NCBI RefSeq assembly: GCF_002269345.1
Contig: NZ_CP022889.1
Span: 2,460,501 to 2,524,500, forward strand
Source of the DNA: Tsuneonella mangrovi
GTDB taxonomy: Bacteria; Pseudomonadota; Alphaproteobacteria; Sphingomonadales; Sphingomonadaceae
Length of the DNA: 64,000 nucleotides
Direction: 5' to 3'
Within the stretch, counting starts at the first letter, position 1. Every line of letters starts with the position of its first letter. The position numbers and the translations under genes are program-made. This document shows, piece after piece, positions 1-64,000 of the stretch. The notes beneath the pieces are model-generated. The model worked only from the letters and a program-made list of their open reading frames with translations. It searched no databases and was not told the origin of the DNA.

Positions 1-164
1 GAGGCTTCGTTTCGACGGCTCAGCAATTCCTGCGCCTTCGTAGCGGCCGCGCGGCGGCGTTCGTCGAGTGCAAGCAGGTTCGCGGACTGCGGCTCGGCCC
101 CGCGGCGGGCGAGGGCGGCGTCGAAACCTTCGGGATCGTCCCGGATCAGGCGAATATCGTGCAT
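1..164 (-). CDS. serS: Seryl-tRNA synthetase, N-terminal fragment (cut by window edge)
   Basis: The minus strand read from an ATG at 164 gives 54 codons that run off the left edge. The protein begins [20 protein letters not shown] and goes on with an Arg/Glu/Ala-rich helix; this is the standard opening of bacterial seryl-tRNA synthetase, whose N-terminal coiled-coil arm grips the tRNA-Ser variable arm. The catalytic domain lies outside the window. It is transcribed away from cheA, so the 143 bases between them must hold both promoters. The identification rests on recognising the N-terminus only. Confidence 0.85.
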
Positions 165-307
165 GGGGCGGGCCTATGCCCCAGCCCCCGCGGCGGCGCA
201 ATGAGCGATCACGTGCCGAAAGGGCGCGCCCGCCATCGCCGAACATACGTAACGCGACCTTAACCCATTTCCGGCCATATCCCTTCCGGACAGCGGGGTA
301 GGGACGC

Positions 308-2692
308 ATGGACGATCTATTGGCCGATTTCGTCGCGGAATCGCGCGAAATGCTTGAAGCGCTGGCCAGCGAAATGGTCGAGTGGGAAGCCAATCCCACT
401 GATCGCGATCGTCTCGACAATATCTTCCGCTTTTTTCATACGGTTAAGGGAAACTGCGGGTTCTTCGACTTCCCGCGCTTAGAAGCCCTGAGCCACGCCG
501 CCGAAGATGCATTGTCCGACCTGCGAACCGGTTCACGCAAGCCCGACCGCGCACTGGTCGATGCCGTGCTGGCAGTGATCGACCGGATTGCGCTGATGGT
601 CGACGCGATCGACGCAGGCAAGGAATTCCCCGATGGCGGTGATGAAACGCTGATCGCCGCGCTGGCCGGAAACGGTACGGCTGCCGATGGCGAGCAAGTG
701 GTCGACCTGCCGCAGACTTCCGGTGAAGGCGCAGGGCAAGGCGGTTCCGCTGCCGAACGAACCAGCGCCAACGCCCGCTCGATCCGCCTGTCGGTCGACC
801 TGCTCGACCGGATCATGAGCGGCATCTCCGATATGACGCTCGCGCGCAACGAACTGGTCCGCCGGCTCGACACCCGCACCGACGACGACATCAATCGCGC
901 ATTGTCGCGCCTTTCGACCCTGCTCGACGACGTTCGCGAAGCGATCACCCACACGCGCATGCAGCGGATCGAGACGCTGTTTTCTGCGTTCCCCAGGCTG
1001 GTCCGCGACCTGTCGAGCGAACTCGGCCGCCAGGTCATGGTCGAGCTCGAAAGCGGCGACGTCGAGCTCGACCGCGAAATGGTCGAGCTGATCCGCGACC
1101 CGCTGGTCCACGTGATCCGCAATGCGATCGACCACGGGATCGAAACCCCCGCCGAGCGCCGCGCGGCAGGCAAGCGCGAGATCGGCATGTTGACGATCTG
1201 GGCGCGCCAGGCAGGCAACGAAATCCGTATCGGGATCAACGATGACGGGCGCGGGATCGACACCGACCGGCTGGTGGAAAAGGCCATCGCCGCCGGGGTC
1301 GTCACCGCTGACGGGGTTGCCGACATGAGCGAGGCCGCCCGCCTCATGCTGGTGTGCGAGCCGGGTCTTTCGACCAGCGATACGATAACCTCGGTGTCGG
1401 GTCGTGGGGTCGGGATGGACGTGGTCCACGCCAACCTCGCGCGGATCGGCGGTTCGCTCGAGATCCAGTCGACCCGGGGTAGCGGCACGCGCATCGTGCT
1501 CAAGGTGCCGCTCACGCTCAGCATCGTTCCTTCGCTGACCGTACGTATCGGCGATACCCGGTTCGCGATCCCGCGTTCCTATGTCGATGAAGTCGTGCGC
1601 ATCCGGAAGGACGATGCAGGTCGCGCGCAGGTTGGTGACCGCCAGCTGGTCACCGTGCGCGATCGCCGCATTCCCTGCCTGCCGCTGAGCGAGGTGCTCG
1701 ACACGGTGGATACCAGCGAGCGCGTGCCCGAAATCATGATCGTGATCCGCCTCGTCGGCGGCAACAAGTTCGCGCTCGCGGTCGATTCGATCCACGATCA
1801 CGAGGAACTGGTGATCAAGCCGCTTCCGCCGTTGGTGATGGACTGCGGATATTACGCCGGCACCGCCCAGCTCGACGATGGCGAGATGGTACTGATGCTC
1901 GATGTTTCGGGTGTCGCCCGCAATTCGGGGCTCGACGACGATGTCGAGCGCGTCGACGGGATTACGGTCGAGCAGACCGAGCGGGTCGAGACGGCCCGCA
2001 CCGTTCCCGCGCTGCAGTTCGTGGCGATGGACGGTTGCCGCAAGGTCATGCCGATGTCCGCAGTCCGGCGGCTCGAGACCGTCGGCGAAGGCGCGATCCG
2101 CGCCAGCTCTGGCGAAGCGCAGGTCGTGCTCGACGAAAAGATCGTGCCGCTCGTTGGCCTTGCTGACGGGAAGATGCCGGCCGGCAAGGTGCAGATCCTG
2201 CGGTTGCTCGACGGCTCGGGTTCGGAAGTCGCCTACGCCTTTGCCGAGATGATCGGCATCACCAGTATCGACGGGGCGCTGGCTCACGGCGGCGATACCA
2301 AGGCCGACGTTGCCGGGGTGGCGCTGATCGACGGCAAGCCGGTCGAAGTGGTCGATTGCCACGCGGTCTTCGCGGACCATGCCCGCGATCACGCGTCCGC
2401 AACAGCGCCGGTCTGCTTGCTGCCGGGCGACGACGCTTGGTGCCAGGATTTCCTGCGCCCGCTTGTCGAAGCGGCCGGCTACCGCGTGGTCGACAAGGAC
2501 GACGCGCAGAAGGTTGATCTCGCGATTGCGTTCCACGGTTCCGATACCGAGGTTCCTGCCAACGCGGGCCGCTCGGTGATCCTGCGCCACGCCCGCGAGG
2601 CAGGCGAGGACGCTGCCAACACGATCTATCGCTACGACCGCGAGGCGTTGAAGCGCGCACTGCGCGCGGTCGCGGCTGGAGAAGCCGCATGA
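308..2692 (+). CDS. cheA: Chemotaxis histidine kinase CheA, no P2 domain, degenerate C-terminal receiver
   Basis: 794-residue cytoplasmic kinase that autophosphorylates on His and passes phosphate to CheY and CheB. An Hpt domain fills roughly residues 1-105 with the phospho-acceptor His44 in HTVKGN. A linker to about 155 follows with no recognisable P2 (CheY-binding) domain. Then come the dimerisation helices, the HATPase domain (N box around RNAIDHGIE, then DDGRGID and GRGVGMDVV) and a CheW-like regulatory domain. The last 200 residues hold a second CheW-like stretch and a receiver-like fold in which I see no clear acidic phospho-acceptor. It opens the chemosensory operon and overlaps cheW by ATGA. 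Confidence 0.95.
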   Translation: MDDLLADFVAESREMLEALASEMVEWEANPTDRDRLDNIFRFFHTVKGNCGFFDFPRLEALSHAAEDALSDLRTGSRKPDRALVDAVLAVIDRIALMVDAIDAGKEFPDGGDETLIAALAGNGTAADGEQVVDLPQTSGEGAGQGGSAAERTSANARSIRLSVDLLDRIMSGISDMTLARNELVRRLDTRTDDDINRALSRLSTLLDDVREAITHTRMQRIETLFSAFPRLVRDLSSELGRQVMVELESGDVELDREMVELIRDPLVHVIRNAIDHGIETPAERRAAGKREIGMLTIWARQAGNEIRIGINDDGRGIDTDRLVEKAIAAGVVTADGVADMSEAARLMLVCEPGLSTSDTITSVSGRGVGMDVVHANLARIGGSLEIQSTRGSGTRIVLKVPLTLSIVPSLTVRIGDTRFAIPRSYVDEVVRIRKDDAGRAQVGDRQLVTVRDRRIPCLPLSEVLDTVDTSERVPEIMIVIRLVGGNKFALAVDSIHDHEELVIKPLPPLVMDCGYYAGTAQLDDGEMVLMLDVSGVARNSGLDDDVERVDGITVEQTERVETARTVPALQFVAMDGCRKVMPMSAVRRLETVGEGAIRASSGEAQVVLDEKIVPLVGLADGKMPAGKVQILRLLDGSGSEVAYAFAEMIGITSIDGALAHGGDTKADVAGVALIDGKPVEVVDCHAVFADHARDHASATAPVCLLPGDDAWCQDFLRPLVEAAGYRVVDKDDAQKVDLAIAFHGSDTEVPANAGRSVILRHAREAGEDAANTIYRYDREALKRALRAVAAGEAA

Positions 2693-3129
2693 GCGCCCTT
2701 TATCTCATCGTCGTCCTCGGCGGCGAGCAGGTCGCGATTCCCGCGGTTGCAGTGGAATCGGTGATCGAGCTGGAGCGCTTGACCGCTGTTCCCCGATCCG
2801 CCGCGCACGTCGCGGGCGTGACCGCGCTACGCAGTCGCCCGCTGACGGTGATCGACTGCGCCCGTTCGCTCGAACTCGAAGGCGTGCAAACCAACCTGAA
2901 GGAGGGGCGGGGCGTTGTCGTTACGATCGACGGCCACCTGTTCGCGCTTGCCGTCGATGACGTGCAGGACGTGGTCGATATCGCCGACGATCCGGACAAC
3001 GTGCCGGTCACGCTTGGCCCGCAGTGGGACCGGGTGGCAGCCGGTATGATCGAAACCGATCGCGGCGCGATCCTGGTGGTCGATCCGCAATCTATTATCA
3101 CAGGACCCGCCACAGCGCGGGCCGCATGA
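2689..3129 (+). CDS. cheW: Chemotaxis coupling protein CheW
   Basis: 146-residue scaffold protein that couples chemoreceptors to the CheA regulatory domain. The start ATG overlaps the cheA stop (ATGA), which indicates translational coupling. The sequence begins LYLIVVLGGEQVAIPAVAVE and keeps the usual CheW pattern of two small beta barrels, with a DDVQDVVDI segment near the middle, and the length is normal for the family. It lies between cheA and cheY in the same operon. The call is firm because CheA in the same operon carries the same domain and the position is canonical. Confidence 0.92.
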   Translation: MSALYLIVVLGGEQVAIPAVAVESVIELERLTAVPRSAAHVAGVTALRSRPLTVIDCARSLELEGVQTNLKEGRGVVVTIDGHLFALAVDDVQDVVDIADDPDNVPVTLGPQWDRVAAGMIETDRGAILVVDPQSIITGPATARAA

Positions 3130-3172
3130 ATTTCGGGAACGCAAACATCATGACGAAGCGGGACAACGAGCG

Positions 3173-3538
3173 ATGAAAAGCTGCCTGATAGTGGATGATT
3201 CGCGCGTCATCCGGAAAGTGTCTCGCCACATGGTCGAGACGCTCGGCATGGCTGTCGACGAGGCCGGCAACGGCGTGGAGGCACTCGAGCGGTGCGAGCA
3301 GGCCATGCCCGACGTCATCATCCTCGATTGGAACATGCCGGTGATGAGCGGGATCGAATTCATCCAGGTCCTGCGCCAGAAGCCAGGCGGGGCACACCCA
3401 AAGGTGGTGTTCTGCACCACCGAGAACGATGTCGCACATATCCGCGAAGCGATCGAAGCCGGCGCGGACGAGTACGTCATGAAGCCGTTCGACCACGACA
3501 CGCTGCAGGCCAAGCTGCAGCTGGTCGGCTGCGTCTGA
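3173..3538 (+). CDS. cheY: Response regulator CheY (single receiver domain)
   Basis: 121-residue stand-alone receiver domain. The acidic pocket is in IVDDS (Asp8, Asp9), the phospho-acceptor is Asp52 in ILDWNMP, a Thr pair sits at 82-83, and the conserved Lys104 is in MKPF. Phosphate comes from CheA. It follows cheW after 43 bases and precedes cheB. As no flagellar genes are in view, its target (flagellar motor, pilus or a c-di-GMP enzyme) cannot be told from the sequence. Confidence 0.93.
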   Translation: MKSCLIVDDSRVIRKVSRHMVETLGMAVDEAGNGVEALERCEQAMPDVIILDWNMPVMSGIEFIQVLRQKPGGAHPKVVFCTTENDVAHIREAIEAGADEYVMKPFDHDTLQAKLQLVGCV

Positions 3539-3549
3539 GCGGTGGAGGC

Positions 3550-4641
3550 GTGGCTCTCGACGATCCGATAGACACCGGGCGGTTCGCCGGACCGGGCCCG
3601 CGCGGAGGTACTATCCGGGTGATGGTGGTCGACGATTCGGTCACTGCCCGGGCGGTTTTTTCGCGCGTAATCGCACCCGAACCGGACATGGACATTGTCG
3701 CCCTCGCGAGCACGGCAGAGGAAGCGTTGGCGACACTGCCGAGTATCCCGGTGGACGTTATCCTGCTCGATCTCGAGATGCCTGGGCGCGGGGGGCTGGA
3801 TGCGCTGCCCGACATGCTTGCATGCGCGCGAGGGGCGCAAGTCCTGGTGGTCTCGACACTGACCAAGGCAGGCGCCGAAGCGACGCTGAGAGCGCTCTCG
3901 CTGGGTGCCGCCGACACGCTTGAAAAGCCGCATCCCGGATGCTTCGACAGCGCCTATCGTGAGGAACTGGTCAAGCGCGTTCGCACTCTCGGCGCGAAGT
4001 CGGGCAAGACCGTTCCGCCATCCTCCCTGCCGATAAGGACGGCTGGCGGCCTCGCCCGGAAAAAGCGCCCCAAGATTCTCGCGATCGGTGCATCCACCGG
4101 TGGGATCCATGCACTGCGGGCGTTCTTCGACGAGCTTCCGCGCTGCATCGGCATCCCGATCTTGATTACCCAGCACCTGCCTTCCTCGTTCATGGCGCCG
4201 TTTGCTGAACAGATCGCCAGCTTCTCGCATCGACCGGCCGCGGTCGCGCAAGATGGTGCGGTGTTGCAGCCCGATGAAGTTTTGGTCGCGCCAGGCCATG
4301 CCCACATCACCGTGGTCGAGCGCCGCTCGCGGTTTGAAGTCCGGCTCGACGAGCGCAGCGCAGCCAGCGGCTGCCGTCCATCGGTCGATCCGATGCTTGC
4401 TTCGCTGGCAGCCGTTACGGATGGCCATGCGCTGGCAGTGATCCTCTCCGGGATGGGCCGCGACGGGGCAATCGGTGCAAGCGACCTTCATGCCGCCGGC
4501 GGTACGCTGATGGTGCAGGACGAAGCCTCGAGCGCAGTCTGGGGAATGCCGGGCGCGATCGCCCGTGCAGGGCTGGCGAGCCAGGTCCTGCCACCCGAAC
4601 AGCTTGCCCGACAGGTCCCGGTCAGCGTGGACGCCGCCTAA
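3550..4641 (+). CDS. cheB: Chemotaxis methylesterase CheB
   Basis: Two-domain enzyme that removes methyl groups from receptor glutamates (and deamidates glutamine) when phosphorylated by CheA. With the GTG at 3550 the receiver domain spans about 22-145 (phospho-acceptor Asp74 in LLDLEMPG). The esterase domain follows with the Ser182 (ASTGG), His209 (TQHLP), Asp305 (GMGRDG) triad. The start is uncertain: 3550 has no spaced Shine-Dalgarno, while a GTG at 3619 and an ATG at 3622 lie 10-13 bases after GGAGG (3604-3608) but would trim the first beta strand. The stop overlaps cheR as TAATG. Confidence 0.92.
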   Translation: MALDDPIDTGRFAGPGPRGGTIRVMVVDDSVTARAVFSRVIAPEPDMDIVALASTAEEALATLPSIPVDVILLDLEMPGRGGLDALPDMLACARGAQVLVVSTLTKAGAEATLRALSLGAADTLEKPHPGCFDSAYREELVKRVRTLGAKSGKTVPPSSLPIRTAGGLARKKRPKILAIGASTGGIHALRAFFDELPRCIGIPILITQHLPSSFMAPFAEQIASFSHRPAAVAQDGAVLQPDEVLVAPGHAHITVVERRSRFEVRLDERSAASGCRPSVDPMLASLAAVTDGHALAVILSGMGRDGAIGASDLHAAGGTLMVQDEASSAVWGMPGAIARAGLASQVLPPEQLARQVPVSVDAA

Positions 4642-5474
4642 TGGAGCACAGCGAATTTTCGGTCCAGGTGATCGCCGACCTGCTGTTTCGGCGCACCGGT
4701 CAATCGCTCGGCAAGAACCGTCGCTGGCGGATCGGTACGGCGCTGGCCGGTTTGACGCGCGAGCACGGATTTTCCTCGATCGACCAACTGGTGGTGCAAC
4801 TTACCCGGCCCGGACAGGCCGGGCTCGAACAGCAAGTGGTCGAGGCGCTGCTCAACAACGAGACTTACTTTTTCCGCGACCGTGCGATGTTCCAGCATCT
4901 CGAACGGCAGGTGCTTCCGCAGGTCGCTCGAAATCGCGAAGCGACCCGGAAAATCTCCATCTGGTCGGCAGGTTGTTCGACCGGACAGGAGGTGCTCTCG
5001 CTGGCGATGATTTTTGCCGCCGATCCGACGCGTTGGGACGGCTGGAATATCGACATTCTCGGTACCGACGTTTCTGGCGCGGTGATCGATGCCGCGCGCG
5101 TCGGGCGCTATGCCCATTTCGAGGTCCAGCGCGGCCTCGGAGTTATGGAGATGCTCAACAACTTCGACGAGACCCAGGACGGCTGGCGGGTCAAAAGCGA
5201 CCTGCTGCGGCGCGTACGGTTCGAGCGCCACAACCTGCTCGACGGGCCGCCGACAAGCTGCAGGTTCGACCTCGTGCTGTGCCGCAACGTGCTGCTCTAC
5301 TTCGAAGGGGAGACGCGCAGGAAGGGCGTTTCGCAGCTGACAGCAGCGCTCGCGGACGACGGTGTGCTGATGGTCGGCGGGGGAGAGACGCTGGTCAGCC
5401 TGACCGACTTGGTCGTACCCAGCCCGGACATTTCGGGGGTGTACCGAAGGCCGCCTGCGGCGCGCGCGGCCTGA
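4641..5474 (+). CDS. cheR: Chemoreceptor methyltransferase CheR
   Basis: 277-residue S-adenosylmethionine-dependent methyltransferase that methylates receptor glutamates, opposing CheB. It has an N-terminal helical domain (to about residue 80), then the Rossmann fold with the SAM loop WSAGCSTGQE near 110 and FDLVLCRNVLLYF near 210. The ATG overlaps the cheB stop (TAATG), so translation is coupled. The receptor at the end of the operon has no obvious C-terminal CheR-tethering pentapeptide, so docking is probably direct to the methylation helices. Confidence 0.94.
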   Translation: MEHSEFSVQVIADLLFRRTGQSLGKNRRWRIGTALAGLTREHGFSSIDQLVVQLTRPGQAGLEQQVVEALLNNETYFFRDRAMFQHLERQVLPQVARNREATRKISIWSAGCSTGQEVLSLAMIFAADPTRWDGWNIDILGTDVSGAVIDAARVGRYAHFEVQRGLGVMEMLNNFDETQDGWRVKSDLLRRVRFERHNLLDGPPTSCRFDLVLCRNVLLYFEGETRRKGVSQLTAALADDGVLMVGGGETLVSLTDLVVPSPDISGVYRRPPAARAA

Positions 5475-5572
5475 TGAGAGAAACGCGACAAATAAATATC
5501 TAATTATCAGAGTATTACGATCACCAATCGTGCTCAACCAATGCTTAATCGCTTGAGTGCATAAGGATCGTT

Positions 5573-5588
5573 GCAATTGCGCAATTGC
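5573..5588. promoter_or_regulatory. 16-bp perfect palindrome before the GGDEF/EAL gene
   Basis: GCAATTGCGCAATTGC reads the same on both strands and lies 17 bases before the chosen ATG at 5606, in the AT-richer gap after cheR. A smaller inverted repeat, ACGAT-N5-ATCGT, lies at 5517-5531. Either could be an operator that lets the GGDEF/EAL and receptor genes be controlled apart from cheA-R. The regulator is unknown. Confidence 0.4.
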
Positions 5589-5605
5589 GTTGGGGAAGAT
5601 ACGGG

Positions 5606-7135
5606 ATGATGGCTCGCTGGCCAAGCGAACAGGTGAGGACGAAGGCGCTGGTGATCGCACCGGTCGTCGTGCTGAGCCTGTTGTTTACCGGCCTCGTGGC
5701 TGGCATCCTCATAAAGACAGACGCGGTCACCCGCGTTTCGCACGGCGAGTTGCTCGCCGCCGCGATGGTCTATGCCCTGGCGGTCTATGTTGTCCTCCGC
5801 GTGGGACATGCGGCAGTCCAGAGCCTTGAAAAAATCGGCCTGACCGACAGCCTTGCCGGGGTTCCCAACCGCCGGGCGCTGCACATCGACGCAGCGCGTC
5901 CGCACGCCCAGTCGCGCGAGATGGCGCTCGCGCTGATCGACCTCGACGGCTTCAAGATGGTCAACGACCATTATGGCCACAGCGTCGGCGACCGCGTGAT
6001 CAAGGAATGCGGCCGCATCCTGGCGGAACTGTGCGGCAAAGAAGCGACTTCGTATCGCCTCGGCGGCGATGAGTTTGCGGTGATGGTCAGGGGGCCGATC
6101 GCCAAGAACATCCTCGAGAGCATTTGCCGGAACCTGCTCAACCAGTTGGCATCGCCGATCATGATCGACGATCGCACGATCATTCTTGGTGCGAGCATCG
6201 GGCTGTCGCACAGCACCGGCAGCGATGGGCTGAGTTCTTCGGAGCTGCTTCGCCGCGCGGACGTGGCGATGTACGTATCCAAGACTTCCGGCAAGATGCG
6301 CTGCACCTGGTTCAGCGCCGAATTCGATTGTCGCCGCGAAGAAGCACGCCAGATCGAATCTGACCTCCGCAAGGCGCTTGATGCCGATCAGTTCCGGGTC
6401 AAGTACCAGCCACTGGTCGACGCCAAGAGCGGCGAGATCGTCGTGGTCGAGGCGCTGTTGCGCTGGGAGCGACCCGACGGGATTCCGATCGGGCCGGACG
6501 TTTTTATTCCAATCGCGGAGGAGTCGGGGCTGATCGGTGCGATCGGCCTGTGGGTCTTGCGCCAGGCGTGCATCGATGCGCTCGCATGGGAAGGCATCAA
6601 GCTTTCGGTTAACGTCTCTGCCGCCCAGCTGCGCGATCCCGATTTCCCGTTCCAGCTCGGCATGATCCTCGAGGAAACCGGATTTCCTGCGAACCGCCTC
6701 GAGCTCGAAGTGACCGAGACCTATCTCGTGGTGGATCCGAGTGTCGCGGCGCGCAGCTTCGACATGATCAAGCAGTTCGGCGTCGGCGTAGTGCTCGACG
6801 ATTTCGGGACCGGCTACGCCTCGATCGGATTCCTCCGCAAGTTCCAGTTCGGCAAGCTCAAGCTCGACCGTTCGCTGATCGTCGAAGCGGCGACCGACGA
6901 AAGCTCGCGCGCGATGGTCGTTTCGAGCATCGCGGTGGCCCGGGCAATGAACATGGATGTCACTGCCGAAGGGGTGGAGACCGAAGCACAGCTGGAACTC
7001 GTTCGGGTTGCCGGCTGCGACCAGATCCAGGGCTGGTATTTCTACAAGGCGATCGACGCCGCCGAAGTCACCGAACAACTGGCATTGGCCGGGCGTCGGG
7101 ACGATGACGGAACTATTGCAATTGGAGCTGCATGA
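5606..7135 (+). CDS. Membrane GGDEF-EAL protein (c-di-GMP synthesis/breakdown)
   Basis: 509-residue protein with two N-terminal membrane helices (about residues 10-60) and almost no extra-cytoplasmic loop. A GGDEF domain follows (intact motif in [10 protein letters not shown], about residue 153, preceded by [10 protein letters not shown]), then an EAL domain (intact VEALLRWER about 282, DDFGTG later). Both active sites look complete, so it may make or degrade cyclic-di-GMP; no RxxD inhibitory site is seen just before GGDEF. Start chosen at ATG 5606 because GGGGA lies 9 bases upstream; a TTG at 5585 is also in frame. It ends inside the receptor gene's start (ATGA). Confidence 0.9.
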
Positions 7136-8847
7136 TGGACATGTCGGGTAAATTCGTTCCTGCTGATGGCGCAGATGCGGCCAGCATCTCGGACAAGCTG
7201 ATACGGTTTTCCGGCCTTCGTGGCGGGACGATCGAGCAGCGGCTCGGGCGAATTCTCAAGCATTTCTTCATCACCGCGCTGCTGGTGGGGATTACCACCA
7301 TGGGCTGGCTCGCGTTCTCCGACTACCAGTTCCGTGTCGCGACCGACCTTGCGCACACCGCCGACCAGCTGGTTCAGGTCAACAGCGACATGATGGTTGC
7401 CGATCAGCACTACCGCGATTTCGTCAAGACCGGCGACGATACGGCGCTTGCCGATATGACGAGCGCCGTTTCCGCAGCGAGCAAGGACGCGCTCGTCCTC
7501 CAGAAGGCAGTTGGTCCGGAGGGGGTCATCCCGGCCGCCGATACGGCAAACCTCGTCGCAGTGACCGGCGATTTCGCGCGCCAGTTGGCTGCCGGCAGGA
7601 CCGATCCGGCGACGCTCGAAGCCGGGATCGGCAAGACCAGAGAAGCGAGCGTTGCCATCCAGGGCATCGCGCAAACGATGCTCAAGACGCAGGTTGCCAA
7701 GGGTCTCGAGGGGATCGGCGCATTCCGCTACCTCGCGATCCCGTTGATCCTGTGGGCGTTGATCGCGATCGCCTACAGCAGGGCGGCGGTCCGTGTTGTC
7801 CAGTCGGACATCGTCAAGCCGCTGGCCGAAGTCACACCGATCTGGGCGAAGCTGATCAACCGCGAGCCGGTCGATCATATCCCCTATACCGACTTCGACG
7901 ACGAGATTGGCGACCAGACCCGGGCGCAGGAGTTCTTCAAGACCGGGGTCGAGGAGTACGACGACATTCGTGCCAAGCGCGGCGAGCAGCGCAAGAAGCA
8001 CGACGAACAGATCAAGGACCTGTCCGACAAGTTCGAACGCACCGTCGGCGACGTAGTTAGCGGCGTGGCTGCAGCAGCAAGCCAGCTACAGACGACCGCC
8101 GCCTCGATGGCGAGCACCGCGGAACAGTCCTCGTTGCAGACCAGCGAAGTCTCGCGCAGCTTGGCCGAAGCATCGGCCGGGGTGACTGCCGCAGCTGCAG
8201 CGTGCGACGAGTTCGCGATGTCGATCGGCGAGATCAGCCGCCAGGCAGCGAATTCGGCCGAACTGGCACGCACTGCTACGTCGGCTGCAGCAGACGCCGA
8301 TTCGACGATTTCGGCACTGTCTGACCTGGCCGCTCAGGTCGGGAGGATCGTCGAGCTGATTTCCACGATCGCCAAGCGTACCAACCTGCTGGCACTCAAC
8401 GCCTCTATCGAAGCGGCGCGCGGCGGCGAGGCAGGGCGCGGGTTTGCGGTCGTCGCGTCCGAGGTCAAGGACCTTGCGACGCAGACCGGCAAGGCCACCG
8501 ATGAGGTGTCCGCCCAGATCAAGGCGATCCAGGACACCACCGGGGCGAGCGTCGATGCACTGCGCTCGATCGCCGGACAGATCAAGCAGCTGGAAACCAC
8601 TGCGGTCTCGATCGCTGCCGCGGTGGATCAGCAGTCGGTCGCCGGACAGGACCTTGCGCGCAGCATCGATCGCGCCGCGCGCAGCACCGAAGACGTATCG
8701 GCCAATATCTCGATGGTCCGCGAAACCTCGCTGGCCACCGGCAGCGCGGCGAACCAGGTGTTGACGTCTTCGACCGAGCTCGAACAGCAGGCTGGCACAC
8801 TGCGCGCGCAGGTTGGCGAATTCCTCGCCCACGTGCGCACTTCCTGA
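7132..8847 (+). CDS. Methyl-accepting chemotaxis protein
   Basis: 571-residue chemoreceptor. A helix at about 42-62 and another near 200-220 enclose a periplasmic helical domain of about 140 residues, followed by a HAMP-like linker and a long coiled-coil signalling domain. The highly conserved hairpin tip that contacts CheA and CheW is present ([20 protein letters not shown]). The ligand domain is not one I can name. The start overlaps the GGDEF/EAL stop; a second ATG at 7135 is better spaced from GGAG (7124-7127). It is the last gene of the chemosensory block and is followed by a terminator. Confidence 0.93.
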
Positions 8848-8875
8848 CGGACGACAAGCCCGAACCGGGAAACGA

Positions 8876-8910
8876 AAAGCCCGCCTGCTCAAATCGAGCG
8901 GGCGGGCTTT
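8876..8910 (+). terminator. Rho-independent terminator of the chemosensory operon
   Basis: AAAGCCCGCC pairs with GGCGGGCTTT, with further pairing of CTGCTC with GAGCGG around an AAAT loop. It lies 28 bases after the receptor stop codon and touches the left border of the integrated island at 8912. Confidence 0.9.
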
Positions 8911-8911
8911 C

Positions 8912-8965
8912 GAGATGGTGGGCGCGACAGGGATTGAACCTGTGACCCCACCCGTGTGAAGGGTG
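8912..8965. repeat. Left attachment-site copy (tRNA-Val 3' remnant)
   Basis: 54 bp identical to 19252-19305. It contains the T arm, acceptor 3' strand and part of the anticodon stem of tRNA-Val on the minus strand, then diverges at GGAAAGC where a real tRNA would continue into the D arm. It is therefore a leftover of integration and not a gene. Confidence 0.92.
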
Positions 8966-9046
8966 GGAAAGCGGGCATCAGCGGCTTTACGCGGACGATA
9001 AAATCCAATAAAAACAGTTATGGGCGTTCAGACGTGTCCGTCCATG

Positions 9047-9068
9047 TTTTTCATGTTTTTTTCATGGA
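9047..9068. repeat. Left inner direct repeat, candidate integrase arm-type site
   Basis: A 22-bp run containing two TTTCATG-like words around seven Ts is identical to 19200-19221 and in the same orientation. It lies 81 bp inside the left attachment site and just before the integrase start. Arm-binding sites of tyrosine integrases are typically short repeats placed like this on both sides of the core, so this role is likely but inferred. Confidence 0.6.
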
Positions 9069-9086
9069 TTTTGGAGTGCCCCGAAA

Positions 9087-10256
9087 ATGCCCGATCTGAG
9101 CCGCATTGGAGAGCGCGAAAAACTGAGGCCAAAGGCGGGGGATGAGCCGCACTGGCAACGCCTGCGCCAAGGGGTCTATCTCGGCTATCGGCCATCGAAG
9201 AAGAAGGCAGGCGGCACATGGTTTGCACGCTTTTATGACGGCGAAACCAATCGCAATTCTCGCAAGCGGCTGGGCGATTATGGCACTCTAACGGGGCACG
9301 ACGTTTTCAAGCAGGCCAAGGCCGACGCGGAAGGCTGGGCCGAGACTGTCGAAAGCGGGGGCGAGCGCGCCTGCGAGATGGTGACGGTCAAGGATGCCTG
9401 CGAAGCCTATCTGGAGCAAAAGCCCGGATCGATTGCCGAAGGGGTCTTTCGCCGCCACGTCTATTCCGATCCAATTTCCAAGGTGAAGCTCGACAAATTG
9501 AGGCGGCACCAATTGAAGGCGTGGCGTAAACGTCTGGAACAGGCACCGGCCATGCTCACACGGAGCAAGAATGGGGAGAAGCGCTGGAAGGAACGAGCCA
9601 AATCGACCGTCAATCGCGACATGGTGCCGCTACGCGCCGCGCTGAGCATGGTCCTAAAGTCCGGTGCGCCAAATACGGATGCGGCATGGCAAGAGGCGCT
9701 TCGCCCTTTCAAAGGAGCTGACAAGCGCCGCGAGCTGTATCTCGACCGGGATGAACGCCGCAAGTTGATCGATGCGACTTGCGAGGAAGCGCGGCCTTTT
9801 GTGAAGGCGCTCTGCCTTTTGCCGCTTCGCCCCGGCGCTCTGGCGGGTTTGACAGTGCGCGACTTCGATAAACGCACCCGCTCGCTCACAATTGGCAAGG
9901 ACAAGAATGGCAATCCGCGCCAGATTTCCTTGCCGCAAGTCATTGCCGATTTCTTTGCCGATCAGGTGAAGGACAAACTGCCAGCCGCGCCGATATTCGC
10001 GCGCGCTGGCGGTGAGGCATGGAACAAAGACGCTTGGAAATACCCGATCAAGGAAGCGGTGAAGGCGGCTGGTCTGCCCGGTGCTGCGTCAGCCTATACG
10101 CTGCGCCATAGCGTTATCACGGATTTGATCCGCGCGCGTCTGCCGATCCTGACTGTGGCGCAGCTATCTGGCACGAGCGTTGCAATGATCGAAAGCCACT
10201 ACGGCCACCTTGTGCGCGATGATGCAGAAGAGGCACTGGCGAGTATCGCCATCTAG
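9087..10256 (+). CDS. Tyrosine-type site-specific integrase of the island
   Basis: 389-residue recombinase expected to integrate and excise the island at tRNA-Val. The N-terminal 100 residues look like an arm-binding domain, then a core-binding helical domain (about 100-205), then the catalytic domain. Catalytic residues visible: Arg248 (PLRPGAL), Lys271, Arg340-His341 (TLRHS) and the nucleophile Tyr372 (SHYGH). The usual first His of the HxxR motif is Tyr337, seen in some integrases. GGAG lies 10 bases before the ATG. It sits immediately inside the left attachment site and reads into the island. Confidence 0.93.
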   Translation: MPDLSRIGEREKLRPKAGDEPHWQRLRQGVYLGYRPSKKKAGGTWFARFYDGETNRNSRKRLGDYGTLTGHDVFKQAKADAEGWAETVESGGERACEMVTVKDACEAYLEQKPGSIAEGVFRRHVYSDPISKVKLDKLRRHQLKAWRKRLEQAPAMLTRSKNGEKRWKERAKSTVNRDMVPLRAALSMVLKSGAPNTDAAWQEALRPFKGADKRRELYLDRDERRKLIDATCEEARPFVKALCLLPLRPGALAGLTVRDFDKRTRSLTIGKDKNGNPRQISLPQVIADFFADQVKDKLPAAPIFARAGGEAWNKDAWKYPIKEAVKAAGLPGAASAYTLRHSVITDLIRARLPILTVAQLSGTSVAMIESHYGHLVRDDAEEALASIAI

Positions 10257-10405
10257 CAGTGGAATACTTTTTCTCCAGTCAAGCAATGAGCTTGAACGCC
10301 TTCAGAATTTTTCCATAGTCTCTGCACGGGGATAGGCAGGCCAGCCGAAAAGCGCGTTTCCCGCGTGCTTCCCCAATTCAATCTGGGAACCGCGAGGGAA
10401 GCGGG

Positions 10406-11641
10406 TTGAGCGAAGACGAGCCAAATCGAAATCCGTTATTGATCCCGCGCGAAGGCTCTCTGGCGACCGTGCAGAAAACGCTTTTGCGTTTTCGCGAGCA
10501 TCTAATTGAGAACGACATTCAAGCTGGGGAGCCACCGCTCCAGCACAGAGATCAAGACCTTCCGGGGCGAGACTGGCTGCCCGAACCTGAATGGATGAGC
10601 GGCTGGACAGCGTTCGAGATTTTCCAGTTGCAGGAAGAGCCATATGAGTGGCCACCTGCACTGGCTAGGCTTTGCAAAGTAATCTCGGATTACGCAGACG
10701 AAAGCGAGACTGGGCCGAATTTCGCTTTGGCGACACTGCCGCCTAGCCATCCACTGCTTGAGGATTTCCCCACAGGAACACGCGTATGGTTTCGCGCGCT
10801 CTATGAGTTGCTCGTCGTCAAGAATGGCGAAGAGATCGAAGGTTGGGAGAACCTAGTCACCGAGATTTACGAGTGGGTTGGTCCTTGGGACAATCTTCGA
10901 CTTCGCGCCCGAGATGCACTCGAAGAGGCGCTCAGCCATCGTTGGAGCGTTGAGAGGTTTTCGTTACCCGAGACCAAGCAAAACCCCGTTTGGACCTTTC
11001 CAATGGCGCTCACATGGATTGCGACAAGGGACTTTCGTGCGATGGCTAGAATGCCTCTCTTCTGCCAACCAATGAATGATGCTGAAGAAGCAGTGGCAGA
11101 AGGAGGGGTGTGGCAATACGCTACGAAGTCACTTGGATGGTTGCATACCGAGATTTCGTTTGTGCACTGCAAGTGTGGCGCGCTTTCTGATTATCGATTT
11201 GAGTCTTGGCGGCATTGCACCTGCATTTCGGTCGCATGGGAGGAACTTGTCCGTCACATGGGCGGGCTGGGGAGCCACATCCCGGAACTGGTGTTCAATC
11301 TTCAAGAGGGTTGGATTTCGATGACTTGGCCAGATGAGGCGGATGACATTCGCTTTCTTCGCAGTGAGATCATGGAGAAGTGGCCAGCCGTTACGCCGCC
11401 ATCAGAGGCATTGCCAACTGCGCAGCCATCCATTGCTTCCGTCGAGCGCGAGTGTGAGAGGTGGCTTTTGGAAGAGTTTGCCAATGATCCTAAAAAGAAG
11501 CGATCAAAGAGCGACTTTAGAAGCGCTGCGATGGCAAGATTTGGCTCCGGCCTTTCAGAGCGTGGCTTCAACCAAAGAGTTTGGCCAAAACTGGCTCAAA
11601 AGCATGGGCGCGATAGCGCTGGTGCGAAGCGCAAATCATGA
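10406..11641 (+). CDS. Unknown island protein with Cys/His cluster
   Basis: 411 residues, not recognised. The start is a TTG at 10406, supported by GAGGGA about seven bases upstream. The protein is soluble and rich in Trp and acidic residues. Around residues 250-275 a CKCG...HCTC cluster could bind zinc. The last 60 residues (from about VERECERWL) look like a separate Lys/Arg-rich helical domain that could bind DNA. Base composition is clearly lower in G+C than the core genome, which fits recent transfer. It stands alone between the integrase and the excisionase-like gene. No function is proposed; a cargo or defence role would be only a guess from location. Confidence 0.6.
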   Translation: MSEDEPNRNPLLIPREGSLATVQKTLLRFREHLIENDIQAGEPPLQHRDQDLPGRDWLPEPEWMSGWTAFEIFQLQEEPYEWPPALARLCKVISDYADESETGPNFALATLPPSHPLLEDFPTGTRVWFRALYELLVVKNGEEIEGWENLVTEIYEWVGPWDNLRLRARDALEEALSHRWSVERFSLPETKQNPVWTFPMALTWIATRDFRAMARMPLFCQPMNDAEEAVAEGGVWQYATKSLGWLHTEISFVHCKCGALSDYRFESWRHCTCISVAWEELVRHMGGLGSHIPELVFNLQEGWISMTWPDEADDIRFLRSEIMEKWPAVTPPSEALPTAQPSIASVERECERWLLEEFANDPKKKRSKSDFRSAAMARFGSGLSERGFNQRVWPKLAQKHGRDSAGAKRKS

Positions 11642-11750
11642 CGGCGAATTGAATCGCTGATTTTTTTGCGACCGCTATTCGTTCGATTCTTTCGGACCGA
11701 TGTTTCCTGCATCCGCTGGCATTCGCTGGCACTTTGCAGGGAAATATCCG

Positions 11751-11918
11751 ATGGAAAAGCTTCTCGTTTCGATCCTTAATGCTGCCGATGCGCTGAGTGT
11801 GGGGCGCACCACCGTTTACGAGCTTATGCGCACCGGCCAGCTCGACACCCGGAAGATGGGGCGGCGGCGGCTGATCACGGCGGAGTCGCTCCGGCGGCTG
11901 GTCGAAAAGCAGGACTGA
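11751..11918 (+). CDS. Small excisionase-family HTH protein
   Basis: 55 residues from an ATG at 11751 with AGGGA nine bases upstream; a longer reading from 11700 has no support. The sequence SILNAADALSVGRTTVYELM followed by a GRRRLI wing and a short helix is the MerR-like winged helix of excisionases and recombination directionality factors, which bend attachment-site DNA and steer integrases toward excision. Position 12 bases before the next HTH gene suggests an operon with it. It could instead be a plain transcription regulator. Confidence 0.75.
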   Translation: MEKLLVSILNAADALSVGRTTVYELMRTGQLDTRKMGRRRLITAESLRRLVEKQD

Positions 11919-11929
11919 CGGGCGAAGCG

Positions 11930-12403
11930 ATGGGCCGGATCAATCCGCGCCTTGCCAAGCTGCACCGGTCTTTCAGCGTCTTCGAGCTGGCCGATCTGCT
12001 GGGGGTGCATCGCAACACGGTGCGCCAATGGATCAGGGAAGGCCTGCCCGTGCTCGACGGGGCGAAACCCATCCTGATCATTGGCAGCGAATTTCAGGCG
12101 TGGTGGGCGAAGCGCACAAACGCCAGGAAGCGCCCGTGCCAGCCGGGGCAGATGTATTGCTTCAAATGCCGGGAGCCGAAAGCAGCTGCGCTGGGCATGG
12201 TCGAATACACCCCTGCCAATACCGTCACGGGCAACCTGAAAGCCCTATGCGAGACGTGCGGCACCCTGATGCACCAGAATGCCCGGCAGGCCGATATTGC
12301 CGCCAGAATGCCCGGACTGGCCGTGCAAATCACGCAGGCACCTTCAAGCATAGATGCGCGGGCGCATCCTTCCCCAAACTGTGACAATCCGAAGGGAGCT
12401 TGA
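11930..12403 (+). CDS. HTH and zinc-ribbon protein paired with the second recombinase
   Basis: 157 residues. The first 65 form a winged-helix DNA-binding domain (VFELADLLGVHRNTVRQWIR). A treble of Cys residues follows: CFKCRE near residue 80 and CETCG near 107, spaced as a zinc ribbon, then a short disordered tail. It stops four bases before the recombinase gene, whose Shine-Dalgarno AAGGGAG lies inside this gene. The tight pairing suggests an accessory DNA-binding protein for that recombinase; this role is inferred from context. Confidence 0.7.
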   Translation: MGRINPRLAKLHRSFSVFELADLLGVHRNTVRQWIREGLPVLDGAKPILIIGSEFQAWWAKRTNARKRPCQPGQMYCFKCREPKAAALGMVEYTPANTVTGNLKALCETCGTLMHQNARQADIAARMPGLAVQITQAPSSIDARAHPSPNCDNPKGA

Positions 12404-12406
12404 ACA

Positions 12407-13513
12407 ATGGCAAGACACAATGCTGCGAACACCCGGATCAAGCGGGAATACTTCCACTATCTGAAGGAAGCGCGGCGGCGCGATGATGCATCGATCGATC
12501 CCATCGCAAAGGCGCTTGCCCGCTTCGAAGAGGCGACAGGGTATAAGGACTTCAGGAAGTTCCACCGGGAGCAGGGCGTTGCCTTCAAGCGGCGGCTTGA
12601 CACTGAAAAGAACGTGCGCACCGGCAAGCCCCTGTCTCGCGCGACGGTTCACTCGACCCTTTCGGCTTTGCGCGAATTCTTCATCTGGCTCGCAGGCCAG
12701 CCGGGTTACAAGAGCAAGATTGCCTATGCCGACGCGGACTATTTCAACCTTTCCGACAAGGACGTGAGGATTGCCAAGGCGACTCGCGAAAAGCCGGTGC
12801 CAACGATAGAACAGGTGCATCACGTGCTGGCGACCATGCCAGCCGGGACGGATATTGAGCTGCGCAACCGGGCGCTTATGGCGCTGGCGCTGCTTACCGG
12901 CGCGCGCGCGGCCGCCTTGGCGACCCTGAAGTTCAAACATATCGAACTGGAGCAGGGCTGCATCCATCAGGACGCGCGTGACGTGCGCACGAAGGCCAGC
13001 AAGACCTTCACCACGTGGTTTTACCCCGTGGGCGGCGATGCGCTGCAAATCGTGACTGACTGGTGCGAACACCTGCACACCCGGCTGCATTGGGGCAAAG
13101 ATGATCCGTTGTTTCCTAAGACCCTGGTGGGACTGGGCGAGCAACGCGGCTTTCAGGCCATCGGCCTCGCCCGCGAACACTGGAGCGGCACCGGGCCGAT
13201 CCGCGCAATTTACCGGGACGCCTTCGCGGCGGCAGGCCTACCCTACTTTAACCCGCACTGTTTCCGCGACGCGCTGGTGCAGCTTGGCGAGCGACTTTGC
13301 ACGACACCAGAGCAATTTAAGGCATGGTCGCAGAATATCGGGCACGAGAGGGTGCTCACGACCCTAACGAGCTATGGCAAGGTGCCAGCCGCGCGGCAGG
13401 CGGAATTGATAAGTGGGCTGGGACAAGCGCAATCCGGACCGGCTTTCGATCCCGCGCTAATCGCCCAATTGATGGCGGCCTTACAGAAGGTGAACGGAGG
13501 CAGTCTGGCCTAA
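12407..13513 (+). CDS. Second tyrosine recombinase
   Basis: 368 residues with an N-terminal SAM-like core-binding domain (to about 125) and a catalytic domain with all key residues: Arg167 (LTGARAA), Lys199, His284-x-x-Arg287 (HCFRD), His313 (IGHER) and Tyr323 (TSYGK). It is not closely similar to the island integrase at 9087 in the parts I compared, so it is not a simple duplicate. It may resolve dimers, move a nested element, or act together with the first integrase. It forms a unit with the HTH/zinc-ribbon gene before it. Confidence 0.9.
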   Translation: MARHNAANTRIKREYFHYLKEARRRDDASIDPIAKALARFEEATGYKDFRKFHREQGVAFKRRLDTEKNVRTGKPLSRATVHSTLSALREFFIWLAGQPGYKSKIAYADADYFNLSDKDVRIAKATREKPVPTIEQVHHVLATMPAGTDIELRNRALMALALLTGARAAALATLKFKHIELEQGCIHQDARDVRTKASKTFTTWFYPVGGDALQIVTDWCEHLHTRLHWGKDDPLFPKTLVGLGEQRGFQAIGLAREHWSGTGPIRAIYRDAFAAAGLPYFNPHCFRDALVQLGERLCTTPEQFKAWSQNIGHERVLTTLTSYGKVPAARQAELISGLGQAQSGPAFDPALIAQLMAALQKVNGGSLA

Positions 13514-13522
13514 TCTGCCAAT

Positions 13523-14302
13523 TCAAAGCAAACCGATCAAATGTTCGGCCCAATGCGCAAGCGTCGAACCTGCTTCTGTCAATTCGCTCCAGAATTTTTC
13601 AGGGTCCTTGGCTATTGCCTCGCCCATAACCTTCCCAGCTCCCCCGATAGCGCCGAGAGCAAGCGCGCCCAGACCGGCTTTGATCCAGCCACGGATTTTG
13701 TCTGCCAGCCGCTTAAATGCGCTTTCGGCCTTTTGGATTACTTCCGCGTCCGCAGCATTAGCCCTGTCCGGCTTAGCCAACTCACCCCGAACTTCGGCGA
13801 CGCTTGCTTCTGCTGCGACTAGGTCTTCATCATCAGGATCAAGCCGAAACTCATCGGGCGGGCCGTTGTGCCCCATTTGAGGAGCGCGATCCCGCCAGTA
13901 GGCGATGTGCTGTTCTATCCGGTCCAGTTGCTCCCCAAGGGCTTCCAGCCTTTCCTCTAGCGATGGGTGTGGGGCGTCATCATCGGGCAGGTCATCCGGC
14001 TGGATTCGAATCCCAGCCGGTGCCCAATCAAACAGCCCGTCAGACTGAATTTCATCTACCGCCCGCTCAATCAGCTCTTCACTCGCATCTGGGAACGCAT
14101 CCCAAAGCTCTACTTGCGCGTCATAAGGCCCGCCCCAAATGTAAATGTAGCCGCCCTCTGCACTTTCGTATGGCGTCTCCATAGCCGGGTCTTCGAAGTT
14201 GGCGAGAAACCATTCGACCATGGCTTCAACTGCCCCGTCTGCATCTTCCCAGTCGATCTCTGACGGTTCTGACGTGGGTTTCAGCTCAAGACCGGAACTC
14301 AT
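13523..14302 (-). CDS. Unknown acidic protein with GHNGPP motif and hydrophobic C-terminal segment
   Basis: 259 residues from an ATG at 14302 (AAGGA 12 bases upstream; a TTG at 14314 has no spacing). The N-terminal half is strongly acidic; a central coiled-coil-like stretch (EERLEALGEQLDRIEQHIAY) leads to the short motif MGHNGPPDE, which I recall from many alphaproteobacterial hypothetical proteins. A further acidic helix region is followed by a Gly/Ala-rich hydrophobic segment (GLGALALGAIGGAGKVMGEA) near residue 215 that could insert in a membrane. Divergent from the nuclease gene at 14467 across a 164-bp region, so it may be co-regulated with the restriction module. Function unknown. Confidence 0.6.
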   Translation of the reverse strand: MSSGLELKPTSEPSEIDWEDADGAVEAMVEWFLANFEDPAMETPYESAEGGYIYIWGGPYDAQVELWDAFPDASEELIERAVDEIQSDGLFDWAPAGIRIQPDDLPDDDAPHPSLEERLEALGEQLDRIEQHIAYWRDRAPQMGHNGPPDEFRLDPDDEDLVAAEASVAEVRGELAKPDRANAADAEVIQKAESAFKRLADKIRGWIKAGLGALALGAIGGAGKVMGEAIAKDPEKFWSELTEAGSTLAHWAEHLIGLL

Positions 14303-14358
14303 ATTGGACAGCAATCCTTTTCAAGAGTCGTGCTCTACGTGAAGATGATTGTTTTACA

Positions 14359-14455
14359 TTTCAATCCATAACGCGGTTTCAATCATTGCTCTGATTCCCG
14401 AAAGTCCTTGTTTCCAGCCGCCCACCGGATATGCCCACAGGCTAGGAGATTGAAA
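14359..14455. promoter_or_regulatory. Repeated TTTCAATC words in the divergent control region
   Basis: TTTCAATC occurs at 14359-14366 and 14377-14384 (18 bases apart, same orientation), and as its complement GATTGAAA at 14448-14455, just before the start region of the nuclease gene. Restriction-modification loci often use small repeated operators here. No regulator gene of the classic controller type is adjacent, so the binding protein is unknown. Confidence 0.35.
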
Positions 14456-14466
14456 CGGGGGCGACC

Positions 14467-15255
14467 ATGAAGCTCAATAGGAGCCAGATCCAAGCCAAGG
14501 CGCGAGAAATCCTTGAGGCCGAAACCGGCGGCATTAGATGGGGCGCTCTCATGTCTCGCATTCATGCCGATGCCCCCGAAACACCGCAAAATTCCATACA
14601 TGGCGCGCTCCAGAACCTTTTCGTGATCTCCAATGACATCGTGAAGGTGGCGCGGGGCACCTATCAGCTCGCCAAGTATGTTGCCGCCGAAGATGCGGAT
14701 GCCAGCGCGCAACAAGCGGAAGCGGACGGGGTCAAAGTCTTGGCCGCGATCCCTGGAGCGGATGCGCTCACGGAGCAGGTCTTCTACGACAGCTTCGCGG
14801 AATGGCTGGAAGAGAACGACGAGGCGACACAGGCGGCGGCGCTGGGCGGTTCAAGCCTTGGCGGCAAGTGGGGCACCCCTGACGTCATTGGCGTGCTCAA
14901 GCCCCGCGCGCAGGACATCTTCAAATTCGAACCGCAGATTGTCACCGCCGAAATCAAGGCGGTGCCCAATCAACCTGTGGTCGCCTTTGGACAGGCGGTC
15001 GCTTACAGGCTGTTTTCGCACAAGAGCTATATCGTGGTGCCCAATTCCACGAGCAGCGACGATATGAACCGCCTGAAGTCGCTTTGCAGCATCCACGGGG
15101 TGGGGCTGGTGACCTTCACCTTGAACAAGGATCAGCCGGACTACGCCGTGGTCGTGCTTCCCGTGAATGCCGCGCCCGATATGTTCTACGTCAATAATAT
15201 GCTGGAGCGGCTGAAGGCCAGTGAACCGAAGTTGCTCAACAAGCTCTTCTCCTAG
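14467..15255 (+). CDS. HARE-HTH-like plus PD-(D/E)XK nuclease-fold protein
   Basis: 262 residues. Residues 1-70 form a winged-helix domain of the HARE-HTH kind (WGALMSRIHADAPETPQNSI through GTYQLA). Residues 100-250 carry a PD-(D/E)XK nuclease core: Asp139 in GTPDVIG, Glu162-x-Lys164 in VTAEIKA, and the helix FGQAVAYRLF with a conserved Gln. HARE-HTH domains are known to be fused to or beside restriction enzymes and are suggested to sense modified DNA. It precedes the type IIG-like gene by 141 bases on the same strand, so the two probably act together in restriction of foreign DNA. The domain names are my reading, with no search done. Confidence 0.75.
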   Translation: MKLNRSQIQAKAREILEAETGGIRWGALMSRIHADAPETPQNSIHGALQNLFVISNDIVKVARGTYQLAKYVAAEDADASAQQAEADGVKVLAAIPGADALTEQVFYDSFAEWLEENDEATQAAALGGSSLGGKWGTPDVIGVLKPRAQDIFKFEPQIVTAEIKAVPNQPVVAFGQAVAYRLFSHKSYIVVPNSTSSDDMNRLKSLCSIHGVGLVTFTLNKDQPDYAVVVLPVNAAPDMFYVNNMLERLKASEPKLLNKLFS

Positions 15256-15396
15256 TCCAAGCTCACCTCTTGGCGTTGGGCGGCTGGCGCTGCTATGCCA
15301 GCCTCATGCGACTGACCACGTTGGCGAAGTCTCTGTGTCGGCGATGTTGTTGTATTAGGCGGCTCCTAGGATTTAGCTGCATCAAAAGGGGGCTAG

Positions 15397-18300
15397 GTGG
15401 CGCAGGCAGTTAAGCAAGCAGTAAGCGCATTTGACGAAGCAATTCGAACGATACGCGAAACTAAGAAAGGTCAGGAAGCGGCCATGTACGGCCCGCTCCG
15501 CGACATATTTTGCGATGTTTTGGGTTATCCACGTAGTTCGGTTCACATTGATATTGCCGGAGAGGCCGGAAGGCCGGACGTAACTTGCCGAGCGCCATCC
15601 GGCATCATGGACCGTAATGGCAAATCGCTTGATATCGACTGGATGGTTGTCGAGGCGAAGGACGAACACGACGCATTCTCGACGGCTGGCAAGCGAGAAG
15701 CGATCTTCGCGCAAAAGGCGAAATACATCCGCCCGGACACGGCATGGTTTGTCATGGCCGACCCGAAGGTCATCGTCGCCCGTCCGGCGATGAATTCCAC
15801 CCATGACAGCGCGAACGATATCGTTTTTGCACTGGACTCAGCGGCGGACGAAGCTGGGTTCCGGACCACCTTTGCTCGGTTGTCTTATGGCGTGGCTGGC
15901 GTACCCCAGCGGTTGAAGGCGTTCCGGGAAGGCGACACCAGCCTGATAGCCACTGAAAAGCTGACGATCCCGGACAAGGCCACCAAGAGGCAGGAAAATC
16001 AGGTCACTGTTGCCCGTCGCAACTTCTATGAGACGCTGCGCAGCACCACCGGCCATTTGCAAGAGTCTACCCTTGGAACGCTTCAATCGGTCCTCAGCAT
16101 GGCGACCGATGTTTCCGAGGCGTGGAAGGTGTTTGCGGGAAAATACCCCGATGCCGTGTTTGACCCCTACACGCTGACCGTGACGGCAAGGCCCGACAAC
16201 TATGAGTTGGCGATGACCTATGGCGGTGACGTTGCTCGCCTCAATCGCAAGCTGAAAAGGGCTGGTAGCATCGCCCGGCTGGCGCTTGATGGTCTGCCCG
16301 AATTCAAGGCGCGGGTGAACGCCAAGGAGAACAACGCCAAGGAGGAAAGAAAGGTCTTGGAGATGTTCGCGACCGAAACCGCGAACCTCATCCTTGCCCG
16401 TATTCTGTTGATCCGGTTTTTCGAAGATCATGGATTTTTCGGAGTCAATCGCTTCCTCTGCAACGGCGGCGTGGAGGCGTTCCAGAAGCTGCGGGAGAAG
16501 TTTACCTTCGGATACACGCGCCTGCTGAAAATGGCCTATGAGAAGGCTCAGGCGTTGTATGCGGCGGCATTCGATGAAACGGAGCTGGATTGGGTCTTCG
16601 CCACCAATGACGGCAACCTTTCCAACGCAATCGAATGGGCGATGTATCAGCTATCGCGCTACGATTTCACAACGGTCAAAGGCGACATTCTGACGGGCGT
16701 TTACGACCGCTTCCTTGACCGGGAGCAGCGCAAGAAGTTCGGTGAATATTACACTCCTCCTTCAATCGCCCGCTACATCGTTGACCGGCTGGAACTGAAG
16801 CCGGAAGACCGTTTCATGGACCCGGCCTGCGGGAGCGGCACGTTCCTCATCGAACGCTATCAGCAAGTTGTCGGAGAGGATGCCGATCAGGGCCTTGCTA
16901 CCTATGCCGAAGTTGTCGCCGCGCTGGATCGGCTTGCGGGCAACGACCTCAACACCTTCTCCGCCGTCTTGGCTCAAATCCAAATCCTCTGGCACGTCCT
17001 CAGCTTCAAGGATGACTTGATAGTTGCCGAGGAATTCCCGGATATTGCGATCAGCGACAAGGCGAACAGCATCATTCGTCCCGGCGTCGAATTTGCCCAG
17101 CATGGGCGCTTTGTTGAACTGGATTGTCCCGAATATGGCGGGATCGGCGGCAACCCGCCCTATGTCCGGCCTGAACGCTCCGGGCCGCTGGACGAAGCGA
17201 CAACCCAATATTTCGAAAGCGATCACGACGGTTGGAAGGGCATTTCCGCCGAAGCCAATCTCTATGCTCTTTTCATCTACCGCGCTCTCGATGGCTGGTG
17301 CCGCCGCCCGAACCAGTGGGGGGAAGGGGCCGGACGGCTAGGCTTCGTGGTTCCGCTCGCCTTGTGCGGGACGAAGGAAAACGGCGAATTGCGTCGCTTG
17401 TTCGGTTCAGAAGGTCGGTGGACGATCAAGGAAATTGTCGATTTGGAAGTTATCTGGCGCAACGTGTTTGACGCCGATGTTCTCCCCATCGTCCTGATTG
17501 CCGAGGCCCGTGCGCCCAGGTTGCCGCTTGACCCCAAATTTCTGGACAAGTCGGAACCCCTGCCGGATCGGAAGGCCCTGCGTAACCAAGTCCGCGCCGC
17601 TCGTTTGCAACCGTGGATTGATGCACGTTTGGCGAAGGCCACCCCTGCCAACGCTGCGTCATGGCAAAGCCTGTCAGATAGGAACCGGACGCGGTGGGAA
17701 CCGGATCAGGTCATCATCAAGCTGGCGGATAAAAGCTGCATTGATTTCGGTGATGGCACTAAACGCCCCACCTTCGATCTTGCTGGCATCCCCGGCTCGC
17801 ATCTTGATTATGCCGACCTTTTCACCCCGGATGGTCGCATTGTTACCCGGATCACCCCCGAACGGCGGACGATCATAAACAAGCTGCGGGCCAATCCGCA
17901 GATGTCATCGGCCTTTCAGGAATATTGGTACAAAAAGAAGGGCGAGGGGCGCGGATCAGTCAGCCTTGATGCTCCGAAGCTGAACACAATCATGTGGGAA
18001 AAGCGGTCCATGTGCGGGGGCGGCCTAGCTTTCCGTGGAAAGAAGGCCACTGCAAAGTCCGGCAATGGGGTGGATGTTTACAAGGGCGAAAACATCATTG
18101 CCACGGCGTTGACGGGTTCGCCTCAAGATCAGGATATCGACATTTCCAAAGCCAGCGACATGGGGATTTTCCGACTAGGCAAGATACTTCCCAAACGCTG
18201 TTATGCGGTGGCGCAAATCACAACTTGCCCGAATGCTGTCCCGTTCGATCCGGCCAAGCTCGTTTTCACTAACACAGCGACGATCTTTGGCCCGCGCGAC

Positions 18301-19116
18301 GGGTTGGTAGAGGTGCCCTTTGACCTAATGTTCGTATCGCGCATCTACCGCTATTTTTATGCGCTGAACTGCCGAATGTCGTATCTCAACATGAACCGTA
18401 GCCACGTCTATCCGACGAACTTGCGGCTGCTTCCTTGGAACGAGGCCATCGTCGGCCAGTCCGAGGCATTGGAGGCGTTGCGCGGCGATCTTGTCAGCGC
18501 CTGCGAAAATCATTTCCGCACCGAAGCCGCCATGTTTGCGGCGCTCGATCATTTGCCGCTCCAGCCATTTCGCGAGGTCGTCAAGGACGCGGTGAAAAAG
18601 ACGGGCAACAAGGTCGAATGGTCCGAGAGCCTTAACAAGGGGACCGAGGCAATCGAACTTGCCCCCGGTTGCAAACCCGCCGTGGAAGGGGATGGCTGGC
18701 ACCTCCAGATTTCCGAATATCTGATCGATTGGGTCAAGGTGCCGGACGAAGCGGCTGCCCTTGGTTTGGCGACCGCTCTTTCAGCCCGTGCCGGAACGTC
18801 AAAGAACATGGTGGACCGGGCAACCATTCTCGATTTGCCCATCCCGCCCGATGCCGAGACGCGTGATAAGTTCGATGCCATCGTGAAGCAATATCGCGAG
18901 TCCGATCACGCCAGCGCGATTGATGCGGTGGTGGACAATATCGACGCCCTCATTGGACCCGCCCTTGGCCTAAGTGCGGATGATATCGCCTCTATCCGGT
19001 CCGACATGACGGACGATCCTTTCCTTCGGAACATCACGCCCCGCTGGCCCTCTACCGAAACCCGCATTCACGGCTACCGGACGGGGCTGGATAGCTCTGA
19101 CCGCTACAAGGCCTAG
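15397..19116 (+). CDS. Type IIG-like fused restriction nuclease and N6-adenine methyltransferase
   Basis: 1239 residues from a GTG at 15397 preceded by AAAAGGGGG. The N-terminus is a PD-(D/E)XK nuclease (GRPD ending at Asp61, VVEAKDE with Glu86-x-Lys88). A helical connector leads to a gamma-class adenine methyltransferase with motif I DPACGSGTF at about 475 and the catalytic NPPY at 586-589. The C-terminal 450 residues resemble a target-recognition region. Such single-chain enzymes cut and methylate DNA by themselves. The preceding HTH/PD-(D/E)XK gene is an unusual partner. It is the last gene of the island before the right attachment site. Confidence 0.88.
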   Translation: MAQAVKQAVSAFDEAIRTIRETKKGQEAAMYGPLRDIFCDVLGYPRSSVHIDIAGEAGRPDVTCRAPSGIMDRNGKSLDIDWMVVEAKDEHDAFSTAGKREAIFAQKAKYIRPDTAWFVMADPKVIVARPAMNSTHDSANDIVFALDSAADEAGFRTTFARLSYGVAGVPQRLKAFREGDTSLIATEKLTIPDKATKRQENQVTVARRNFYETLRSTTGHLQESTLGTLQSVLSMATDVSEAWKVFAGKYPDAVFDPYTLTVTARPDNYELAMTYGGDVARLNRKLKRAGSIARLALDGLPEFKARVNAKENNAKEERKVLEMFATETANLILARILLIRFFEDHGFFGVNRFLCNGGVEAFQKLREKFTFGYTRLLKMAYEKAQALYAAAFDETELDWVFATNDGNLSNAIEWAMYQLSRYDFTTVKGDILTGVYDRFLDREQRKKFGEYYTPPSIARYIVDRLELKPEDRFMDPACGSGTFLIERYQQVVGEDADQGLATYAEVVAALDRLAGNDLNTFSAVLAQIQILWHVLSFKDDLIVAEEFPDIAISDKANSIIRPGVEFAQHGRFVELDCPEYGGIGGNPPYVRPERSGPLDEATTQYFESDHDGWKGISAEANLYALFIYRALDGWCRRPNQWGEGAGRLGFVVPLALCGTKENGELRRLFGSEGRWTIKEIVDLEVIWRNVFDADVLPIVLIAEARAPRLPLDPKFLDKSEPLPDRKALRNQVRAARLQPWIDARLAKATPANAASWQSLSDRNRTRWEPDQVIIKLADKSCIDFGDGTKRPTFDLAGIPGSHLDYADLFTPDGRIVTRITPERRTIINKLRANPQMSSAFQEYWYKKKGEGRGSVSLDAPKLNTIMWEKRSMCGGGLAFRGKKATAKSGNGVDVYKGENIIATALTGSPQDQDIDISKASDMGIFRLGKILPKRCYAVAQITTCPNAVPFDPAKLVFTNTATIFGPRDGLVEVPFDLMFVSRIYRYFYALNCRMSYLNMNRSHVYPTNLRLLPWNEAIVGQSEALEALRGDLVSACENHFRTEAAMFAALDHLPLQPFREVVKDAVKKTGNKVEWSESLNKGTEAIELAPGCKPAVEGDGWHLQISEYLIDWVKVPDEAAALGLATALSARAGTSKNMVDRATILDLPIPPDAETRDKFDAIVKQYRESDHASAIDAVVDNIDALIGPALGLSADDIASIRSDMTDDPFLRNITPRWPSTETRIHGYRTGLDSSDRYKA

Positions 19117-19199
19117 CAATTCAGAGCATCCTTGACGCAGAGACGGTTTAAAAAAGCTGGAGCACAGGGTGAGCCTATGCCCGCCTTCCTCACACCCTC

Positions 19200-19221
19200 T
19201 TTTTCATGTTTTTTTCATGGA
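19200..19221. repeat. Right inner direct repeat, candidate integrase arm-type site
   Basis: Identical over 22 bp and in the same orientation to 9047-9068, lying 30 bp inside the right attachment site. The matched placement at both island ends supports a role in integrase or accessory-factor binding. The rest of the 135-bp stretch between the methyltransferase stop and the attachment site shows no gene. Confidence 0.6.
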
Positions 19222-19251
19222 AATCGACACCATCCCTTCTAAGTCATTGAA

Positions 19252-19305
19252 GAGATGGTGGGCGCGACAGGGATTGAACCTGTGACCCCACCCGTGTGAA
19301 GGGTG
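19252..19305. repeat. Right attachment-site copy overlapping tRNA-Val
   Basis: 54-bp copy identical to 8912-8965. It forms the 3' two thirds of the intact tRNA-Val, so the element restored the tRNA on integration, as is common for tRNA-targeting tyrosine integrases. Confidence 0.92.
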
Positions 19306-19330
19306 TGCTCTACCGCTGAGCTACGCGCCC
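19256..19330 (-). tRNA. tRNA-Val (anticodon CAC)
   Basis: 75 bases with encoded CCA. The minus strand folds with acceptor GGGCGCG/CGCGCCC, D arm GCTC...GAGC, anticodon stem CACCC/GGGTG with loop TTCACAC giving anticodon CAC (codon GUG), and T arm ACAGG/CCTGT. It is the integration target of the island, whose right border overlaps its 3' 50 bases. Confidence 0.97.
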
Positions 19331-19386
19331 ATCTCGTTTGCGGAGGCGCGCCTTTGCCATCGCCTCGCCGCCTTGGCAAGCTTCGA

Positions 19387-21273
19387 TCAGTGCACCAGCG
19401 CCATTAGCCGGACCAGCCAACCGTTGGCCTTTTGCGTCCCGCGCGACTGCACTGCCGGGACGCATTCGAGGCAATAGGCCTGCATCCCTTCGACGCGCAT
19501 CATGCGGTCGAGATCGCCCGAAATCTGTCCCAGCTGCAGCTGTTGTTCGCCAGCGAGCCGGGCGAACAGGTCCGGCCCGGTCGAGATCGCCGCATCGCTG
19601 CCCGAATCCCGGCTGACAAGTCGGCGGAATATCGAATCGAAGCGGGTGGGGGTCTCACCAAGGTAATCGGCGTGCCATTCGCCGGGCTTGAGCTTGGCCT
19701 GCTTGGCGACCCAGTCGAGCGCATCGGGCAGTCCGCCGAACTGGTCGACCAGCCCGATCTGGCGTGCGGTGCCGCCATCCCACACCCGCCCTTGCGCGAT
19801 CTTGTCGACCGCGTCGGGGGTCATCTTGCGCGATTTGGCGACCCGGTCGAGGAATTGGCGATAGCCTTCCTCGATCGCGGTCTGCATGACCTGTTCGGTC
19901 TCGGGAGTTAACCCGCCGAGGATGTCAGGCTGGCCGCTGAGTGGCGTGGTCCGCACGCCGTCCGAATGCACGCCGTAGTCGGCGAGGGTCTTCTCGAAAG
20001 TCGGGATGATGCCGAAAATACCGATCGATCCGGTGATCGTGTCGGGCTCAGCGAAGATCCGGTCGCCCGGGGTCGAGACCCAGTAGCCGCCGCTCGCCGC
20101 GAGGTTGCCCATCGATACCGCGACCGGAATCCCTTGCGCCTTCACCCGCAGGATCGCGCGGCGGATTTCCTCGCTCGCGAGCACTGAACCGCCCGGCGAA
20201 TCGACCCGCACGACCAACCCTGCAAGGTGGTCGCCCAGCGCATCGTCGAGCAGTCCGGCGATCCGGTCGCCGCCGGCCTCGCCGGGCCCTGCGTCACCGT
20301 CGACGATCTCGCCCGCGATGGTGATTACCCCGATCGGCTTGCCGCTATCCTTCGGCTCGTTGTCGGCAAGCCAGTCGTCGAGCTTGGTGCTGGCGAACGA
20401 ACCGGGGGTGTCGTCCCACGGATCGGCGCCGACGATGCCCGCAACCGCCTTGCCGAATTGCGCCTTGTCGCCGAGCTTGTCGACCAGCCCGGCGTCGAGC
20501 GCGGCCTTGGCGAAATTGCCGTTTGCTGCCTTGACCCATGCCACCGGGTCCGTGGTCACTTCAGCCAGTTTCACCTTGGGTCGTGCCTTTTCGACGCCTG
20601 CCTTCCATTCGGACCACAGCGAGCCGTAGAGCTGGGTGTAATTCTCGCGCGCAGGCTCGGACATGTCCGAGCGCGAATAGGGTTCGACCGCGCTCTTGTA
20701 GGTGCCGACCCGGAACACGTGCGCTTCGACGTTGAAGCGTTTGAGCAGGTCGCCGTAGTACAGGTGCGTTCCGCCCGGGCCGGTGACGATCGCACCGCCC
20801 ATCGGATCTGCCCAGACCTGGCTGGCGTGCGATGCCAGCAGCACCGCCGGATCGGTGTAGGCGGTAGCGTAGGCCAATACCGGCTTCTTCGCCGCACGGA
20901 ACCGGTCGAGCGCCGCACCGACGGTCTCGAGGTTGACCTGTCCGCCGCCGGTAAAGCGCGAGAGATCGAGCGCGATCGCCTTGATCCGGTCGTCCTTCGC
21001 GGCAGTGTCGATCGCGTGGACGAGGTCCTGCACATCGTATTCCTGTGCCGGGGCCTCGCGCGACATCAGCACCGAAAGCGGGTCGATCCGCGCCTTTTCT
21101 TCCACGATCGAGCCGTTCAGGTCGAGCAGGAGCGCACCGTTCCTGACATGGCCCGGGTTGGGGCGGGCAGAGAGCACCATATAGATCGCGCCGAAGAACA
21201 GCAGCAGGAAAACCAGCGCCAACCCGTCCTTGATAGCGACGATGAGGTGCCAGACCTTGCGGGCAAATGACAT
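19387..21273 (-). CDS. sppA: Signal peptide peptidase SppA, 67K type
   Basis: 628-residue inner-membrane serine protease that digests leftover signal peptides. An N-terminal membrane anchor lies at about 17-34. The protein is the double-length form with two tandem homologous halves; the catalytic dyad is split, Lys193 (GTYKSAVEP) in the first half and Ser394 (NLAASGGYW) in the second, matching the long SppA layout. Start chosen at ATG 21273, which gives the normal family length; the reading frame stays open further upstream but that part looks non-coding. Transcribed divergently from pyrB. Confidence 0.93.
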   Translation of the reverse strand: MSFARKVWHLIVAIKDGLALVFLLLFFGAIYMVLSARPNPGHVRNGALLLDLNGSIVEEKARIDPLSVLMSREAPAQEYDVQDLVHAIDTAAKDDRIKAIALDLSRFTGGGQVNLETVGAALDRFRAAKKPVLAYATAYTDPAVLLASHASQVWADPMGGAIVTGPGGTHLYYGDLLKRFNVEAHVFRVGTYKSAVEPYSRSDMSEPARENYTQLYGSLWSEWKAGVEKARPKVKLAEVTTDPVAWVKAANGNFAKAALDAGLVDKLGDKAQFGKAVAGIVGADPWDDTPGSFASTKLDDWLADNEPKDSGKPIGVITIAGEIVDGDAGPGEAGGDRIAGLLDDALGDHLAGLVVRVDSPGGSVLASEEIRRAILRVKAQGIPVAVSMGNLAASGGYWVSTPGDRIFAEPDTITGSIGIFGIIPTFEKTLADYGVHSDGVRTTPLSGQPDILGGLTPETEQVMQTAIEEGYRQFLDRVAKSRKMTPDAVDKIAQGRVWDGGTARQIGLVDQFGGLPDALDWVAKQAKLKPGEWHADYLGETPTRFDSIFRRLVSRDSGSDAAISTGPDLFARLAGEQQLQLGQISGDLDRMMRVEGMQAYCLECVPAVQSRGTQKANGWLVRLMALVH

Positions 21274-21386
21274 GCGGGGGAATTCTCCAGGATCGTTGTT
21301 TGCCAAGGGTCTAGAGGTTCGAACTGCGCGATGCCACCCGAATCCGCTTGACCCGCCGACGGCACTCGACCAAGGGCATGGCTTCA

Positions 21387-22424
21387 ATGACATCGGCGGA
21401 AAAATCTTCGGCGACTGGCACTCCAGCGGGCCGTTATCCGGCGGGCGCGCGCGCCTTTCCGCACCGCGACCTGTTGGCGATCGGGCGGCTCGAACGGCAC
21501 GAGATCCTGTTCTTGCTCGAAGAGGCGGAACAGTGGGTCGCAATGAACCGTGGCGCCTCGAAGCATATCGACCTGCTGTCGGGCCTGACGGTGATCAACG
21601 CGTTCTTCGAAAACTCGACCCGCACGCTGCTGAGCTTCGAGATCGCCGGCAAGCGACTGGGCGCGGACGTGGTCAATATGCACGCCGCGCAGTCGAGCGT
21701 GAAGAAGGGCGAGACGCTGATCGATACCGCGATCACGCTCAATGCCATGCGCGCCGATGCCATCGTGATCCGCCATGGCAGTTCGGGCGCGGTCGAGCTG
21801 ATCGCCGAGCAGGTCGATTGTCCGGTGCTCAATGCCGGTGACGGGCAGCACGAACACCCCACGCAGGCCCTGCTCGATGCGCTCGCGCTACGCCATGCGT
21901 TGCGCGGACGGGGGCACTCCGCTGAAGACTTCACCGGGCTGACGGTGACGATTTGCGGCGATATCCTGCACAGCCGCGTGGCGCGCTCGAATATCCTTTG
22001 CCTGCAGGCACTGGGAGCCAGCGTGCGGCTGTGCGCGCCTCCGTCGCTGATGCCGGGCCATGTCGAGGCAATGGGTGTCGAGGCGTTCCACGACTTCGAT
22101 GCCGCGTTGGCCGGGGCGGACGTGGCGATGATGCTCCGGCTCCAGAACGAGCGGATGAGCGGGCAATTCATTCCGTCGCCGCGCGAATACCACCACCTCT
22201 ACGGGCTGACCAAGGACCGTCTCGAGCGCGCTGCGCCCGATGCGCTGGTGATGCATCCCGGACCGATGAATCGCGGAGTCGAGATCGACAGCGACGTGGC
22301 CGACATGCTCGACCGCTCGATCATCACCCGCCAGGTCGAGATGGGCGTAGCGATGCGCATGGCCTGCCTCGACGTGCTGACCCGCCGCCGACGCGGGGTC
22401 AAAGGTTGGGGAGAGGGCGCATGA
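21387..22424 (+). CDS. pyrB: Aspartate carbamoyltransferase catalytic chain
   Basis: 345-residue enzyme joining carbamoyl phosphate and aspartate, the first committed step of pyrimidine synthesis. The carbamoyl-phosphate loop FFENSTRTL, the downstream HxQHPTQ-type loop ([14 protein letters not shown]) and [10 protein letters not shown] are all present. Start set at ATG 21387, ten bases after AAGGG; ATG 21378 is also in frame but too close to it. The stop overlaps the next gene as ATGA, so the catalytic chain is made together with a dihydroorotase-like partner. Confidence 0.94.
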
Positions 22425-23644
22425 AACAGGCGCGTCCGCTCGCTATCACCGGCGGCAAGCTGGTCACCCCCGCAGGAGTTCGCGAAAGCGCGATCCGGCT
22501 GGTCGACGGGGTGATTGCGGGCTTTGCCGGGCCGGAGGACGGCGACGAGATCGTCGATGCCGCCGGTGCGCTGGTCATGCCGGGGCTGGTCGACCTCGGC
22601 GTGTTCGCAATCGACAAGGGCGCATTTCACTTCGGCGGGATCACCCGTGCGGCGTTGATGCCCGACCAGAACCCGCCGCTCGACTACCCGGCGCGGATCA
22701 ACTTCATCGCCAAGAGCGGCAAGCCCGACTTGTGGGTCCACCCGCTGGCTGCCGCGACCGCCGGGCTCGCGGGCACCGAACTGGCCGAGATTGCCCTGAT
22801 GCGCGATGCCGGGGCGCGGGCGATCGCCACCGGGCGGCGGTGGATTGCGGATTCGGGCGTGATGCTGCGCTTGCTGCAGTATGCCGCGATGCTCGACATG
22901 GTGGTGGTCAGCCATGCCGAAGACGGCGGGCTGGCAAAGAACGCAGTGGCGACTGCGGGTGAGATCGCGACCCAGCTCGGACTGCCCGCTGCGCCTGCCG
23001 AAGCCGAAGCGCTGGCGGTGGCGCGCGATATCGCGTTGGCCGAACTGGCAGGCGCTCGCTTGCACCTGCGGCAGGTGACGACGCGCACGGCACTCGATCT
23101 CGTGCGTGCGGCGAAAGCACGCGGGGTCCAAGTGACAGCGGGCGTGACCCCTGCGCATTTCATGCTTTCCGACCTTGCGACAATGGACTTCCGCACTTTT
23201 GCCCGGTTGTCGCCCCCGCTGCGGACCGAGGAAGATCGTCAGGCGGTCGTTGCAGCGTTGGCCGACGGGACGATCGACGTGGTCTCGAGCGGGCACGATC
23301 CGCGCGGCCCGGAAGACAAGCGTCTGCCGTTTACCGATGCCGAACCCGGCATGGCGGGAGCCGAAACGCTGCTGGCTATGACGCTGACGCTGGTCCGCGA
23401 CGAAGTAATCGACCTGCAACGAGCAGTCGAACTTCTCGCCACGAACCCGGCGCGGATCCTCGGGGTCGAAGCAGGTAGCTTGGCCGAGGGGCTCGAAGCG
23501 GACATAGCCATCGTCGATCCCGAACGCCCGTGGGTGGTCGATCGACGGAAAATGGAAGCGAGCGCGGGCAATACCCCGTTCGACGGACAGCCCACCCAGG
23601 GACGGGTGACCGCGTTGTTCAAGGGCGGGGTGCCGGTCGGGTAA
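22421..23644 (+). CDS. Dihydroorotase-like protein lacking metal ligands (PyrC'-type)
   Basis: 407 residues with the amidohydrolase fold of class I dihydroorotase. The family's opening metal motif HxH, expected after PGLVD, reads LGVFA; the later His and the final Asp also appear replaced (LHLRQVTT where a His is expected, SSGHDPR where D-H is usual). This is the pattern of the inactive PyrC' subunit that in Pseudomonas-type ATCase holds the PyrB trimer complex together. It overlaps pyrB by ATGA, which supports a structural-partner role. A catalytically active pyrC would have to be elsewhere in the genome. Confidence 0.85.
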
Positions 23645-23654
23645 TGGGCAAAGC

Positions 23655-23688
23655 AAAACCCCTCCCGGCGCGAACCGGAAGGGGTCTT
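23655..23688. terminator. Bidirectional terminator between pyrC' and the SPOR lipoprotein gene
   Basis: ACCCCTCCCGG (23658-23668) pairs with CCGGAAGGGGT (23675-23685) around GCGCGAA-type loop bases. AAAA precedes and TCTT follows, so it can end transcripts from both converging genes; the T-run on the minus strand is the better one. Confidence 0.75.
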
Positions 23689-23713
23689 GGCGCTAGCGAA
23701 ATTCGATTGCGGC

Positions 23714-25084
23714 TTAGCGGCTCGCCATCATGATGCCGCTGTCGACCGCGCCCGGTAGCGGGTGACCTTCGGCCCAGGCGATGCAGCCATAGCCGCGCGC
23801 CTTGACGCTCGAGCACATGTTGTCTGCACCGGTGCGGGCAAAGCCACCGGCCGAAACGCGGTAGTAGTGCTTGCCGCGCACGTTGGCTTCGGTGATCACC
23901 ATGTCGTAGTTCGACAGTTCGGCATAACGCTTGGCGTAGATGCCCCAGGCGCGCCGTGCGCCCTGTTCGCTAAGGAACGAGCCGAGCTGCACCAGGTGGG
24001 TGCCGTTGCCCAGGTTCGCCGGACGATTGGCGACCATCGCCTGCTTGGCATCGGGTGAAACCGCGCCGAAGCGGGTCGGGGTCTGCTGGACCACCGGGTC
24101 GGACACGAACTTGATCGCCGACTGCATCATCTGCGGTGCGCTGGCACCTTCCGGAGCGGGTGCCTGGAATGCAGCGTCGAAAGTCTGCGGCGCAGCCGGG
24201 GCGGCGTCGGCAACCGCTACCGCCGGGCGGGCAGTCGAGGCATTCGGGTCGAGCGGTGCCAGTTCGCCGCTTGCATCGGCAACCTGCGGGGCAGGGCTCG
24301 CTTCGGCGTCGGGTGCGGCATAGGCGGCAGCCTGCGCGGCAAGCTGTTCTGCGGTCGGGTTGTTGGCCAGCGCGAGCTGGACCGGCTGGCCCGGATCGCT
24401 GCTGTCCACCGTGGTATTAAGCAATGACGCGACGCGCGTCCCGGTGTCTTCCGGGCGGGCCATTGCGGCCCACTTGCTCATGCGATCGCCGAGTTGGTCG
24501 CCGGGAACATCCTGCGCGGCCATGATCCGGGCAGCGGCCCAGTTGCCTGCCAGCGCATAGGCATATGCGAGGTTCTGGCGGGTCTTGGGCGTGTTGTCGC
24601 CCGAGCGGATCGCGCCTGCCAGGATCTTGACGCCCTGGCCGGTGTTGCCCGCGAGCGCATAGGCGAGGCCCAGATCGGCAGCAGGAATGTCCTTCTTCCA
24701 GTCATCGAGCACCGCGAGGGCCTTCTGCTGGTGGCCCGCAGCGGTCGCTGCGAGCGAATAGCTCAGCGCGGTCCGGGCGGAATTGTCGCCCAGCTTCATC
24801 GCATCGTCGAACGAAGTCTCGGCCGAGTCGAACCGGCCTGCATCCATATATGCGGCACCGAGCATCGCGCGATACTGCGCGTTGCGCGGATCGGCCAGCA
24901 CGGCGGCCTCTGCGTGATCGACTGCCTTCGCAGCATTGCCCTTTTGCAGCGCCACTTCGGCCCGGTTGGCCGAGAGGTCGGCGCGCGGAGCCGCTTGCGT
25001 CGCGCAGCCGCCGAGTGCGATCGTGGCAAGCGCGGTGCCGGCTACGAGAGCCAGCATGCGGGTGTTGCGAGTGGTGCGGTTCAT
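23714..25084 (-). CDS. TPR lipoprotein with C-terminal SPOR domain
   Basis: 456 residues. An N-terminal lipoprotein signal ends in LGGC. Tetratricopeptide-like helical repeats follow (about 35-190), then a long Ala/Pro-rich linker and a C-terminal SPOR domain (HLVQLGSFLSEQGARRAW onward) that would bind denuded septal peptidoglycan. Start ATG 25084 has AAGGGGGA seven bases upstream. It is the third gene of a minus-strand set with parA and a ribbon-helix-helix-like gene, with gaps of under 30 bases, so a division or envelope role coupled to ParA is plausible. Confidence 0.85.
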   Translation of the reverse strand: MNRTTRNTRMLALVAGTALATIALGGCATQAAPRADLSANRAEVALQKGNAAKAVDHAEAAVLADPRNAQYRAMLGAAYMDAGRFDSAETSFDDAMKLGDNSARTALSYSLAATAAGHQQKALAVLDDWKKDIPAADLGLAYALAGNTGQGVKILAGAIRSGDNTPKTRQNLAYAYALAGNWAAARIMAAQDVPGDQLGDRMSKWAAMARPEDTGTRVASLLNTTVDSSDPGQPVQLALANNPTAEQLAAQAAAYAAPDAEASPAPQVADASGELAPLDPNASTARPAVAVADAAPAAPQTFDAAFQAPAPEGASAPQMMQSAIKFVSDPVVQQTPTRFGAVSPDAKQAMVANRPANLGNGTHLVQLGSFLSEQGARRAWGIYAKRYAELSNYDMVITEANVRGKHYYRVSAGGFARTGADNMCSSVKARGYGCIAWAEGHPLPGAVDSGIMMASR

Positions 25085-25112
25085 GGTCGGTTCCCCCTTG
25101 GGCAAGACGCTG

Positions 25113-25715
25113 TCAGCGCCGCTTGACCTGTGCGGCGAGAGTTTCGAGTTCGGGCATCTCGGCGATCAGCGCATCGAGCGCTTCGGTGACGAGTTGCTGG
25201 GCGCTGCAATCGCGGATCGTGGTCGCGAGGCGCAGCTTGATGTGGCGTTCCTGGTCGAGCCGCAGCGTAAACGCCGCGCGTTTCGACTGCTTCAACGATG
25301 CTCCCCTGGCCGGGCGTTTCGATGCGACTGGCCTGTTCGCCGGCTTGGCGACCGGTGCATCGACATCGTTGCCGGCGACCCGCCGGGCAATTTCATCCTG
25401 CTGGAACAGGATCGCCGGGCGGCGCTTCTCGGCGAGCGTTTCGGCCGTCTCACGGTCGTTGGCTTCGCTCTCGGCGTCCGCTTCCGGATTGTGCGGGGAG
25501 GGTGTCAGGTGGATCGGCTCGACGGGCGATGCATGTGATTCGTCGCCCATGTCGTTCCACCCGAGGTCCTCGAGCTTGTCGCTGTTGGCGGCAAGGTTCT
25601 GGCTGCCACCGGGCATCGCTGCCATCAGCGCATGCTGAGGGCGCATGGCCGGCTTTGCGCCACCCTTGCGGGCCAGCAAAGTCGGGCTGAGAGAGGCGAA
25701 ATTCGCATCGGCCAT
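25113..25715 (-). CDS. ParA-linked protein with C-terminal ribbon-helix-helix-like domain
   Basis: 200 residues. The first 140 are low-complexity and charged, probably disordered. The last 55 (from AAFTLRLDQERHIKLRLATT to the end) show a short strand then two helices, a pattern like ribbon-helix-helix DNA-binding domains. It starts 24 bases after the parA stop and is followed closely by the SPOR lipoprotein gene. A ParB-like or adaptor function for the ParA ATPase is inferred from position only; it has no ParB nuclease-like or CTPase motifs. Confidence 0.7.
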   Translation of the reverse strand: MADANFASLSPTLLARKGGAKPAMRPQHALMAAMPGGSQNLAANSDKLEDLGWNDMGDESHASPVEPIHLTPSPHNPEADAESEANDRETAETLAEKRRPAILFQQDEIARRVAGNDVDAPVAKPANRPVASKRPARGASLKQSKRAAFTLRLDQERHIKLRLATTIRDCSAQQLVTEALDALIAEMPELETLAAQVKRR

Positions 25716-25739
25716 CGACCTGGTGCCTCCCGTTCGAGT

Positions 25740-26462
25740 TTACTGGGCCACCCGGCGGCCGAAGCCACCCTGCGGGCGATGGATGCCGGGAGCCGGCACA
25801 GCAGTCGCAGCGCCGGGCGCGGCGAACACGGTGCGCCGGAAATTCTTCTCAAGGCGATCCGAGATGTAGTTCCAAAGTGCCGAAATTTCGGCGGCGGAAC
25901 GGCCCTCGGGGTCGACTTCCATCACGGTGCGGCCATCGATCATCGAGGCCGCGAAATCGGTCCGGTGGTGAAGTGTGACCGGAGCGACAGTGCCGTGTTG
26001 GCTCAAGGCAACTGCGGCTTCGGAAGTGATCTTGGCCTTCGGCGTAGCAGCGTTGACCACGAAAATCAGCGGTTTGCCGGCGCGTTCGCACAGGTCGACC
26101 GTAGCACCCACGGCGCGCAGGTCGTGCGGGCTGGGGCGAGTCGGAACGACGATCAGTTCGGCGACCGAGATCACCGACTGGATCGCCATGGTGATCGCCG
26201 GCGGCGTATCGATAACCGCGAGCTTGAAGCCCTGCTGGCGCAGGATCTGCAAGTCGTTCGCGAGCCGCGCGACCGTGGTCTGCGCAAAGGCCGGATATTC
26301 GGCTTCACGTTCGTTCCACCAGTCGGCGAGCGAGCCTTGCGGGTCGATGTCGATAAGCACGACCGGGCCAGCGCCAGCGCGCTGTGCCTGGACAGCCATG
26401 TGTCCGGAGAGAGTGGTCTTTCCAGAGCCACCTTTTTGCGATGCCAATGCCAGAACGCGCAA
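25740..26462 (-). CDS. Orphan ParA-family ATPase
   Basis: 240 residues with the deviant Walker A motif KGGSGKTT at about 10-17, a LIDIDPQGS switch (about 37-45) and a VIDTPPA segment. ParA ATPases bind DNA or membrane as dimers and position chromosomes, plasmids or protein complexes. The gene is not next to a parB or to gid genes, so it is unlikely to be the main chromosomal parA. It heads a three-gene operon whose products end in a SPOR-domain lipoprotein, which hints at positioning of an envelope or division component. Confidence 0.88.
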   Translation of the reverse strand: MRVLALASQKGGSGKTTLSGHMAVQAQRAGAGPVVLIDIDPQGSLADWWNEREAEYPAFAQTTVARLANDLQILRQQGFKLAVIDTPPAITMAIQSVISVAELIVVPTRPSPHDLRAVGATVDLCERAGKPLIFVVNAATPKAKITSEAAVALSQHGTVAPVTLHHRTDFAASMIDGRTVMEVDPEGRSAAEISALWNYISDRLEKNFRRTVFAAPGAATAVPAPGIHRPQGGFGRRVAQ

Positions 26463-26684
26463 GGCCGGTCCCCCTGATTCCCGTTTTCAAAGGGCGCACA
26501 ACACGCCCCGTCGGGCAAAGGGATCGCACTACACCCCTAATATTGGGTTAACGCTGGGGATATTGGGCGAGTGGCCGCCGCTGCCAAAAAAGCCTGTCGC
26601 CAGAAACTCTTTGCTAACGCGCCGTTCACTATGACAGTGTTCGAACAGCGTCCGATTGCAGCGGAAGAGGGGAGCGCACCGACC

Positions 26685-27818
26685 ATGAAGCCCTGGGGGC
26701 CACTGACGATTGCAGCGGCGTGCGGCTTGTTCGTGGCAACGCCGGCACTGGCCGACGTCAAGGCCGGGGTCGATGCGTGGACCGCGGGCGACTTCGCCAA
26801 GGCGGTGGCCGAGTGGCAGGGTCCGGCGGCGAAGGGCGATCCCGATGCGCTGTTCAACATGGCTCAGGCCTATCGCCTCGGTCGCGGGGTCCCCGTCGAT
26901 ATGGCCAAGGCCGAGGAATATTATGCCCGCGCCGCCGCGAAAGGGCACTTGAAGGCCGCCGACAACTATGGATTGCTGCTGTTCCAGGACGGGCGTCGCA
27001 AGGAAGCGATGCCTTATATCGAAGCGGCAGCCGGACGCGGCGATCCGCGTGCGCAGTACCTGTTGGGGATCGCCCGGTTCAACGGCGACCTGCTGCCCAA
27101 GGATTGGGTCAAGGCCTACGCGCTCCTGACCCTCGCCAACGCTGCGGGGCTCCCCCAGGCCAAGCCCGCGATCCAGCAGATGGACGACTATATCCCGCTT
27201 GCCCAGCGCCAGCAGGCGCAGTCGCTCGCCGCACAGATGCGGTCCGATGCCGACACCACACGGGCCAGCCAGATGGCTGCAGCCGACCTCGACGCGGACA
27301 GTCCGCAGGTCACCCAGGTTGCTTCAGCGAAGCCTGCCAGTGTCCTTCCACGTGCGCGGATGCCGCAACCGGTGCAGAGCGTTGCCGTGCCGCCGAGTGG
27401 ACCGGCGATTGCCGACGCGCGGGCTGCGGTCGCCGAAGCGATGCGCGCGACCGGGACCGAGAGCCCGGCGCAGGCCGGGGCGGACTTCGCAACCCGCCCG
27501 GTGAACAGGCCCGTAGTCCAAGCCGCTCCGGCTCCGGTGCCGGAACGGCCAGCACGCGCAGCTCCATCGGCACCCCCGACTGCTTCTGCAGGCTGGCCGT
27601 GGAAGGTCCAGCTCGGTGCGTTCTCGGTGGCGGGCAATGCGGACAAGCTATGGTCGCAGCTGTCGGGCAAGTCGGTCCTCGCCGGCAAAACCAAGCTCAC
27701 AGTTCCCGCTGGGCGGTTGACGAAGCTTCTGGCCGGGGGCTGGACGAGCCGCGATGCAGCGCAATCGGCCTGCGATGCGCTCAAGGCTGGCGGCCAGCCC
27801 TGTCTCGTTACGCGATAA
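26685..27818 (+). CDS. Secreted Sel1-repeat protein with SPOR domain
   Basis: 377 residues. A signal peptide ends at ALA-DV near residue 23. Sel1-like repeats (YRLGRGVPVDMAKAEEYYAR and neighbours) fill about 30-180, then a Pro/Ala-rich linker and a C-terminal SPOR domain (WKVQLGAFSVAG through the final CLVTR). Start ATG 26685 is chosen because it gives a clean signal peptide with AGGGGAG upstream. It is divergent from the parA operon, so two SPOR proteins bracket a ParA ATPase. Expected place: periplasm at the division site. Confidence 0.85.
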   Translation: MKPWGPLTIAAACGLFVATPALADVKAGVDAWTAGDFAKAVAEWQGPAAKGDPDALFNMAQAYRLGRGVPVDMAKAEEYYARAAAKGHLKAADNYGLLLFQDGRRKEAMPYIEAAAGRGDPRAQYLLGIARFNGDLLPKDWVKAYALLTLANAAGLPQAKPAIQQMDDYIPLAQRQQAQSLAAQMRSDADTTRASQMAAADLDADSPQVTQVASAKPASVLPRARMPQPVQSVAVPPSGPAIADARAAVAEAMRATGTESPAQAGADFATRPVNRPVVQAAPAPVPERPARAAPSAPPTASAGWPWKVQLGAFSVAGNADKLWSQLSGKSVLAGKTKLTVPAGRLTKLLAGGWTSRDAAQSACDALKAGGQPCLVTR

Positions 27819-27877
27819 AGGCTTACCCGCAACGCTTGCCGTGATATTGCTTCCCTCCGGGAGAGAGGGGGAGAGGC

Positions 27878-29200
27878 ATGGCAAGCAGCCATACTCCGCA
27901 AAGTGAAGCGCCCGCCGAGGTGCAAACGGGAGGGATCGTGGTTCCGCCGCCTGAGCCGGTGCGGGATCGTCTCGCCAGTCTCGACTTCATCCGCGGGATT
28001 GCGGTGATGGGGATCCTGCTCGCCAATATCGTCGGCTTCGGGCAACCGTTCATGGCCTATGCCTGGCCGGACGGGTTTGCCACTGCCCACGGTCCGATCG
28101 ACGGGTGGCTGTGGATTGCCCAGTTCGTGCTGGTCGACGGCAAGTTTCGCGGGCTGTTCAGTGTGCTGTTCGGGGCCGGGATGGTGCTGTTCATGGACCG
28201 GGCGTGGACGCGCGGAGATACCCGCTGGTTGCAGGTCAAGCGCCTGTTATGGCTGCTGGTGTTCGGCCTTTTGCACTATTTCCTGTTGTGGCGCGGCGAC
28301 ATCCTGACGCTTTATGCGGTGTGCGGCATGGTCGCGCTCGCGTGCCTGCGGTGGAAGCCCGAAACGCAGCTGGCGGTGGGCCTGACCGGATTCGTATTCG
28401 GCGGTATTCTCAATGCCGCTGGATTGTGGCTGTTCTGGGCATCCGAAGGCGGGCAGGGGGGCGGCGCATACTATCCGGCGGCGATGACAGGACAAGTCGC
28501 CCAAACGCTTGCCGAGATGAAGGCAGATGCCGCAATCGAGCTCGCGAACGCACGGCACGGTTCGTATGCCGACCTCGTGGTGCATTCGGTGATGCACCAC
28601 GGCCTCGAATGGCTCCAGGCGATCGCGATGGTCTGGACCGAGACGATCCCGCTGATGCTGATCGGGATGGCGCTTTACAGGTTCGGCATATTCGATGGTG
28701 GTGTGGATCGGCGCGACCAGTTGCACTTCGGCTGGCTCGGGATCGCAGTCGGTTCGGCGCTGACCGTGCTGCTGGCGCTATGGATCAGGGCCACCGGCTT
28801 CACCTTCGCCGGGACGATGTTCGCATTCATGGGGGCGGGTGGATTGGCGCGGCTGCCGGTCGTGCTGGGAATGGTGGCGCTGTTGGCCGCGTGGGCCCCT
28901 GTGGCAAGCGGTTGGTTGGGGCAGCGGGTAGTCGCAACCGGGCGGATGGCGTTTTCCAACTACATCGGCACGTCGCTGGTCATGCTGTTCGTATTCCAGC
29001 CACCGGGGCTGCGGCTGTTCGGCCAGTTGACCCGCCCGGAGCTATATCTCGTCGCGCTGGCGGGGTGCTGCGTGATGCTCGCCTGGTCGAAGCCGTGGCT
29101 TGCGCGCTTCGGCTACGGCCCGCTCGAGTGGCTCTGGCGTTGCCTGACCTATCGGCGGCTGTTCGCAATCCGGCGGAAGCCCGCTCAGTCCTTGGCGTAA
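27878..29200 (+). CDS. DUF418 (YeiB-like) multi-pass membrane protein
   Basis: 440 residues with about ten hydrophobic helices. The N-terminal motif RLASLDFIRGIAVMGILLAN and the FSVLFGAGMVLF segment are the hallmarks of DUF418/YeiB-type proteins, which are related to acyltransferase-3-like integral membrane proteins. The biochemical role of the family is not established. The start has a GGGAGAGG region just upstream. The last 16 bases overlap the end of der on the other strand, a tail-to-tail arrangement. Confidence 0.85.
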   Translation: MASSHTPQSEAPAEVQTGGIVVPPPEPVRDRLASLDFIRGIAVMGILLANIVGFGQPFMAYAWPDGFATAHGPIDGWLWIAQFVLVDGKFRGLFSVLFGAGMVLFMDRAWTRGDTRWLQVKRLLWLLVFGLLHYFLLWRGDILTLYAVCGMVALACLRWKPETQLAVGLTGFVFGGILNAAGLWLFWASEGGQGGGAYYPAAMTGQVAQTLAEMKADAAIELANARHGSYADLVVHSVMHHGLEWLQAIAMVWTETIPLMLIGMALYRFGIFDGGVDRRDQLHFGWLGIAVGSALTVLLALWIRATGFTFAGTMFAFMGAGGLARLPVVLGMVALLAAWAPVASGWLGQRVVATGRMAFSNYIGTSLVMLFVFQPPGLRLFGQLTRPELYLVALAGCCVMLAWSKPWLARFGYGPLEWLWRCLTYRRLFAIRRKPAQSLA

Positions 29201-30573
29201 GGGTTCTTCGGAGTCTTGAGCACCACCCGCACCGGAACCGCGTCGAACCCCAATGATTTCCGGATCCCGTTGACGAGATAGCGTTCGTAACTCTTGGGCA
29301 GCATGTCGAGCCGGGTGCCGAATACCACGAACCGCGGTGGGCGGGTGCCCGCCTGGGTGATGTAGCGCAGCTTGATCCGCTTGCCCTTCGGCGCGGGCGG
29401 GGGATTGGCTTCCAGCGCATCGTCGAACCAGCGGTTGAGCGCCGATGTCGGTACGCGTTTGGACCATGCCTCGCGGATCTCGAATGCGGCGTGGAGCATC
29501 GTGTCGAGCCCCTTGCCGGTCTTCGCGCTGACAGCGAACAGCGGCAGCCCGCGAACCTGTGCCAGCCCTTCGTCTAAAGCAGCTCGGATGCCGTTGAACA
29601 GGCGACTGGCGTCTTCGGCGATGTCCCATTTGTTGATCGCGATCATCAGCGCGCGGCCTTCTTCGAGAACCTGGCTGGCAATCTTGAGGTCCTGGTGCTC
29701 GAGCCCGCGAGTGGCATCGAGCAGCAGCACGACCACTTCGGCGAAGTCGATCGCCCGGCGGGCATCGGCAACCGAGAGCTTCTCGAGCTTGTCGACTACC
29801 TGCGCGCGCTTGCGCATCCCGGCGGTGTCGATCAGGCGGATATCGCGCGTCTCGCCGTCGATCGGATCGGTCCATTGCCAGTCGATCGCGATCGAATCGC
29901 GAGTGATCCCCGCTTCCGGCCCGGTCAGCAGGCGGTCTTCGCCGAGCAGGCGGTTGATCAGGGTGGACTTGCCCGCGTTGGGCCGCCCGACGATCGCCAG
30001 CTTGAGCGGACCGGTCACGAAATCGTCCGGTTCGGCGGGTTCCCCCGCGCGATTTGCCGCAGCGCGCTCGGCCTCGCCGTCGCCGATCAGCGGCCACAGC
30101 GCCCCGAACAGGTCGGCGACGCCTTCGCCGTGTTCGGCAGACAACGCAATCGGCTCGCCGAAGCCGAGCGAGTATGCTTCGAGCACGCCTGCCTCGCCGG
30201 TCCTGCCCTCGGCCTTGTTGGCGACCGCGATCACCGGTACCTGCTGGCTGTGCAGCCAACGGGCGATCTCGTTGTCGAGCGGGGTCAGACCGGCACGCGC
30301 ATCGATCACGAACAACGCCGCGTCTGCGCCTTCCAGGCTGACTTCGGTCTGCTGGCGCATCCGGCCCGGCAGGCTCTCGGCATCTTCGTCTTCCCACCCG
30401 GCGGTATCGACGATCGTGAATTCGAGCCCGGCGATCACCGCATCGCCCATCCGCCGGTCGCGCGTGACGCCGGGCTGGTCGTCGACCAGCGCCAGCTTCT
30501 TGCCGACGAGCCGGTTGAACAGCGTGGACTTGCCCACGTTGGGGCGCCCGATGATGATGACCTGCGGTTTCAT
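29185..30573 (-). CDS. der: Ribosome-assembly GTPase Der (EngA)
   Basis: 462-residue double GTPase needed for 50S ribosome maturation. First G domain: GRPNVGKST at residues 9-17 and DTAGWE; second G domain: GRPNAGKST near 185 and DTAGMRKR, with NKWD later. The C-terminal KH-like domain ends in KNPYAKD, as in alphaproteobacterial Der. Length is normal. The gene converges with the DUF418 gene. Confidence 0.97.
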   Translation of the reverse strand: MKPQVIIIGRPNVGKSTLFNRLVGKKLALVDDQPGVTRDRRMGDAVIAGLEFTIVDTAGWEDEDAESLPGRMRQQTEVSLEGADAALFVIDARAGLTPLDNEIARWLHSQQVPVIAVANKAEGRTGEAGVLEAYSLGFGEPIALSAEHGEGVADLFGALWPLIGDGEAERAAANRAGEPAEPDDFVTGPLKLAIVGRPNAGKSTLINRLLGEDRLLTGPEAGITRDSIAIDWQWTDPIDGETRDIRLIDTAGMRKRAQVVDKLEKLSVADARRAIDFAEVVVLLLDATRGLEHQDLKIASQVLEEGRALMIAINKWDIAEDASRLFNGIRAALDEGLAQVRGLPLFAVSAKTGKGLDTMLHAAFEIREAWSKRVPTSALNRWFDDALEANPPPAPKGKRIKLRYITQAGTRPPRFVVFGTRLDMLPKSYERYLVNGIRKSLGFDAVPVRVVLKTPKNPYAKD

Positions 30574-30700
30574 GGCTGTTCGCGCAGGTGGAGCCTCGGC
30601 GCGCGATTGGCAAGCGTAGTGGTGATACCGGCAACTCCTAATTGCGCGTTAACCATAGCGGGCAGGCCCGTCCTAACCTTATTTGGGCAGTCCGGCGGGC

Positions 30701-31501
30701 ATGAGGTTTTCCGAATCCTGCATTGTCCTTGCCGTCGCGAGCGCGCTCGCGGTGCCCGCCTTTGCGAATTCGACGGACATCGATTCGGACGGGGATTCGT
30801 CCTCCGAGCTGCCCGCCTACATGCAATGTGTGCCCTATGTGCGTGAGCGCACGGGTATCCAGATCTACGGCGATGCGCTGACCTGGTGGGACCAGGCGGA
30901 GGGGCGCTACCAGCGTGGTCACCGCCCGAAAAAAGGCGCGGTGATGGCGTTCAGCCCTTATCGCAACATGACGCTGGGCCACATCGCGGTGGTTTCCAGG
31001 GTAATCGACAGCCGCACGGTGCTGATCGATCATGCCAACTGGTCGCCGATCGACGGCCAGCGGGGTCAAGTCGAGCGCGGGGTCGAAGCGATCGACGTAT
31101 CGCCGAACAACGACTGGAGCGAAGTACGGGTGTGGTACGACCCGATTCAGGCGCTCGGGCGGACCGAGTGGCCAGTGGAAGGGTTCATCTATCCCGGCAA
31201 GGCACGGGGCAGCGACGATCCTGCGTTCGGCGGACGCACGGTTATTGCGGCGGCCGCGCCTGCAACCGCCAGTCCGCAGCCCGCTCGCGCGACTTCGCGC
31301 GAGTTCCTTGCAGCGTTTGCCGATGTCGGCGCTCCGCAATCCCGGTCCGCAATGCCCCACATCGCGGCGAGAACCGCTCCGAGGCAGGCTACTGTCGCGC
31401 AATACGAAAGGGTGAGGGTGCGGATCGACCAGCACACACTGCGTACCGAAGTGGCGTCTAACGATCCGATCGACGCAGCGATCGCGCGCTACGACAACTA
31501 G
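30701..31501 (+). CDS. Secreted CHAP-domain protein, copy 1
   Basis: 266 residues with a signal peptide (MRFSESCIVLAVASALAVPA, cut near FANS). A CHAP amidase/endopeptidase domain follows, with the catalytic Cys43 in MQCVPYVRE, His94 in LGHIAVV and the DHANW motif at 110-114. CHAP enzymes cut peptidoglycan peptide bonds. After the domain there is an Ala/Arg-rich tail of about 100 residues. A paralogue with the same core lies at 33880. ATG 30701 is preferred over the in-frame TTG at 30683 because it starts the signal peptide. Confidence 0.85.
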   Translation: MRFSESCIVLAVASALAVPAFANSTDIDSDGDSSSELPAYMQCVPYVRERTGIQIYGDALTWWDQAEGRYQRGHRPKKGAVMAFSPYRNMTLGHIAVVSRVIDSRTVLIDHANWSPIDGQRGQVERGVEAIDVSPNNDWSEVRVWYDPIQALGRTEWPVEGFIYPGKARGSDDPAFGGRTVIAAAAPATASPQPARATSREFLAAFADVGAPQSRSAMPHIAARTAPRQATVAQYERVRVRIDQHTLRTEVASNDPIDAAIARYDN

Positions 31502-31504
31502 CCC

Positions 31505-31783
31505 TCAGGCTTTCGCGACGGGCGGATTGTCGCCCAGATCCTCGAACCATGCCTCGACCGGGCCGGTGAGCTTTATCGTCAACGGCCGGCCCTTGCGGTC
31601 CATCGTCTTTCCAGCCTGCACGCGCACCCAGCCTTCGGAAATGCAGTATTCCTCGATATCGGTGCGTACCCGGTCCTTGAACCGAATGCCGATGCCGCGC
31701 TGCAGCACCTCCGCATCGAAGAAATCGCTGCGCGGGTTGACCGCGAGGCGGTCGGGCGGAGTCTGGTTCTGGTCGTCGCTCAT
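31505..31783 (-). CDS. DUF3297 family protein
   Basis: 92-residue small protein typical of alpha- and gammaproteobacteria (DPPDRLAVNPRSDFFDAEVL-like opening and GIGIRFKDRVRT, IKLTGPVEAW). Function is not known for the family; some databases link it to glutathione peroxidase by name only. It is tail-to-tail with the first CHAP gene, three bases apart. Confidence 0.85.
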   Translation of the reverse strand: MSDDQNQTPPDRLAVNPRSDFFDAEVLQRGIGIRFKDRVRTDIEEYCISEGWVRVQAGKTMDRKGRPLTIKLTGPVEAWFEDLGDNPPVAKA

Positions 31784-31966
31784 GCGCGGCCCGTAGTGCG
31801 GCGTTGGTGCTGCTGCAAGACGCTACTTGTGCGGAATTTCACCTGTTTGTCGTATGGAATCGCCGGTCGGTGCCGCGCACGCTTGCCCTTTGCAGCGTAG
31901 CGGGCTAACGGCGCACCCCTGTTCGCGGGCAGCCTTGCGGTTGTCCGCACGGCTTCGTTCGGGTTT

Positions 31967-32051
31967 GCGGGCGTGGCGGAATTGGTAGACGCGCTGGTTT
32001 TAGGTACCAGTATCGCAAGATGTGGGGGTTCGAGTCCCTTCGCCCGCACCA
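31967..32051 (+). tRNA. tRNA-Leu (anticodon TAG)
   Basis: 85 bases including an encoded CCA. Acceptor GCGGGCG pairs with CGCCCGC, the anticodon stem CTGGT/ACCAG encloses loop TTTAGGT (anticodon TAG, codon CUA), and a variable arm TATCGCAAGATGT marks it as a class II tRNA of the leucine type. The T arm GGGGGTTCGAGTCCC is intact. It lies 61 bases before the trigger factor gene. Confidence 0.97.
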
Positions 32052-32112
32052 TCCGCTACGCGCAAGCGCCCGGGCAGACACACCGGAATTCTCTAGAAGG
32101 CTTTTCGTTCAG

Positions 32113-33690
32113 ATGCAGATCAAGGAAACCACCAACGAAGGGCTCAAGCGCGCCTATGCCTTGACGATCCCTGCCAGCGAAATCGAGGCTGCGGTGACCG
32201 CGGAGATCAAGAAGATCGCCCCGCAGGTTCGCATGCCCGGCTTCCGCCCCGGCAAGGTGCCCGCCAACCTCGTGCGCAAGATGCACGGCGAGGCGCTCCA
32301 CGCGCAGGTGTTCAACGACACGATCAAGGACGCGGTCGATTCGCTGATGCGCGACAAGGAACTGCGTCCGGCGATGCAGCCGCAGGTCGAGCTGGGCGAA
32401 GGCTATGAAGAAGGCAAGGACGCCGAGCTTTCGGTGAGCCTCGAGATCCTGCCCGAAGTCGAAGCGCCCGACACCAGCGGTATCAAGCTCGAGCGCCTGA
32501 CGGTCGCCGTCAGCGACGACGAGGTCGAGGAATCGCTCAAGACCCTCGCCGGCCAGCAGAAGAGCTGGAAGGACGCCGCGAAGACCAAGAAAGCAGCGGA
32601 CGGCGACCAGCTGATCATCGATTTCGTCGGCAAGCTCGACGGGGTCGAGTTTGAAGGCGGCACGGCGGAGAACATCCCGCTGGTGATCGGTTCTGGCCAG
32701 TTCATCCCCGGCTTCGAGGAACAGCTGGTCGGTGCCAAGACCGGCGATGCCAAGACCATCTCGGTGACTTTCCCGGCCGACTACCAGGCGGAAAACCTGG
32801 CCGGCAAGGAAGCGACCTTCGACGTCACCGTGCAGAAGGTGCAAGTGGAGAGCGAGACCAAGATCGACGAGGATTTTGCCAAGTCGCTCGGGCTCGAAAG
32901 CCTCGAACAGTTGCGCGGCCTGCTCAAGGGCCAGGTCGAGCAGGAGCTGAACGGCCTCACCCGCACCGCGATGAAGCGCCAGCTGCTCGACCAGCTCGCC
33001 GCAGGCCACGATTTCGCGGTCCCGCCGACAATGGTCGATGCCGAATTCGAACAGATCTGGCAGCAGCTCCAGCAGGAAGCTGCGCAGGAAGCCGATCCCA
33101 AGGCAGCGATGAAGGAAATCGAGTCCGAGAAGGACGACTATCGCCAGATTGCCGAGCGCCGCGTGCGGCTCGGCCTGCTGCTTTCGGAGATCGGCCAGGC
33201 CAACGGCGTGCAGGTGACGCAGCAGGAAATGTCGATGCTGGTCCAGCAGGCGGCCCAGCAGTACCGACCGGAAGACCGCGAGCGGTTCATGGAACTGGTG
33301 CAGACCAACGAGATGGCCGCCGCTCAGCTCCGCGCCCCGCTTTACGAAGACAAGGTCGTCGACTTCCTGTTCGACAAGGCCGAGATCACCGATCGTGAAG
33401 TAACCCGTGAGGAACTGCAGGCCGCGATCGAGGCCGAAGCCGACTCGAGCGCCAAGCCCGCCGCCAAGAAGAAGGCTCCGGTCAAGAAGCCGGCTGCCAA
33501 GAAGGCGCCGGCGAAGAAGGCTGACGCCGAGGCCGAGGCCAAGCCGGCAGCCAAGAAGGCACCGGCCAAGAAGGCGCCCGCGAAGAAGCCTGCTGCGAAG
33601 GCCGAAGCCAAGCCCGCTGCGGCGAAGGCTCCGGCGAAGAAGGCGCCCGCCAAGAAGCCTGCTGCGAAGAAGGCTCCGGCCAAGAAGTAA
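32113..33690 (+). CDS. tig: Trigger factor chaperone with Lys/Ala/Pro repeat tail
   Basis: 525-residue ribosome-bound chaperone and prolyl isomerase. The ribosome-binding loop signature (GFRPGKVP) is near residue 43, the FKBP-type isomerase domain spans about 150-245, and the chaperone arms reach about 430. Unlike the usual length of about 430-450, it ends in a 79-residue tail (447-525) of AKKAPAKKPA-type repeats, strongly basic and histone H1-like. The start is ATG 32113; an upstream in-frame reading runs through tRNA-Leu and is excluded. It is followed by a terminator. ClpP and ClpX lie about 5 kb downstream. Confidence 0.95.
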   Translation: MQIKETTNEGLKRAYALTIPASEIEAAVTAEIKKIAPQVRMPGFRPGKVPANLVRKMHGEALHAQVFNDTIKDAVDSLMRDKELRPAMQPQVELGEGYEEGKDAELSVSLEILPEVEAPDTSGIKLERLTVAVSDDEVEESLKTLAGQQKSWKDAAKTKKAADGDQLIIDFVGKLDGVEFEGGTAENIPLVIGSGQFIPGFEEQLVGAKTGDAKTISVTFPADYQAENLAGKEATFDVTVQKVQVESETKIDEDFAKSLGLESLEQLRGLLKGQVEQELNGLTRTAMKRQLLDQLAAGHDFAVPPTMVDAEFEQIWQQLQQEAAQEADPKAAMKEIESEKDDYRQIAERRVRLGLLLSEIGQANGVQVTQQEMSMLVQQAAQQYRPEDRERFMELVQTNEMAAAQLRAPLYEDKVVDFLFDKAEITDREVTREELQAAIEAEADSSAKPAAKKKAPVKKPAAKKAPAKKADAEAEAKPAAKKAPAKKAPAKKPAAKAEAKPAAAKAPAKKAPAKKPAAKKAPAKK

Positions 33691-33720
33691 TTTCGCGACA
33701 GCGCGGCGCGACACCAGATA

Positions 33721-33750
33721 GGGCGCATCCGGCAGCGGGTGCGCCCTTTC
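33721..33750 (+). terminator. Rho-independent terminator after tig
   Basis: GGGCGCA pairs with TGCGCCC, extended by CC/GG around GGCAGC, and TTTCTGTTG follows. It lies 30 bases after the tig stop codon. Confidence 0.85.
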
Positions 33751-33879
33751 TGTTGTGTTTGGTGGGCGTGTCTCGCCGATCATGCGACGAGTCGTGCGCA
33801 AGACGGGACCACGCTGTCCTCGTGCCCTTCAGACTCCGGGGATGGCCCGCTAGGGCAGGTCCTTCGGGTCGGAAAAGCA

Positions 33880-34551
33880 ATGAGGGTCGGTCAAAAGATG
33901 GGATCGCAGGTCGAGCACGGCACACGCCGCGCCCACTCCATCGCTACGCGCATTGGTACTTCGTTGATCGCTGCAACGGTGATCTTCGTGCTTCCGGCTA
34001 CGGCGCAGGCGCATAGCCGCTACCGCCATCACGCCCGCTCGCACCATCTCCAGTGCGTGCCCTACGCGCGCGAGGTTTCAGGTATCGCGATCCACGGCAA
34101 TGCGCGCACCTGGTGGGACCAGGCCGACGGCGTATATGCGCGTGGCGACGAGCCCCGCGTCGGCGCAGTGCTGGCATTCAAGGGCACCCGCGCGATGCCC
34201 TATGGTCACGTCGCGACGGTGAAGATGGTGATCGACGGGCGCCACGTGCTGCTCGACCATGCCAACTGGTCAGGGCCGGGGCGGATTGAGCACGGCGCGC
34301 TGGCAGTCGATGTATCCGACGCAGGCGACTGGAGCGAAGTGCGTGTGTGGTACGCGCCGAGCGATGCGCTGGGATCGCGGACCAACCCAACCTACGGCTT
34401 TATTTATGACCACGCTCCCGAAGCACCCGATGCCAGTGAGACACCGGCGACGCTTGACAGCGGGCCCGCGCATATGGCCGGCGATGGACTAGCGGACGAC
34501 GCCAACGGCATTCCGGGCAAGGTCGGCCCGGTGATGCTCGCAGCGCGGTAG
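33880..34551 (+). CDS. Secreted CHAP-domain protein, copy 2
   Basis: 223 residues. A hydrophobic signal segment at about 25-44 ends in ATAQA, then a His-rich stretch. The CHAP core carries Cys59 (LQCVPYARE), His110 (YGHVATV) and DHANW, and shares long matched stretches with copy 1 (TWWDQA, DWSEVRVWY, GFIY). It lacks the long tail of copy 1. The start is uncertain: ATG 33880 or ATG 33898, the latter ten bases after GAGGG. It probably acts on cell-wall peptides in the periplasm. Confidence 0.82.
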   Translation: MRVGQKMGSQVEHGTRRAHSIATRIGTSLIAATVIFVLPATAQAHSRYRHHARSHHLQCVPYAREVSGIAIHGNARTWWDQADGVYARGDEPRVGAVLAFKGTRAMPYGHVATVKMVIDGRHVLLDHANWSGPGRIEHGALAVDVSDAGDWSEVRVWYAPSDALGSRTNPTYGFIYDHAPEAPDASETPATLDSGPAHMAGDGLADDANGIPGKVGPVMLAAR

Positions 34552-34564
34552 GTTACCCTAACTA

Positions 34565-36046
34565 TCAGCTGTCAGGATCAGCCTTCCACGGAGCGAAGGT
34601 CGGTTCGGGCAGGACTGCGGTTCTAACCCGCTCGTAGGCCGCACCCGCTTCCAGCAATTTATGGTCGGACCACTTCGCTCCGACGAAGCTCAGCCCGACC
34701 GGCAGGCCTTTGACCGCGCCCATCGGCACGGTGAGGTGCGGGTAGCCGGAAACCGCGGGCAGGGTGCCGATGCCGATCGAACCGTTATAGTTCCCGCCGT
34801 TGACGAGATCGATCGTCCAAGCCGGACCGACGGTGGGTGCAACGAGGAACGCAACCTTGTTGTCGGCAAGCAATTTGTCGATGCCTTCCGGCCCGGTGAT
34901 GCGCACGTCGTTGGCGCGAGCGGTTTCGTAAGCGGCCTTGTCGGTCGTCTCTTCGGCCTTTTCGAACAGGTCCTGCCCGAACCAGGGCATTTCCTTGTCT
35001 GCGTGCGCCTTGTTGAAGGCGATCGCATCGGCGAGCGAGCGAATCGGGATATCCGCCGGCGACGAAGTGAGATATTTTCCGAGGTCTTCGCGCAGTTCGT
35101 AGAGCAGCACGGTCATCTCGTCGAAGCCGCTCGCGTGGCTATCGTCGGGCATGTCGTAATCGATATCGACCAGCACCGCCCCGGCGGCCTTGAGGTTGTC
35201 CATCGCCTGCTGGAACAGCGCGGCCACGCGCTTGTCGTTGCCGATCTGCTTGCGCATCACGCCGATCCGCACGCCCTTCAGCGAGTAGGTGCTGAGCCCG
35301 GCGGTAAAGTCGGTCTTGTGCGCATCGGCATCGGCGGTAGCTGGATCGGCTGGGTCGGTGCCGGAGATCGCATTGAGCAGCAGGGCCGCGTCGTAGACGC
35401 TGCGCGCCATCGGCCCCGGGGTGTCCTGGGAATGGCTGATGGGCACAACGCCGGTACGCGAGACCAGCCCGACGGTGGGCTTGAGCCCGACGATCCCGTT
35501 GACCGACGACGGGCAAGTGACCGAGCCATCGGTTTCGGTCCCGATTGCCGCCCACGAAAAGTTCGCGGCCACCGCCGCGCCGCTGCCCGAGGAAGAGCCG
35601 CAGGCCGTCCGGTCGGTCGCGTGCGGGTTGCGCGTCAGGCCGCCCACTCCGCTCCACCCGCTGGTCGAATGGCTCGATCGCATGTTGGCCCATTCGGACA
35701 GGTTGGTCTTGCCCAGCACGACCCCGCCATCCTTGCGCAGCCGCGCGATCAGCGGCGCGTCACGCTTGGTGAAATTGTCCTTCAGCGCCAGGCTGCCTGC
35801 CGTCGTCGCCCATTCGCGGGTTTCGATATTGTCCTTGACTAGCACCGTCCGTCCGCCGAGCGGCAGCCTTGCCTTGGCCGCGGCATCGGCTTCGGCGGGT
35901 GCATCGGGGTTGGTCACGATGACCGAGTGTATCGTCCCGTCGAGCGCCTTGATCCGGTCAAGATACGCCTGGGCGTCGGAACCGGGTGATGCAGCAGCGG
36001 CTGCGGGGATGGCGAGTGCGGCGAGCGCGATGGGCAGGGTCCTCAT
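34565..36046 (-). CDS. Secreted amidase of the amidase-signature family
   Basis: 493 residues with a signal peptide (to about residue 19, AAAAAS). The amidase-signature Ser-Ser-Lys triad is visible: Lys71 (VLVKDNIE), the cis-Ser in CGSSSGSGAA (about 151-153), and the nucleophile Ser175 (ETDGSVTCP). Such enzymes hydrolyse amide bonds in varied substrates; the substrate is unknown. ATG 36046 gives a clean signal peptide and follows a GGAGGA-like context less well than ideal. The promoter side abuts the MITE-like repeat at 36081-36352. Confidence 0.87.
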   Translation of the reverse strand: MRTLPIALAALAIPAAAAASPGSDAQAYLDRIKALDGTIHSVIVTNPDAPAEADAAAKARLPLGGRTVLVKDNIETREWATTAGSLALKDNFTKRDAPLIARLRKDGGVVLGKTNLSEWANMRSSHSTSGWSGVGGLTRNPHATDRTACGSSSGSGAAVAANFSWAAIGTETDGSVTCPSSVNGIVGLKPTVGLVSRTGVVPISHSQDTPGPMARSVYDAALLLNAISGTDPADPATADADAHKTDFTAGLSTYSLKGVRIGVMRKQIGNDKRVAALFQQAMDNLKAAGAVLVDIDYDMPDDSHASGFDEMTVLLYELREDLGKYLTSSPADIPIRSLADAIAFNKAHADKEMPWFGQDLFEKAEETTDKAAYETARANDVRITGPEGIDKLLADNKVAFLVAPTVGPAWTIDLVNGGNYNGSIGIGTLPAVSGYPHLTVPMGAVKGLPVGLSFVGAKWSDHKLLEAGAAYERVRTAVLPEPTFAPWKADPDS

Positions 36047-36080
36047 GGAGGAGCATCCTGCCATCGCGTGCCGTGCTTGC

Positions 36081-36352
36081 CTAGGCCGCGTGGACAAATT
36101 CCGCACGAGCCACGGTTCGAGACCCATTTGGCTGCTTGCGAGGCGCAAAACCGAAGTCAGAGTGGGCCTCTTGCAAGGTTTTGCAACGAAGCAGGCGGCC
36201 AAATGGGCCGAACCCCGCGGGGGCCGGGCCGAAAAGCGCCACTTCTGCGTCGTTCGTCCTCGAATATGCCAGCATGTCCTTCGTCCTCACTCCTGGAACT
36301 GACGCTTTTCGCCTCCGGCCGTGACCGTGGGGAATCTGTCCACGCGGCCTAG
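36081..36352. mobile_element. 272-bp MITE-like element with 22-bp terminal inverted repeats
   Basis: The ends 36081-36102 and 36331-36352 are inverted copies matching at 21 of 22 positions and both begin with the palindrome CTAG, which may be a 4-bp target duplication of the IS5-subgroup kind. Inside, 36123-36152 and 36177-36207 form a large imperfect hairpin whose outer and inner arms (CCCATTTGGC and GCAAAACC) pair perfectly. There is no transposase or credible ORF. This accounts for the otherwise gene-less 322 bases between the amidase and the TonB receptor. Confidence 0.6.
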
Positions 36353-36368
36353 TGGTTCGTAAGCGTGC

Positions 36369-38450
36369 TCAGAAACTTCCCCGGACATAGAAATTGAAGA
36401 TGTTCGAAACGCCGTAGCGCCGGCTCTCGTGGAACAGCACTGGTGAGCGGTCGCGCAGCCCGTCGTAGACGGTCCGGTCGAGGATCGCCTTGCCGCCGGT
36501 CAGGTTGAACGCGTTGACGCCGACTGTCAGGCCGAACACGTCTTTGTTCTCGATGAACATGTTCGTGTAGATCGGTCCTTCGTAGTCGCGTCCCACTTCA
36601 TAGAGCCGAACGTAGGGCTGCACGTGGTTCCACTGAAAACCGCCGCCCAATGCCCAATTGCTGCCGGGGACATCCCACCGCAGGTTGGCCTCTGCGTGCA
36701 TGTCGTTGTCGTAACTGAAGGCGCGCGACACGCCCGTCAACGGATCCTTGAAGCTCGATTTCTGGGCGGTGAACTTGGCGTCTATCTTGGCACCCTTCCA
36801 GCCGATCGGATCGAAATTGATCGTGGTGTTGAATTCCGCGCCGACCAGGCTTGCATGGGGAATGTTGCCCCGCGATTCGCCGCCGGGGACCGGGACGATA
36901 TCGATGTAGTCCTCGATCGACTGGGCGAACGGCGCAAGCGTAAGCGAGCCCCACTTGCCGAGATTGCGGTTGATCTCGATCCGGGCTTCCCACGCCTGCT
37001 GCGGTACCAGTAGGACGTTGCCAGCATTCTGGTTGTTCTGATCGAGGTCCACGCCGGCGAGGAAATCGCCGAACGACAGTTGGCCGACCGTACGCGCGAG
37101 CTTGAGCGACATGTCGAGCTTGTCGCTCGCCTTCCACGCCAGCGTCAGCGAGCCCTTGGGCCGCCAGAAGCTGCGAACGAGCCCGCCCGGGCTGCTCTGA
37201 GCGAGCGTGGAATATTCGCCGCCGCCGCCGATCGAAAGCGTCAGGCCCTTGGCCAGCGTATGGTTGTGGGTGAGGATCACTTCGTAGCGATCTTCGGTCA
37301 CCCCGCCGGTGCCTTCGGGGAACGGGATCGGCACGAACACGCCGCTGGGATCGAGATCAGCGAGGGTCGAGACCTGACTGTAGCGGTTGAACGCGCCTTC
37401 GCCATCGAGTTCCCAGTCGCCGCCGAACATTGGCCAGCGCAGTTCGGCACGTGCGATGCGTTCACCCGAATCGCGGGTCTGGTCGAACTGCGATCCGGTC
37501 GCGGGCGAGCCGTCCGAATAACTCGAGATCGAGGTGGCCGGGCCGGCGTAATGGTCCGAACGGTCGATCCCGATCAACTTGAGCCGGCCGGGCCCGAAGG
37601 CGAAATCGATATCGGCGGTGATCTCGTGCGAGTGGCCGTCATCGATATTGTTGAACAGGCGGTGGGTATCGAGCCCACCGGCGGCGTGGCGCATTTCATC
37701 GTTGGTGAAGCGCGAAGTGGAGTACTGCAGGTTGCCGCCGAGATTAGCCACCGTCCCGCCGGGCGAAGTCCATTTGAGGCTGCCTGCCAGCGTCGGGCGA
37801 TCGGCGCGATACTGGATCACGCCGTCGCGGGTTTCGAGTACGTTGCCCGCGCCGTCAGTGATGATGTCGCCTGCTATGCCGCCCGCGCCGCCGCGTCCGA
37901 GGCGGTTGGAAAGCGAGGCGTTCCATTCGAGCGAAGAGGTCGAGCCGGAGATCGAGACTTCACCGCCGATATAGCTCGGCGGGGCGTACTGCGGGCGCAC
38001 GCGCGCGTCGTACTCGAACTGGCCGGAGACGCCGCCTGCCTTGGTGACGATGTTGGCGACTTGTCCCGACAGGCCGGGGATACCCAGCGTCGCACCGTCG
38101 ACGATATCGATGCGGACTACCTGGTCGGCCGGGATGCGCCCCAGCCGGGTGAGAATGTCGGTCGACTTGCTGGCATAGCGTTCGCCGTTGACGACGATAT
38201 TGGACTTGGCCTGGCCGAGCCCGCGCTCTTCCTGGCCGATCTGGACGGTGAAGCCGGGCACCTGCTGCAACATGTCGTAGGCGTTGCGCGGCGAATAGCG
38301 TGCGAAGAATGCCGCATCATAGGACTGGCGCGTGGCAGATTGCGCAGTCGACTCGACCGCCGCGTCCTTCGCGTCCTTGGCAAAAACAGGCGTTGCGCAG
38401 CTCACGAGCAATGTGGCTGCGATCAGGCGCAAAGCGCGCGAAGACGGCAT
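36369..38450 (-). CDS. TonB-dependent outer-membrane receptor
   Basis: 693 residues. A signal peptide is followed by a plug domain (NAYDMLQQVPGFTVQIG, NIVVNGERYASKSTD, VRIDIVDGA) and a long beta-barrel that ends with the outer-membrane signature YVRGSF (terminal Phe). These receptors use TonB energy to import siderophores, vitamin B12 or sugars; the ligand is not evident. ATG 38450 is supported by GGGAGGA five bases upstream. No TonB, ExbB or ECF sigma gene is adjacent. Confidence 0.92.
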   Translation of the reverse strand: MPSSRALRLIAATLLVSCATPVFAKDAKDAAVESTAQSATRQSYDAAFFARYSPRNAYDMLQQVPGFTVQIGQEERGLGQAKSNIVVNGERYASKSTDILTRLGRIPADQVVRIDIVDGATLGIPGLSGQVANIVTKAGGVSGQFEYDARVRPQYAPPSYIGGEVSISGSTSSLEWNASLSNRLGRGGAGGIAGDIITDGAGNVLETRDGVIQYRADRPTLAGSLKWTSPGGTVANLGGNLQYSTSRFTNDEMRHAAGGLDTHRLFNNIDDGHSHEITADIDFAFGPGRLKLIGIDRSDHYAGPATSISSYSDGSPATGSQFDQTRDSGERIARAELRWPMFGGDWELDGEGAFNRYSQVSTLADLDPSGVFVPIPFPEGTGGVTEDRYEVILTHNHTLAKGLTLSIGGGGEYSTLAQSSPGGLVRSFWRPKGSLTLAWKASDKLDMSLKLARTVGQLSFGDFLAGVDLDQNNQNAGNVLLVPQQAWEARIEINRNLGKWGSLTLAPFAQSIEDYIDIVPVPGGESRGNIPHASLVGAEFNTTINFDPIGWKGAKIDAKFTAQKSSFKDPLTGVSRAFSYDNDMHAEANLRWDVPGSNWALGGGFQWNHVQPYVRLYEVGRDYEGPIYTNMFIENKDVFGLTVGVNAFNLTGGKAILDRTVYDGLRDRSPVLFHESRRYGVSNIFNFYVRGSF

Positions 38451-38669
38451 ATTTCCTCCCGATAACAATACGTATGCAGTGTATTATGGGAGTGATACGC
38501 TGGAGCAGATTGGTGCTCGACGAACGACATCGGCGAATCGATCAATGACAATTGTAGTCGATGAGCGGCTTACTGCGAGCGGTGAGCAGGAAGGTTAAGG
38601 CCCTTGAACATCGCCGCCGCACTCGCGACATAGGCTCCCGACAGACATTCCATGGAAGGCTTACCCACA

Positions 38670-39374
38670 ATGATCGACCTGCTCGGCAACTCCGGCGAAA
38701 CCTTTGGTACCCAAGGCCAGTTCACCCGCGACCCGGTGACCGGCGCGCTGGTGCCGGTGGTGGTCGAGCAGACCAGCCGGGGCGAGCGCAGCTTCGACAT
38801 CTTCAGCCGACTGCTGCGCGAACGCATCGTGTTCGTGACCGGCCAGGTCGAGGACGGGATGGCCAGCCTCATCACCGCCCAGCTGCTGTTCCTCGAGAGC
38901 GAAAACCCCTCGAAGCCGATCAGCATGTACATCAACTCGCCGGGCGGAGTGGTGACCTCCGGCATGGCGATCCACGACACCATGCAGTACATCAAGCCGC
39001 GGGTTTCGACCGTCTGCATGGGGCAGGCCGCTTCGATGGGCAGCTTCCTGCTGGCGGCGGGCGAACCGGGGATGCGGATCGCGCTGCCCAACGCACGGAT
39101 CATGATTCACCAGCCTTCAGGCGGGGCGCAGGGCATGGCATCCGACATCGAGATCCAGGCCAAGGAAATCCTCCGCATTAAGGCGCGGATGAACGACCTT
39201 TACGTCAAGTACACCGGTCGATCGCTCGACGAGATCGAGAAAGCGATGGATCGCGACACCTTCCTCGAAGCCGAAGAAGCGATGAAATTCGGCTTGGTCG
39301 ACAAGGTTTTCGAGACCCGTCCGGAGAATGAAGAATCGTCCGACGCGGAAGGTTCGGGCGGCGCGCCCGAGTAA
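38670..39374 (+). CDS. clpP: ATP-dependent Clp protease proteolytic subunit
   Basis: 234-residue serine protease subunit forming the tetradecameric chamber that works with ClpX and ClpA. Ser122 (GQAASMGS) and His147 (MIHQPSG) are in place, with the GGV...SGMAIHDTM core. ATG 38670 is preferred, being nine bases after GGAAGG; ATG 38652 is an alternative. The last 20 residues are acidic. clpX follows after 184 bases, which includes a hairpin. Confidence 0.96.
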
Positions 39375-39515
39375 ATCGTAAGGTTTTAGACGCGCGACTG
39401 GCCCGTTACCGGACACAAGGTGTAGGAATTGGGCAACCGTGTGCTTTCAGCATACCGCAAGGCGATTTTGCTAGGCACAATATGTTGATTATCGGACTAC
39501 TGGCCGTAAGGTCGG

Positions 39516-39545
39516 CGAATCCCTGCGGTAAAAACGCAGGATTCG
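39516..39545 (+). promoter_or_regulatory. Hairpin in the clpX leader
   Basis: CGAATCCCTGCG pairs with CGCAGGATTCG (one bulged base) around GTAAAAA, ending 13 bases before the clpX ATG. It has no T-tract, so it is not a clear terminator. It could shield or time translation, or be a processing site in a clpP-clpX transcript. Confidence 0.5.
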
Positions 39546-39558
39546 GGATGAGCAGGAA

Positions 39559-40824
39559 ATGACGAAGTTGACCGGATCGGACTCCAAAAGCACCCTTTAC
39601 TGCAGCTTCTGCGGGAAGTCGCAGCACGAGGTGCGCAAGCTCATCGCCGGGCCGACGGTGTTCATCTGCGACGAATGCGTCGAGCTGTGCAACGACATCA
39701 TCCGCGAAGAAGCGAAGGCGGGCCTTTCCGGGCGCAAGGAAGGCGACGTTCCGACCCCGCACGAGATTTTCAGCACGTTGAACGATTATGTGATCGGGCA
39801 GGACCGCGCCAAGCGCGTGCTCTCGGTCGCGGTGCACAACCATTACAAGCGCCTCAAGCACAGCGGCAAGGCGGGCGAAGTCGAACTCGCCAAGTCGAAC
39901 ATCCTGCTGGTCGGGCCGACCGGTTCGGGCAAGACGCTGCTGGCGCAGACGCTGGCGCGCACGTTCGACGTGCCGTTCACGATGGCCGACGCGACCACGC
40001 TGACCGAAGCAGGCTATGTCGGTGAGGACGTCGAGAACATCATTCTCAAGCTGCTCCAGGCGAGCGACTACAACGTCGACAAGGCGCAGCACGGGATCGT
40101 CTATATCGACGAGATCGACAAGATCACCCGCAAGGCGGAAAATCCTTCGATCACCCGCGACGTGTCGGGCGAGGGCGTTCAGCAGGCGCTCCTGAAGCTG
40201 ATGGAAGGGACCACCGCTTCGGTGCCGCCGCAGGGCGGCCGCAAGCATCCGCAGCAGGAATTCCTGCAGGTCGACACCACCAACATCCTGTTTATCTGCG
40301 GTGGCGCGTTCGCCGGGCTGGACAAGATTATCGCGGACCGGCTGCAGAAGCGCAGCATCGGGTTCGGCGCGCACGTTGCCGATCCGGACAAGCGCCGGGT
40401 GGGTGAACTGCTGCAGAAGTGCGAGCCGGAAGACCTGCTCAAATTCGGGCTGATTCCCGAATTCGTCGGCCGCCTGCCGGTGATCGCGACGCTCAACGAT
40501 CTCGACGTCGGCGCGCTGGTGCAGATCCTGACCCAGCCGAAGAACGCGCTGGTCAAGCAGTACCAGAAGCTGTTCGAACTCGAAGATGTCGACCTGACCT
40601 TCACCGACGACGCGCTGCAGGCGATCGCCGAGAAGGCCATCGCCCGCAAGACCGGCGCGCGCGGCCTGCGCTCGATCGTCGAAGGCATCCTGCTCGACAC
40701 CATGTTCGACCTGCCCGACATGGACGACGTGTCGGAAATCGTGATCGACAAGGACGTCGTCGAAGGCCGCAAGGACCCGGTTCGCGTGGTCGGCGGCAAG
40801 AAGGACAAGGAAGAGGCGGCCTGA
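39559..40824 (+). CDS. clpX: Clp protease ATPase subunit ClpX
   Basis: 421-residue AAA+ unfoldase that delivers substrates to ClpP. An N-terminal C4 zinc domain (CSFCGKS...CDECVELC, residues 15-40) recognises adaptors. Walker A GPTGSGKT is near 117, Walker [10 protein letters not shown] near 180, and the ClpP-docking IGF loop is in RSIGFGAH near 268. Length is normal for the family. In Caulobacter relatives ClpXP drives CtrA turnover; chpT in this window belongs to the same regulatory circuit. Confidence 0.97.
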
Positions 40825-40850
40825 TTGCCGTGGCTGGCCGGTAGCACGCG

Positions 40851-41570
40851 ATGCTCCGGCCGCCTCCTGCCATCGCTACATTGCTGAAGCGGGTTCCGGG
40901 GCTTCAAGCGCTCGTCCGGCGGATCGAGAACCCCGACCATTTCGCGCTCGAGCAGAGCATCCGCAACGGCAGCAGGCTGGCGGTGCTGCAGCCCTACACG
41001 ACGAGCGCGGAGGATCGCTATCCGGCGCTGTTCGATCGGCTGGCGCGCGAACTGGGTAGCCTTTCCGAACCGCGCATCCTCTCGTTCGGTTGTGCCGGCG
41101 GCGAGGAAGTCCGCGCGCTTCGTAAGCGGTTGCCTCGCGCGCATATCACCGGGATCGACGTCAATCCGCGCGCGGTCGCCCGGGCGCGCCGCATGGACCG
41201 CAATCCGCGTTCGCGTTACCTGCTCGCCGACCGGCCGCTGCAGGGCGAGACGTTCGATTCGATCCTCGCGCTGTCGGTGTTCCGCCACGGCACGCTCGAG
41301 CGCGAGACGCCGGATAGCTGCGCCGATGTCCTGCCGTTTGCACGCGTTGCCGAAGTCCTCTCGGCGCTCGATGAGGCGCTCCGTCCGGGCGGGTGGCTCG
41401 CATTTGGACATGCGCAGTTCCGCCTCGCCGATGTGCCCGCGACAGTGCGATTTACCTGCGAGACCCGGTTTCCCGACGAGCTGGCTGTGTCGACGGTGCT
41501 CTATGGCCCGGACGATCGCTTGATCGAAGGCGCGACCGATAGCGGCGGGCTCTACCGCAAACCCGGCTAG
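40851..41570 (+). CDS. Class I SAM-dependent methyltransferase
   Basis: 239 residues with a Rossmann methyltransferase fold: [17 protein letters not shown] (motif I, about 75-91), GIDVNPRAV (about 101-109), and [13 protein letters not shown]. Substrate unknown. It follows clpX after 26 bases on the same strand and may be transcribed with it. The N-terminal 70 residues are helical and not a family I recognise. Confidence 0.8.
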
Positions 41571-41580
41571 GCCGCATGGC

Positions 41581-42495
41581 CTAGCAGCCGGCCCGGCAGC
41601 TCTCGCGGCTGGTTTCAATCTGCACGGTGGTGTGGACGATACGGTGGTGCGCCTCCAGTGCTGTGGCGACCTCGTGCAGGAATCCGTCGCCCGGATGCCC
41701 ACCTGGCATTTCGAGATGCGCGGTGAGAGCGGTCTCGGTAGTGCTCATCGGCCAGATGTGCAGGTCATGCACTGCGCTGACGCCGGGCAGGGCAGCAAGA
41801 TAGCCGCGCACCGCGTCCTGGTCGATGTGGGCCGGCACGGCGTTGAGGCCCATTTTTACGCTATCCTTCAGCAAGCCCCACGTACCCCACGCGATCACCC
41901 CAAGGATCAGCAGGCTGGTTGCCGGATCGATCCAGCTCTGGCCTGTGAGCAGGATCAGCCCGCCAGCGATCACGACGCCGAGGCTGACCAGCGCGTCGGC
42001 TGCCATGTGGAGGAATGCGCCGCGCACGTTGAGGTCGTGCTTGCTGCCGCGCATGAACAGCACGGCGGTTGCGGCGTTGATCACGATTCCGATCCCGGCG
42101 ACAATCATCATGATGCGCCCTTCGACCGCTGGCGGCTGGGCCATCCGGTCGACGGTCTCGAAGGCGATCCCCGCAATTGCGACCAGCAGCAATCCGGCGT
42201 TTGCTAGCGCCGCGAGGATCGTCGAACTCTTGAAGCCGTAGGTAAAGCGCCCGCCCGGTGAACGGGTGGCGAGGACCGCCGCGATCCATGCCAGCGCCAA
42301 ACTCAGGACGTCGGACAGGTTGTGGCCGGCATCGGCCACCAGCGCCATCGATCCGGCCATGAAGCCATAGGCTGCCTCGACAATGACGAAGGCGGTATTG
42401 AGCACGATGCCGATCGCGAATGCACGGCCGAAGCTGGCCGGGGCATGTGCATGGGAATGGTTGTGGGAATGATCGTGCGCGTGCTCGTGCCCCAA
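41581..42495 (-). CDS. CDF-family heavy-metal exporter (zinc-type)
   Basis: 304 residues. A His-rich start ([17 protein letters not shown]) leads into six membrane helices. The transport sites HNLSD (helix 2) and HMAADALVS (helix 5) each hold the His/Asp pair of zinc-type cation diffusion facilitators, and the C-terminal cytoplasmic metallochaperone-like domain is present. The start is set at a TTG (42495) with AAGGGG upstream, because it yields the usual short His-rich N-terminus; a longer TTG reading from 42561 is less likely. It exports Zn or similar ions to the periplasm. Confidence 0.87.
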
Positions 42496-42581
42496 AATCT
42501 GCCCCTTTCGCCGAACCGTTGCGCGGACGCCCGCAAGTCCCGCCTTCTCTATTGCCCACAAGGCGCATTCTGCAAGAAAAG

Positions 42582-42594
42582 ACTGATAATCAGT
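42582..42594. promoter_or_regulatory. 13-bp palindrome in an AT-rich control region
   Basis: ACTGATAATCAGT is a perfect inverted repeat around a central A and is followed by the AT-rich run TATGTTATATAATACC. It lies about 90 bases upstream of the metal exporter start, in an intergenic gap of 231 bases. It resembles operator sites of Fur/Zur-type regulators in composition only. Confidence 0.35.
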
Positions 42595-42726
42595 ATGTTA
42601 TATAATACCCTCGTCGTAGATATAGTATCTCATAACACATTCGAGTGTGACAGCAAGGAGTTGATAGGTTGGACGTTTTCGGCTGGGCCACTCCGGCGAC
42701 TGTGGTTGATCGAAAGAACGAGGCGC

Positions 42727-43419
42727 TCAATCGTAGATACAAGCGTCGAGCGCGTCGCGCCGGACAACGCCCAAACGGCGGGCGAGGGTGTTGCCGTGAC
42801 GTCGCACGAACCCGCTTGGATCGACCGCTTCGCGCTTTGCCGGGAGTGGCAGCACAGCGGCGATGCGCGCCGCTTCGATCGCGCTCAACCGCGCCGCCGA
42901 ATGCCCGAAGTAACGCTGTGCTCCTGCTTGCACGCCATACGTGCCGATCCCGGTCTCGGCGACGTTGAGATAGACTTCCATGATCCGCCGCTTGCCCCAA
43001 AGGTGCTCGATCAGGAATGTGAACCAGGCTTCGAGGCCCTTCCGGAAATAACCGCCACCCTGCCACAGGAACACGTTCTTGGCGGTCTGTTGGCTGATGG
43101 TGGAGCCGCCGCGAATATGGCCGCGTCCGCGCTTGTCGACCCGCTCGTTGTGCGCGATGGCCTTCTCGATCGCATCGGTGTCGAACCCGTTGTGGCTGCA
43201 AAACTTGCTGTCTTCCCCTGCGATCGCGGCATCGACCATGCTGCGGTCGATGTTGGAGAGCGGTTCCCAGTCCTTGGTGATTCCGTGCGGGTCGGCCAGC
43301 ATCGTCGCGGTCACCGGCACCGGCACGAACCGGTAGATCAAGACCCAGATGACGCTGATGGCGATGAACGCCACGATTGCCTTGGCGGTGATCCTGAGGA
43401 TGCGGGTCATTCGGGTCAT
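42727..43419 (-). CDS. mtgA: Monofunctional peptidoglycan glycosyltransferase
   Basis: 230-residue GT51 enzyme polymerising lipid II into glycan strands, anchored by one N-terminal membrane helix (about 12-32). The first catalytic Glu is in AIAGEDSKF, followed by GGSTISQQTAKN and RRIMEVYLNVAE, all standard motifs of this family. It has no transpeptidase domain and the expected short length. It lies upstream of the exporter gene on the same strand but separated by 231 bases. Confidence 0.96.
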   Translation of the reverse strand: MTRMTRILRITAKAIVAFIAISVIWVLIYRFVPVPVTATMLADPHGITKDWEPLSNIDRSMVDAAIAGEDSKFCSHNGFDTDAIEKAIAHNERVDKRGRGHIRGGSTISQQTAKNVFLWQGGGYFRKGLEAWFTFLIEHLWGKRRIMEVYLNVAETGIGTYGVQAGAQRYFGHSAARLSAIEAARIAAVLPLPAKREAVDPSGFVRRHGNTLARRLGVVRRDALDACIYD

Positions 43420-43565
43420 GCAAGGCGATTAGCGGCGGTCCCGACAAAAGAAAATGCGCTTCGCATTCGCCAGGGTGTTGGGCCGAAATTTGAAAACCGT
43501 TCGCCCGACTCGCCATGGATGGTGTATCCGGCCCGTCTTGCGGTCGCAGACCAAGGAGACTGCCA

Positions 43566-43838
43566 ATGCCTCAGTTCGTTATCGAACGCGAAATGCCCGG
43601 TGCGGGGTCGCTCTCGCCGCAGGATCTGCAGGGTGCGTCGCAGCAATCGTGCTCGGTCCTTCGCGACCTCGGACCGGAGATCCAGTGGGTCCATTCGTAT
43701 GTGACCGACGACAAGATCTACTGCGTCTATCGTGCGCCGAGTGCCGACCTGATCCAGCAACACGCCGATACCGCAGGGTTCCCGGCCAACTCGATCTCGG
43801 AAGTGCGCACGATCATCGATCCGACTACCGCCGAATAG
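43566..43838 (+). CDS. DUF4242 family small protein
   Basis: 90 residues starting MPQFVIEREMPGAG, with the pattern HSYVTDDKIYCVYRAPSADL that characterises DUF4242 (a ferredoxin-like fold, some members bind nickel). AAGGAGA lies upstream of ATG 43566. Function is unknown. It converges with the MFS transporter gene, 17 bases apart. Confidence 0.85.
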   Translation: MPQFVIEREMPGAGSLSPQDLQGASQQSCSVLRDLGPEIQWVHSYVTDDKIYCVYRAPSADLIQQHADTAGFPANSISEVRTIIDPTTAE

Positions 43839-43855
43839 GCGCCCCGACCGGCTGG

Positions 43856-45106
43856 CTAGGCGGCTGCGCGTTTCGGGCGCGTGGCCCCTACGAACGTCCA
43901 GAAAAGAACCAGCGCGATCGCCGGGAATGCCAGTTCGCCGGCCAGCATCGCGTTGGTGCCGAAGCTGTCGTGGATCTGCCCGTCGATCATCGACATCATC
44001 GCGATCGGGATGTTCGAAAGTGCCGCCATCAGGTTCCAGTTGGTCGCGGCCGACTTCTTGCCGATCGCCTCTAGCACGATCGCGGCGTAGCCGGTGTAGG
44101 CCATCCCGACCATCGCCGAATAGGCGAGTACACCGACGGTGAAGACCAGCGGTGTGCGGGGCAGGGCGATCATCGCGACCGCCACCAACCCTACAAAGAT
44201 ACCATACATCGAATAGGCGCGTTTCAGGTCCATCCGGTCGCAGATGAACCCCGCCGCCATAGCCCCGACGATCGAAGCGATGCCGCCCGATACGCCGTTG
44301 ACCAGCGCGACGGTGTTTGCCCCGGCGTTCCACTCGCCGGCGATCGCAGACCACGGCACGCCGCCAGAGCCGATCGGCAGCAGCATGATGATCAACGCGA
44401 GGTATCCCGGCCGCGACTTGGCGACACCCCAGACATTGACTGCCACTTCCTTGAGCTCGGCAAAGTAATTGCGCGCAGCGCTTGCGGTTCGTTCAAGCTT
44501 GGGCAGCAGCAGCGTTGCACCCCAGCAGGCGATGCAGATAGCGGCCAGCAGTGCGCCGGAGACCCACGGCTGGGTGAAGTTTTCCGCCACCAGAAGACCG
44601 ATCCCGCCGCCGATCCCGGCACCGCCGAGGTTGCCGGCTTGCGACCAGCCGCTCGCCCTTCCGCGCGTTTCGGGGGGCACGAAGTTGACCATGAAGATCT
44701 CGGTCGCCATCGAAACGAAGGTCGACGTGACCGACGATCCGACGATCAGTGCGATATACAGCGGCACCTCGGCCTGCGTCTTGGGAAGGACGCTCATCGC
44801 CAGGATGCTGAGACCCACGGTGAACGTGCCGACGGCGTACCACACCTTGGGATTGCCGATCGTGTCGACGAACGGCGCCCACAGCATCTTGACCGTCTGC
44901 GGCCAGACCGACAGCGCGATCAGTGTCGCGATCAGCGCGGTCGAAAGCCCTGCGCGGGAAAGCAGGAAGCCCAACGTGACGGTGACATAGCCGCTCGATA
45001 TCCCGAACGGAGCGAATAGCGGGGCGAATACCCACGGAGAAACGCTGGCGCCCCCTCCCGTGTGAATCGGATCGGCTGGTGCGTCGGCTTCGATGTGGAC
45101 GGACAG
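43856..45106 (-). CDS. MFS transporter with a probable CTG start
   Basis: 416 residues, about twelve membrane helices. The only canonical start is a TTG at 44974, but that omits the first helix. The same frame stays open upstream and encodes a normal first helix (SPWVFAPLFAPFGISSGY) plus a soluble N-tail. In that stretch there is no ATG, GTG or TTG; a CTG at 45106 lies six to seven bases after GGGAGA. I therefore take CTG as the start. The AmpG/BT1-like layout does not reveal the substrate. Confidence 0.82.
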   Translation of the reverse strand: MSVHIEADAPADPIHTGGGASVSPWVFAPLFAPFGISSGYVTVTLGFLLSRAGLSTALIATLIALSVWPQTVKMLWAPFVDTIGNPKVWYAVGTFTVGLSILAMSVLPKTQAEVPLYIALIVGSSVTSTFVSMATEIFMVNFVPPETRGRASGWSQAGNLGGAGIGGGIGLLVAENFTQPWVSGALLAAICIACWGATLLLPKLERTASAARNYFAELKEVAVNVWGVAKSRPGYLALIIMLLPIGSGGVPWSAIAGEWNAGANTVALVNGVSGGIASIVGAMAAGFICDRMDLKRAYSMYGIFVGLVAVAMIALPRTPLVFTVGVLAYSAMVGMAYTGYAAIVLEAIGKKSAATNWNLMAALSNIPIAMMSMIDGQIHDSFGTNAMLAGELAFPAIALVLFWTFVGATRPKRAAA

Positions 45107-45157
45107 AACCGGTCTCCCGCGAGCGATAAAAGCTGCGCGAGGCTTAACGGCAAACGA

Positions 45158-45191
45158 AGGCCGGGCAAGCGGTTTGTCGCTGGCCCGGCCT
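45158..45191 (-). terminator. Rho-independent terminator of rpoH
   Basis: On the minus strand AGGCCGGGC pairs with GCCCGGCCT, with a 16-base loop, and is followed by TCGTTTG. It lies 24 bases after the rpoH stop codon. Confidence 0.75.
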
Positions 45192-45214
45192 GCGGATCGT
45201 TGTTCTGGAGACGC

Positions 45215-46129
45215 CTAGGCGGCGGCCATCGGCGCCGGCAGCAGTCGCTCGGTAGCGATGCGCTGCATCGCCTTCTGCAACTTCTCGAACGCGCGCACTT
45301 CGATCTGGCGAATGCGCTCGCGGCTGACGTCGTAGACCTGGCTCAATTCCTCCAGCGTCTGCGGGTTGTCCGTCAGGCGCCGTTCGGTGAGGATGTGCTT
45401 CTCGCGGTCGTTGAGGCTGTCCATAGCTTCCACCAGCATTTCGTGGCGGACGTGGGCTTCCTCGGCCTCTGCGGTGGTCTCGTCCTGCAGCGGGCGCTCG
45501 TCGGCCAGCCAGTCGAGCCATTCGCCCGAACCTTCCTCGCCATTACGCATCGCGACGTTGAGCGAACCGTCGCCGCCCATCATCATCCGCCGGTTCATAT
45601 TGACCACTTCCTGCTCGGGCACGCCGAGATCGGTCGCGATCTTCGTCACGTCGTCGGGATGCAGGTCGCTGTCCTCGTAAGCGTCGAGGTTCTTCTTCAT
45701 CCGGCGCAGGTTGAAGAACAGCTTCTTCTGTGCAGCGGTGGTGCCCATCTTCACGAGGCTCCAGCTGCGCAGGATGTATTCCTGGATGCTCGCCTTGATC
45801 CACCACATCGCGTAAGTCGCGAGGCGGAAACCGCGATCGGGCTCGAACTTCTTCACGCCCTGCATCAGGCCCACGTTGCCTTCGGAAATGAGGTCGCTCA
45901 CCGGCAGGCCATAACCGCGATAGCCCATTGCGATCTTCGCCACGAGCCGCAGGTGCGAGGTCACAAGCTGCGCAGCAGCTTCGGGATCCTGGTGCTCCTC
46001 GTACCGCTTGGCGAGCATGTATTCCTGCTCGGCGGTGAGGATCGGATATTTCTTGATCTCGGAGAGATAGCGATTGAGGCTCTGCTCACCGCCCAGTGCC
46101 GGGACCGTCAATGGTTTGGTCTTGCTCAC
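45215..46129 (-). CDS. rpoH: Heat-shock sigma factor RpoH (sigma-32)
   Basis: 304-residue alternative sigma factor for chaperone and protease genes. Region 2 is clear (LVAKIAMGYRGYGLPVSDLI, GLMQGVKKFEPDRGFRLATY, MWWIKASIQEYI), the RpoH box around QKKLFFNLRRMKK follows, and region 4 ends the protein (LEELSQVYDVSRERIRQIEV). It may control tig, clpP and clpX in this window. It has its own terminator and 124 bases of upstream space. Confidence 0.96.
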   Translation of the reverse strand: MSKTKPLTVPALGGEQSLNRYLSEIKKYPILTAEQEYMLAKRYEEHQDPEAAAQLVTSHLRLVAKIAMGYRGYGLPVSDLISEGNVGLMQGVKKFEPDRGFRLATYAMWWIKASIQEYILRSWSLVKMGTTAAQKKLFFNLRRMKKNLDAYEDSDLHPDDVTKIATDLGVPEQEVVNMNRRMMMGGDGSLNVAMRNGEEGSGEWLDWLADERPLQDETTAEAEEAHVRHEMLVEAMDSLNDREKHILTERRLTDNPQTLEELSQVYDVSRERIRQIEVRAFEKLQKAMQRIATERLLPAPMAAA

Positions 46130-46253
46130 TCTTTACCCTGACCTTTCTTGCGTCGCCCTCTGGTGTCGGACCCCTGATGGGCATCCGGCGGATGGGGCAC
46201 ACTCTCATCTATATAGGGACGTGCGCCTTGTTTTGCAGCGCATTTCGTCGATT

Positions 46254-47198
46254 TTAACGACCGAGTTCGTCGATCAGTTCCTGCATATCGGCCGGTAATT
46301 CGGCCTCGAACGCGATCCGGTTACTGCTGACCGGGTGGATAAATCCCAGATTCGCCGCGTGGAGTGCCTGGCGCTGGAAGCCCAACTTCTTGAGAACAGG
46401 GCGAATCTGCGTTGGTGTCCGGCCATATACAGGATCCCCCAATAGCGCATGGCCGATTGACGCAAGGTGAACCCGCACCTGGTGTGTACGCCCGGTTTCG
46501 AGCTTGCATTCGATCAGGGCGCTATTATTCATTTTTTTCAATGTTTTATAGTGCGTTATCGCGTGCTTCCCGCGCGAGGATTCCTTTGGGAGCACGGACA
46601 TTTTCTTGCGATTGGTGTCCGATCGGCCGAGCCGCCCGGAAATCGTGCCTTCGGCGGGGTTCGGGTGACCCCCGGCGACCGCAAGATAACGCCGTTCGAT
46701 CGAATGATCGGCGAACTGCTTTGCCAGTCCTTCGTGGGCGATGTCGCTCTTGGCGACAACCAGTAGGCCCGAGGTCTCCTTGTCGATTCTGTGGACGATT
46801 CCCGGCCGCGCGACCCCGCCGATGCCCGAAAGTTGCCCCGCACAGTGGTGCAGCAGCGCATTCACCAGCGTCCCGTCGGGATTGCCAGCCGCGGGGTGGA
46901 CCACCATCCCGGCAGCTTTGTTGACCACCACGAGGTGTTCGTCTTCGAATACGATATCGAGCGGGATATCCTGCGGCTGCGCAGCGAGCGGGGCGGGCGG
47001 AGGAACCGCGATCGAGAAATTTGCGCCTGCTGGGACCTTGGCCGAGGCGCTGGCTGCCGGCTGCCCATCGACCACAACTGCGCCGTCGGCGATAAGCGCC
47101 TTAACCCGCTCGCGCGAAAGCCCGCTCGATTCGGCCAGCACCTTATCTAGCCGGCCAGCCGAGGCGGTTTTGCCGGAGATGGAATTCGCGTCCCCCAT
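46254..47198 (-). CDS. rluD: 23S rRNA pseudouridine synthase RluD-type
   Basis: 314 residues. An N-terminal S4 RNA-binding domain (RLDKVLAESSGLSRERVKAL, about 16-75) is followed by the synthase domain with the catalytic Asp in HRIDKETSGLL and GRTHQVRVHLASIGH. RluD-family enzymes modify helix 69 of 23S rRNA. The start ATG at 47198 forms a CATG with a possible start of the divergent JAMM gene, so the two genes have almost no intergenic promoter space. Confidence 0.9.
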   Translation of the reverse strand: MGDANSISGKTASAGRLDKVLAESSGLSRERVKALIADGAVVVDGQPAASASAKVPAGANFSIAVPPPAPLAAQPQDIPLDIVFEDEHLVVVNKAAGMVVHPAAGNPDGTLVNALLHHCAGQLSGIGGVARPGIVHRIDKETSGLLVVAKSDIAHEGLAKQFADHSIERRYLAVAGGHPNPAEGTISGRLGRSDTNRKKMSVLPKESSRGKHAITHYKTLKKMNNSALIECKLETGRTHQVRVHLASIGHALLGDPVYGRTPTQIRPVLKKLGFQRQALHAANLGFIHPVSSNRIAFEAELPADMQELIDELGR

Positions 47199-47214
47199 GC
47201 TATGGACATGGGCG

Positions 47215-47607
47215 ATGCAGGTGGAACTCTCAAGTGCACTGATCGAAAGCTTGCTGGCCAAAGCCGCCGCGGCGCATCCGCGCGAATGCTGCGGGCTGCT
47301 GCTGGGTGAGGGCGAGCGGATCAAGCAGGTGGTGCCTGCCCCCAATGTCCACCCACATCCGGAAAGACATTTCGAGATCGATCCGCAGGCGCTGATCGAT
47401 GCGCATCGCGCCGAACGCACAGGCGGCGCGAAGGTGATCGGATATTACCACTCGCATCCTTCGGGCCCGCCCGAGCCGTCTGCCACCGATAGCGCGATGG
47501 CGGCGCACGACGGGCGGGTGTGGGCGATCGTGGGCGAGGGGCGGGTCGGGTGGTGGCGCGACGAGCCGGATGGTTTCGAACCGATCGACTTTCGCAACGC
47601 CGACTGA
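47215..47607 (+). CDS. JAMM/Mov34-type metallopeptidase
   Basis: 130 residues with the full JAMM zinc motif: Glu in HPRECCGLLLG (about 24) and HSHPSG with a downstream Asp (PSATDSAM). Bacterial short JAMM proteins act as isopeptidases, often in sulfur-carrier processing; the partner here is unknown. ATG 47215 is preferred; an in-frame ATG at 47197 would overlap the rluD start. Divergent from rluD by 16 bases. Confidence 0.85.
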   Translation: MQVELSSALIESLLAKAAAAHPRECCGLLLGEGERIKQVVPAPNVHPHPERHFEIDPQALIDAHRAERTGGAKVIGYYHSHPSGPPEPSATDSAMAAHDGRVWAIVGEGRVGWWRDEPDGFEPIDFRNAD

Positions 47608-47625
47608 CGCGATCAGACCTGCGGT

Positions 47626-48501
47626 TTAGCGGAACACGACCGTCCGCACGCCATTAAGGAATACCCGTCGCTCCGCAGTCCAGCTGACCGCACGTGCGAG
47701 CACGCGGGCTTCGATATCGCGGCCGATCCGCACGAGATCGCGTTCGGTCGCGCGGTGATCGACCCTTTCGACATCCTGTTCGATAATCGGACCTTCGTCG
47801 AGGTCGCTGGTGACGAAGTGCGCGGTCGCGCCGATCAGCTTTACCCCCTGCCGGTGCGCCTGGTGATACGGCTTGGCGCCTTTGAAGCTGGGCAGGAAGC
47901 TGTGGTGGATGTTGATGCACCTGCCTGCGAGCTGGTCGACCGTGGCGGGCGACAGCACCTGCATGTAACGGGCGAGCACGAGGTAATCCGCCTTGCATTC
48001 GCGGAAGAGCGACAGGACCTGCGCCTCTTGCGCTTCTCTACCTTCCGGGCCGATCGGCAGGTGGTGGAAGGCAATACCGTGCCATTCGGTAAGGTCGCGC
48101 AGGTCGGGATGGTTCGACACCACGCCGACGATCTCGACCGGCAGGTTGCCGGTGCGCCAGCGGTGCAGCAGGTCGTTGAGGCAATGGCTGCCCCTCGAAA
48201 CCGCGATCAGCAGCCGCGGTTTGTCCGCCGCCGGGACAAGCTCCCACGCCATGTCATATTGCTTCGCGACCGGTGCAAAGCCACTGCGCAGGTCTTCGAT
48301 CGATCCGGGGAAAGCAGCGCCTGCACCGGAAAATTCGACCCGCATGAAGAACCGGCCAAGCGCCAGGTCGGCATATTGCTGGCTGTCGAGGATGAAACCG
48401 TCGATGCCCGCCAGGTGCGCGGTCACGGCGGCAACGATGCCTACCTTGTCGCGGCACGACAGCGCGAGGATGTGCGAGGATTCAGCGTGCGGATTGCTCA
48501 T
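47626..48501 (-). CDS. purU: Formyltetrahydrofolate deformylase
   Basis: 291 residues. An N-terminal ACT domain (ILALSCRDKVGIVAAVTAHL) precedes a formyltransferase-like domain with the catalytic Asn-His-Asp set: NIHHSFLPSF, GATAHFVT and SDLDEGP. It releases formate from 10-formyl-THF and balances one-carbon pools. Length is typical. It converges with the JAMM gene. Confidence 0.95.
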   Translation of the reverse strand: MSNPHAESSHILALSCRDKVGIVAAVTAHLAGIDGFILDSQQYADLALGRFFMRVEFSGAGAAFPGSIEDLRSGFAPVAKQYDMAWELVPAADKPRLLIAVSRGSHCLNDLLHRWRTGNLPVEIVGVVSNHPDLRDLTEWHGIAFHHLPIGPEGREAQEAQVLSLFRECKADYLVLARYMQVLSPATVDQLAGRCINIHHSFLPSFKGAKPYHQAHRQGVKLIGATAHFVTSDLDEGPIIEQDVERVDHRATERDLVRIGRDIEARVLARAVSWTAERRVFLNGVRTVVFR

Positions 48502-48760
48502 GGTGGCGGCCTAGTCGCGGTCCGACCCGTCCGCCGCAACCAAGAAATTCTTCGCTGCGGTCTTTTCGCCGCCTCGACTGCCGGGGAGCGACGAGGTTCA
48601 GCGCATTTCCTACCTCGCTTCATCGCGCTAGGTTCACCCGCATGACCCCCTTCAGCGCCCGCTCTGTCGTGCTCCAAGCAAACCGCAGGTGGAACCGCTC
48701 GTTTTTTGGGCTAAGGACTGTGTTCCATGTGTTCCATCTTTCAGGAAACAGCGGCCTTTC

Positions 48761-49405
48761 ATGAACGATACTGATGCTCTCGACCTTGCCAGCTTGCTTT
48801 GTTCACGCCTGTGTCATGACCTGCTTTCGCCGGTCGGGGCGCTGACCAACGGGCTCGAGCTGCTGGCCGACGAGAAAGATCCCGAGATGCGCCAGCGCTG
48901 CCTCGAACTGCTCGAGCAGAGCGCGAAGACCAGCGCGGACAAGCTCAAGTTCTTCCGTCTGGCGTTCGGCGCTGCCGGGGGGTTCGGCGAATCGGTCCCG
49001 GTCGATGAAGCGAAGGCAGTGATCGATGCGCTGGTGAGCGGCGGCAAGGCGATCGAGGTCCGCTGGGCGCTGGCCGAAAAGGAAATGCCAAAAGGCGCGG
49101 TGAAGGTGCTGCTCAATTTCGCGCAGATCGGGATCGATGCGCTGGTGCGCGGAGGAACGCTCGATATCGGGGCGGAAAGTCGCGATGGCGCGAGCGAAAT
49201 CGTCGTGCGCGCGGCCGGCCAGCGGGTCGCGTTCGACGAAGCGATCGGCAAGGCGTTGTCGGGAGAGCTCGATGGCGGCGAGATCACCAGCCGCACTGCC
49301 GCGGCGCATATGCTCGCGCTGCTTGCCGACAAGGCCGGGGGTGGTTTGCAGTACGCACTGCACGACGACGCGCTGGTGCTCGGGGCGGTCCTGCCGGAAG
49401 GCTGA
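48761..49405 (+). CDS. chpT: Histidine phosphotransferase ChpT
   Basis: 214 residues. The phospho-acceptor His19 is in SRLCHDLLSPVGALTNGLEL, followed by a degenerate GHKL-type domain, the signature of alphaproteobacterial ChpT. It relays phosphate from CckA to CtrA and CpdR, controlling cell cycle and motility. ATG 48761 has AGGAAA upstream. The stop overlaps the start of the amidase gene (TGATG). A tandem pair of TGTTCCATG-like words lies at 48721-48738 in the leader. Confidence 0.9.
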   Translation: MNDTDALDLASLLCSRLCHDLLSPVGALTNGLELLADEKDPEMRQRCLELLEQSAKTSADKLKFFRLAFGAAGGFGESVPVDEAKAVIDALVSGGKAIEVRWALAEKEMPKGAVKVLLNFAQIGIDALVRGGTLDIGAESRDGASEIVVRAAGQRVAFDEAIGKALSGELDGGEITSRTAAAHMLALLADKAGGGLQYALHDDALVLGAVLPEG

Positions 49406-50112
49406 TGGCCGACGAGCTGGTCCATCGCGAAGAGCCTTCGCCTAACCGCAATCCGCGCAAGGCTCCGATCTCGATGGTCGTGCTGCATTATACCGAGATG
49501 GAAAGCGCCGACGCAGCGATGGCGCGGCTATGCGATCCGGCTGCCGAGGTCAGCGCACATTACCTGATCAGCGAAGCGGGCGAAGTGACCCGGCTGGTCC
49601 CCGAAGCCGAGCGCGCGTGGCACGCCGGACTTTCCTACTGGCGCGGAGTGCGCGACGTGAATTCCGCGAGCGTCGGCATCGAGCTCGACCATCCGGGGCA
49701 TGGGCTGGGCTATCGCGACTTCAGCGATGCGCAGATCGATGCGCTGATCCCGCTGCTGGCGCGGATAACCGGGACATACGATATCCCGCGCGCCAATGTC
49801 GTCGGCCATTCGGACGTTGCCCCGGCGCGCAAGACCGATCCGGGCGAACTGTTCCCGTGGGATCGCCTCGCCGAATACGGACTTTGCCTGCCGCGCCCCG
49901 CAAAGCTCGAAACCGGCGATCCATTCGACAACGATGCCGCGTTCTACCTCGCGCTCGAGCGGTTCGGGTACGACATCACCGATGGGCACAAGGCGGTCGA
50001 GGCGTTCCAGCGCCGCTGGCGGCCCGAGCGGATCGACGGGATCGTCGATGGCCAGCTCCGCGCGATCCTGTTCCAGTTGTTGCTTGATCGCGATCGCGGG
50101 CTGGCCCGGTAG
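49405..50112 (+). CDS. N-acetylmuramoyl-L-alanine amidase (AmpD/AmiD type)
   Basis: 235 residues. The amidase_2 zinc site is visible (VVLHYTEM, SASVGIELDH, GHSDVAPARKTDPGE), followed by a C-terminal peptidoglycan-binding-like helical region (YDITDGHKAVEAFQRRW). No signal peptide is seen, so it may act in the cytoplasm on recycled muropeptides, as AmpD does, or be exported another way. It is translationally coupled to chpT. Confidence 0.9.
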   Translation: MADELVHREEPSPNRNPRKAPISMVVLHYTEMESADAAMARLCDPAAEVSAHYLISEAGEVTRLVPEAERAWHAGLSYWRGVRDVNSASVGIELDHPGHGLGYRDFSDAQIDALIPLLARITGTYDIPRANVVGHSDVAPARKTDPGELFPWDRLAEYGLCLPRPAKLETGDPFDNDAAFYLALERFGYDITDGHKAVEAFQRRWRPERIDGIVDGQLRAILFQLLLDRDRGLAR

Positions 50113-50117
50113 CAAAC

Positions 50118-50131
50118 CTGACGCAGGTCAA
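50118..50131. promoter_or_regulatory. Candidate FNR/CRP-type operator
   Basis: CTGACGCAGGTCAA holds TGA-N6-TCA half-sites inside the larger inverted repeat ACCTG-ACG-CAGGT. It lies 58 bases before the start of the AhpD-like gene, a plausible activator or repressor position. The assignment is by eye. Confidence 0.4.
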
Positions 50132-50189
50132 TGCCACGGGTCGGCCCGCACGATAGGGCTGGCAAAATATAGAATGCAGAGGTGAACGA

Positions 50190-50555
50190 ATGTCGCATAC
50201 CGAATTCAAGGATTGGCCCGCGATGGCCGCTAACCTGATCCCCGCGATCAAGGAGCTGCACAAGGGTGCACCGGGGGTGATGAAGGCGTTCCGCGAAATG
50301 GGGGCTGCAGCCCACGAAGGCGGTGCTCTCGACGCCAAGACGAAGGAACTGATGGCGCTGGCGATCGCGGTTGCGACCCGCTGCGACCCGTGCATCACCT
50401 ATCACGTCGAGGGCGCACGCAAGCACGGCGCGAACCGGGCCGAGATCGCCGAAACGATGGGGATGGCGGTCTACATGGGGGCCGGCCCCAGCGCGATGTA
50501 TGCAGCGCAAGCGCTGGAGGCATACGACCAGTATGCCGACAAGGCCGCTGGCTGA
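50190..50555 (+). CDS. Carboxymuconolactone decarboxylase family (AhpD-like) protein
   Basis: 121 residues with the AhpD-type motif CDPCITYHVEGARKHG (CxxC followed by His). Family members are peroxidase-like or decarboxylases; the CxxC suggests a redox role. It carries no signal peptide. A candidate FNR-type operator precedes it, which would fit control by oxygen or redox state. Confidence 0.88.
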   Translation: MSHTEFKDWPAMAANLIPAIKELHKGAPGVMKAFREMGAAAHEGGALDAKTKELMALAIAVATRCDPCITYHVEGARKHGANRAEIAETMGMAVYMGAGPSAMYAAQALEAYDQYADKAAG

Positions 50556-50604
50556 ATCGCGCCTATGCTTTCCTAACCGTCGATCAATCCCTATATGCGC
50601 CCAT

Positions 50605-51024
50605 GCCAGGGGGCCGGGCAGCCGCGTGCGAGGTAACTCGTTCGAGGAAAGTCCGGGCTCCACGAAGCAAGGGTGGCGGGTAACGCCCGCCGCGCCCCGG
50701 ACTCGATCCGGGGGCAGGGAAAGTGCCACAGAGAGTATACCGCCGATGGCGCCTAAAGCGCACAGGCAAGGGTGAAAGGGTGCGGTAAAAGCGCACCGGG
50801 GGGCCGGTAACGGTCTCCGCATGGCAAACCCCACCCGGAGCAAGGCCGAATAGGGGCGGCGCGCTCCCGCGAAAGCGGGGGCAGGTCTGTTTCGGACCCG
50901 ACCGCCCGGGTTGGCTGCTTGAGCGCACGGAGCAATCCGTCGCCGAGATGAATGGCTGCCCCCGCGGCGCAGGTCGGCAACGAAACCGGCTGCGGGACAG
51001 AACCCGGCTTACAGGCCCCCTGGC
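50605..51024 (+). ncRNA. rnpB: RNase P RNA, class A
   Basis: About 420 bases with the conserved elements in order: GCCAGGGGGCC at the 5' end pairing with GGCCCCCTGGC at the 3' end (P1), GAGGAAAGTCCGGGCTCC, ACAGAGAGTATACCGCC, AGGGTGAAAGGGTGCGGTAA, GATGAATGGCTGCC and ACAGAACCCGGCTTAC. This is the catalytic RNA of RNase P that trims tRNA 5' ends. The end points were taken from the P1 helix. ORFs over this region are shadows. Confidence 0.97.
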
Positions 51025-51036
51025 ACTTTGAACGGA

Positions 51037-51843
51037 TCAGGCAAGCGCGGCAGTCTCGATCGTGATCGCCCCGTCATCACCGGCGACCGCCTGGATCGTG
51101 TGGCGGTTCTCGCCTTCGAGAACGAGCGCGGTCAGACGTCCATAGCGGTATGCCCCGGTGTCGACCCCGATCCGGTTGCTGCGCGCATCGACGTCGGGGC
51201 TGATCGTGTGGCCGTGAACGACGACGTGTTCGTGTGGAGCATCGTATTCGATGAACTGCTCGCGGATCCACAGCAGGTGGTGACGTTGCTGCTCTTCGAG
51301 CGGCACGTTCGGAGCGACCCCTGCGTGGACGAACAGGTAGTCGCCGGCGATGTGGTAGTCCTGGAAGCTTTCGAGGAACGCGCGATCTTCTGCCGGGACC
51401 ACTTGGTTCATGATTGCTTGCAGTTCGTCCAGCGTCGCTTCGTCGTAAGTCGATCGTTCGACCCCGTAGCTCAGCACCGTGTCGCGCCCGCCGTGTCGCA
51501 GGAAATGGCGGAGCATCCCGGTATCCTCGAACGCAGCGAGGAACATCTCCTCGTGGTTGCCCGCGAGAATGGTCGTCTTGCGCTCGGCCTGGAGCTTGCG
51601 TGCTCGCGCAACGACTCCGGCGCTGTCCGGGCCGCGGTCGACCAGGTCGCCGAGCAGCACGACCTGGGAGTGCGCCGGCTCGCGCGCCGCATCGTCGGCA
51701 GCAATCGCCTCAAGCAGTGCGTCGAACAGCGCCAGTTCGCCGTGGACATCGCCGATCGCATAATAGCGCTCGCCCGCCGGTACCCGCGCCAACGGAGCAG
51801 GCGGCGGCTCGGAGCGGAACAGTCGGCGAAGGGGTGCAAGCAT
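51037..51843 (-). CDS. PPP-family metallophosphatase
   Basis: 268 residues with the PPP signatures GDVHG (about 32), GDLVDRGPDS (about 66) and GNHEEMF (about 97), and later VHGHT. Enzymes of this type are serine/threonine protein phosphatases or diadenosine tetraphosphatases related to ApaH. The short, basic N-terminus may associate with the membrane weakly. It converges with rnpB. Confidence 0.88.
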   Translation of the reverse strand: MLAPLRRLFRSEPPPAPLARVPAGERYYAIGDVHGELALFDALLEAIAADDAAREPAHSQVVLLGDLVDRGPDSAGVVARARKLQAERKTTILAGNHEEMFLAAFEDTGMLRHFLRHGGRDTVLSYGVERSTYDEATLDELQAIMNQVVPAEDRAFLESFQDYHIAGDYLFVHAGVAPNVPLEEQQRHHLLWIREQFIEYDAPHEHVVVHGHTISPDVDARSNRIGVDTGAYRYGRLTALVLEGENRHTIQAVAGDDGAITIETAALA

Positions 51844-52125
51844 TCCAGTCGGCCCAAGATTGATGGCTGCGCAATTTCGCGCGTGGAGCGCGGCATAGGG
51901 GACAGGATATTGGCCCGCAATGCCTGAACCCCGGTTGAGCGGACCAACTGATGCTCAAAATCAACACCTATGCCAGCTTTATGACGCAGTATGACATTTA
52001 TCTTGTGCAATGCAGCACGCGGCGGCACATTCATTGCGCATTTGCCGTAGCGCCGCGCACACAAACGACGCGGAGCACGGTGGATACGCAGGCAGGGACG
52101 AGGCACAAACTTAAAGGAGTTTGCC

Positions 52126-53088
52126 ATGCTCACGTCCATTCGCGGCCTAGCCGCAGCTACTATTCTTTCCACTTCCGCATTCCTCGCCACGCCCGCCTTG
52201 GCGAACGATGGCGGCCAAGCACTGGTCGACACGACGTCGGCTGATGCCGCGCCGCAAACCGAGGCTTCAATCGTCCCGGTGACCGTTGCGGGCAACACGA
52301 TCGACATCGCAGCGCTCGATTCGACTCCTGCCGTCGAAGCTCCGGCTGCAACCAGCGGCCCGATCATGCGCACCAGCCAACCGGTCGATGAAGCCAACCT
52401 CGCCGGTGGCAGCGGCCTGACCGTGTCGGGCAGCGTTACCCTGGTGACCGACTATCGCTTCCGCGGTGTGTCGCTTTCGGGCGGCGATCCGGCGATCCAG
52501 GGCGGCATCACCATCACCCATGACAGCGGCCTGTACATCGGCACGTGGTCGTCCTCGATCGCTGGCGGCGCGGCCTACGGCGAGCAGGAGCTCGACCTGT
52601 TCGGCGGTTGGAGCGGCGGCATCACCGATGGCTTCAGCCTCGATGTCGGTCTGCTCTACTACGTCTACCCGACTAACGACACCGGGTTCGACGTCGACTA
52701 CTGGGAGCCTTATGCGACGGTCAGCACCACGCTTGGTCCGGTCGATTTCTCGCTCGGCGTGAACTACGCGTGGGATCAGAGCTCGCTTGGTAACGACAAC
52801 AACTTCTACGTCCACGGCGAACTGGGAACTTCGATCCCGAACACACCGATCTCGCTCTCGGCGCACCTCGGTTATACCGACGGCGCGCTGGCTGCCGACT
52901 TTGTCAGCGGATTGAGCACCAGTCGCAGCTCGTGGGACTGGTCGGTGGGCGCAAGCGCCACCGTCCTCAGCAAGCTCGAAATCGGTGTGTCGTACATTGG
53001 CGTCGAAGCGCCGGCGGTGAAAGCCGCAGGTCTCGACAACGGCTTCACCAACGGAACAGTGGTCGGAACTCTCGGCCTCAGTTTCTGA
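52126..53088 (+). CDS. TorF-family putative outer-membrane porin
   Basis: 320 residues. A signal peptide ends at PALAND, an Ala/Thr-rich linker of about 75 residues follows, then the TorF core (GSVTLVTDYRFRGVSLSGGD through DLFGGWSGG) of amphipathic strands and a C-terminal Phe (LGLSF). These are beta-barrels of the outer membrane common in alphaproteobacteria. AAAGGAG precedes the ATG and a strong terminator follows, which suggests a well-expressed gene. Confidence 0.9.
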   Translation: MLTSIRGLAAATILSTSAFLATPALANDGGQALVDTTSADAAPQTEASIVPVTVAGNTIDIAALDSTPAVEAPAATSGPIMRTSQPVDEANLAGGSGLTVSGSVTLVTDYRFRGVSLSGGDPAIQGGITITHDSGLYIGTWSSSIAGGAAYGEQELDLFGGWSGGITDGFSLDVGLLYYVYPTNDTGFDVDYWEPYATVSTTLGPVDFSLGVNYAWDQSSLGNDNNFYVHGELGTSIPNTPISLSAHLGYTDGALAADFVSGLSTSRSSWDWSVGASATVLSKLEIGVSYIGVEAPAVKAAGLDNGFTNGTVVGTLGLSF

Positions 53089-53116
53089 GTCCGGCCGCAC
53101 CGTTACAACGGGGGGA

Positions 53117-53147
53117 ACGGGGGGCCATTGCGCCCCCCGTATTTTGT
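53117..53147 (+). terminator. Rho-independent terminator after the TorF porin
   Basis: ACGGGGGG (53117-53124) pairs with CCCCCCGT (53133-53140) around CCATTGCG, followed by ATTTTG. It lies 28 bases after the stop codon. Confidence 0.9.
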
Positions 53148-53208
53148 TTGGGGTCTTGTGTTTGACCGCCTCCCGCTGCGATGAGGGCGGCTAATACGGA
53201 GACAACCG

Positions 53209-53646
53209 ATGGTCAAATACCTGCATTCGATGATTCGCGTGACCGATCCCGACGCGACGGTGGCGTTCTTCAACCTGATCGGCTTGCAGGAAGTGCGCCG
53301 GTTCGAGGTCGAGGCCGGGCGTTTTACCCTCATCTTCCTTGCCGCTCCCGGGCAGGAAGGGGTGGCCGAGGTCGAGTTGACCTACAACTGGCCCCCGGAA
53401 GACGGGTCGGGCGGCGAAGACTACGATGGTGGGCGCAACTTCGGGCACCTCGCCTACCGCGTCGATGACATTTACGAGACCTGCCAGCGGCTTGCCGATG
53501 CAGGCCACACCATTCACCGGCCGCCGCGTGACGGGCACATGGCGTTCGTGAAATCGCCTGACGGCATTTCGATCGAGCTCCTCCAGGAAGGCAACCTGCC
53601 GCCGAAGGAGCCATGGGCGAGCATGGAAAACACCGGAAGCTGGTGA
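53209..53646 (+). CDS. Glyoxalase I / VOC-fold protein
   Basis: 145 residues with the four metal ligands expected of lactoylglutathione lyase: His6 (YLHSMIRV), a Glu in VAEVELTYNW, a His in NFGHLAYRV and a Glu in ISIELLQEG. It converts the methylglyoxal-glutathione adduct. The length and ligands fit gloA, but other VOC enzymes share the fold, so the symbol is left out. Confidence 0.88.
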   Translation: MVKYLHSMIRVTDPDATVAFFNLIGLQEVRRFEVEAGRFTLIFLAAPGQEGVAEVELTYNWPPEDGSGGEDYDGGRNFGHLAYRVDDIYETCQRLADAGHTIHRPPRDGHMAFVKSPDGISIELLQEGNLPPKEPWASMENTGSW

Positions 53647-53710
53647 CGAAGCGCCGGACGCGCTCCGGTTCCGCTGGCCAAGATCGGGCGAATTTGCGAA
53701 GGGCGCGGCC

Positions 53711-55021
53711 ATGATTACCGCGCTCGTCCTGATCTTCATCGTCGCTTACGTGTTCATCGCACTCGAAGAGCCGACCGGCATCAACAAGTCGGCCGCCGCC
53801 CTGATCGGGGCAGGGCTACTTTGGACGGTCTACGCCCTCTCGTCGGGCCATCCGGCGCTGGTCGACGAAGAACTGTCCGAATCGCTGGTCAACACCGCAC
53901 AGATCGCATTCTTCCTGCTCGGGGCGATGACGGTGGTCGAAGTGGTCGATGCACACGACGGATTCACCGTCATTACCTCGCGGCTGAAAGCGCAATCGCT
54001 GGCCTCGCTGGTGTGGTTCGTTTCGCTGGTGACGTTCTTCCTCTCGGCTGCGCTCGACAATCTCACGACGACGATCGTGATGGTCTCGCTCGTTCGCAAA
54101 CTGCTGAGGGAGCGCAACGATCGGTTGATCGTGATCGGGATGGTGGTGATTGCGGCCAACGCCGGCGGAGCATGGTCGCCGATCGGCGATGTAACCACCA
54201 CGATGCTGTGGATCGGCGGGCAGGTGACCACCACCGCGATCGTGACCAAGCTGATCCTGCCGAGCCTTGCCAACATGCTCGTGCCGCTGGCTATCGTGGG
54301 TTATTCGCTCCGCGGCAAGCCGGTGCTCGCGCCCGAAGCGGCACCTGCCGATGCTACGTTCGAGCAGGCGCCTGAGACACCGGCGTTCGAGCGCAATGTG
54401 ATGTTCGCGCTCGGGCTTGGCACGCTTCTCGCAGTCCCGGTGTTCAAGGCGGTGACCCACCTGCCGCCGTTCCTGGGCATCCTTTTCGGCCTTGGCATTG
54501 TGTGGACGGTGGGCGACCTGCTCCATCGCGACAAGCCGTGGCGCGAGAAACAGCACGTCACGATTGCCCACGCGCTGACCCGGATCGACATGAGCGCGAT
54601 CACCTTCTTCATCGGCATCCTGCTCGCGGTGGCTACGCTCGAACATGCTGGCGTTCTAGCCGACGTGGCGATGTGGCTCGATGCCAAGATCGGTCGACTC
54701 GATGTGATCGTGATGGTGTTCGGTGCAGTCAGCGCGATCGTCGACAACGTGCCGATGGTGGCGGCCGCAATGGGCATGTATCCGATGGCGAGCTATCCGC
54801 AGGACAGCTTCCTGTGGGAATTCATGGCCTATTGCGCGGGCACTGGCGGCTCGATCCTGATCATCGGTTCGGCGGCTGGCGTCGCGGCGATGGGCATGGA
54901 GCGGATCGATTTCATCTGGTACCTGCGCAAGTTCAGCTTGCTGGCGATTGTCGGCTATCTCGCGGGGGCCGCGATCTATCTCGTCGAGACGGAGATGCTC
55001 TCGCGGATCTTTGGTGCCTAA
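53711..55021 (+). CDS. nhaD: Na+/H+ antiporter NhaD
   Basis: 436 residues, about 11-12 membrane helices of the ion-transporter superfamily. The stretches EEPTGINKSAAALIGAGLLW, DNLTTTIVMVSLVRKLL, GGAWSPIGDVTTTMLW and VDNVPMVAAAMGM are typical of NhaD. It exchanges cytoplasmic Na+ or Li+ for protons at alkaline pH. It starts 64 bases after the glyoxalase gene and is tail-to-tail with the glycosyltransferase gene. Confidence 0.93.
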   Translation: MITALVLIFIVAYVFIALEEPTGINKSAAALIGAGLLWTVYALSSGHPALVDEELSESLVNTAQIAFFLLGAMTVVEVVDAHDGFTVITSRLKAQSLASLVWFVSLVTFFLSAALDNLTTTIVMVSLVRKLLRERNDRLIVIGMVVIAANAGGAWSPIGDVTTTMLWIGGQVTTTAIVTKLILPSLANMLVPLAIVGYSLRGKPVLAPEAAPADATFEQAPETPAFERNVMFALGLGTLLAVPVFKAVTHLPPFLGILFGLGIVWTVGDLLHRDKPWREKQHVTIAHALTRIDMSAITFFIGILLAVATLEHAGVLADVAMWLDAKIGRLDVIVMVFGAVSAIVDNVPMVAAAMGMYPMASYPQDSFLWEFMAYCAGTGGSILIIGSAAGVAAMGMERIDFIWYLRKFSLLAIVGYLAGAAIYLVETEMLSRIFGA

Positions 55022-55036
55022 CGCGCGTCGGAGAGG

Positions 55037-56323
55037 CTAGCGCCAGCTGTAGAGCCACATCCAGTGAATGTATGACGGGCGCCCATCGTGGAGCCCGGCA
55101 GCGCTGATGATCGGGTAGAACCACACGAAAATACCGCACGAAGCTGCAAGGAACAGCACCGGTACCCAACGCCAACCGCGCCGCCACAATTCGTCGAGCG
55201 CCAGCGCCAGTCCGGCAAACAGCGCCAGCGACGGTGCGAGGTAGTGGTAGAAGAACTGGATCGGCTTGGGTGCGATGACCCAGAACCCGATCGCGAAAAT
55301 GTAGAGGATTGCTGCCGCCAGCGCGTCCCATCGCCCGCGTACGCCGGCCCAAAGGCACCAGAAGAAAGCCACCAGGCCTGTGATCATCGTCAGCGGGTTG
55401 CCGATCATGATCACGCCGCGCTGCACGCCGTCAATCGGGCGATAGAGATACCAGATCCCGCGCAGGTCGAGCGCCCACTGCCACCAGCGCGTGTTATACG
55501 GATGCGGCTTGATGACGCTTTCCTGCAGCGCCAGCATGGTGTGCTGGTAGGCGAAAAAGCCGCCCGGCTTGAGCGGGTTCACGCTGAAGAAATAGGCAGG
55601 AGCGAAGGTCGCCCAATAGACCAGCAACGGCAACACGCCGAGCCACAACGCGGCTTCGAGCAGGGTCACTCCGGGCACCGGCGGTCCTCTCCTGCTCCAC
55701 ACGAAACGCCACCCGGTCGCGCGCAGGCGCCAGGCGAAAAACGTGAGGCCAGGCACCAGCGCCAGCGGCACCGCGTTCCACTTGGTGCCCATCGCCACCC
55801 CGATGGCGATGCCTCCCGCGATCATGTATCGGCGGCCGTGTTCGGGCTCGCGCACGGCCTTTGCGAACATCCAGAACGATGTCGCCAGCGCGGCGAGCAT
55901 GTAAGCGTCGAGCATCGCGATCTGCGATTGGACGAACAGCATGAAGCCACTTGCCAGCAGAACGCCATAGGAGATCGTCGCGAAGCGGCTGAGCGAAGCA
56001 AACCACAGCGCGCGCATACAGGCGAAGAATGTCAGGGTTCCCGCCAGCGCCGACCCGATTCGCCAGCCAAGCGGGTTGTCGCCCAGCGCCCACATGCCCA
56101 GCGCGATCATTTCCTTGCCGAACATCGGGTGCTCGCGATTGATCCATTTGTGCATCGCAAGCAGCTCGCGTGCAGCGGGCAGGTAGTGGATTTCGTCGAA
56201 GTAGGTCGTGCTCGGCACCGTCAGTCGGACGAGGCATAACCCGAGGAACGCCGCAGTCATGGCCACGCACCAGGCGATCGGATCGCGGGGCTGCGGTGGC
56301 GGATGGTTCATCGGCGCGGCCAT
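55037..56323 (-). CDS. PMT-family glycosyltransferase (dolichyl-phosphate-mannose-protein mannosyltransferase type)
   Basis: 428 residues with about ten membrane helices. The first external loop has the key acidic pair in TYFDEIHYLPAARELL, and the FINREHPMFGKEMIALGMW-like segment after it matches GT39 and PMT domains. These enzymes move mannose or related sugars from a polyprenyl-phosphate carrier to protein or lipid. ATG 56323 or 56311 may start it; neither has a clear Shine-Dalgarno. Acceptor unknown. Confidence 0.87.
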   Translation of the reverse strand: MAAPMNHPPPQPRDPIAWCVAMTAAFLGLCLVRLTVPSTTYFDEIHYLPAARELLAMHKWINREHPMFGKEMIALGMWALGDNPLGWRIGSALAGTLTFFACMRALWFASLSRFATISYGVLLASGFMLFVQSQIAMLDAYMLAALATSFWMFAKAVREPEHGRRYMIAGGIAIGVAMGTKWNAVPLALVPGLTFFAWRLRATGWRFVWSRRGPPVPGVTLLEAALWLGVLPLLVYWATFAPAYFFSVNPLKPGGFFAYQHTMLALQESVIKPHPYNTRWWQWALDLRGIWYLYRPIDGVQRGVIMIGNPLTMITGLVAFFWCLWAGVRGRWDALAAAILYIFAIGFWVIAPKPIQFFYHYLAPSLALFAGLALALDELWRRGWRWVPVLFLAASCGIFVWFYPIISAAGLHDGRPSYIHWMWLYSWR

Positions 56324-56485
56324 TACGTTCGAGCGACAAAACGCGCAAGATGTGGCGGGAATGCGACAGCGCGATTGATGCAGCCATTTTCGGTGGTTGC
56401 GATGGCCGGGCAGTTCGCATACCGCAAGCCACAGCTCCGGTGGGTGGCAAGACGCCGCCCGACCATGACCTGAGGGAACAACTGC

Positions 56486-56707
56486 ATGAATTTCCGCAAA
56501 CTGGCCCTTGCGACTGCTGCGATGACGCTGGTGGTAGCTCCCATTTCGGCACAGGCGGCTTCGCCGCAACGCGCCAGCGCTCCGGCCCCGAAGCCGACCA
56601 AGCTGCTCGGCAACAATTCGATGATGCTTGTCTTCCTTACGATCGCGGTCACCGCTGGAGCGATCGTGCTTGCGACAAGCAACAATCTCGATCCTGCCAG
56701 CCCTTAG
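56486..56707 (+). CDS. Small exported membrane protein, tandem copy 1
   Basis: 73 residues: signal peptide (to ISAQA), a short RASAP/PxPK segment, then a hydrophobic helix (LVFLTIAVTAGAIVLAT) and a short polar end. GAGGGAAC lies before the ATG. It aligns with copy 2 at 56883 throughout (RKL start, AQAA cleavage site, RASAP, GAIV-AT helix, SP end). Function unknown; the small size and duplicated form fit a membrane-associated accessory protein. Confidence 0.75.
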   Translation: MNFRKLALATAAMTLVVAPISAQAASPQRASAPAPKPTKLLGNNSMMLVFLTIAVTAGAIVLATSNNLDPASP

Positions 56708-56882
56708 GCGGCAAATCGTTGCGTGATTGCGACAGGTTGGCTGGTTCGCGCGACAAGCGGAGGGTGCGTGGTTGCGCCCCAATTCGCGATATACTACGGC
56801 CAATTGGAAACATTATTGTGATTCGTGCATTGTTTACCGGAAGGGCATTTTGTACGAAGCCAATTCGAAAGGGGAATTTTGC

Positions 56883-57101
56883 ATGATCATTCGTAAGCTT
56901 GGCCTCGCGTCTGCCGCCGCAGCGCTCGCCATGGTCCCTGTCGCCGCACAGGCTGCCGACACTTCACGCGCTTCGGCTCCGGCCAAGGCCAGCAACAAGA
57001 TGGCTGGTACGCCTACGGTTGCTCTGGGCGTTGCTTTGGCAATCGCGATCGGCGCTATCGTCATTGCGACGGCCGGTAGCAGCCAGCCGACCAGCCCGTA
57101 G
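56883..57101 (+). CDS. Small exported membrane protein, tandem copy 2
   Basis: 72 residues from ATG 56883 with AAAGGGGA upstream; an upstream in-frame reading to 56727 is not supported. Signal peptide to VAAQA, then RASAPAK, then a helix (ALGVALAIAIGAIVIATAG). It duplicates copy 1 with about half the residues identical by eye. A terminator follows at 57141. The 175 bases between the copies hold no other gene. Confidence 0.75.
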   Translation: MIIRKLGLASAAAALAMVPVAAQAADTSRASAPAKASNKMAGTPTVALGVALAIAIGAIVIATAGSSQPTSP

Positions 57102-57140
57102 TTGCGCCGGTCCGTCAGGACCGCCGATATTGATCACTCG

Positions 57141-57167
57141 AACGGGGTCCCTCTCGGGGCCCCGTTT
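57141..57167 (+). terminator. Rho-independent terminator after the tandem small genes
   Basis: AACGGGG pairs with CCCCGTT, with TCC/GGG extending it around CTCTC, followed by a short T run (GTTTG). Confidence 0.75.
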
Positions 57168-57207
57168 GCGTGTGCAAGGTGTAAATTCGCGTATCATCCC
57201 GCTTGAG

Positions 57208-57259
57208 CTTTGCCGATGCAAAGTCCTTTTTGATTGCGCGAACTGCCTGGCTGCGCAAT
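57208..57259 (+). promoter_or_regulatory. Possible leader hairpins before metZ
   Basis: CTTTGC-CGAT-GCAAAG (57208-57223) is followed by TCCTTTTT, which resembles a weak terminator. A second inverted repeat, ATTGCGC/GCGCAAT, lies at 57233-57239 and 57253-57259. The pair sits just before metZ and could be an attenuator; no known SAM-riboswitch consensus is seen. Confidence 0.35.
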
Positions 57260-57272
57260 GCGCTGGTCCGCT

Positions 57273-58481
57273 ATGAAGAAGACTACCGGGACCGACCGTT
57301 CGATAACCTCCCGCTGGCGCCCGGCGACGCGCGCGGTTCGCGGCGGAACCTGGCGTAGCGAGCACGGCGAGACCAGCGAGTCGTTGTTCCTGACCAGCGG
57401 GTATACCTACGACGATGCTGCGACCGTCGCCGCGCGCTTCGCCGGCGAAGCCGACGGAATGACCTATTCACGGCTTCAGAACCCGACCGTGGCGATGCTG
57501 GAAGAGCGGATCGCGCTGATGGAGGGGGCTGAAGCGTGCCGTGCGCAGGCCAGCGGGATGGCGGCGATGACGGCTGCCCTGCTGTGCCAGCTTTCGACAG
57601 GTGACCATATCGTTGCCGCGCGCGCTGCGTTCGGATCGTGCCGCTGGCTGGTCGATAGCCTGCTGCCGCGTTTCGGGATCGAAGCTACCGTGATCGACAG
57701 CGCGGTCGATGATGAGTGGGAGCAGGCGATCCGGCCGAACACCAAGGTGTTTTTCTTCGAGACCCCTGCGAACCCGACGCTCGACGTGGTCAACCTGCAG
57801 CACGTCTGCGATCTCGCGCGTTCGCACGGGATCGTCACCGTGGTCGACAACGCGTTTGCGACAAGCGCGCTCCAGCGACCGCTCGATTTCGGTGCCGACG
57901 TTGTCGCTTACAGCGCGACAAAGATGATGGATGGGCAGGGACGTGTCCTCGCCGGGGCGGTATGCGGCTCGCAGCAGTGGATTGACGAGGTGCTGCTGCC
58001 GTTCCAACGCAACACCGGGCCGAACCTGTCGCCGTTCAGCGCTTGGGTGGTGCTCAAGGGTCTCGAGACGCTCGAGCTTCGCGCGATGCGCCAGAGCGAG
58101 AATGCTCTCGAATTGGGCCGTTTCATCGAGCCGCGGGTTGCGGGAATGCGCCACCCCGGACTGCCAAGCCATCCACGCCATGACTTGGCGATGCAGCAGA
58201 TGACCGCGGCCGGTCCGATTTTTGCGTTCGAGGTGCCCGGTGGACGGGCGCAGGCCTTCGCCTTGCTCGATGCGCTCGAGCTGGTGGATATTTCGAACAA
58301 TATCGGCGATTCGCGCAGCCTGATGTGTCACCCGGCCAGCACGACCCATGCCAGTATGACCGAAGAGGCCCGTGCAGAGATGGGCGTGACAGAGGGTTTG
58401 CTGCGGATCAACGTCGGCCTCGAGGATATCGAGGACGTCAAGGAAGACCTCGACCGGGCACTGACTGCCGCCGGACTTTGA
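57273..58481 (+). CDS. metZ: O-succinylhomoserine sulfhydrylase MetZ
   Basis: 402-residue PLP enzyme making homocysteine from O-succinylhomoserine and sulfide, in methionine synthesis. The PLP lysine is in AYSATKMMDGQGR, with the family motifs TYSRLQNPTV and ETPANPTLDVVN and a C-terminal CHPASTTHAS. ATG 57273 is used because homology begins soon after. The lack of the gamma-lyase signature fits MetZ more than MetB, but this is not fully separable by eye. Confidence 0.9.
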   Translation: MKKTTGTDRSITSRWRPATRAVRGGTWRSEHGETSESLFLTSGYTYDDAATVAARFAGEADGMTYSRLQNPTVAMLEERIALMEGAEACRAQASGMAAMTAALLCQLSTGDHIVAARAAFGSCRWLVDSLLPRFGIEATVIDSAVDDEWEQAIRPNTKVFFFETPANPTLDVVNLQHVCDLARSHGIVTVVDNAFATSALQRPLDFGADVVAYSATKMMDGQGRVLAGAVCGSQQWIDEVLLPFQRNTGPNLSPFSAWVVLKGLETLELRAMRQSENALELGRFIEPRVAGMRHPGLPSHPRHDLAMQQMTAAGPIFAFEVPGGRAQAFALLDALELVDISNNIGDSRSLMCHPASTTHASMTEEARAEMGVTEGLLRINVGLEDIEDVKEDLDRALTAAGL

Positions 58482-58554
58482 TCCCGACCATCCGGCAAAC
58501 GACCGGGATCGCGGATTGCGCCCGCGCCGTCCGCTCGCTAGGTTAACGCTTGCA

Positions 58555-58953
58555 ATGAAACAGCTGTTCCAGCACGCCGCAAACACCGATGGCATCGCCG
58601 TCAGGGTCGCCGTCAACTTCCTTCCCGAGCAATCCCGCCCGCAAGACGGTAAGTGGTTCTGGGTCTATCATATCCGGATCGAGAACCATCGGCACGAGCG
58701 GGTGCAGCTGATTTCGCGGCATTGGCGGATCACCGACGCGCGCGGGATGGTCAACATCGTCGACGGTGAGGGCGTGGTTGGGGAAAAGCCGGTTCTCGAA
58801 CCGGGCCAGAGCCACGACTATGTGTCGGGCTGCCCGCTAACCACTCCGCATGGATCGATGGAAGGATTCTACACCTTCCACCGTGAAGGCGGCGAACCGC
58901 TCGAAGTGCGCATTCCGTTCTTCCCGCTTGCAGCCCCCGCGACAGCGGGCTGA
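58555..58953 (+). CDS. apaG: ApaG family protein
   Basis: 132-residue Ig-fold protein. The core YHIRIENHRHERVQLISRHW, GVVGEKPVLEPGQSHDYVSG and MEGFYTF are the standard ApaG pattern. In bacteria it is linked to ApaH in Ap4A and metal metabolism, but its molecular role is unclear. Tail-to-tail with ppx, four bases apart. Confidence 0.93.
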   Translation: MKQLFQHAANTDGIAVRVAVNFLPEQSRPQDGKWFWVYHIRIENHRHERVQLISRHWRITDARGMVNIVDGEGVVGEKPVLEPGQSHDYVSGCPLTTPHGSMEGFYTFHREGGEPLEVRIPFFPLAAPATAG

Positions 58954-58957
58954 CCTC

Positions 58958-60451
58958 TCAGCCGGGCATACGCTCGCTGATTTCCAGCTTCGTCGGACAA
59001 TCGAACCAGCTGCCGAGCAGTGCCAGGTCCTTGCGCACCGCTTCGCCGGCAATCGGGGCCCGCTCGGGCGTGACGGTGAGCGCGATTCCCTTCTTGCCCC
59101 GTTCTACCGAACTGCCGAGCGCTGAACTTGCGTTGCCGATATCCATCCGCCGGGCCAGCCGGATGGCGATGCCCCAGCCGAGTGCTTCGCGCAGTTCAGT
59201 TTCGCTCGCGAGGCTCAACAAGTCGTCGGGATAGTCCTTGCGCCCGCAGCTGCCGAGCAGTGCGGCGGCGAGCATCGCCCGTCCTGCCGGATCGACCCCG
59301 ACCCAGCGCTTGTCGAGTGCCCATTCTCGGGCTTGGTCTTGCCGGCGATTGGGTTCGAGCCGTGCCAGCGCCAGTGCCAACATCGCTGCGGTGAGCCTCA
59401 ACCGTTCGCTTCCCTTGCCGTTGCCGTTGGCCAGCGGGGCGGTCCATGCAGCGATCCTCGCCGCCTCGGTTATCGTTCCCTCGCGCGGATCGGCAAAAGC
59501 GATTGCCCCGGCGATCAACGGGTCCTTTTCTCGCTCGACATCGGACAGGGTGTCGAACAGCAGGCCCTCGCGTAAGCCCCAGCTGGAGAATACCAGCCCG
59601 TCGGGCTTGAGCGTTGCCAGCATGATCTTGAGCAAGGCAGCTGCGTCGGGCAGCGCGGCAGCGCGCGTCGAAGCTATCCCCGGGATCGCGGCAAGCTTGT
59701 CCGGTGCAGTGCGTGAAACTTTCTTGGCCAGCAGCATGGCCTCGTCTGCGGGCAGCGAAAAGCCGTGCGGGTCGGTCAGTGGGATGCGCGCAGTTCGCAT
59801 CGCGTAGGCCGCAAAGGCTCGCCAAGTCCCGCCGACGCAATAGAGCGGCCCTTCGTGCTCGGTTGCCCAGTCGGCTTTCTTCAGTGCCTGGCCAACCGCG
59901 CGTTTGAACGCGTCTGGCCCCTTTGCGCGCAGATCTGGCAGGCGCAAGGTTCCGAACGGCAGGCTCACGCCGTGGTGGCTCTTGTCGCCCTCGATCGAGA
60001 TCAGTTCGAGACTACCGCCGCCGAGGTCGGCGACGACGCCATGCGCTCCGGGAAATGCCCCGATCACGCCGTTGGCCGAAATGCGCGCCTCTTCCTCTCC
60101 CGATAACAGGCGTGGTTCGAGCCCGATCGCTGCAACCTTCTTGAGGAAATCGCTGCCGTTGCTGGCATCGCGCACTGCCGCGGTCGCAACCGTCTGGACG
60201 TCGGTCACTCCGCGGTCGTCGAGCAGCAGGCGAAACCGCTCGAGTGCTGCCAGCGCCTGGTCCATCGACTTGGCGGGCATCGCGCCGGTCTCGCCGATAT
60301 CGCGGCCGAGCCTTGCGGTTACCTTTTCGTTGTGAAGCACGACCGGGACGCGCGGCGGAGCGCCGTAAATCACCAGTCGGACGGTGTTCGAACCGATATC
60401 GATGACCGCGCGTATTTGCGCGCGTTCGCGGTCGCGGCGCTTCCTGCTCAC
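58958..60451 (-). CDS. ppx: Exopolyphosphatase / guanosine pentaphosphatase family (Ppx/GppA)
   Basis: 497 residues of the ASKHA fold. The phosphate-1 loop IDIGSNTVRLVIY (about 17-29), the catalytic Glu in SGEEEARISANGV, and phosphate-2 DLGGGSLEL are present, with a C-terminal HD-like helical region. It degrades polyphosphate from its end. It overlaps ppk1 by ATGA, so synthesis and degradation are encoded in one operon. Confidence 0.93.
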   Translation of the reverse strand: MSRKRRDRERAQIRAVIDIGSNTVRLVIYGAPPRVPVVLHNEKVTARLGRDIGETGAMPAKSMDQALAALERFRLLLDDRGVTDVQTVATAAVRDASNGSDFLKKVAAIGLEPRLLSGEEEARISANGVIGAFPGAHGVVADLGGGSLELISIEGDKSHHGVSLPFGTLRLPDLRAKGPDAFKRAVGQALKKADWATEHEGPLYCVGGTWRAFAAYAMRTARIPLTDPHGFSLPADEAMLLAKKVSRTAPDKLAAIPGIASTRAAALPDAAALLKIMLATLKPDGLVFSSWGLREGLLFDTLSDVEREKDPLIAGAIAFADPREGTITEAARIAAWTAPLANGNGKGSERLRLTAAMLALALARLEPNRRQDQAREWALDKRWVGVDPAGRAMLAAALLGSCGRKDYPDDLLSLASETELREALGWGIAIRLARRMDIGNASSALGSSVERGKKGIALTVTPERAPIAGEAVRKDLALLGSWFDCPTKLEISERMPG

Positions 60452-62625
60452 CCGCCACCCCGGCGCAGGCTGAGCTTGGGTACCGAGCCGATGCCCGCTC
60501 CACCACGTCCGGAAAGCGACGGATTGCGCATGAAATAGTGGTGCAAGTTGAATCCTTCGTCGCCGCGGCTCGCCACTCGCGTGTAATCGCCCGAAGCATC
60601 GAGAGTCCAGCTACGCTCGGTGTCGAGCAGGTTGGCAAGCAGCACCTGGTCGAGCACCTGGCTGTGAACCGTGCGATTGCGCAGCGGAACCATCGCTTCG
60701 ACGCGGCGATTGAGGTTGCGACTCATCGCGTCGGCGGAAGAAATCCACACCTTCGCGCGCGTGCTCGGAAGGCCATAGCCGTTGGCAAATGCCCAGATGC
60801 GCGAGTGTTCGAGAAATCGCCCGATGATCGATTTCACATGGATGTTTTCCGACAGGCCCGGCACACCTGGTTTGAGGCAGCAGATGCCGCGCACAACCAG
60901 CTCGATCTCCACCCCGGCCTGGCTGGCGGCGTAGAGCCGGTCGATCACACCCTTCTCGGTAATCGCATTGAGCTTTGCCCAGATCCCGCTCGGGCGACCT
61001 GCTTGCGCGTTGGCGATTTCCTTGTCGATCGCTTCGTAGAGCGTTTCACGCATGTCGATCGGCGAAATTGCCAGCGCTTCGGTCTTGCGCGGTTCGACAT
61101 AGCCGGTGACGAAGTTGAACAGCTTGCCTGCATCGCGCGCGAGCTTGGGATCGGCGGTAAAATACGAAAGGTCGGTGTAGATGTTGGCAGTCACCGGGTG
61201 ATAGTTGCCGGTCCCGAAATGGCAGTACGTGCGGATTCCGTCGTCTTCGCGGCGCACCACCATCGATACTTTGGCGTGGGTCTTCCATTCGGTGAAGCCA
61301 TAGATCACCTGCACGCCCGCGCGCTCGAGTTCGGCGGCCCACTTGAGGTTCTGTTCCTCGTCGAAACGCGCCTTGAGTTCGACTACCGCAGTAACCGACT
61401 TGCCGTTTTCCGCCGCTGCGATCAGCGCGTTGATCACCGGGCTCTGGTTGCCCGCACGGTAGAGCGTTTGCTTGATCGACACGACCGCCGGATCGCGTGC
61501 GGCCTGGCGCAGAAAATCGACCACCACCTCGAAACTCTCGTAGGGGTGCTGGATGATGATGTCCTTCTCGCGGATCGCGGCGAAGCAATCGCCGTCATGC
61601 TCGAGAATCCGCTCGGGATAGCGAGGGCTGAAGGCCGCAAACTTGAGGTCCGGCCGGTCTTCCTCGACCACTTGGTCGAGGCCGCGCAAGCCGAGCATCC
61701 CGTCGGTCTTGATGACCATCGCTCCGTCGGCCGCCAGTTGCTCGCGCAGCAGGGCCTCGGCCTCCGCATCGCATTGCTGGTCGAGCTCAAGCAGCACCAC
61801 GCGCCCGCGTCGCCGTCGCTGGATCGCAGTGCGGAAGTATCGGACGAGGTCTTCGGCCTCTTCCTCGATCTCGATGTCCGAATCGCGGATCACCCGGAAC
61901 ACCCCGTCGCCGACGATATCGAACCCGGGGAACAGCAACGTTGCAAAGCGACACACCAGGCTTTCGACCGCCACCCAGGTTGCCTCGTCTTCGCCCGGCA
62001 AGCGGACGAACCGGGGTACGCCCGCCGGTATCAGCACCATCTCGACCAGGCCTTCGCCATCGGACTTGCGCGTGAGGTGGAAAATCACCCCGATCCCGAG
62101 ATTGGCAACGAACGGGAACGGGTGCGCGGGGTCGATCGCCTGCGGGGTCAGCACCGGCAGCAGGTGGTCTGCGAACCACTCGCGCAGCCATTTGATCTGG
62201 CTCGCCGCGATGCGTGCTTCATCGGCAATTCGGATACCTTGCGCGGCGAGGCGCGGGCGCAGGTCGGCGAGCGCGGCTTGCTGGCCGGCTTCCAGCTCAA
62301 GCACGACTTCGCGGATCGCAGCGAGCTGCTGAAGCGGTGTCTTGCCGTCGATCGAGGTTTTTGTGATGCCGCGCCGCGCTTGTCCCTCGAGCCCGGCAAC
62401 GCGAATCATCATGAATTCGTCGAGGTTGGACCCGGAGATCGAGAGGAACCGCAAGCGTTCGAGCAGCGGGTAATCGGGATTGCGCGCTTCGGCGAGCACA
62501 CGGCGATTGAATTCGAGCCAGCTCAGCTCCCGATTGAAGTATCGCGTAGCAGGGTCCACCTCGTCGACCGAATGAGCCTCATCGAACGGCGCTGATTGCA
62601 AGGGTGTGTCGGCCGGGCCGTCCAT
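60448..62625 (-). CDS. ppk1: Polyphosphate kinase 1
   Basis: 725 residues with the PPK1 domains in order: N-terminal helical domain (FNRELSWLEFNRRVL), head domain, and two phospholipase D-like C-terminal domains. The phosphorylated His is in WKTHAKVSMVV, followed by YCHFGTGNYHP. It makes long-chain polyphosphate from ATP. It leads the ppk1-ppx operon and its start is divergent from a LysR gene. Confidence 0.96.
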   Translation of the reverse strand: MDGPADTPLQSAPFDEAHSVDEVDPATRYFNRELSWLEFNRRVLAEARNPDYPLLERLRFLSISGSNLDEFMMIRVAGLEGQARRGITKTSIDGKTPLQQLAAIREVVLELEAGQQAALADLRPRLAAQGIRIADEARIAASQIKWLREWFADHLLPVLTPQAIDPAHPFPFVANLGIGVIFHLTRKSDGEGLVEMVLIPAGVPRFVRLPGEDEATWVAVESLVCRFATLLFPGFDIVGDGVFRVIRDSDIEIEEEAEDLVRYFRTAIQRRRRGRVVLLELDQQCDAEAEALLREQLAADGAMVIKTDGMLGLRGLDQVVEEDRPDLKFAAFSPRYPERILEHDGDCFAAIREKDIIIQHPYESFEVVVDFLRQAARDPAVVSIKQTLYRAGNQSPVINALIAAAENGKSVTAVVELKARFDEEQNLKWAAELERAGVQVIYGFTEWKTHAKVSMVVRREDDGIRTYCHFGTGNYHPVTANIYTDLSYFTADPKLARDAGKLFNFVTGYVEPRKTEALAISPIDMRETLYEAIDKEIANAQAGRPSGIWAKLNAITEKGVIDRLYAASQAGVEIELVVRGICCLKPGVPGLSENIHVKSIIGRFLEHSRIWAFANGYGLPSTRAKVWISSADAMSRNLNRRVEAMVPLRNRTVHSQVLDQVLLANLLDTERSWTLDASGDYTRVASRGDEGFNLHHYFMRNPSLSGRGGAGIGSVPKLSLRRGGG

Positions 62626-62759
62626 GGGGGTTTCGCAAAGGGTTGGAAATCAGGGTCTGCGCGGATCATGTTGCAACTGCGTTACGCTTAACGCAACCTC
62701 CAAGCGCACCGTTGAGATTGCCGGAATGGGCGCGATTGGCTATCGGGCCTCTTCCGACC

Positions 62760-63551
62760 ATGAAGCGCACCCATTTGCCCTTGAACGCCTTGCGCGTATT
62801 CGATGCCGCTGCGCGTCACCTTTCGTTTACCCGTGCGGCGGACGAATTGGCGGTGACCCCGGCTGCCGTCGGTCAACAGATTCGTGCGCTCGAAGACCAT
62901 CTCGGCACGGTTCTATTCCGCCGGACGAGCAAGGGCCTGGAGCTAACGGACGAGGGCGGTGCAGGGCTTGATGCCCTGCGCGAAGGGTTCCTCAAATTCG
63001 AGGAATCGGTCCAGGCGATGCAGGCGGGGCAAGCGAGCGATCGGTTCACGATTGCCTGTCCGCGCGAATTCTATGCGACGTGGCTCGCTCCGCGCCTGGC
63101 TTCGTATCGAGCGCAGAACGAAGGCGTTCGCTTCCAGCTGATCGCGGACGAAAACGCCGATTTCACCGAGACCAACCTCGATTTCGCGATCCGGCTGGTC
63201 GACGGGCCGGGCGATCTCGAAGGGATCGAACTGGCACCGGCGCGGCGCGTGATCGTAGCTGCTCCCGGCGCGCCCGACGAATGGATCGACTGGCCCGGCG
63301 CGCCGCTTCCCGATGGGGCAGATGCCAAGGTGCAGGCGGGCAATGCCGGCCAGGCGCTGTCGAGCGCGACTGCGGGGCTGGGCAAGGCGATGCTGCCATT
63401 CCTGCTGGTCGAGGAGGCGATTGAAGCGGGTCGATTGGAAGTACTCGAAGGCCCGGACCAGGGGCGACGTGCCTACTGGCTGGTCGCACCGACGCCGCAG
63501 TGGCGGCAGAAGAAGGTCAAGGCGCTGATCGCGTTCCTCAGCGGGGAGTAG
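62760..63551 (+). CDS. LysR-type regulator, GcvA-like short form
   Basis: 263 residues. The HTH is clear (LPLNALRVFDAAARHLSFTR, ADELAVTPAAVGQQIRALE), followed by a ligand-binding domain shorter than usual. GcvA-type LysR proteins share this opening. ATG 62760 is the natural start; it has a weak Shine-Dalgarno. LysR regulators often control a neighbouring divergent gene, here possibly ppk1, but that is only a possibility. Confidence 0.87.
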   Translation: MKRTHLPLNALRVFDAAARHLSFTRAADELAVTPAAVGQQIRALEDHLGTVLFRRTSKGLELTDEGGAGLDALREGFLKFEESVQAMQAGQASDRFTIACPREFYATWLAPRLASYRAQNEGVRFQLIADENADFTETNLDFAIRLVDGPGDLEGIELAPARRVIVAAPGAPDEWIDWPGAPLPDGADAKVQAGNAGQALSSATAGLGKAMLPFLLVEEAIEAGRLEVLEGPDQGRRAYWLVAPTPQWRQKKVKALIAFLSGE

Positions 63552-63560
63552 CTTCAGGGC

Positions 63561-64000
63561 CTATTCGGCGGCCATCAGTTCGGCTTGCCCGAGATCGACG
63601 CTGACCAGGCGGCTGATACCCTTCTCGACCATCGTTACTCCGAACAACCGGTGCATCCGGCTCATCGTCACTGCGTTATGTGTCACGATCAGGTAGCGGG
63701 TCTGGGTCTCGGCAACCATCGAATCGAGCAGGTCGCAGAAGCGATCGATGTTGGCATCGTCGAGCGGCGCGTCGACTTCGTCGAGCACGCAGATCGGCGC
63801 GGGGTTGGTCAGGAACAGCGCGAAGATCAGCGCAGTTGCCGTCAGGGCCTGTTCGCCGCCCGAGAGCAAAGTGAGCGATTGCAGGCGCTTGCCAGGCGGT
63901 TGTGCGAAGATTTCGAGGCCGGCTTCGAGTGGATCGTCGCTGTCGATCAGCGCGAGGTGGGCTTCGCCGCCTTCGAACAGGCGGGTGAACAGGCGGCGGA
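63561..64000 (-). CDS. smc: Chromosome segregation protein SMC, C-terminal part (cut by window edge)
   Basis: The minus strand is open from the window edge to a stop at 63561. The last 146 residues include the ABC signature [20 protein letters not shown], Walker [14 protein letters not shown] and the H-loop region [15 protein letters not shown]. This is the C-terminal ATPase half of bacterial SMC, the condensin core. The rest of the gene lies outside. Converges with the LysR gene, nine bases apart. Confidence 0.93.

Follow-up and report, generated by a model that had tools for sequence, protein, structure and literature searches.

Restriction-modification (RM) systems are usually regarded as self-contained. 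HARE-HTH-REase proteins encoded beside Dnd genes have been proposed to discriminate modified DNA (PMC10853773), and the auxiliary or back-up effectors listed for BREX include PD-(D/E)XK nucleases, some of which carry a fused HARE-HTH (PMC12839542). The PD-(D/E)XK-wH (winged-helix) type IV enzymes DpnI, FcyTI and Psp4BI read Gm6ATC, and the surveyed winged-helix fusion nucleases rarely neighbour a methyltransferase (MTase; PMC11037411). A self-sufficient type I RM system can carry PrrC, a genetically linked extra nuclease that acts as a second line (PMC2610378). Here, we describe a predicted nuclease, NUC, encoded next to a type IIG-like restriction enzyme (gene 2) in a 64 000-nucleotide stretch of the Tsuneonella mangrovi genome (the window; NZ_CP022889.1, positions 2,460,501 to 2,524,500). 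NUC resembles the Dnd and BREX nucleases in combining a winged-helix/HTH domain with a PD-(D/E)XK domain beside DNA-modification genes, but its partners are RM systems of types I, II, IIG and III; this likeness is one of description, and the Pfam HARE-HTH domain is not detected in NUC. With PrrC/RloC it shares the setting of an extra nuclease beside a self-sufficient RM system, whereas PrrC, a tRNase that has an ABC-type ATPase, is silenced by its RM partner and NUC is a predicted DNase that lacks an ATPase and occurs with several RM types. The DpnI-type enzymes have the same two kinds of domain and a similar size, but the winged helix comes first in NUC, while the name PD-(D/E)XK-wH puts the nuclease first.

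Both reading frames of the pair are present where the first-pass annotation had placed them (Table 1), on the same strand and separated by 141 bp, in which a promoter scan found nothing. They lie on an island of ∼10.3 kb that is bounded by perfect 54-bp repeats at a tRNA-Val gene and across which the GC content drops from ∼65% to ∼57%. The host genome is a single contig of 2.70 Mb in which gene 2 is the sole gene above the N6_Mtase cut-off; three N6_N4-type MTases are also present, one of which is CcrM-like with a RAMA domain. A T-rich 22-bp perfect direct repeat (9047–9068 and 19200–19221) is found near the 54-bp repeats. The tRNA-Val gene is an integration hotspot: in the sister genomes G001 and G008, copies of the repeat that overlaps it enclose other elements (L088 and L089), that of L088 encoding a 791-residue ATPase-like protein with the P-loop GGNGRGKST (10420–12795). 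Between an integrase and NUC, the opposite strand of the window encodes a 263-residue protein (13523–14314) with a weak, below-cut-off match to a HEPN/RES N-terminal domain (E = 4e-4).

Table 1. Features of the window (positions counted from its first letter) and gene orders at NUC loci of other genomes.
Feature	Position or loci	Strand	Remarks
Left 54-bp direct repeat, attachment-site-like	8912..8965	+	Exact copy of 19252-19305
Tyrosine integrase	9087..10256	+	Adjoins left repeat; Pfam Phage_integrase, 1.9e-10
Second tyrosine recombinase of the island	12407..13513	+	Pfam Phage_integrase, 4.7e-08
NUC (gene 1)	14467..15255	+	262 aa, predicted winged-helix PD-(D/E)XK nuclease; ATG start
NUC winged-helix domain, residues 5-68	14479..14670	+	AlphaFold2 model, VIA-align, weak Rok match
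NUC PD-(D/E)XK domain, residues 103-262	14773..15252	+	D139, E162, K164, Q176xxxY180
Gene 2, type IIG-like restriction-methylation enzyme	15397..19116	+	1239 aa; GTG start
Gene 2, putative nuclease motif (D61, E86, K88)	15577..15660	+	Conserved in L029, L008
Gene 2, MTase motif I (DPACGSG, 475) to motif IV (NPPY, 586)	16819..17163	+	
Right 54-bp direct repeat	19252..19305	+	Overlaps tRNA-Val
tRNA-Val, island integration site	19256..19330	-	ARAGORN
Type I R-M-S then NUC	L039, L040, L044, L047, L051, L052		
Type I, YgjP gene between R-M-S and NUC	L041		
Type I variants	L066, L045		L066 NUC first; L045 divergent
Type III Mod-Res then NUC	L021, L042, L043, L034, L049		L034 with Res-like remnant; L049 NUC first
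Eco57I-type MTase (1148-1399 aa) then NUC	L007, L035, L036, L038		L038 with UzuA gene between
NUC then EcoRI-type MTase and HNH enzyme	L055		
Stand-alone NUC copies	L030-L033, L037, L053, L057-L064		

The AlphaFold2 model of NUC (pLDDT 84.6) contains an N-terminal winged helix (residues 5–68) and a PD-(D/E)XK core (residues 103–262). The best structural match of the core is the nuclease domain of PaqCI (Z = 12.6, 3.9 Å over 136 residues with VIA-align), to which it has no detectable sequence relation; PaqCI itself recognizes a specific site with further domains. EndoMS/NucS follows with Z scores of 9.3–9.5. The core has the α/β architecture of the PD-(D/E)XK superfamily with the PD...(D/E)xK elements in register, and the structure search agrees with the fold proposed in the first-pass annotation. 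Glu162, Lys164, Gln176 and Tyr180 are invariant among 28 relatives and Asp139 is retained in 27 of them, so that the catalytic pair named at the outset (Asp139 and Lys164) is nearly invariant. The single exception (L061, 2296–3045, from an Armatimonadetes MAG) has TPY for TPD at the catalytic aspartate and is possibly an inactive copy. NUC, searched alone or with 27 relatives, matched nothing of note in NCBIfam, Pfam or PADLOC (the PADLOC-DB models matched weakly, AbiEi being the best at 0.006), and Foldseek returned no match at E = 0.001 or better. The family has no entry in Pfam, NCBIfam or PADLOC. On the basis of its model and its ExK and QxxxY signature, NUC is predicted to be a DNase that joins a winged helix to a PD-(D/E)XK core. 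Putative remote relatives of ∼300 residues in other genomes of the order (L019, 8805–9746; L025, 9948–10856) are 25–27% identical to NUC over 113 residues of the nuclease core.

The winged helix contains a recognition helix with the motif TPxN(S/T) (residues 39–43) and a wing with the motif KxxRGxYxL (residues 60–68). It had been described at first reading as HARE-like. The fold does resemble the HARE domain of the RNA polymerase δ subunit (Z = 7.8–8.3 with VIA-align), but Rok, cullin and other winged helices score equally well, and none of 28 family members matches Pfam HARE-HTH at E = 0.1; HARE identity is therefore not supported by the family search. The family profile weakly matches the DNA-binding domain of Rok (E = 0.011), as do three members individually, and the Rok DNA contacts Lys171 and Arg174 align with Lys60 and Arg63 in the wing of NUC and Thr156 with Ser/Thr43. 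Rok itself is a silencer that lacks a nuclease (PMC6212790).

Gene 2 consists of an N-terminal PD-(D/E)XK region, a γ-class N6-adenine MTase (N6_Mtase match to residues 429–537, E = 5.5e-13) and a C-terminal target-recognition region. Its N-terminal AlphaFold model is too poor to use (pLDDT 53.8) and the nuclease assignment consequently rests on the motif and its conservation, with Asp61, Glu86 and Lys88 kept in an 82% identical relative and in a 36% identical relative of another phylum, the latter on a Nitrosophilus plasmid. With both motif sets in one chain, as had been noted earlier, gene 2 is by its motifs a type IIG-like restriction enzyme. Its closest relative (in genome G188) is identical over residues 10–96 and strongly divergent in the later third, a pattern that a change of recognition domain would be expected to produce. 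Gene 2 is rare: two of 346 genomes of the order contain it, and one of 385 in a sample of the class, this being the genome of the window.

Relatives of NUC were located through two conserved peptides, an approach that misses divergent members and yields loci that are not a random sample. Scanning a single genome for each species yielded 36 NUC loci, to which L007, L021, L066 and L067 were added by other searches; genes were called by codon usage with a simple script, and the types of partner were assigned by Pfam or PADLOC for representatives and by BLAST or motif for the others. The relatives of the window's NUC are mostly from Sphingomonadales. The tree separates a proteobacterial clade of 30 rows from a second clade of nine, which comprises Verrucomicrobia, Planctomycetes, Armatimonadota, Polyangia and one viral contig. 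Within the proteobacterial clade, 20 of the 30 loci have as the closest neighbour of NUC a type I, II, IIG or III RM system or the remains of one (gene orders in Table 1), nine loci have no adjacent RM system and one is cut by a contig end; in the distant phyla nearly all loci are without an adjacent RM system. The Eco57I-type partner MTases score as DrmMI or type IIG with PADLOC. Most NUC and RM genes overlap or lie no more than 35 bp apart on one strand in an operon-like arrangement, the widest same-strand gaps being those of the window and of L066 (333 bp). The type of partner switches at least ten times among the labelled proteobacterial tips of the NUC tree, with the type I loci largely forming one clade. 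In 19 genomes, six N6_Mtase genes were observed within 7 kb of NUC against 0.067 expected by chance; these six loci are phylogenetically close and represent fewer independent gains; the repeated association with different RM types carries more weight as an argument. NUC had no match among 50 697 phage records and occurs on two IMG/VR contigs (L066 and L067).

Several of these neighbourhoods have further features. Stand-alone NUC genes directly behind guaA in Bordetella ansorpii and a Reyranella MAG (L030 and L032) suggest that guaA is an integration site. Other defence-type genes beside NUC include UzuA and Hhe (L038, 9134–16728), Upx (L042, 11014–14775) and a Schlafen AlbA_2 protein (L051, 10844–12403). 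A fused 798-residue reading frame in L048 was judged to be a spurious upstream extension, and a 793-residue antisense frame over NUC in L017/L053, where NUC itself is open, was judged spurious too.

The exact pair in the window is not conserved. Eight of 346 genomes of the order contain NUC, counted as relatives of at least 60% identity (one a fragment), and in just one of them, the window's, gene 2 is present as well. No NUC is located near the gene 2 relatives (in G188 or the distant 36% one), and gene 2 adjoins none of the other NUC genes found. A conserved two-gene system, as originally envisaged, was accordingly rejected, the count of adjacent pairs elsewhere being nil; the accompanying suggestion of an extra, possibly back-up nuclease beside a complete restriction system finds support in the wider family (20 of 30 loci of the clade). 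NUC and gene 2 are probably co-inherited defence genes and not subunits of one machine. Functional coupling between them in this window is plausible, the minimal reading being co-residence on a defence-carrying island. A reading in which the two genes merely share a mobile island and are functionally unconnected is consistent with the uniqueness of the pair, with a gap among the widest of the linked loci and with a NUC subclade that is mostly stand-alone; however, at L007 and L045 members of the same subclade lie next to other RM systems, and across the wider family linkage to such systems has arisen on several occasions, and we consider a complete lack of connection decidedly unlikely.

NUC appears to be independent of its partners. 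FYPD...EYK is retained in the C-termini of type III Res, VPD...ESK in the Eco57I-type MTases other than that of L007, and D...EAK in EcoEI-type HsdR; a role of NUC as the missing nuclease of its partners was thus rejected wherever their sequence was read, L007 aside. At the latter locus, on Novosphingobium plasmid pSA1, the Eco57I-type nuclease part is out of frame with the MTase reading frame (5766–6622 and 6536–9982), and the partner's own nuclease may be broken; NUC is intact. Within one series of type I operons, HsdS is 50–72% identical versus 79–97% for NUC, and when L023, L047 and L052 are compared with L051 the identities are 95–99% for HsdR and HsdM, 53–72% for HsdS and 93–97% for NUC. 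NUC does not co-vary with specificity, and its assignment as the cognate R of the neighbouring MTase, as in a type II pair, was rejected. Elsewhere, it adjoins adenine-type methylases of differing specificity. The nuclease domains of stand-alone and RM-linked copies, with different partners or none, are 92–94% identical although their fourfold-degenerate sites are near saturation (25 of 74 the same between L007 and L032), which indicates long-lasting purifying selection and not recent transfer. The same R-M-S genes (HsdR and HsdM at 80–89%) occur with no NUC in the region in genomes G102 and G348, and the RM system therefore does not require NUC. Since NUC is stable while HsdS diverges, and relatives of the operon lack it, we conclude that NUC is an optional module that is independent of RM specificity.

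Such indifference to partner specificity would also fit a common substrate, for example a double-strand break, and NUC might then process restriction ends or intermediates, or damage from self-restriction, in the manner of a mismatch or end nuclease; the resemblance of the core to EndoMS/NucS (Z = 9.3–9.5) and its QxxxY motif point the same way. NUC has no motor or partner domain, however, its closest fold is that of a type IIS restriction nuclease (PaqCI, Z = 12.6) and it also occurs in stand-alone copies, which together make a DNA-processing role very unlikely.

The stand-alone copies (Table 1) would in turn suit a type IV enzyme that reads a modified phage base and that clusters with RM systems since all are defence genes. 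Winged-helix fusion nucleases of other families read N6-methyladenine, but in 87% of cases these characterized readers lack an MTase within a distance of three genes (PMC11037411), unlike most NUC loci of the proteobacterial clade; the loci of distant phyla mostly stand alone. Likewise, discrimination of modified DNA has been proposed for the HARE-HTH nuclease beside Dnd genes (PMC10853773), whereas that domain is undetected in the NUC family by Pfam. NUC is unlikely to be a general N6-methyladenine cutter because its host has a CcrM-like methylase and its neighbours include many different adenine-type MTases. Nothing observed spoke positively for the punishment of wrongly methylated DNA that had been suggested at first reading. 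For these reasons, we regard a stand-alone type IV activity as rather doubtful.

We give an even chance to the reading in which NUC is a DNA nuclease in its own right, carried along by RM systems as an optional accessory module. Judged from sequence, it is probably an interchangeable second-layer anti-phage DNase. The winged helix would bind invading DNA through a feature unrelated to the recognition sequence of the partner and the PD-(D/E)XK core would then cut the bound DNA, which would add a second layer of defence against phages that escape or block the resident RM enzyme; NUC may be triggered by RM failure or DNA ends, or may instead read a feature of phage DNA. Against this reading stand the nine proteobacterial loci and nearly all loci of the distant phyla without an RM system, so that linkage is common and not essential, and part of it could stem from clustering in defence islands without functional cooperation. 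A broader version, which we consider rather unlikely, is that NUC is a portable DNase add-on of type I, II, IIG and III systems that responds to one universal feature of invader DNA as a general fail-safe; such a feature might be recognized in the minor groove or in AT-rich DNA, as by a Rok-like winged helix, or might be DNA left by failed restriction.

The accessory-module reading fits the idea of auxiliary nucleases that has already been proposed for BREX and Dnd, and the new part is that several kinds of classical RM system are the partners. The protein is small, the family libraries searched contain no entry for it, and operons with and without it form natural pairs. Its importance lies in being a nuclease that RM types of unrelated mechanism gain and lose regardless of their specificity, and whose catalytic half is nearly invariant. 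If this reading is true, classical RM would include a back-up layer that can be exchanged, similar to what has been suggested for BREX and Dnd.
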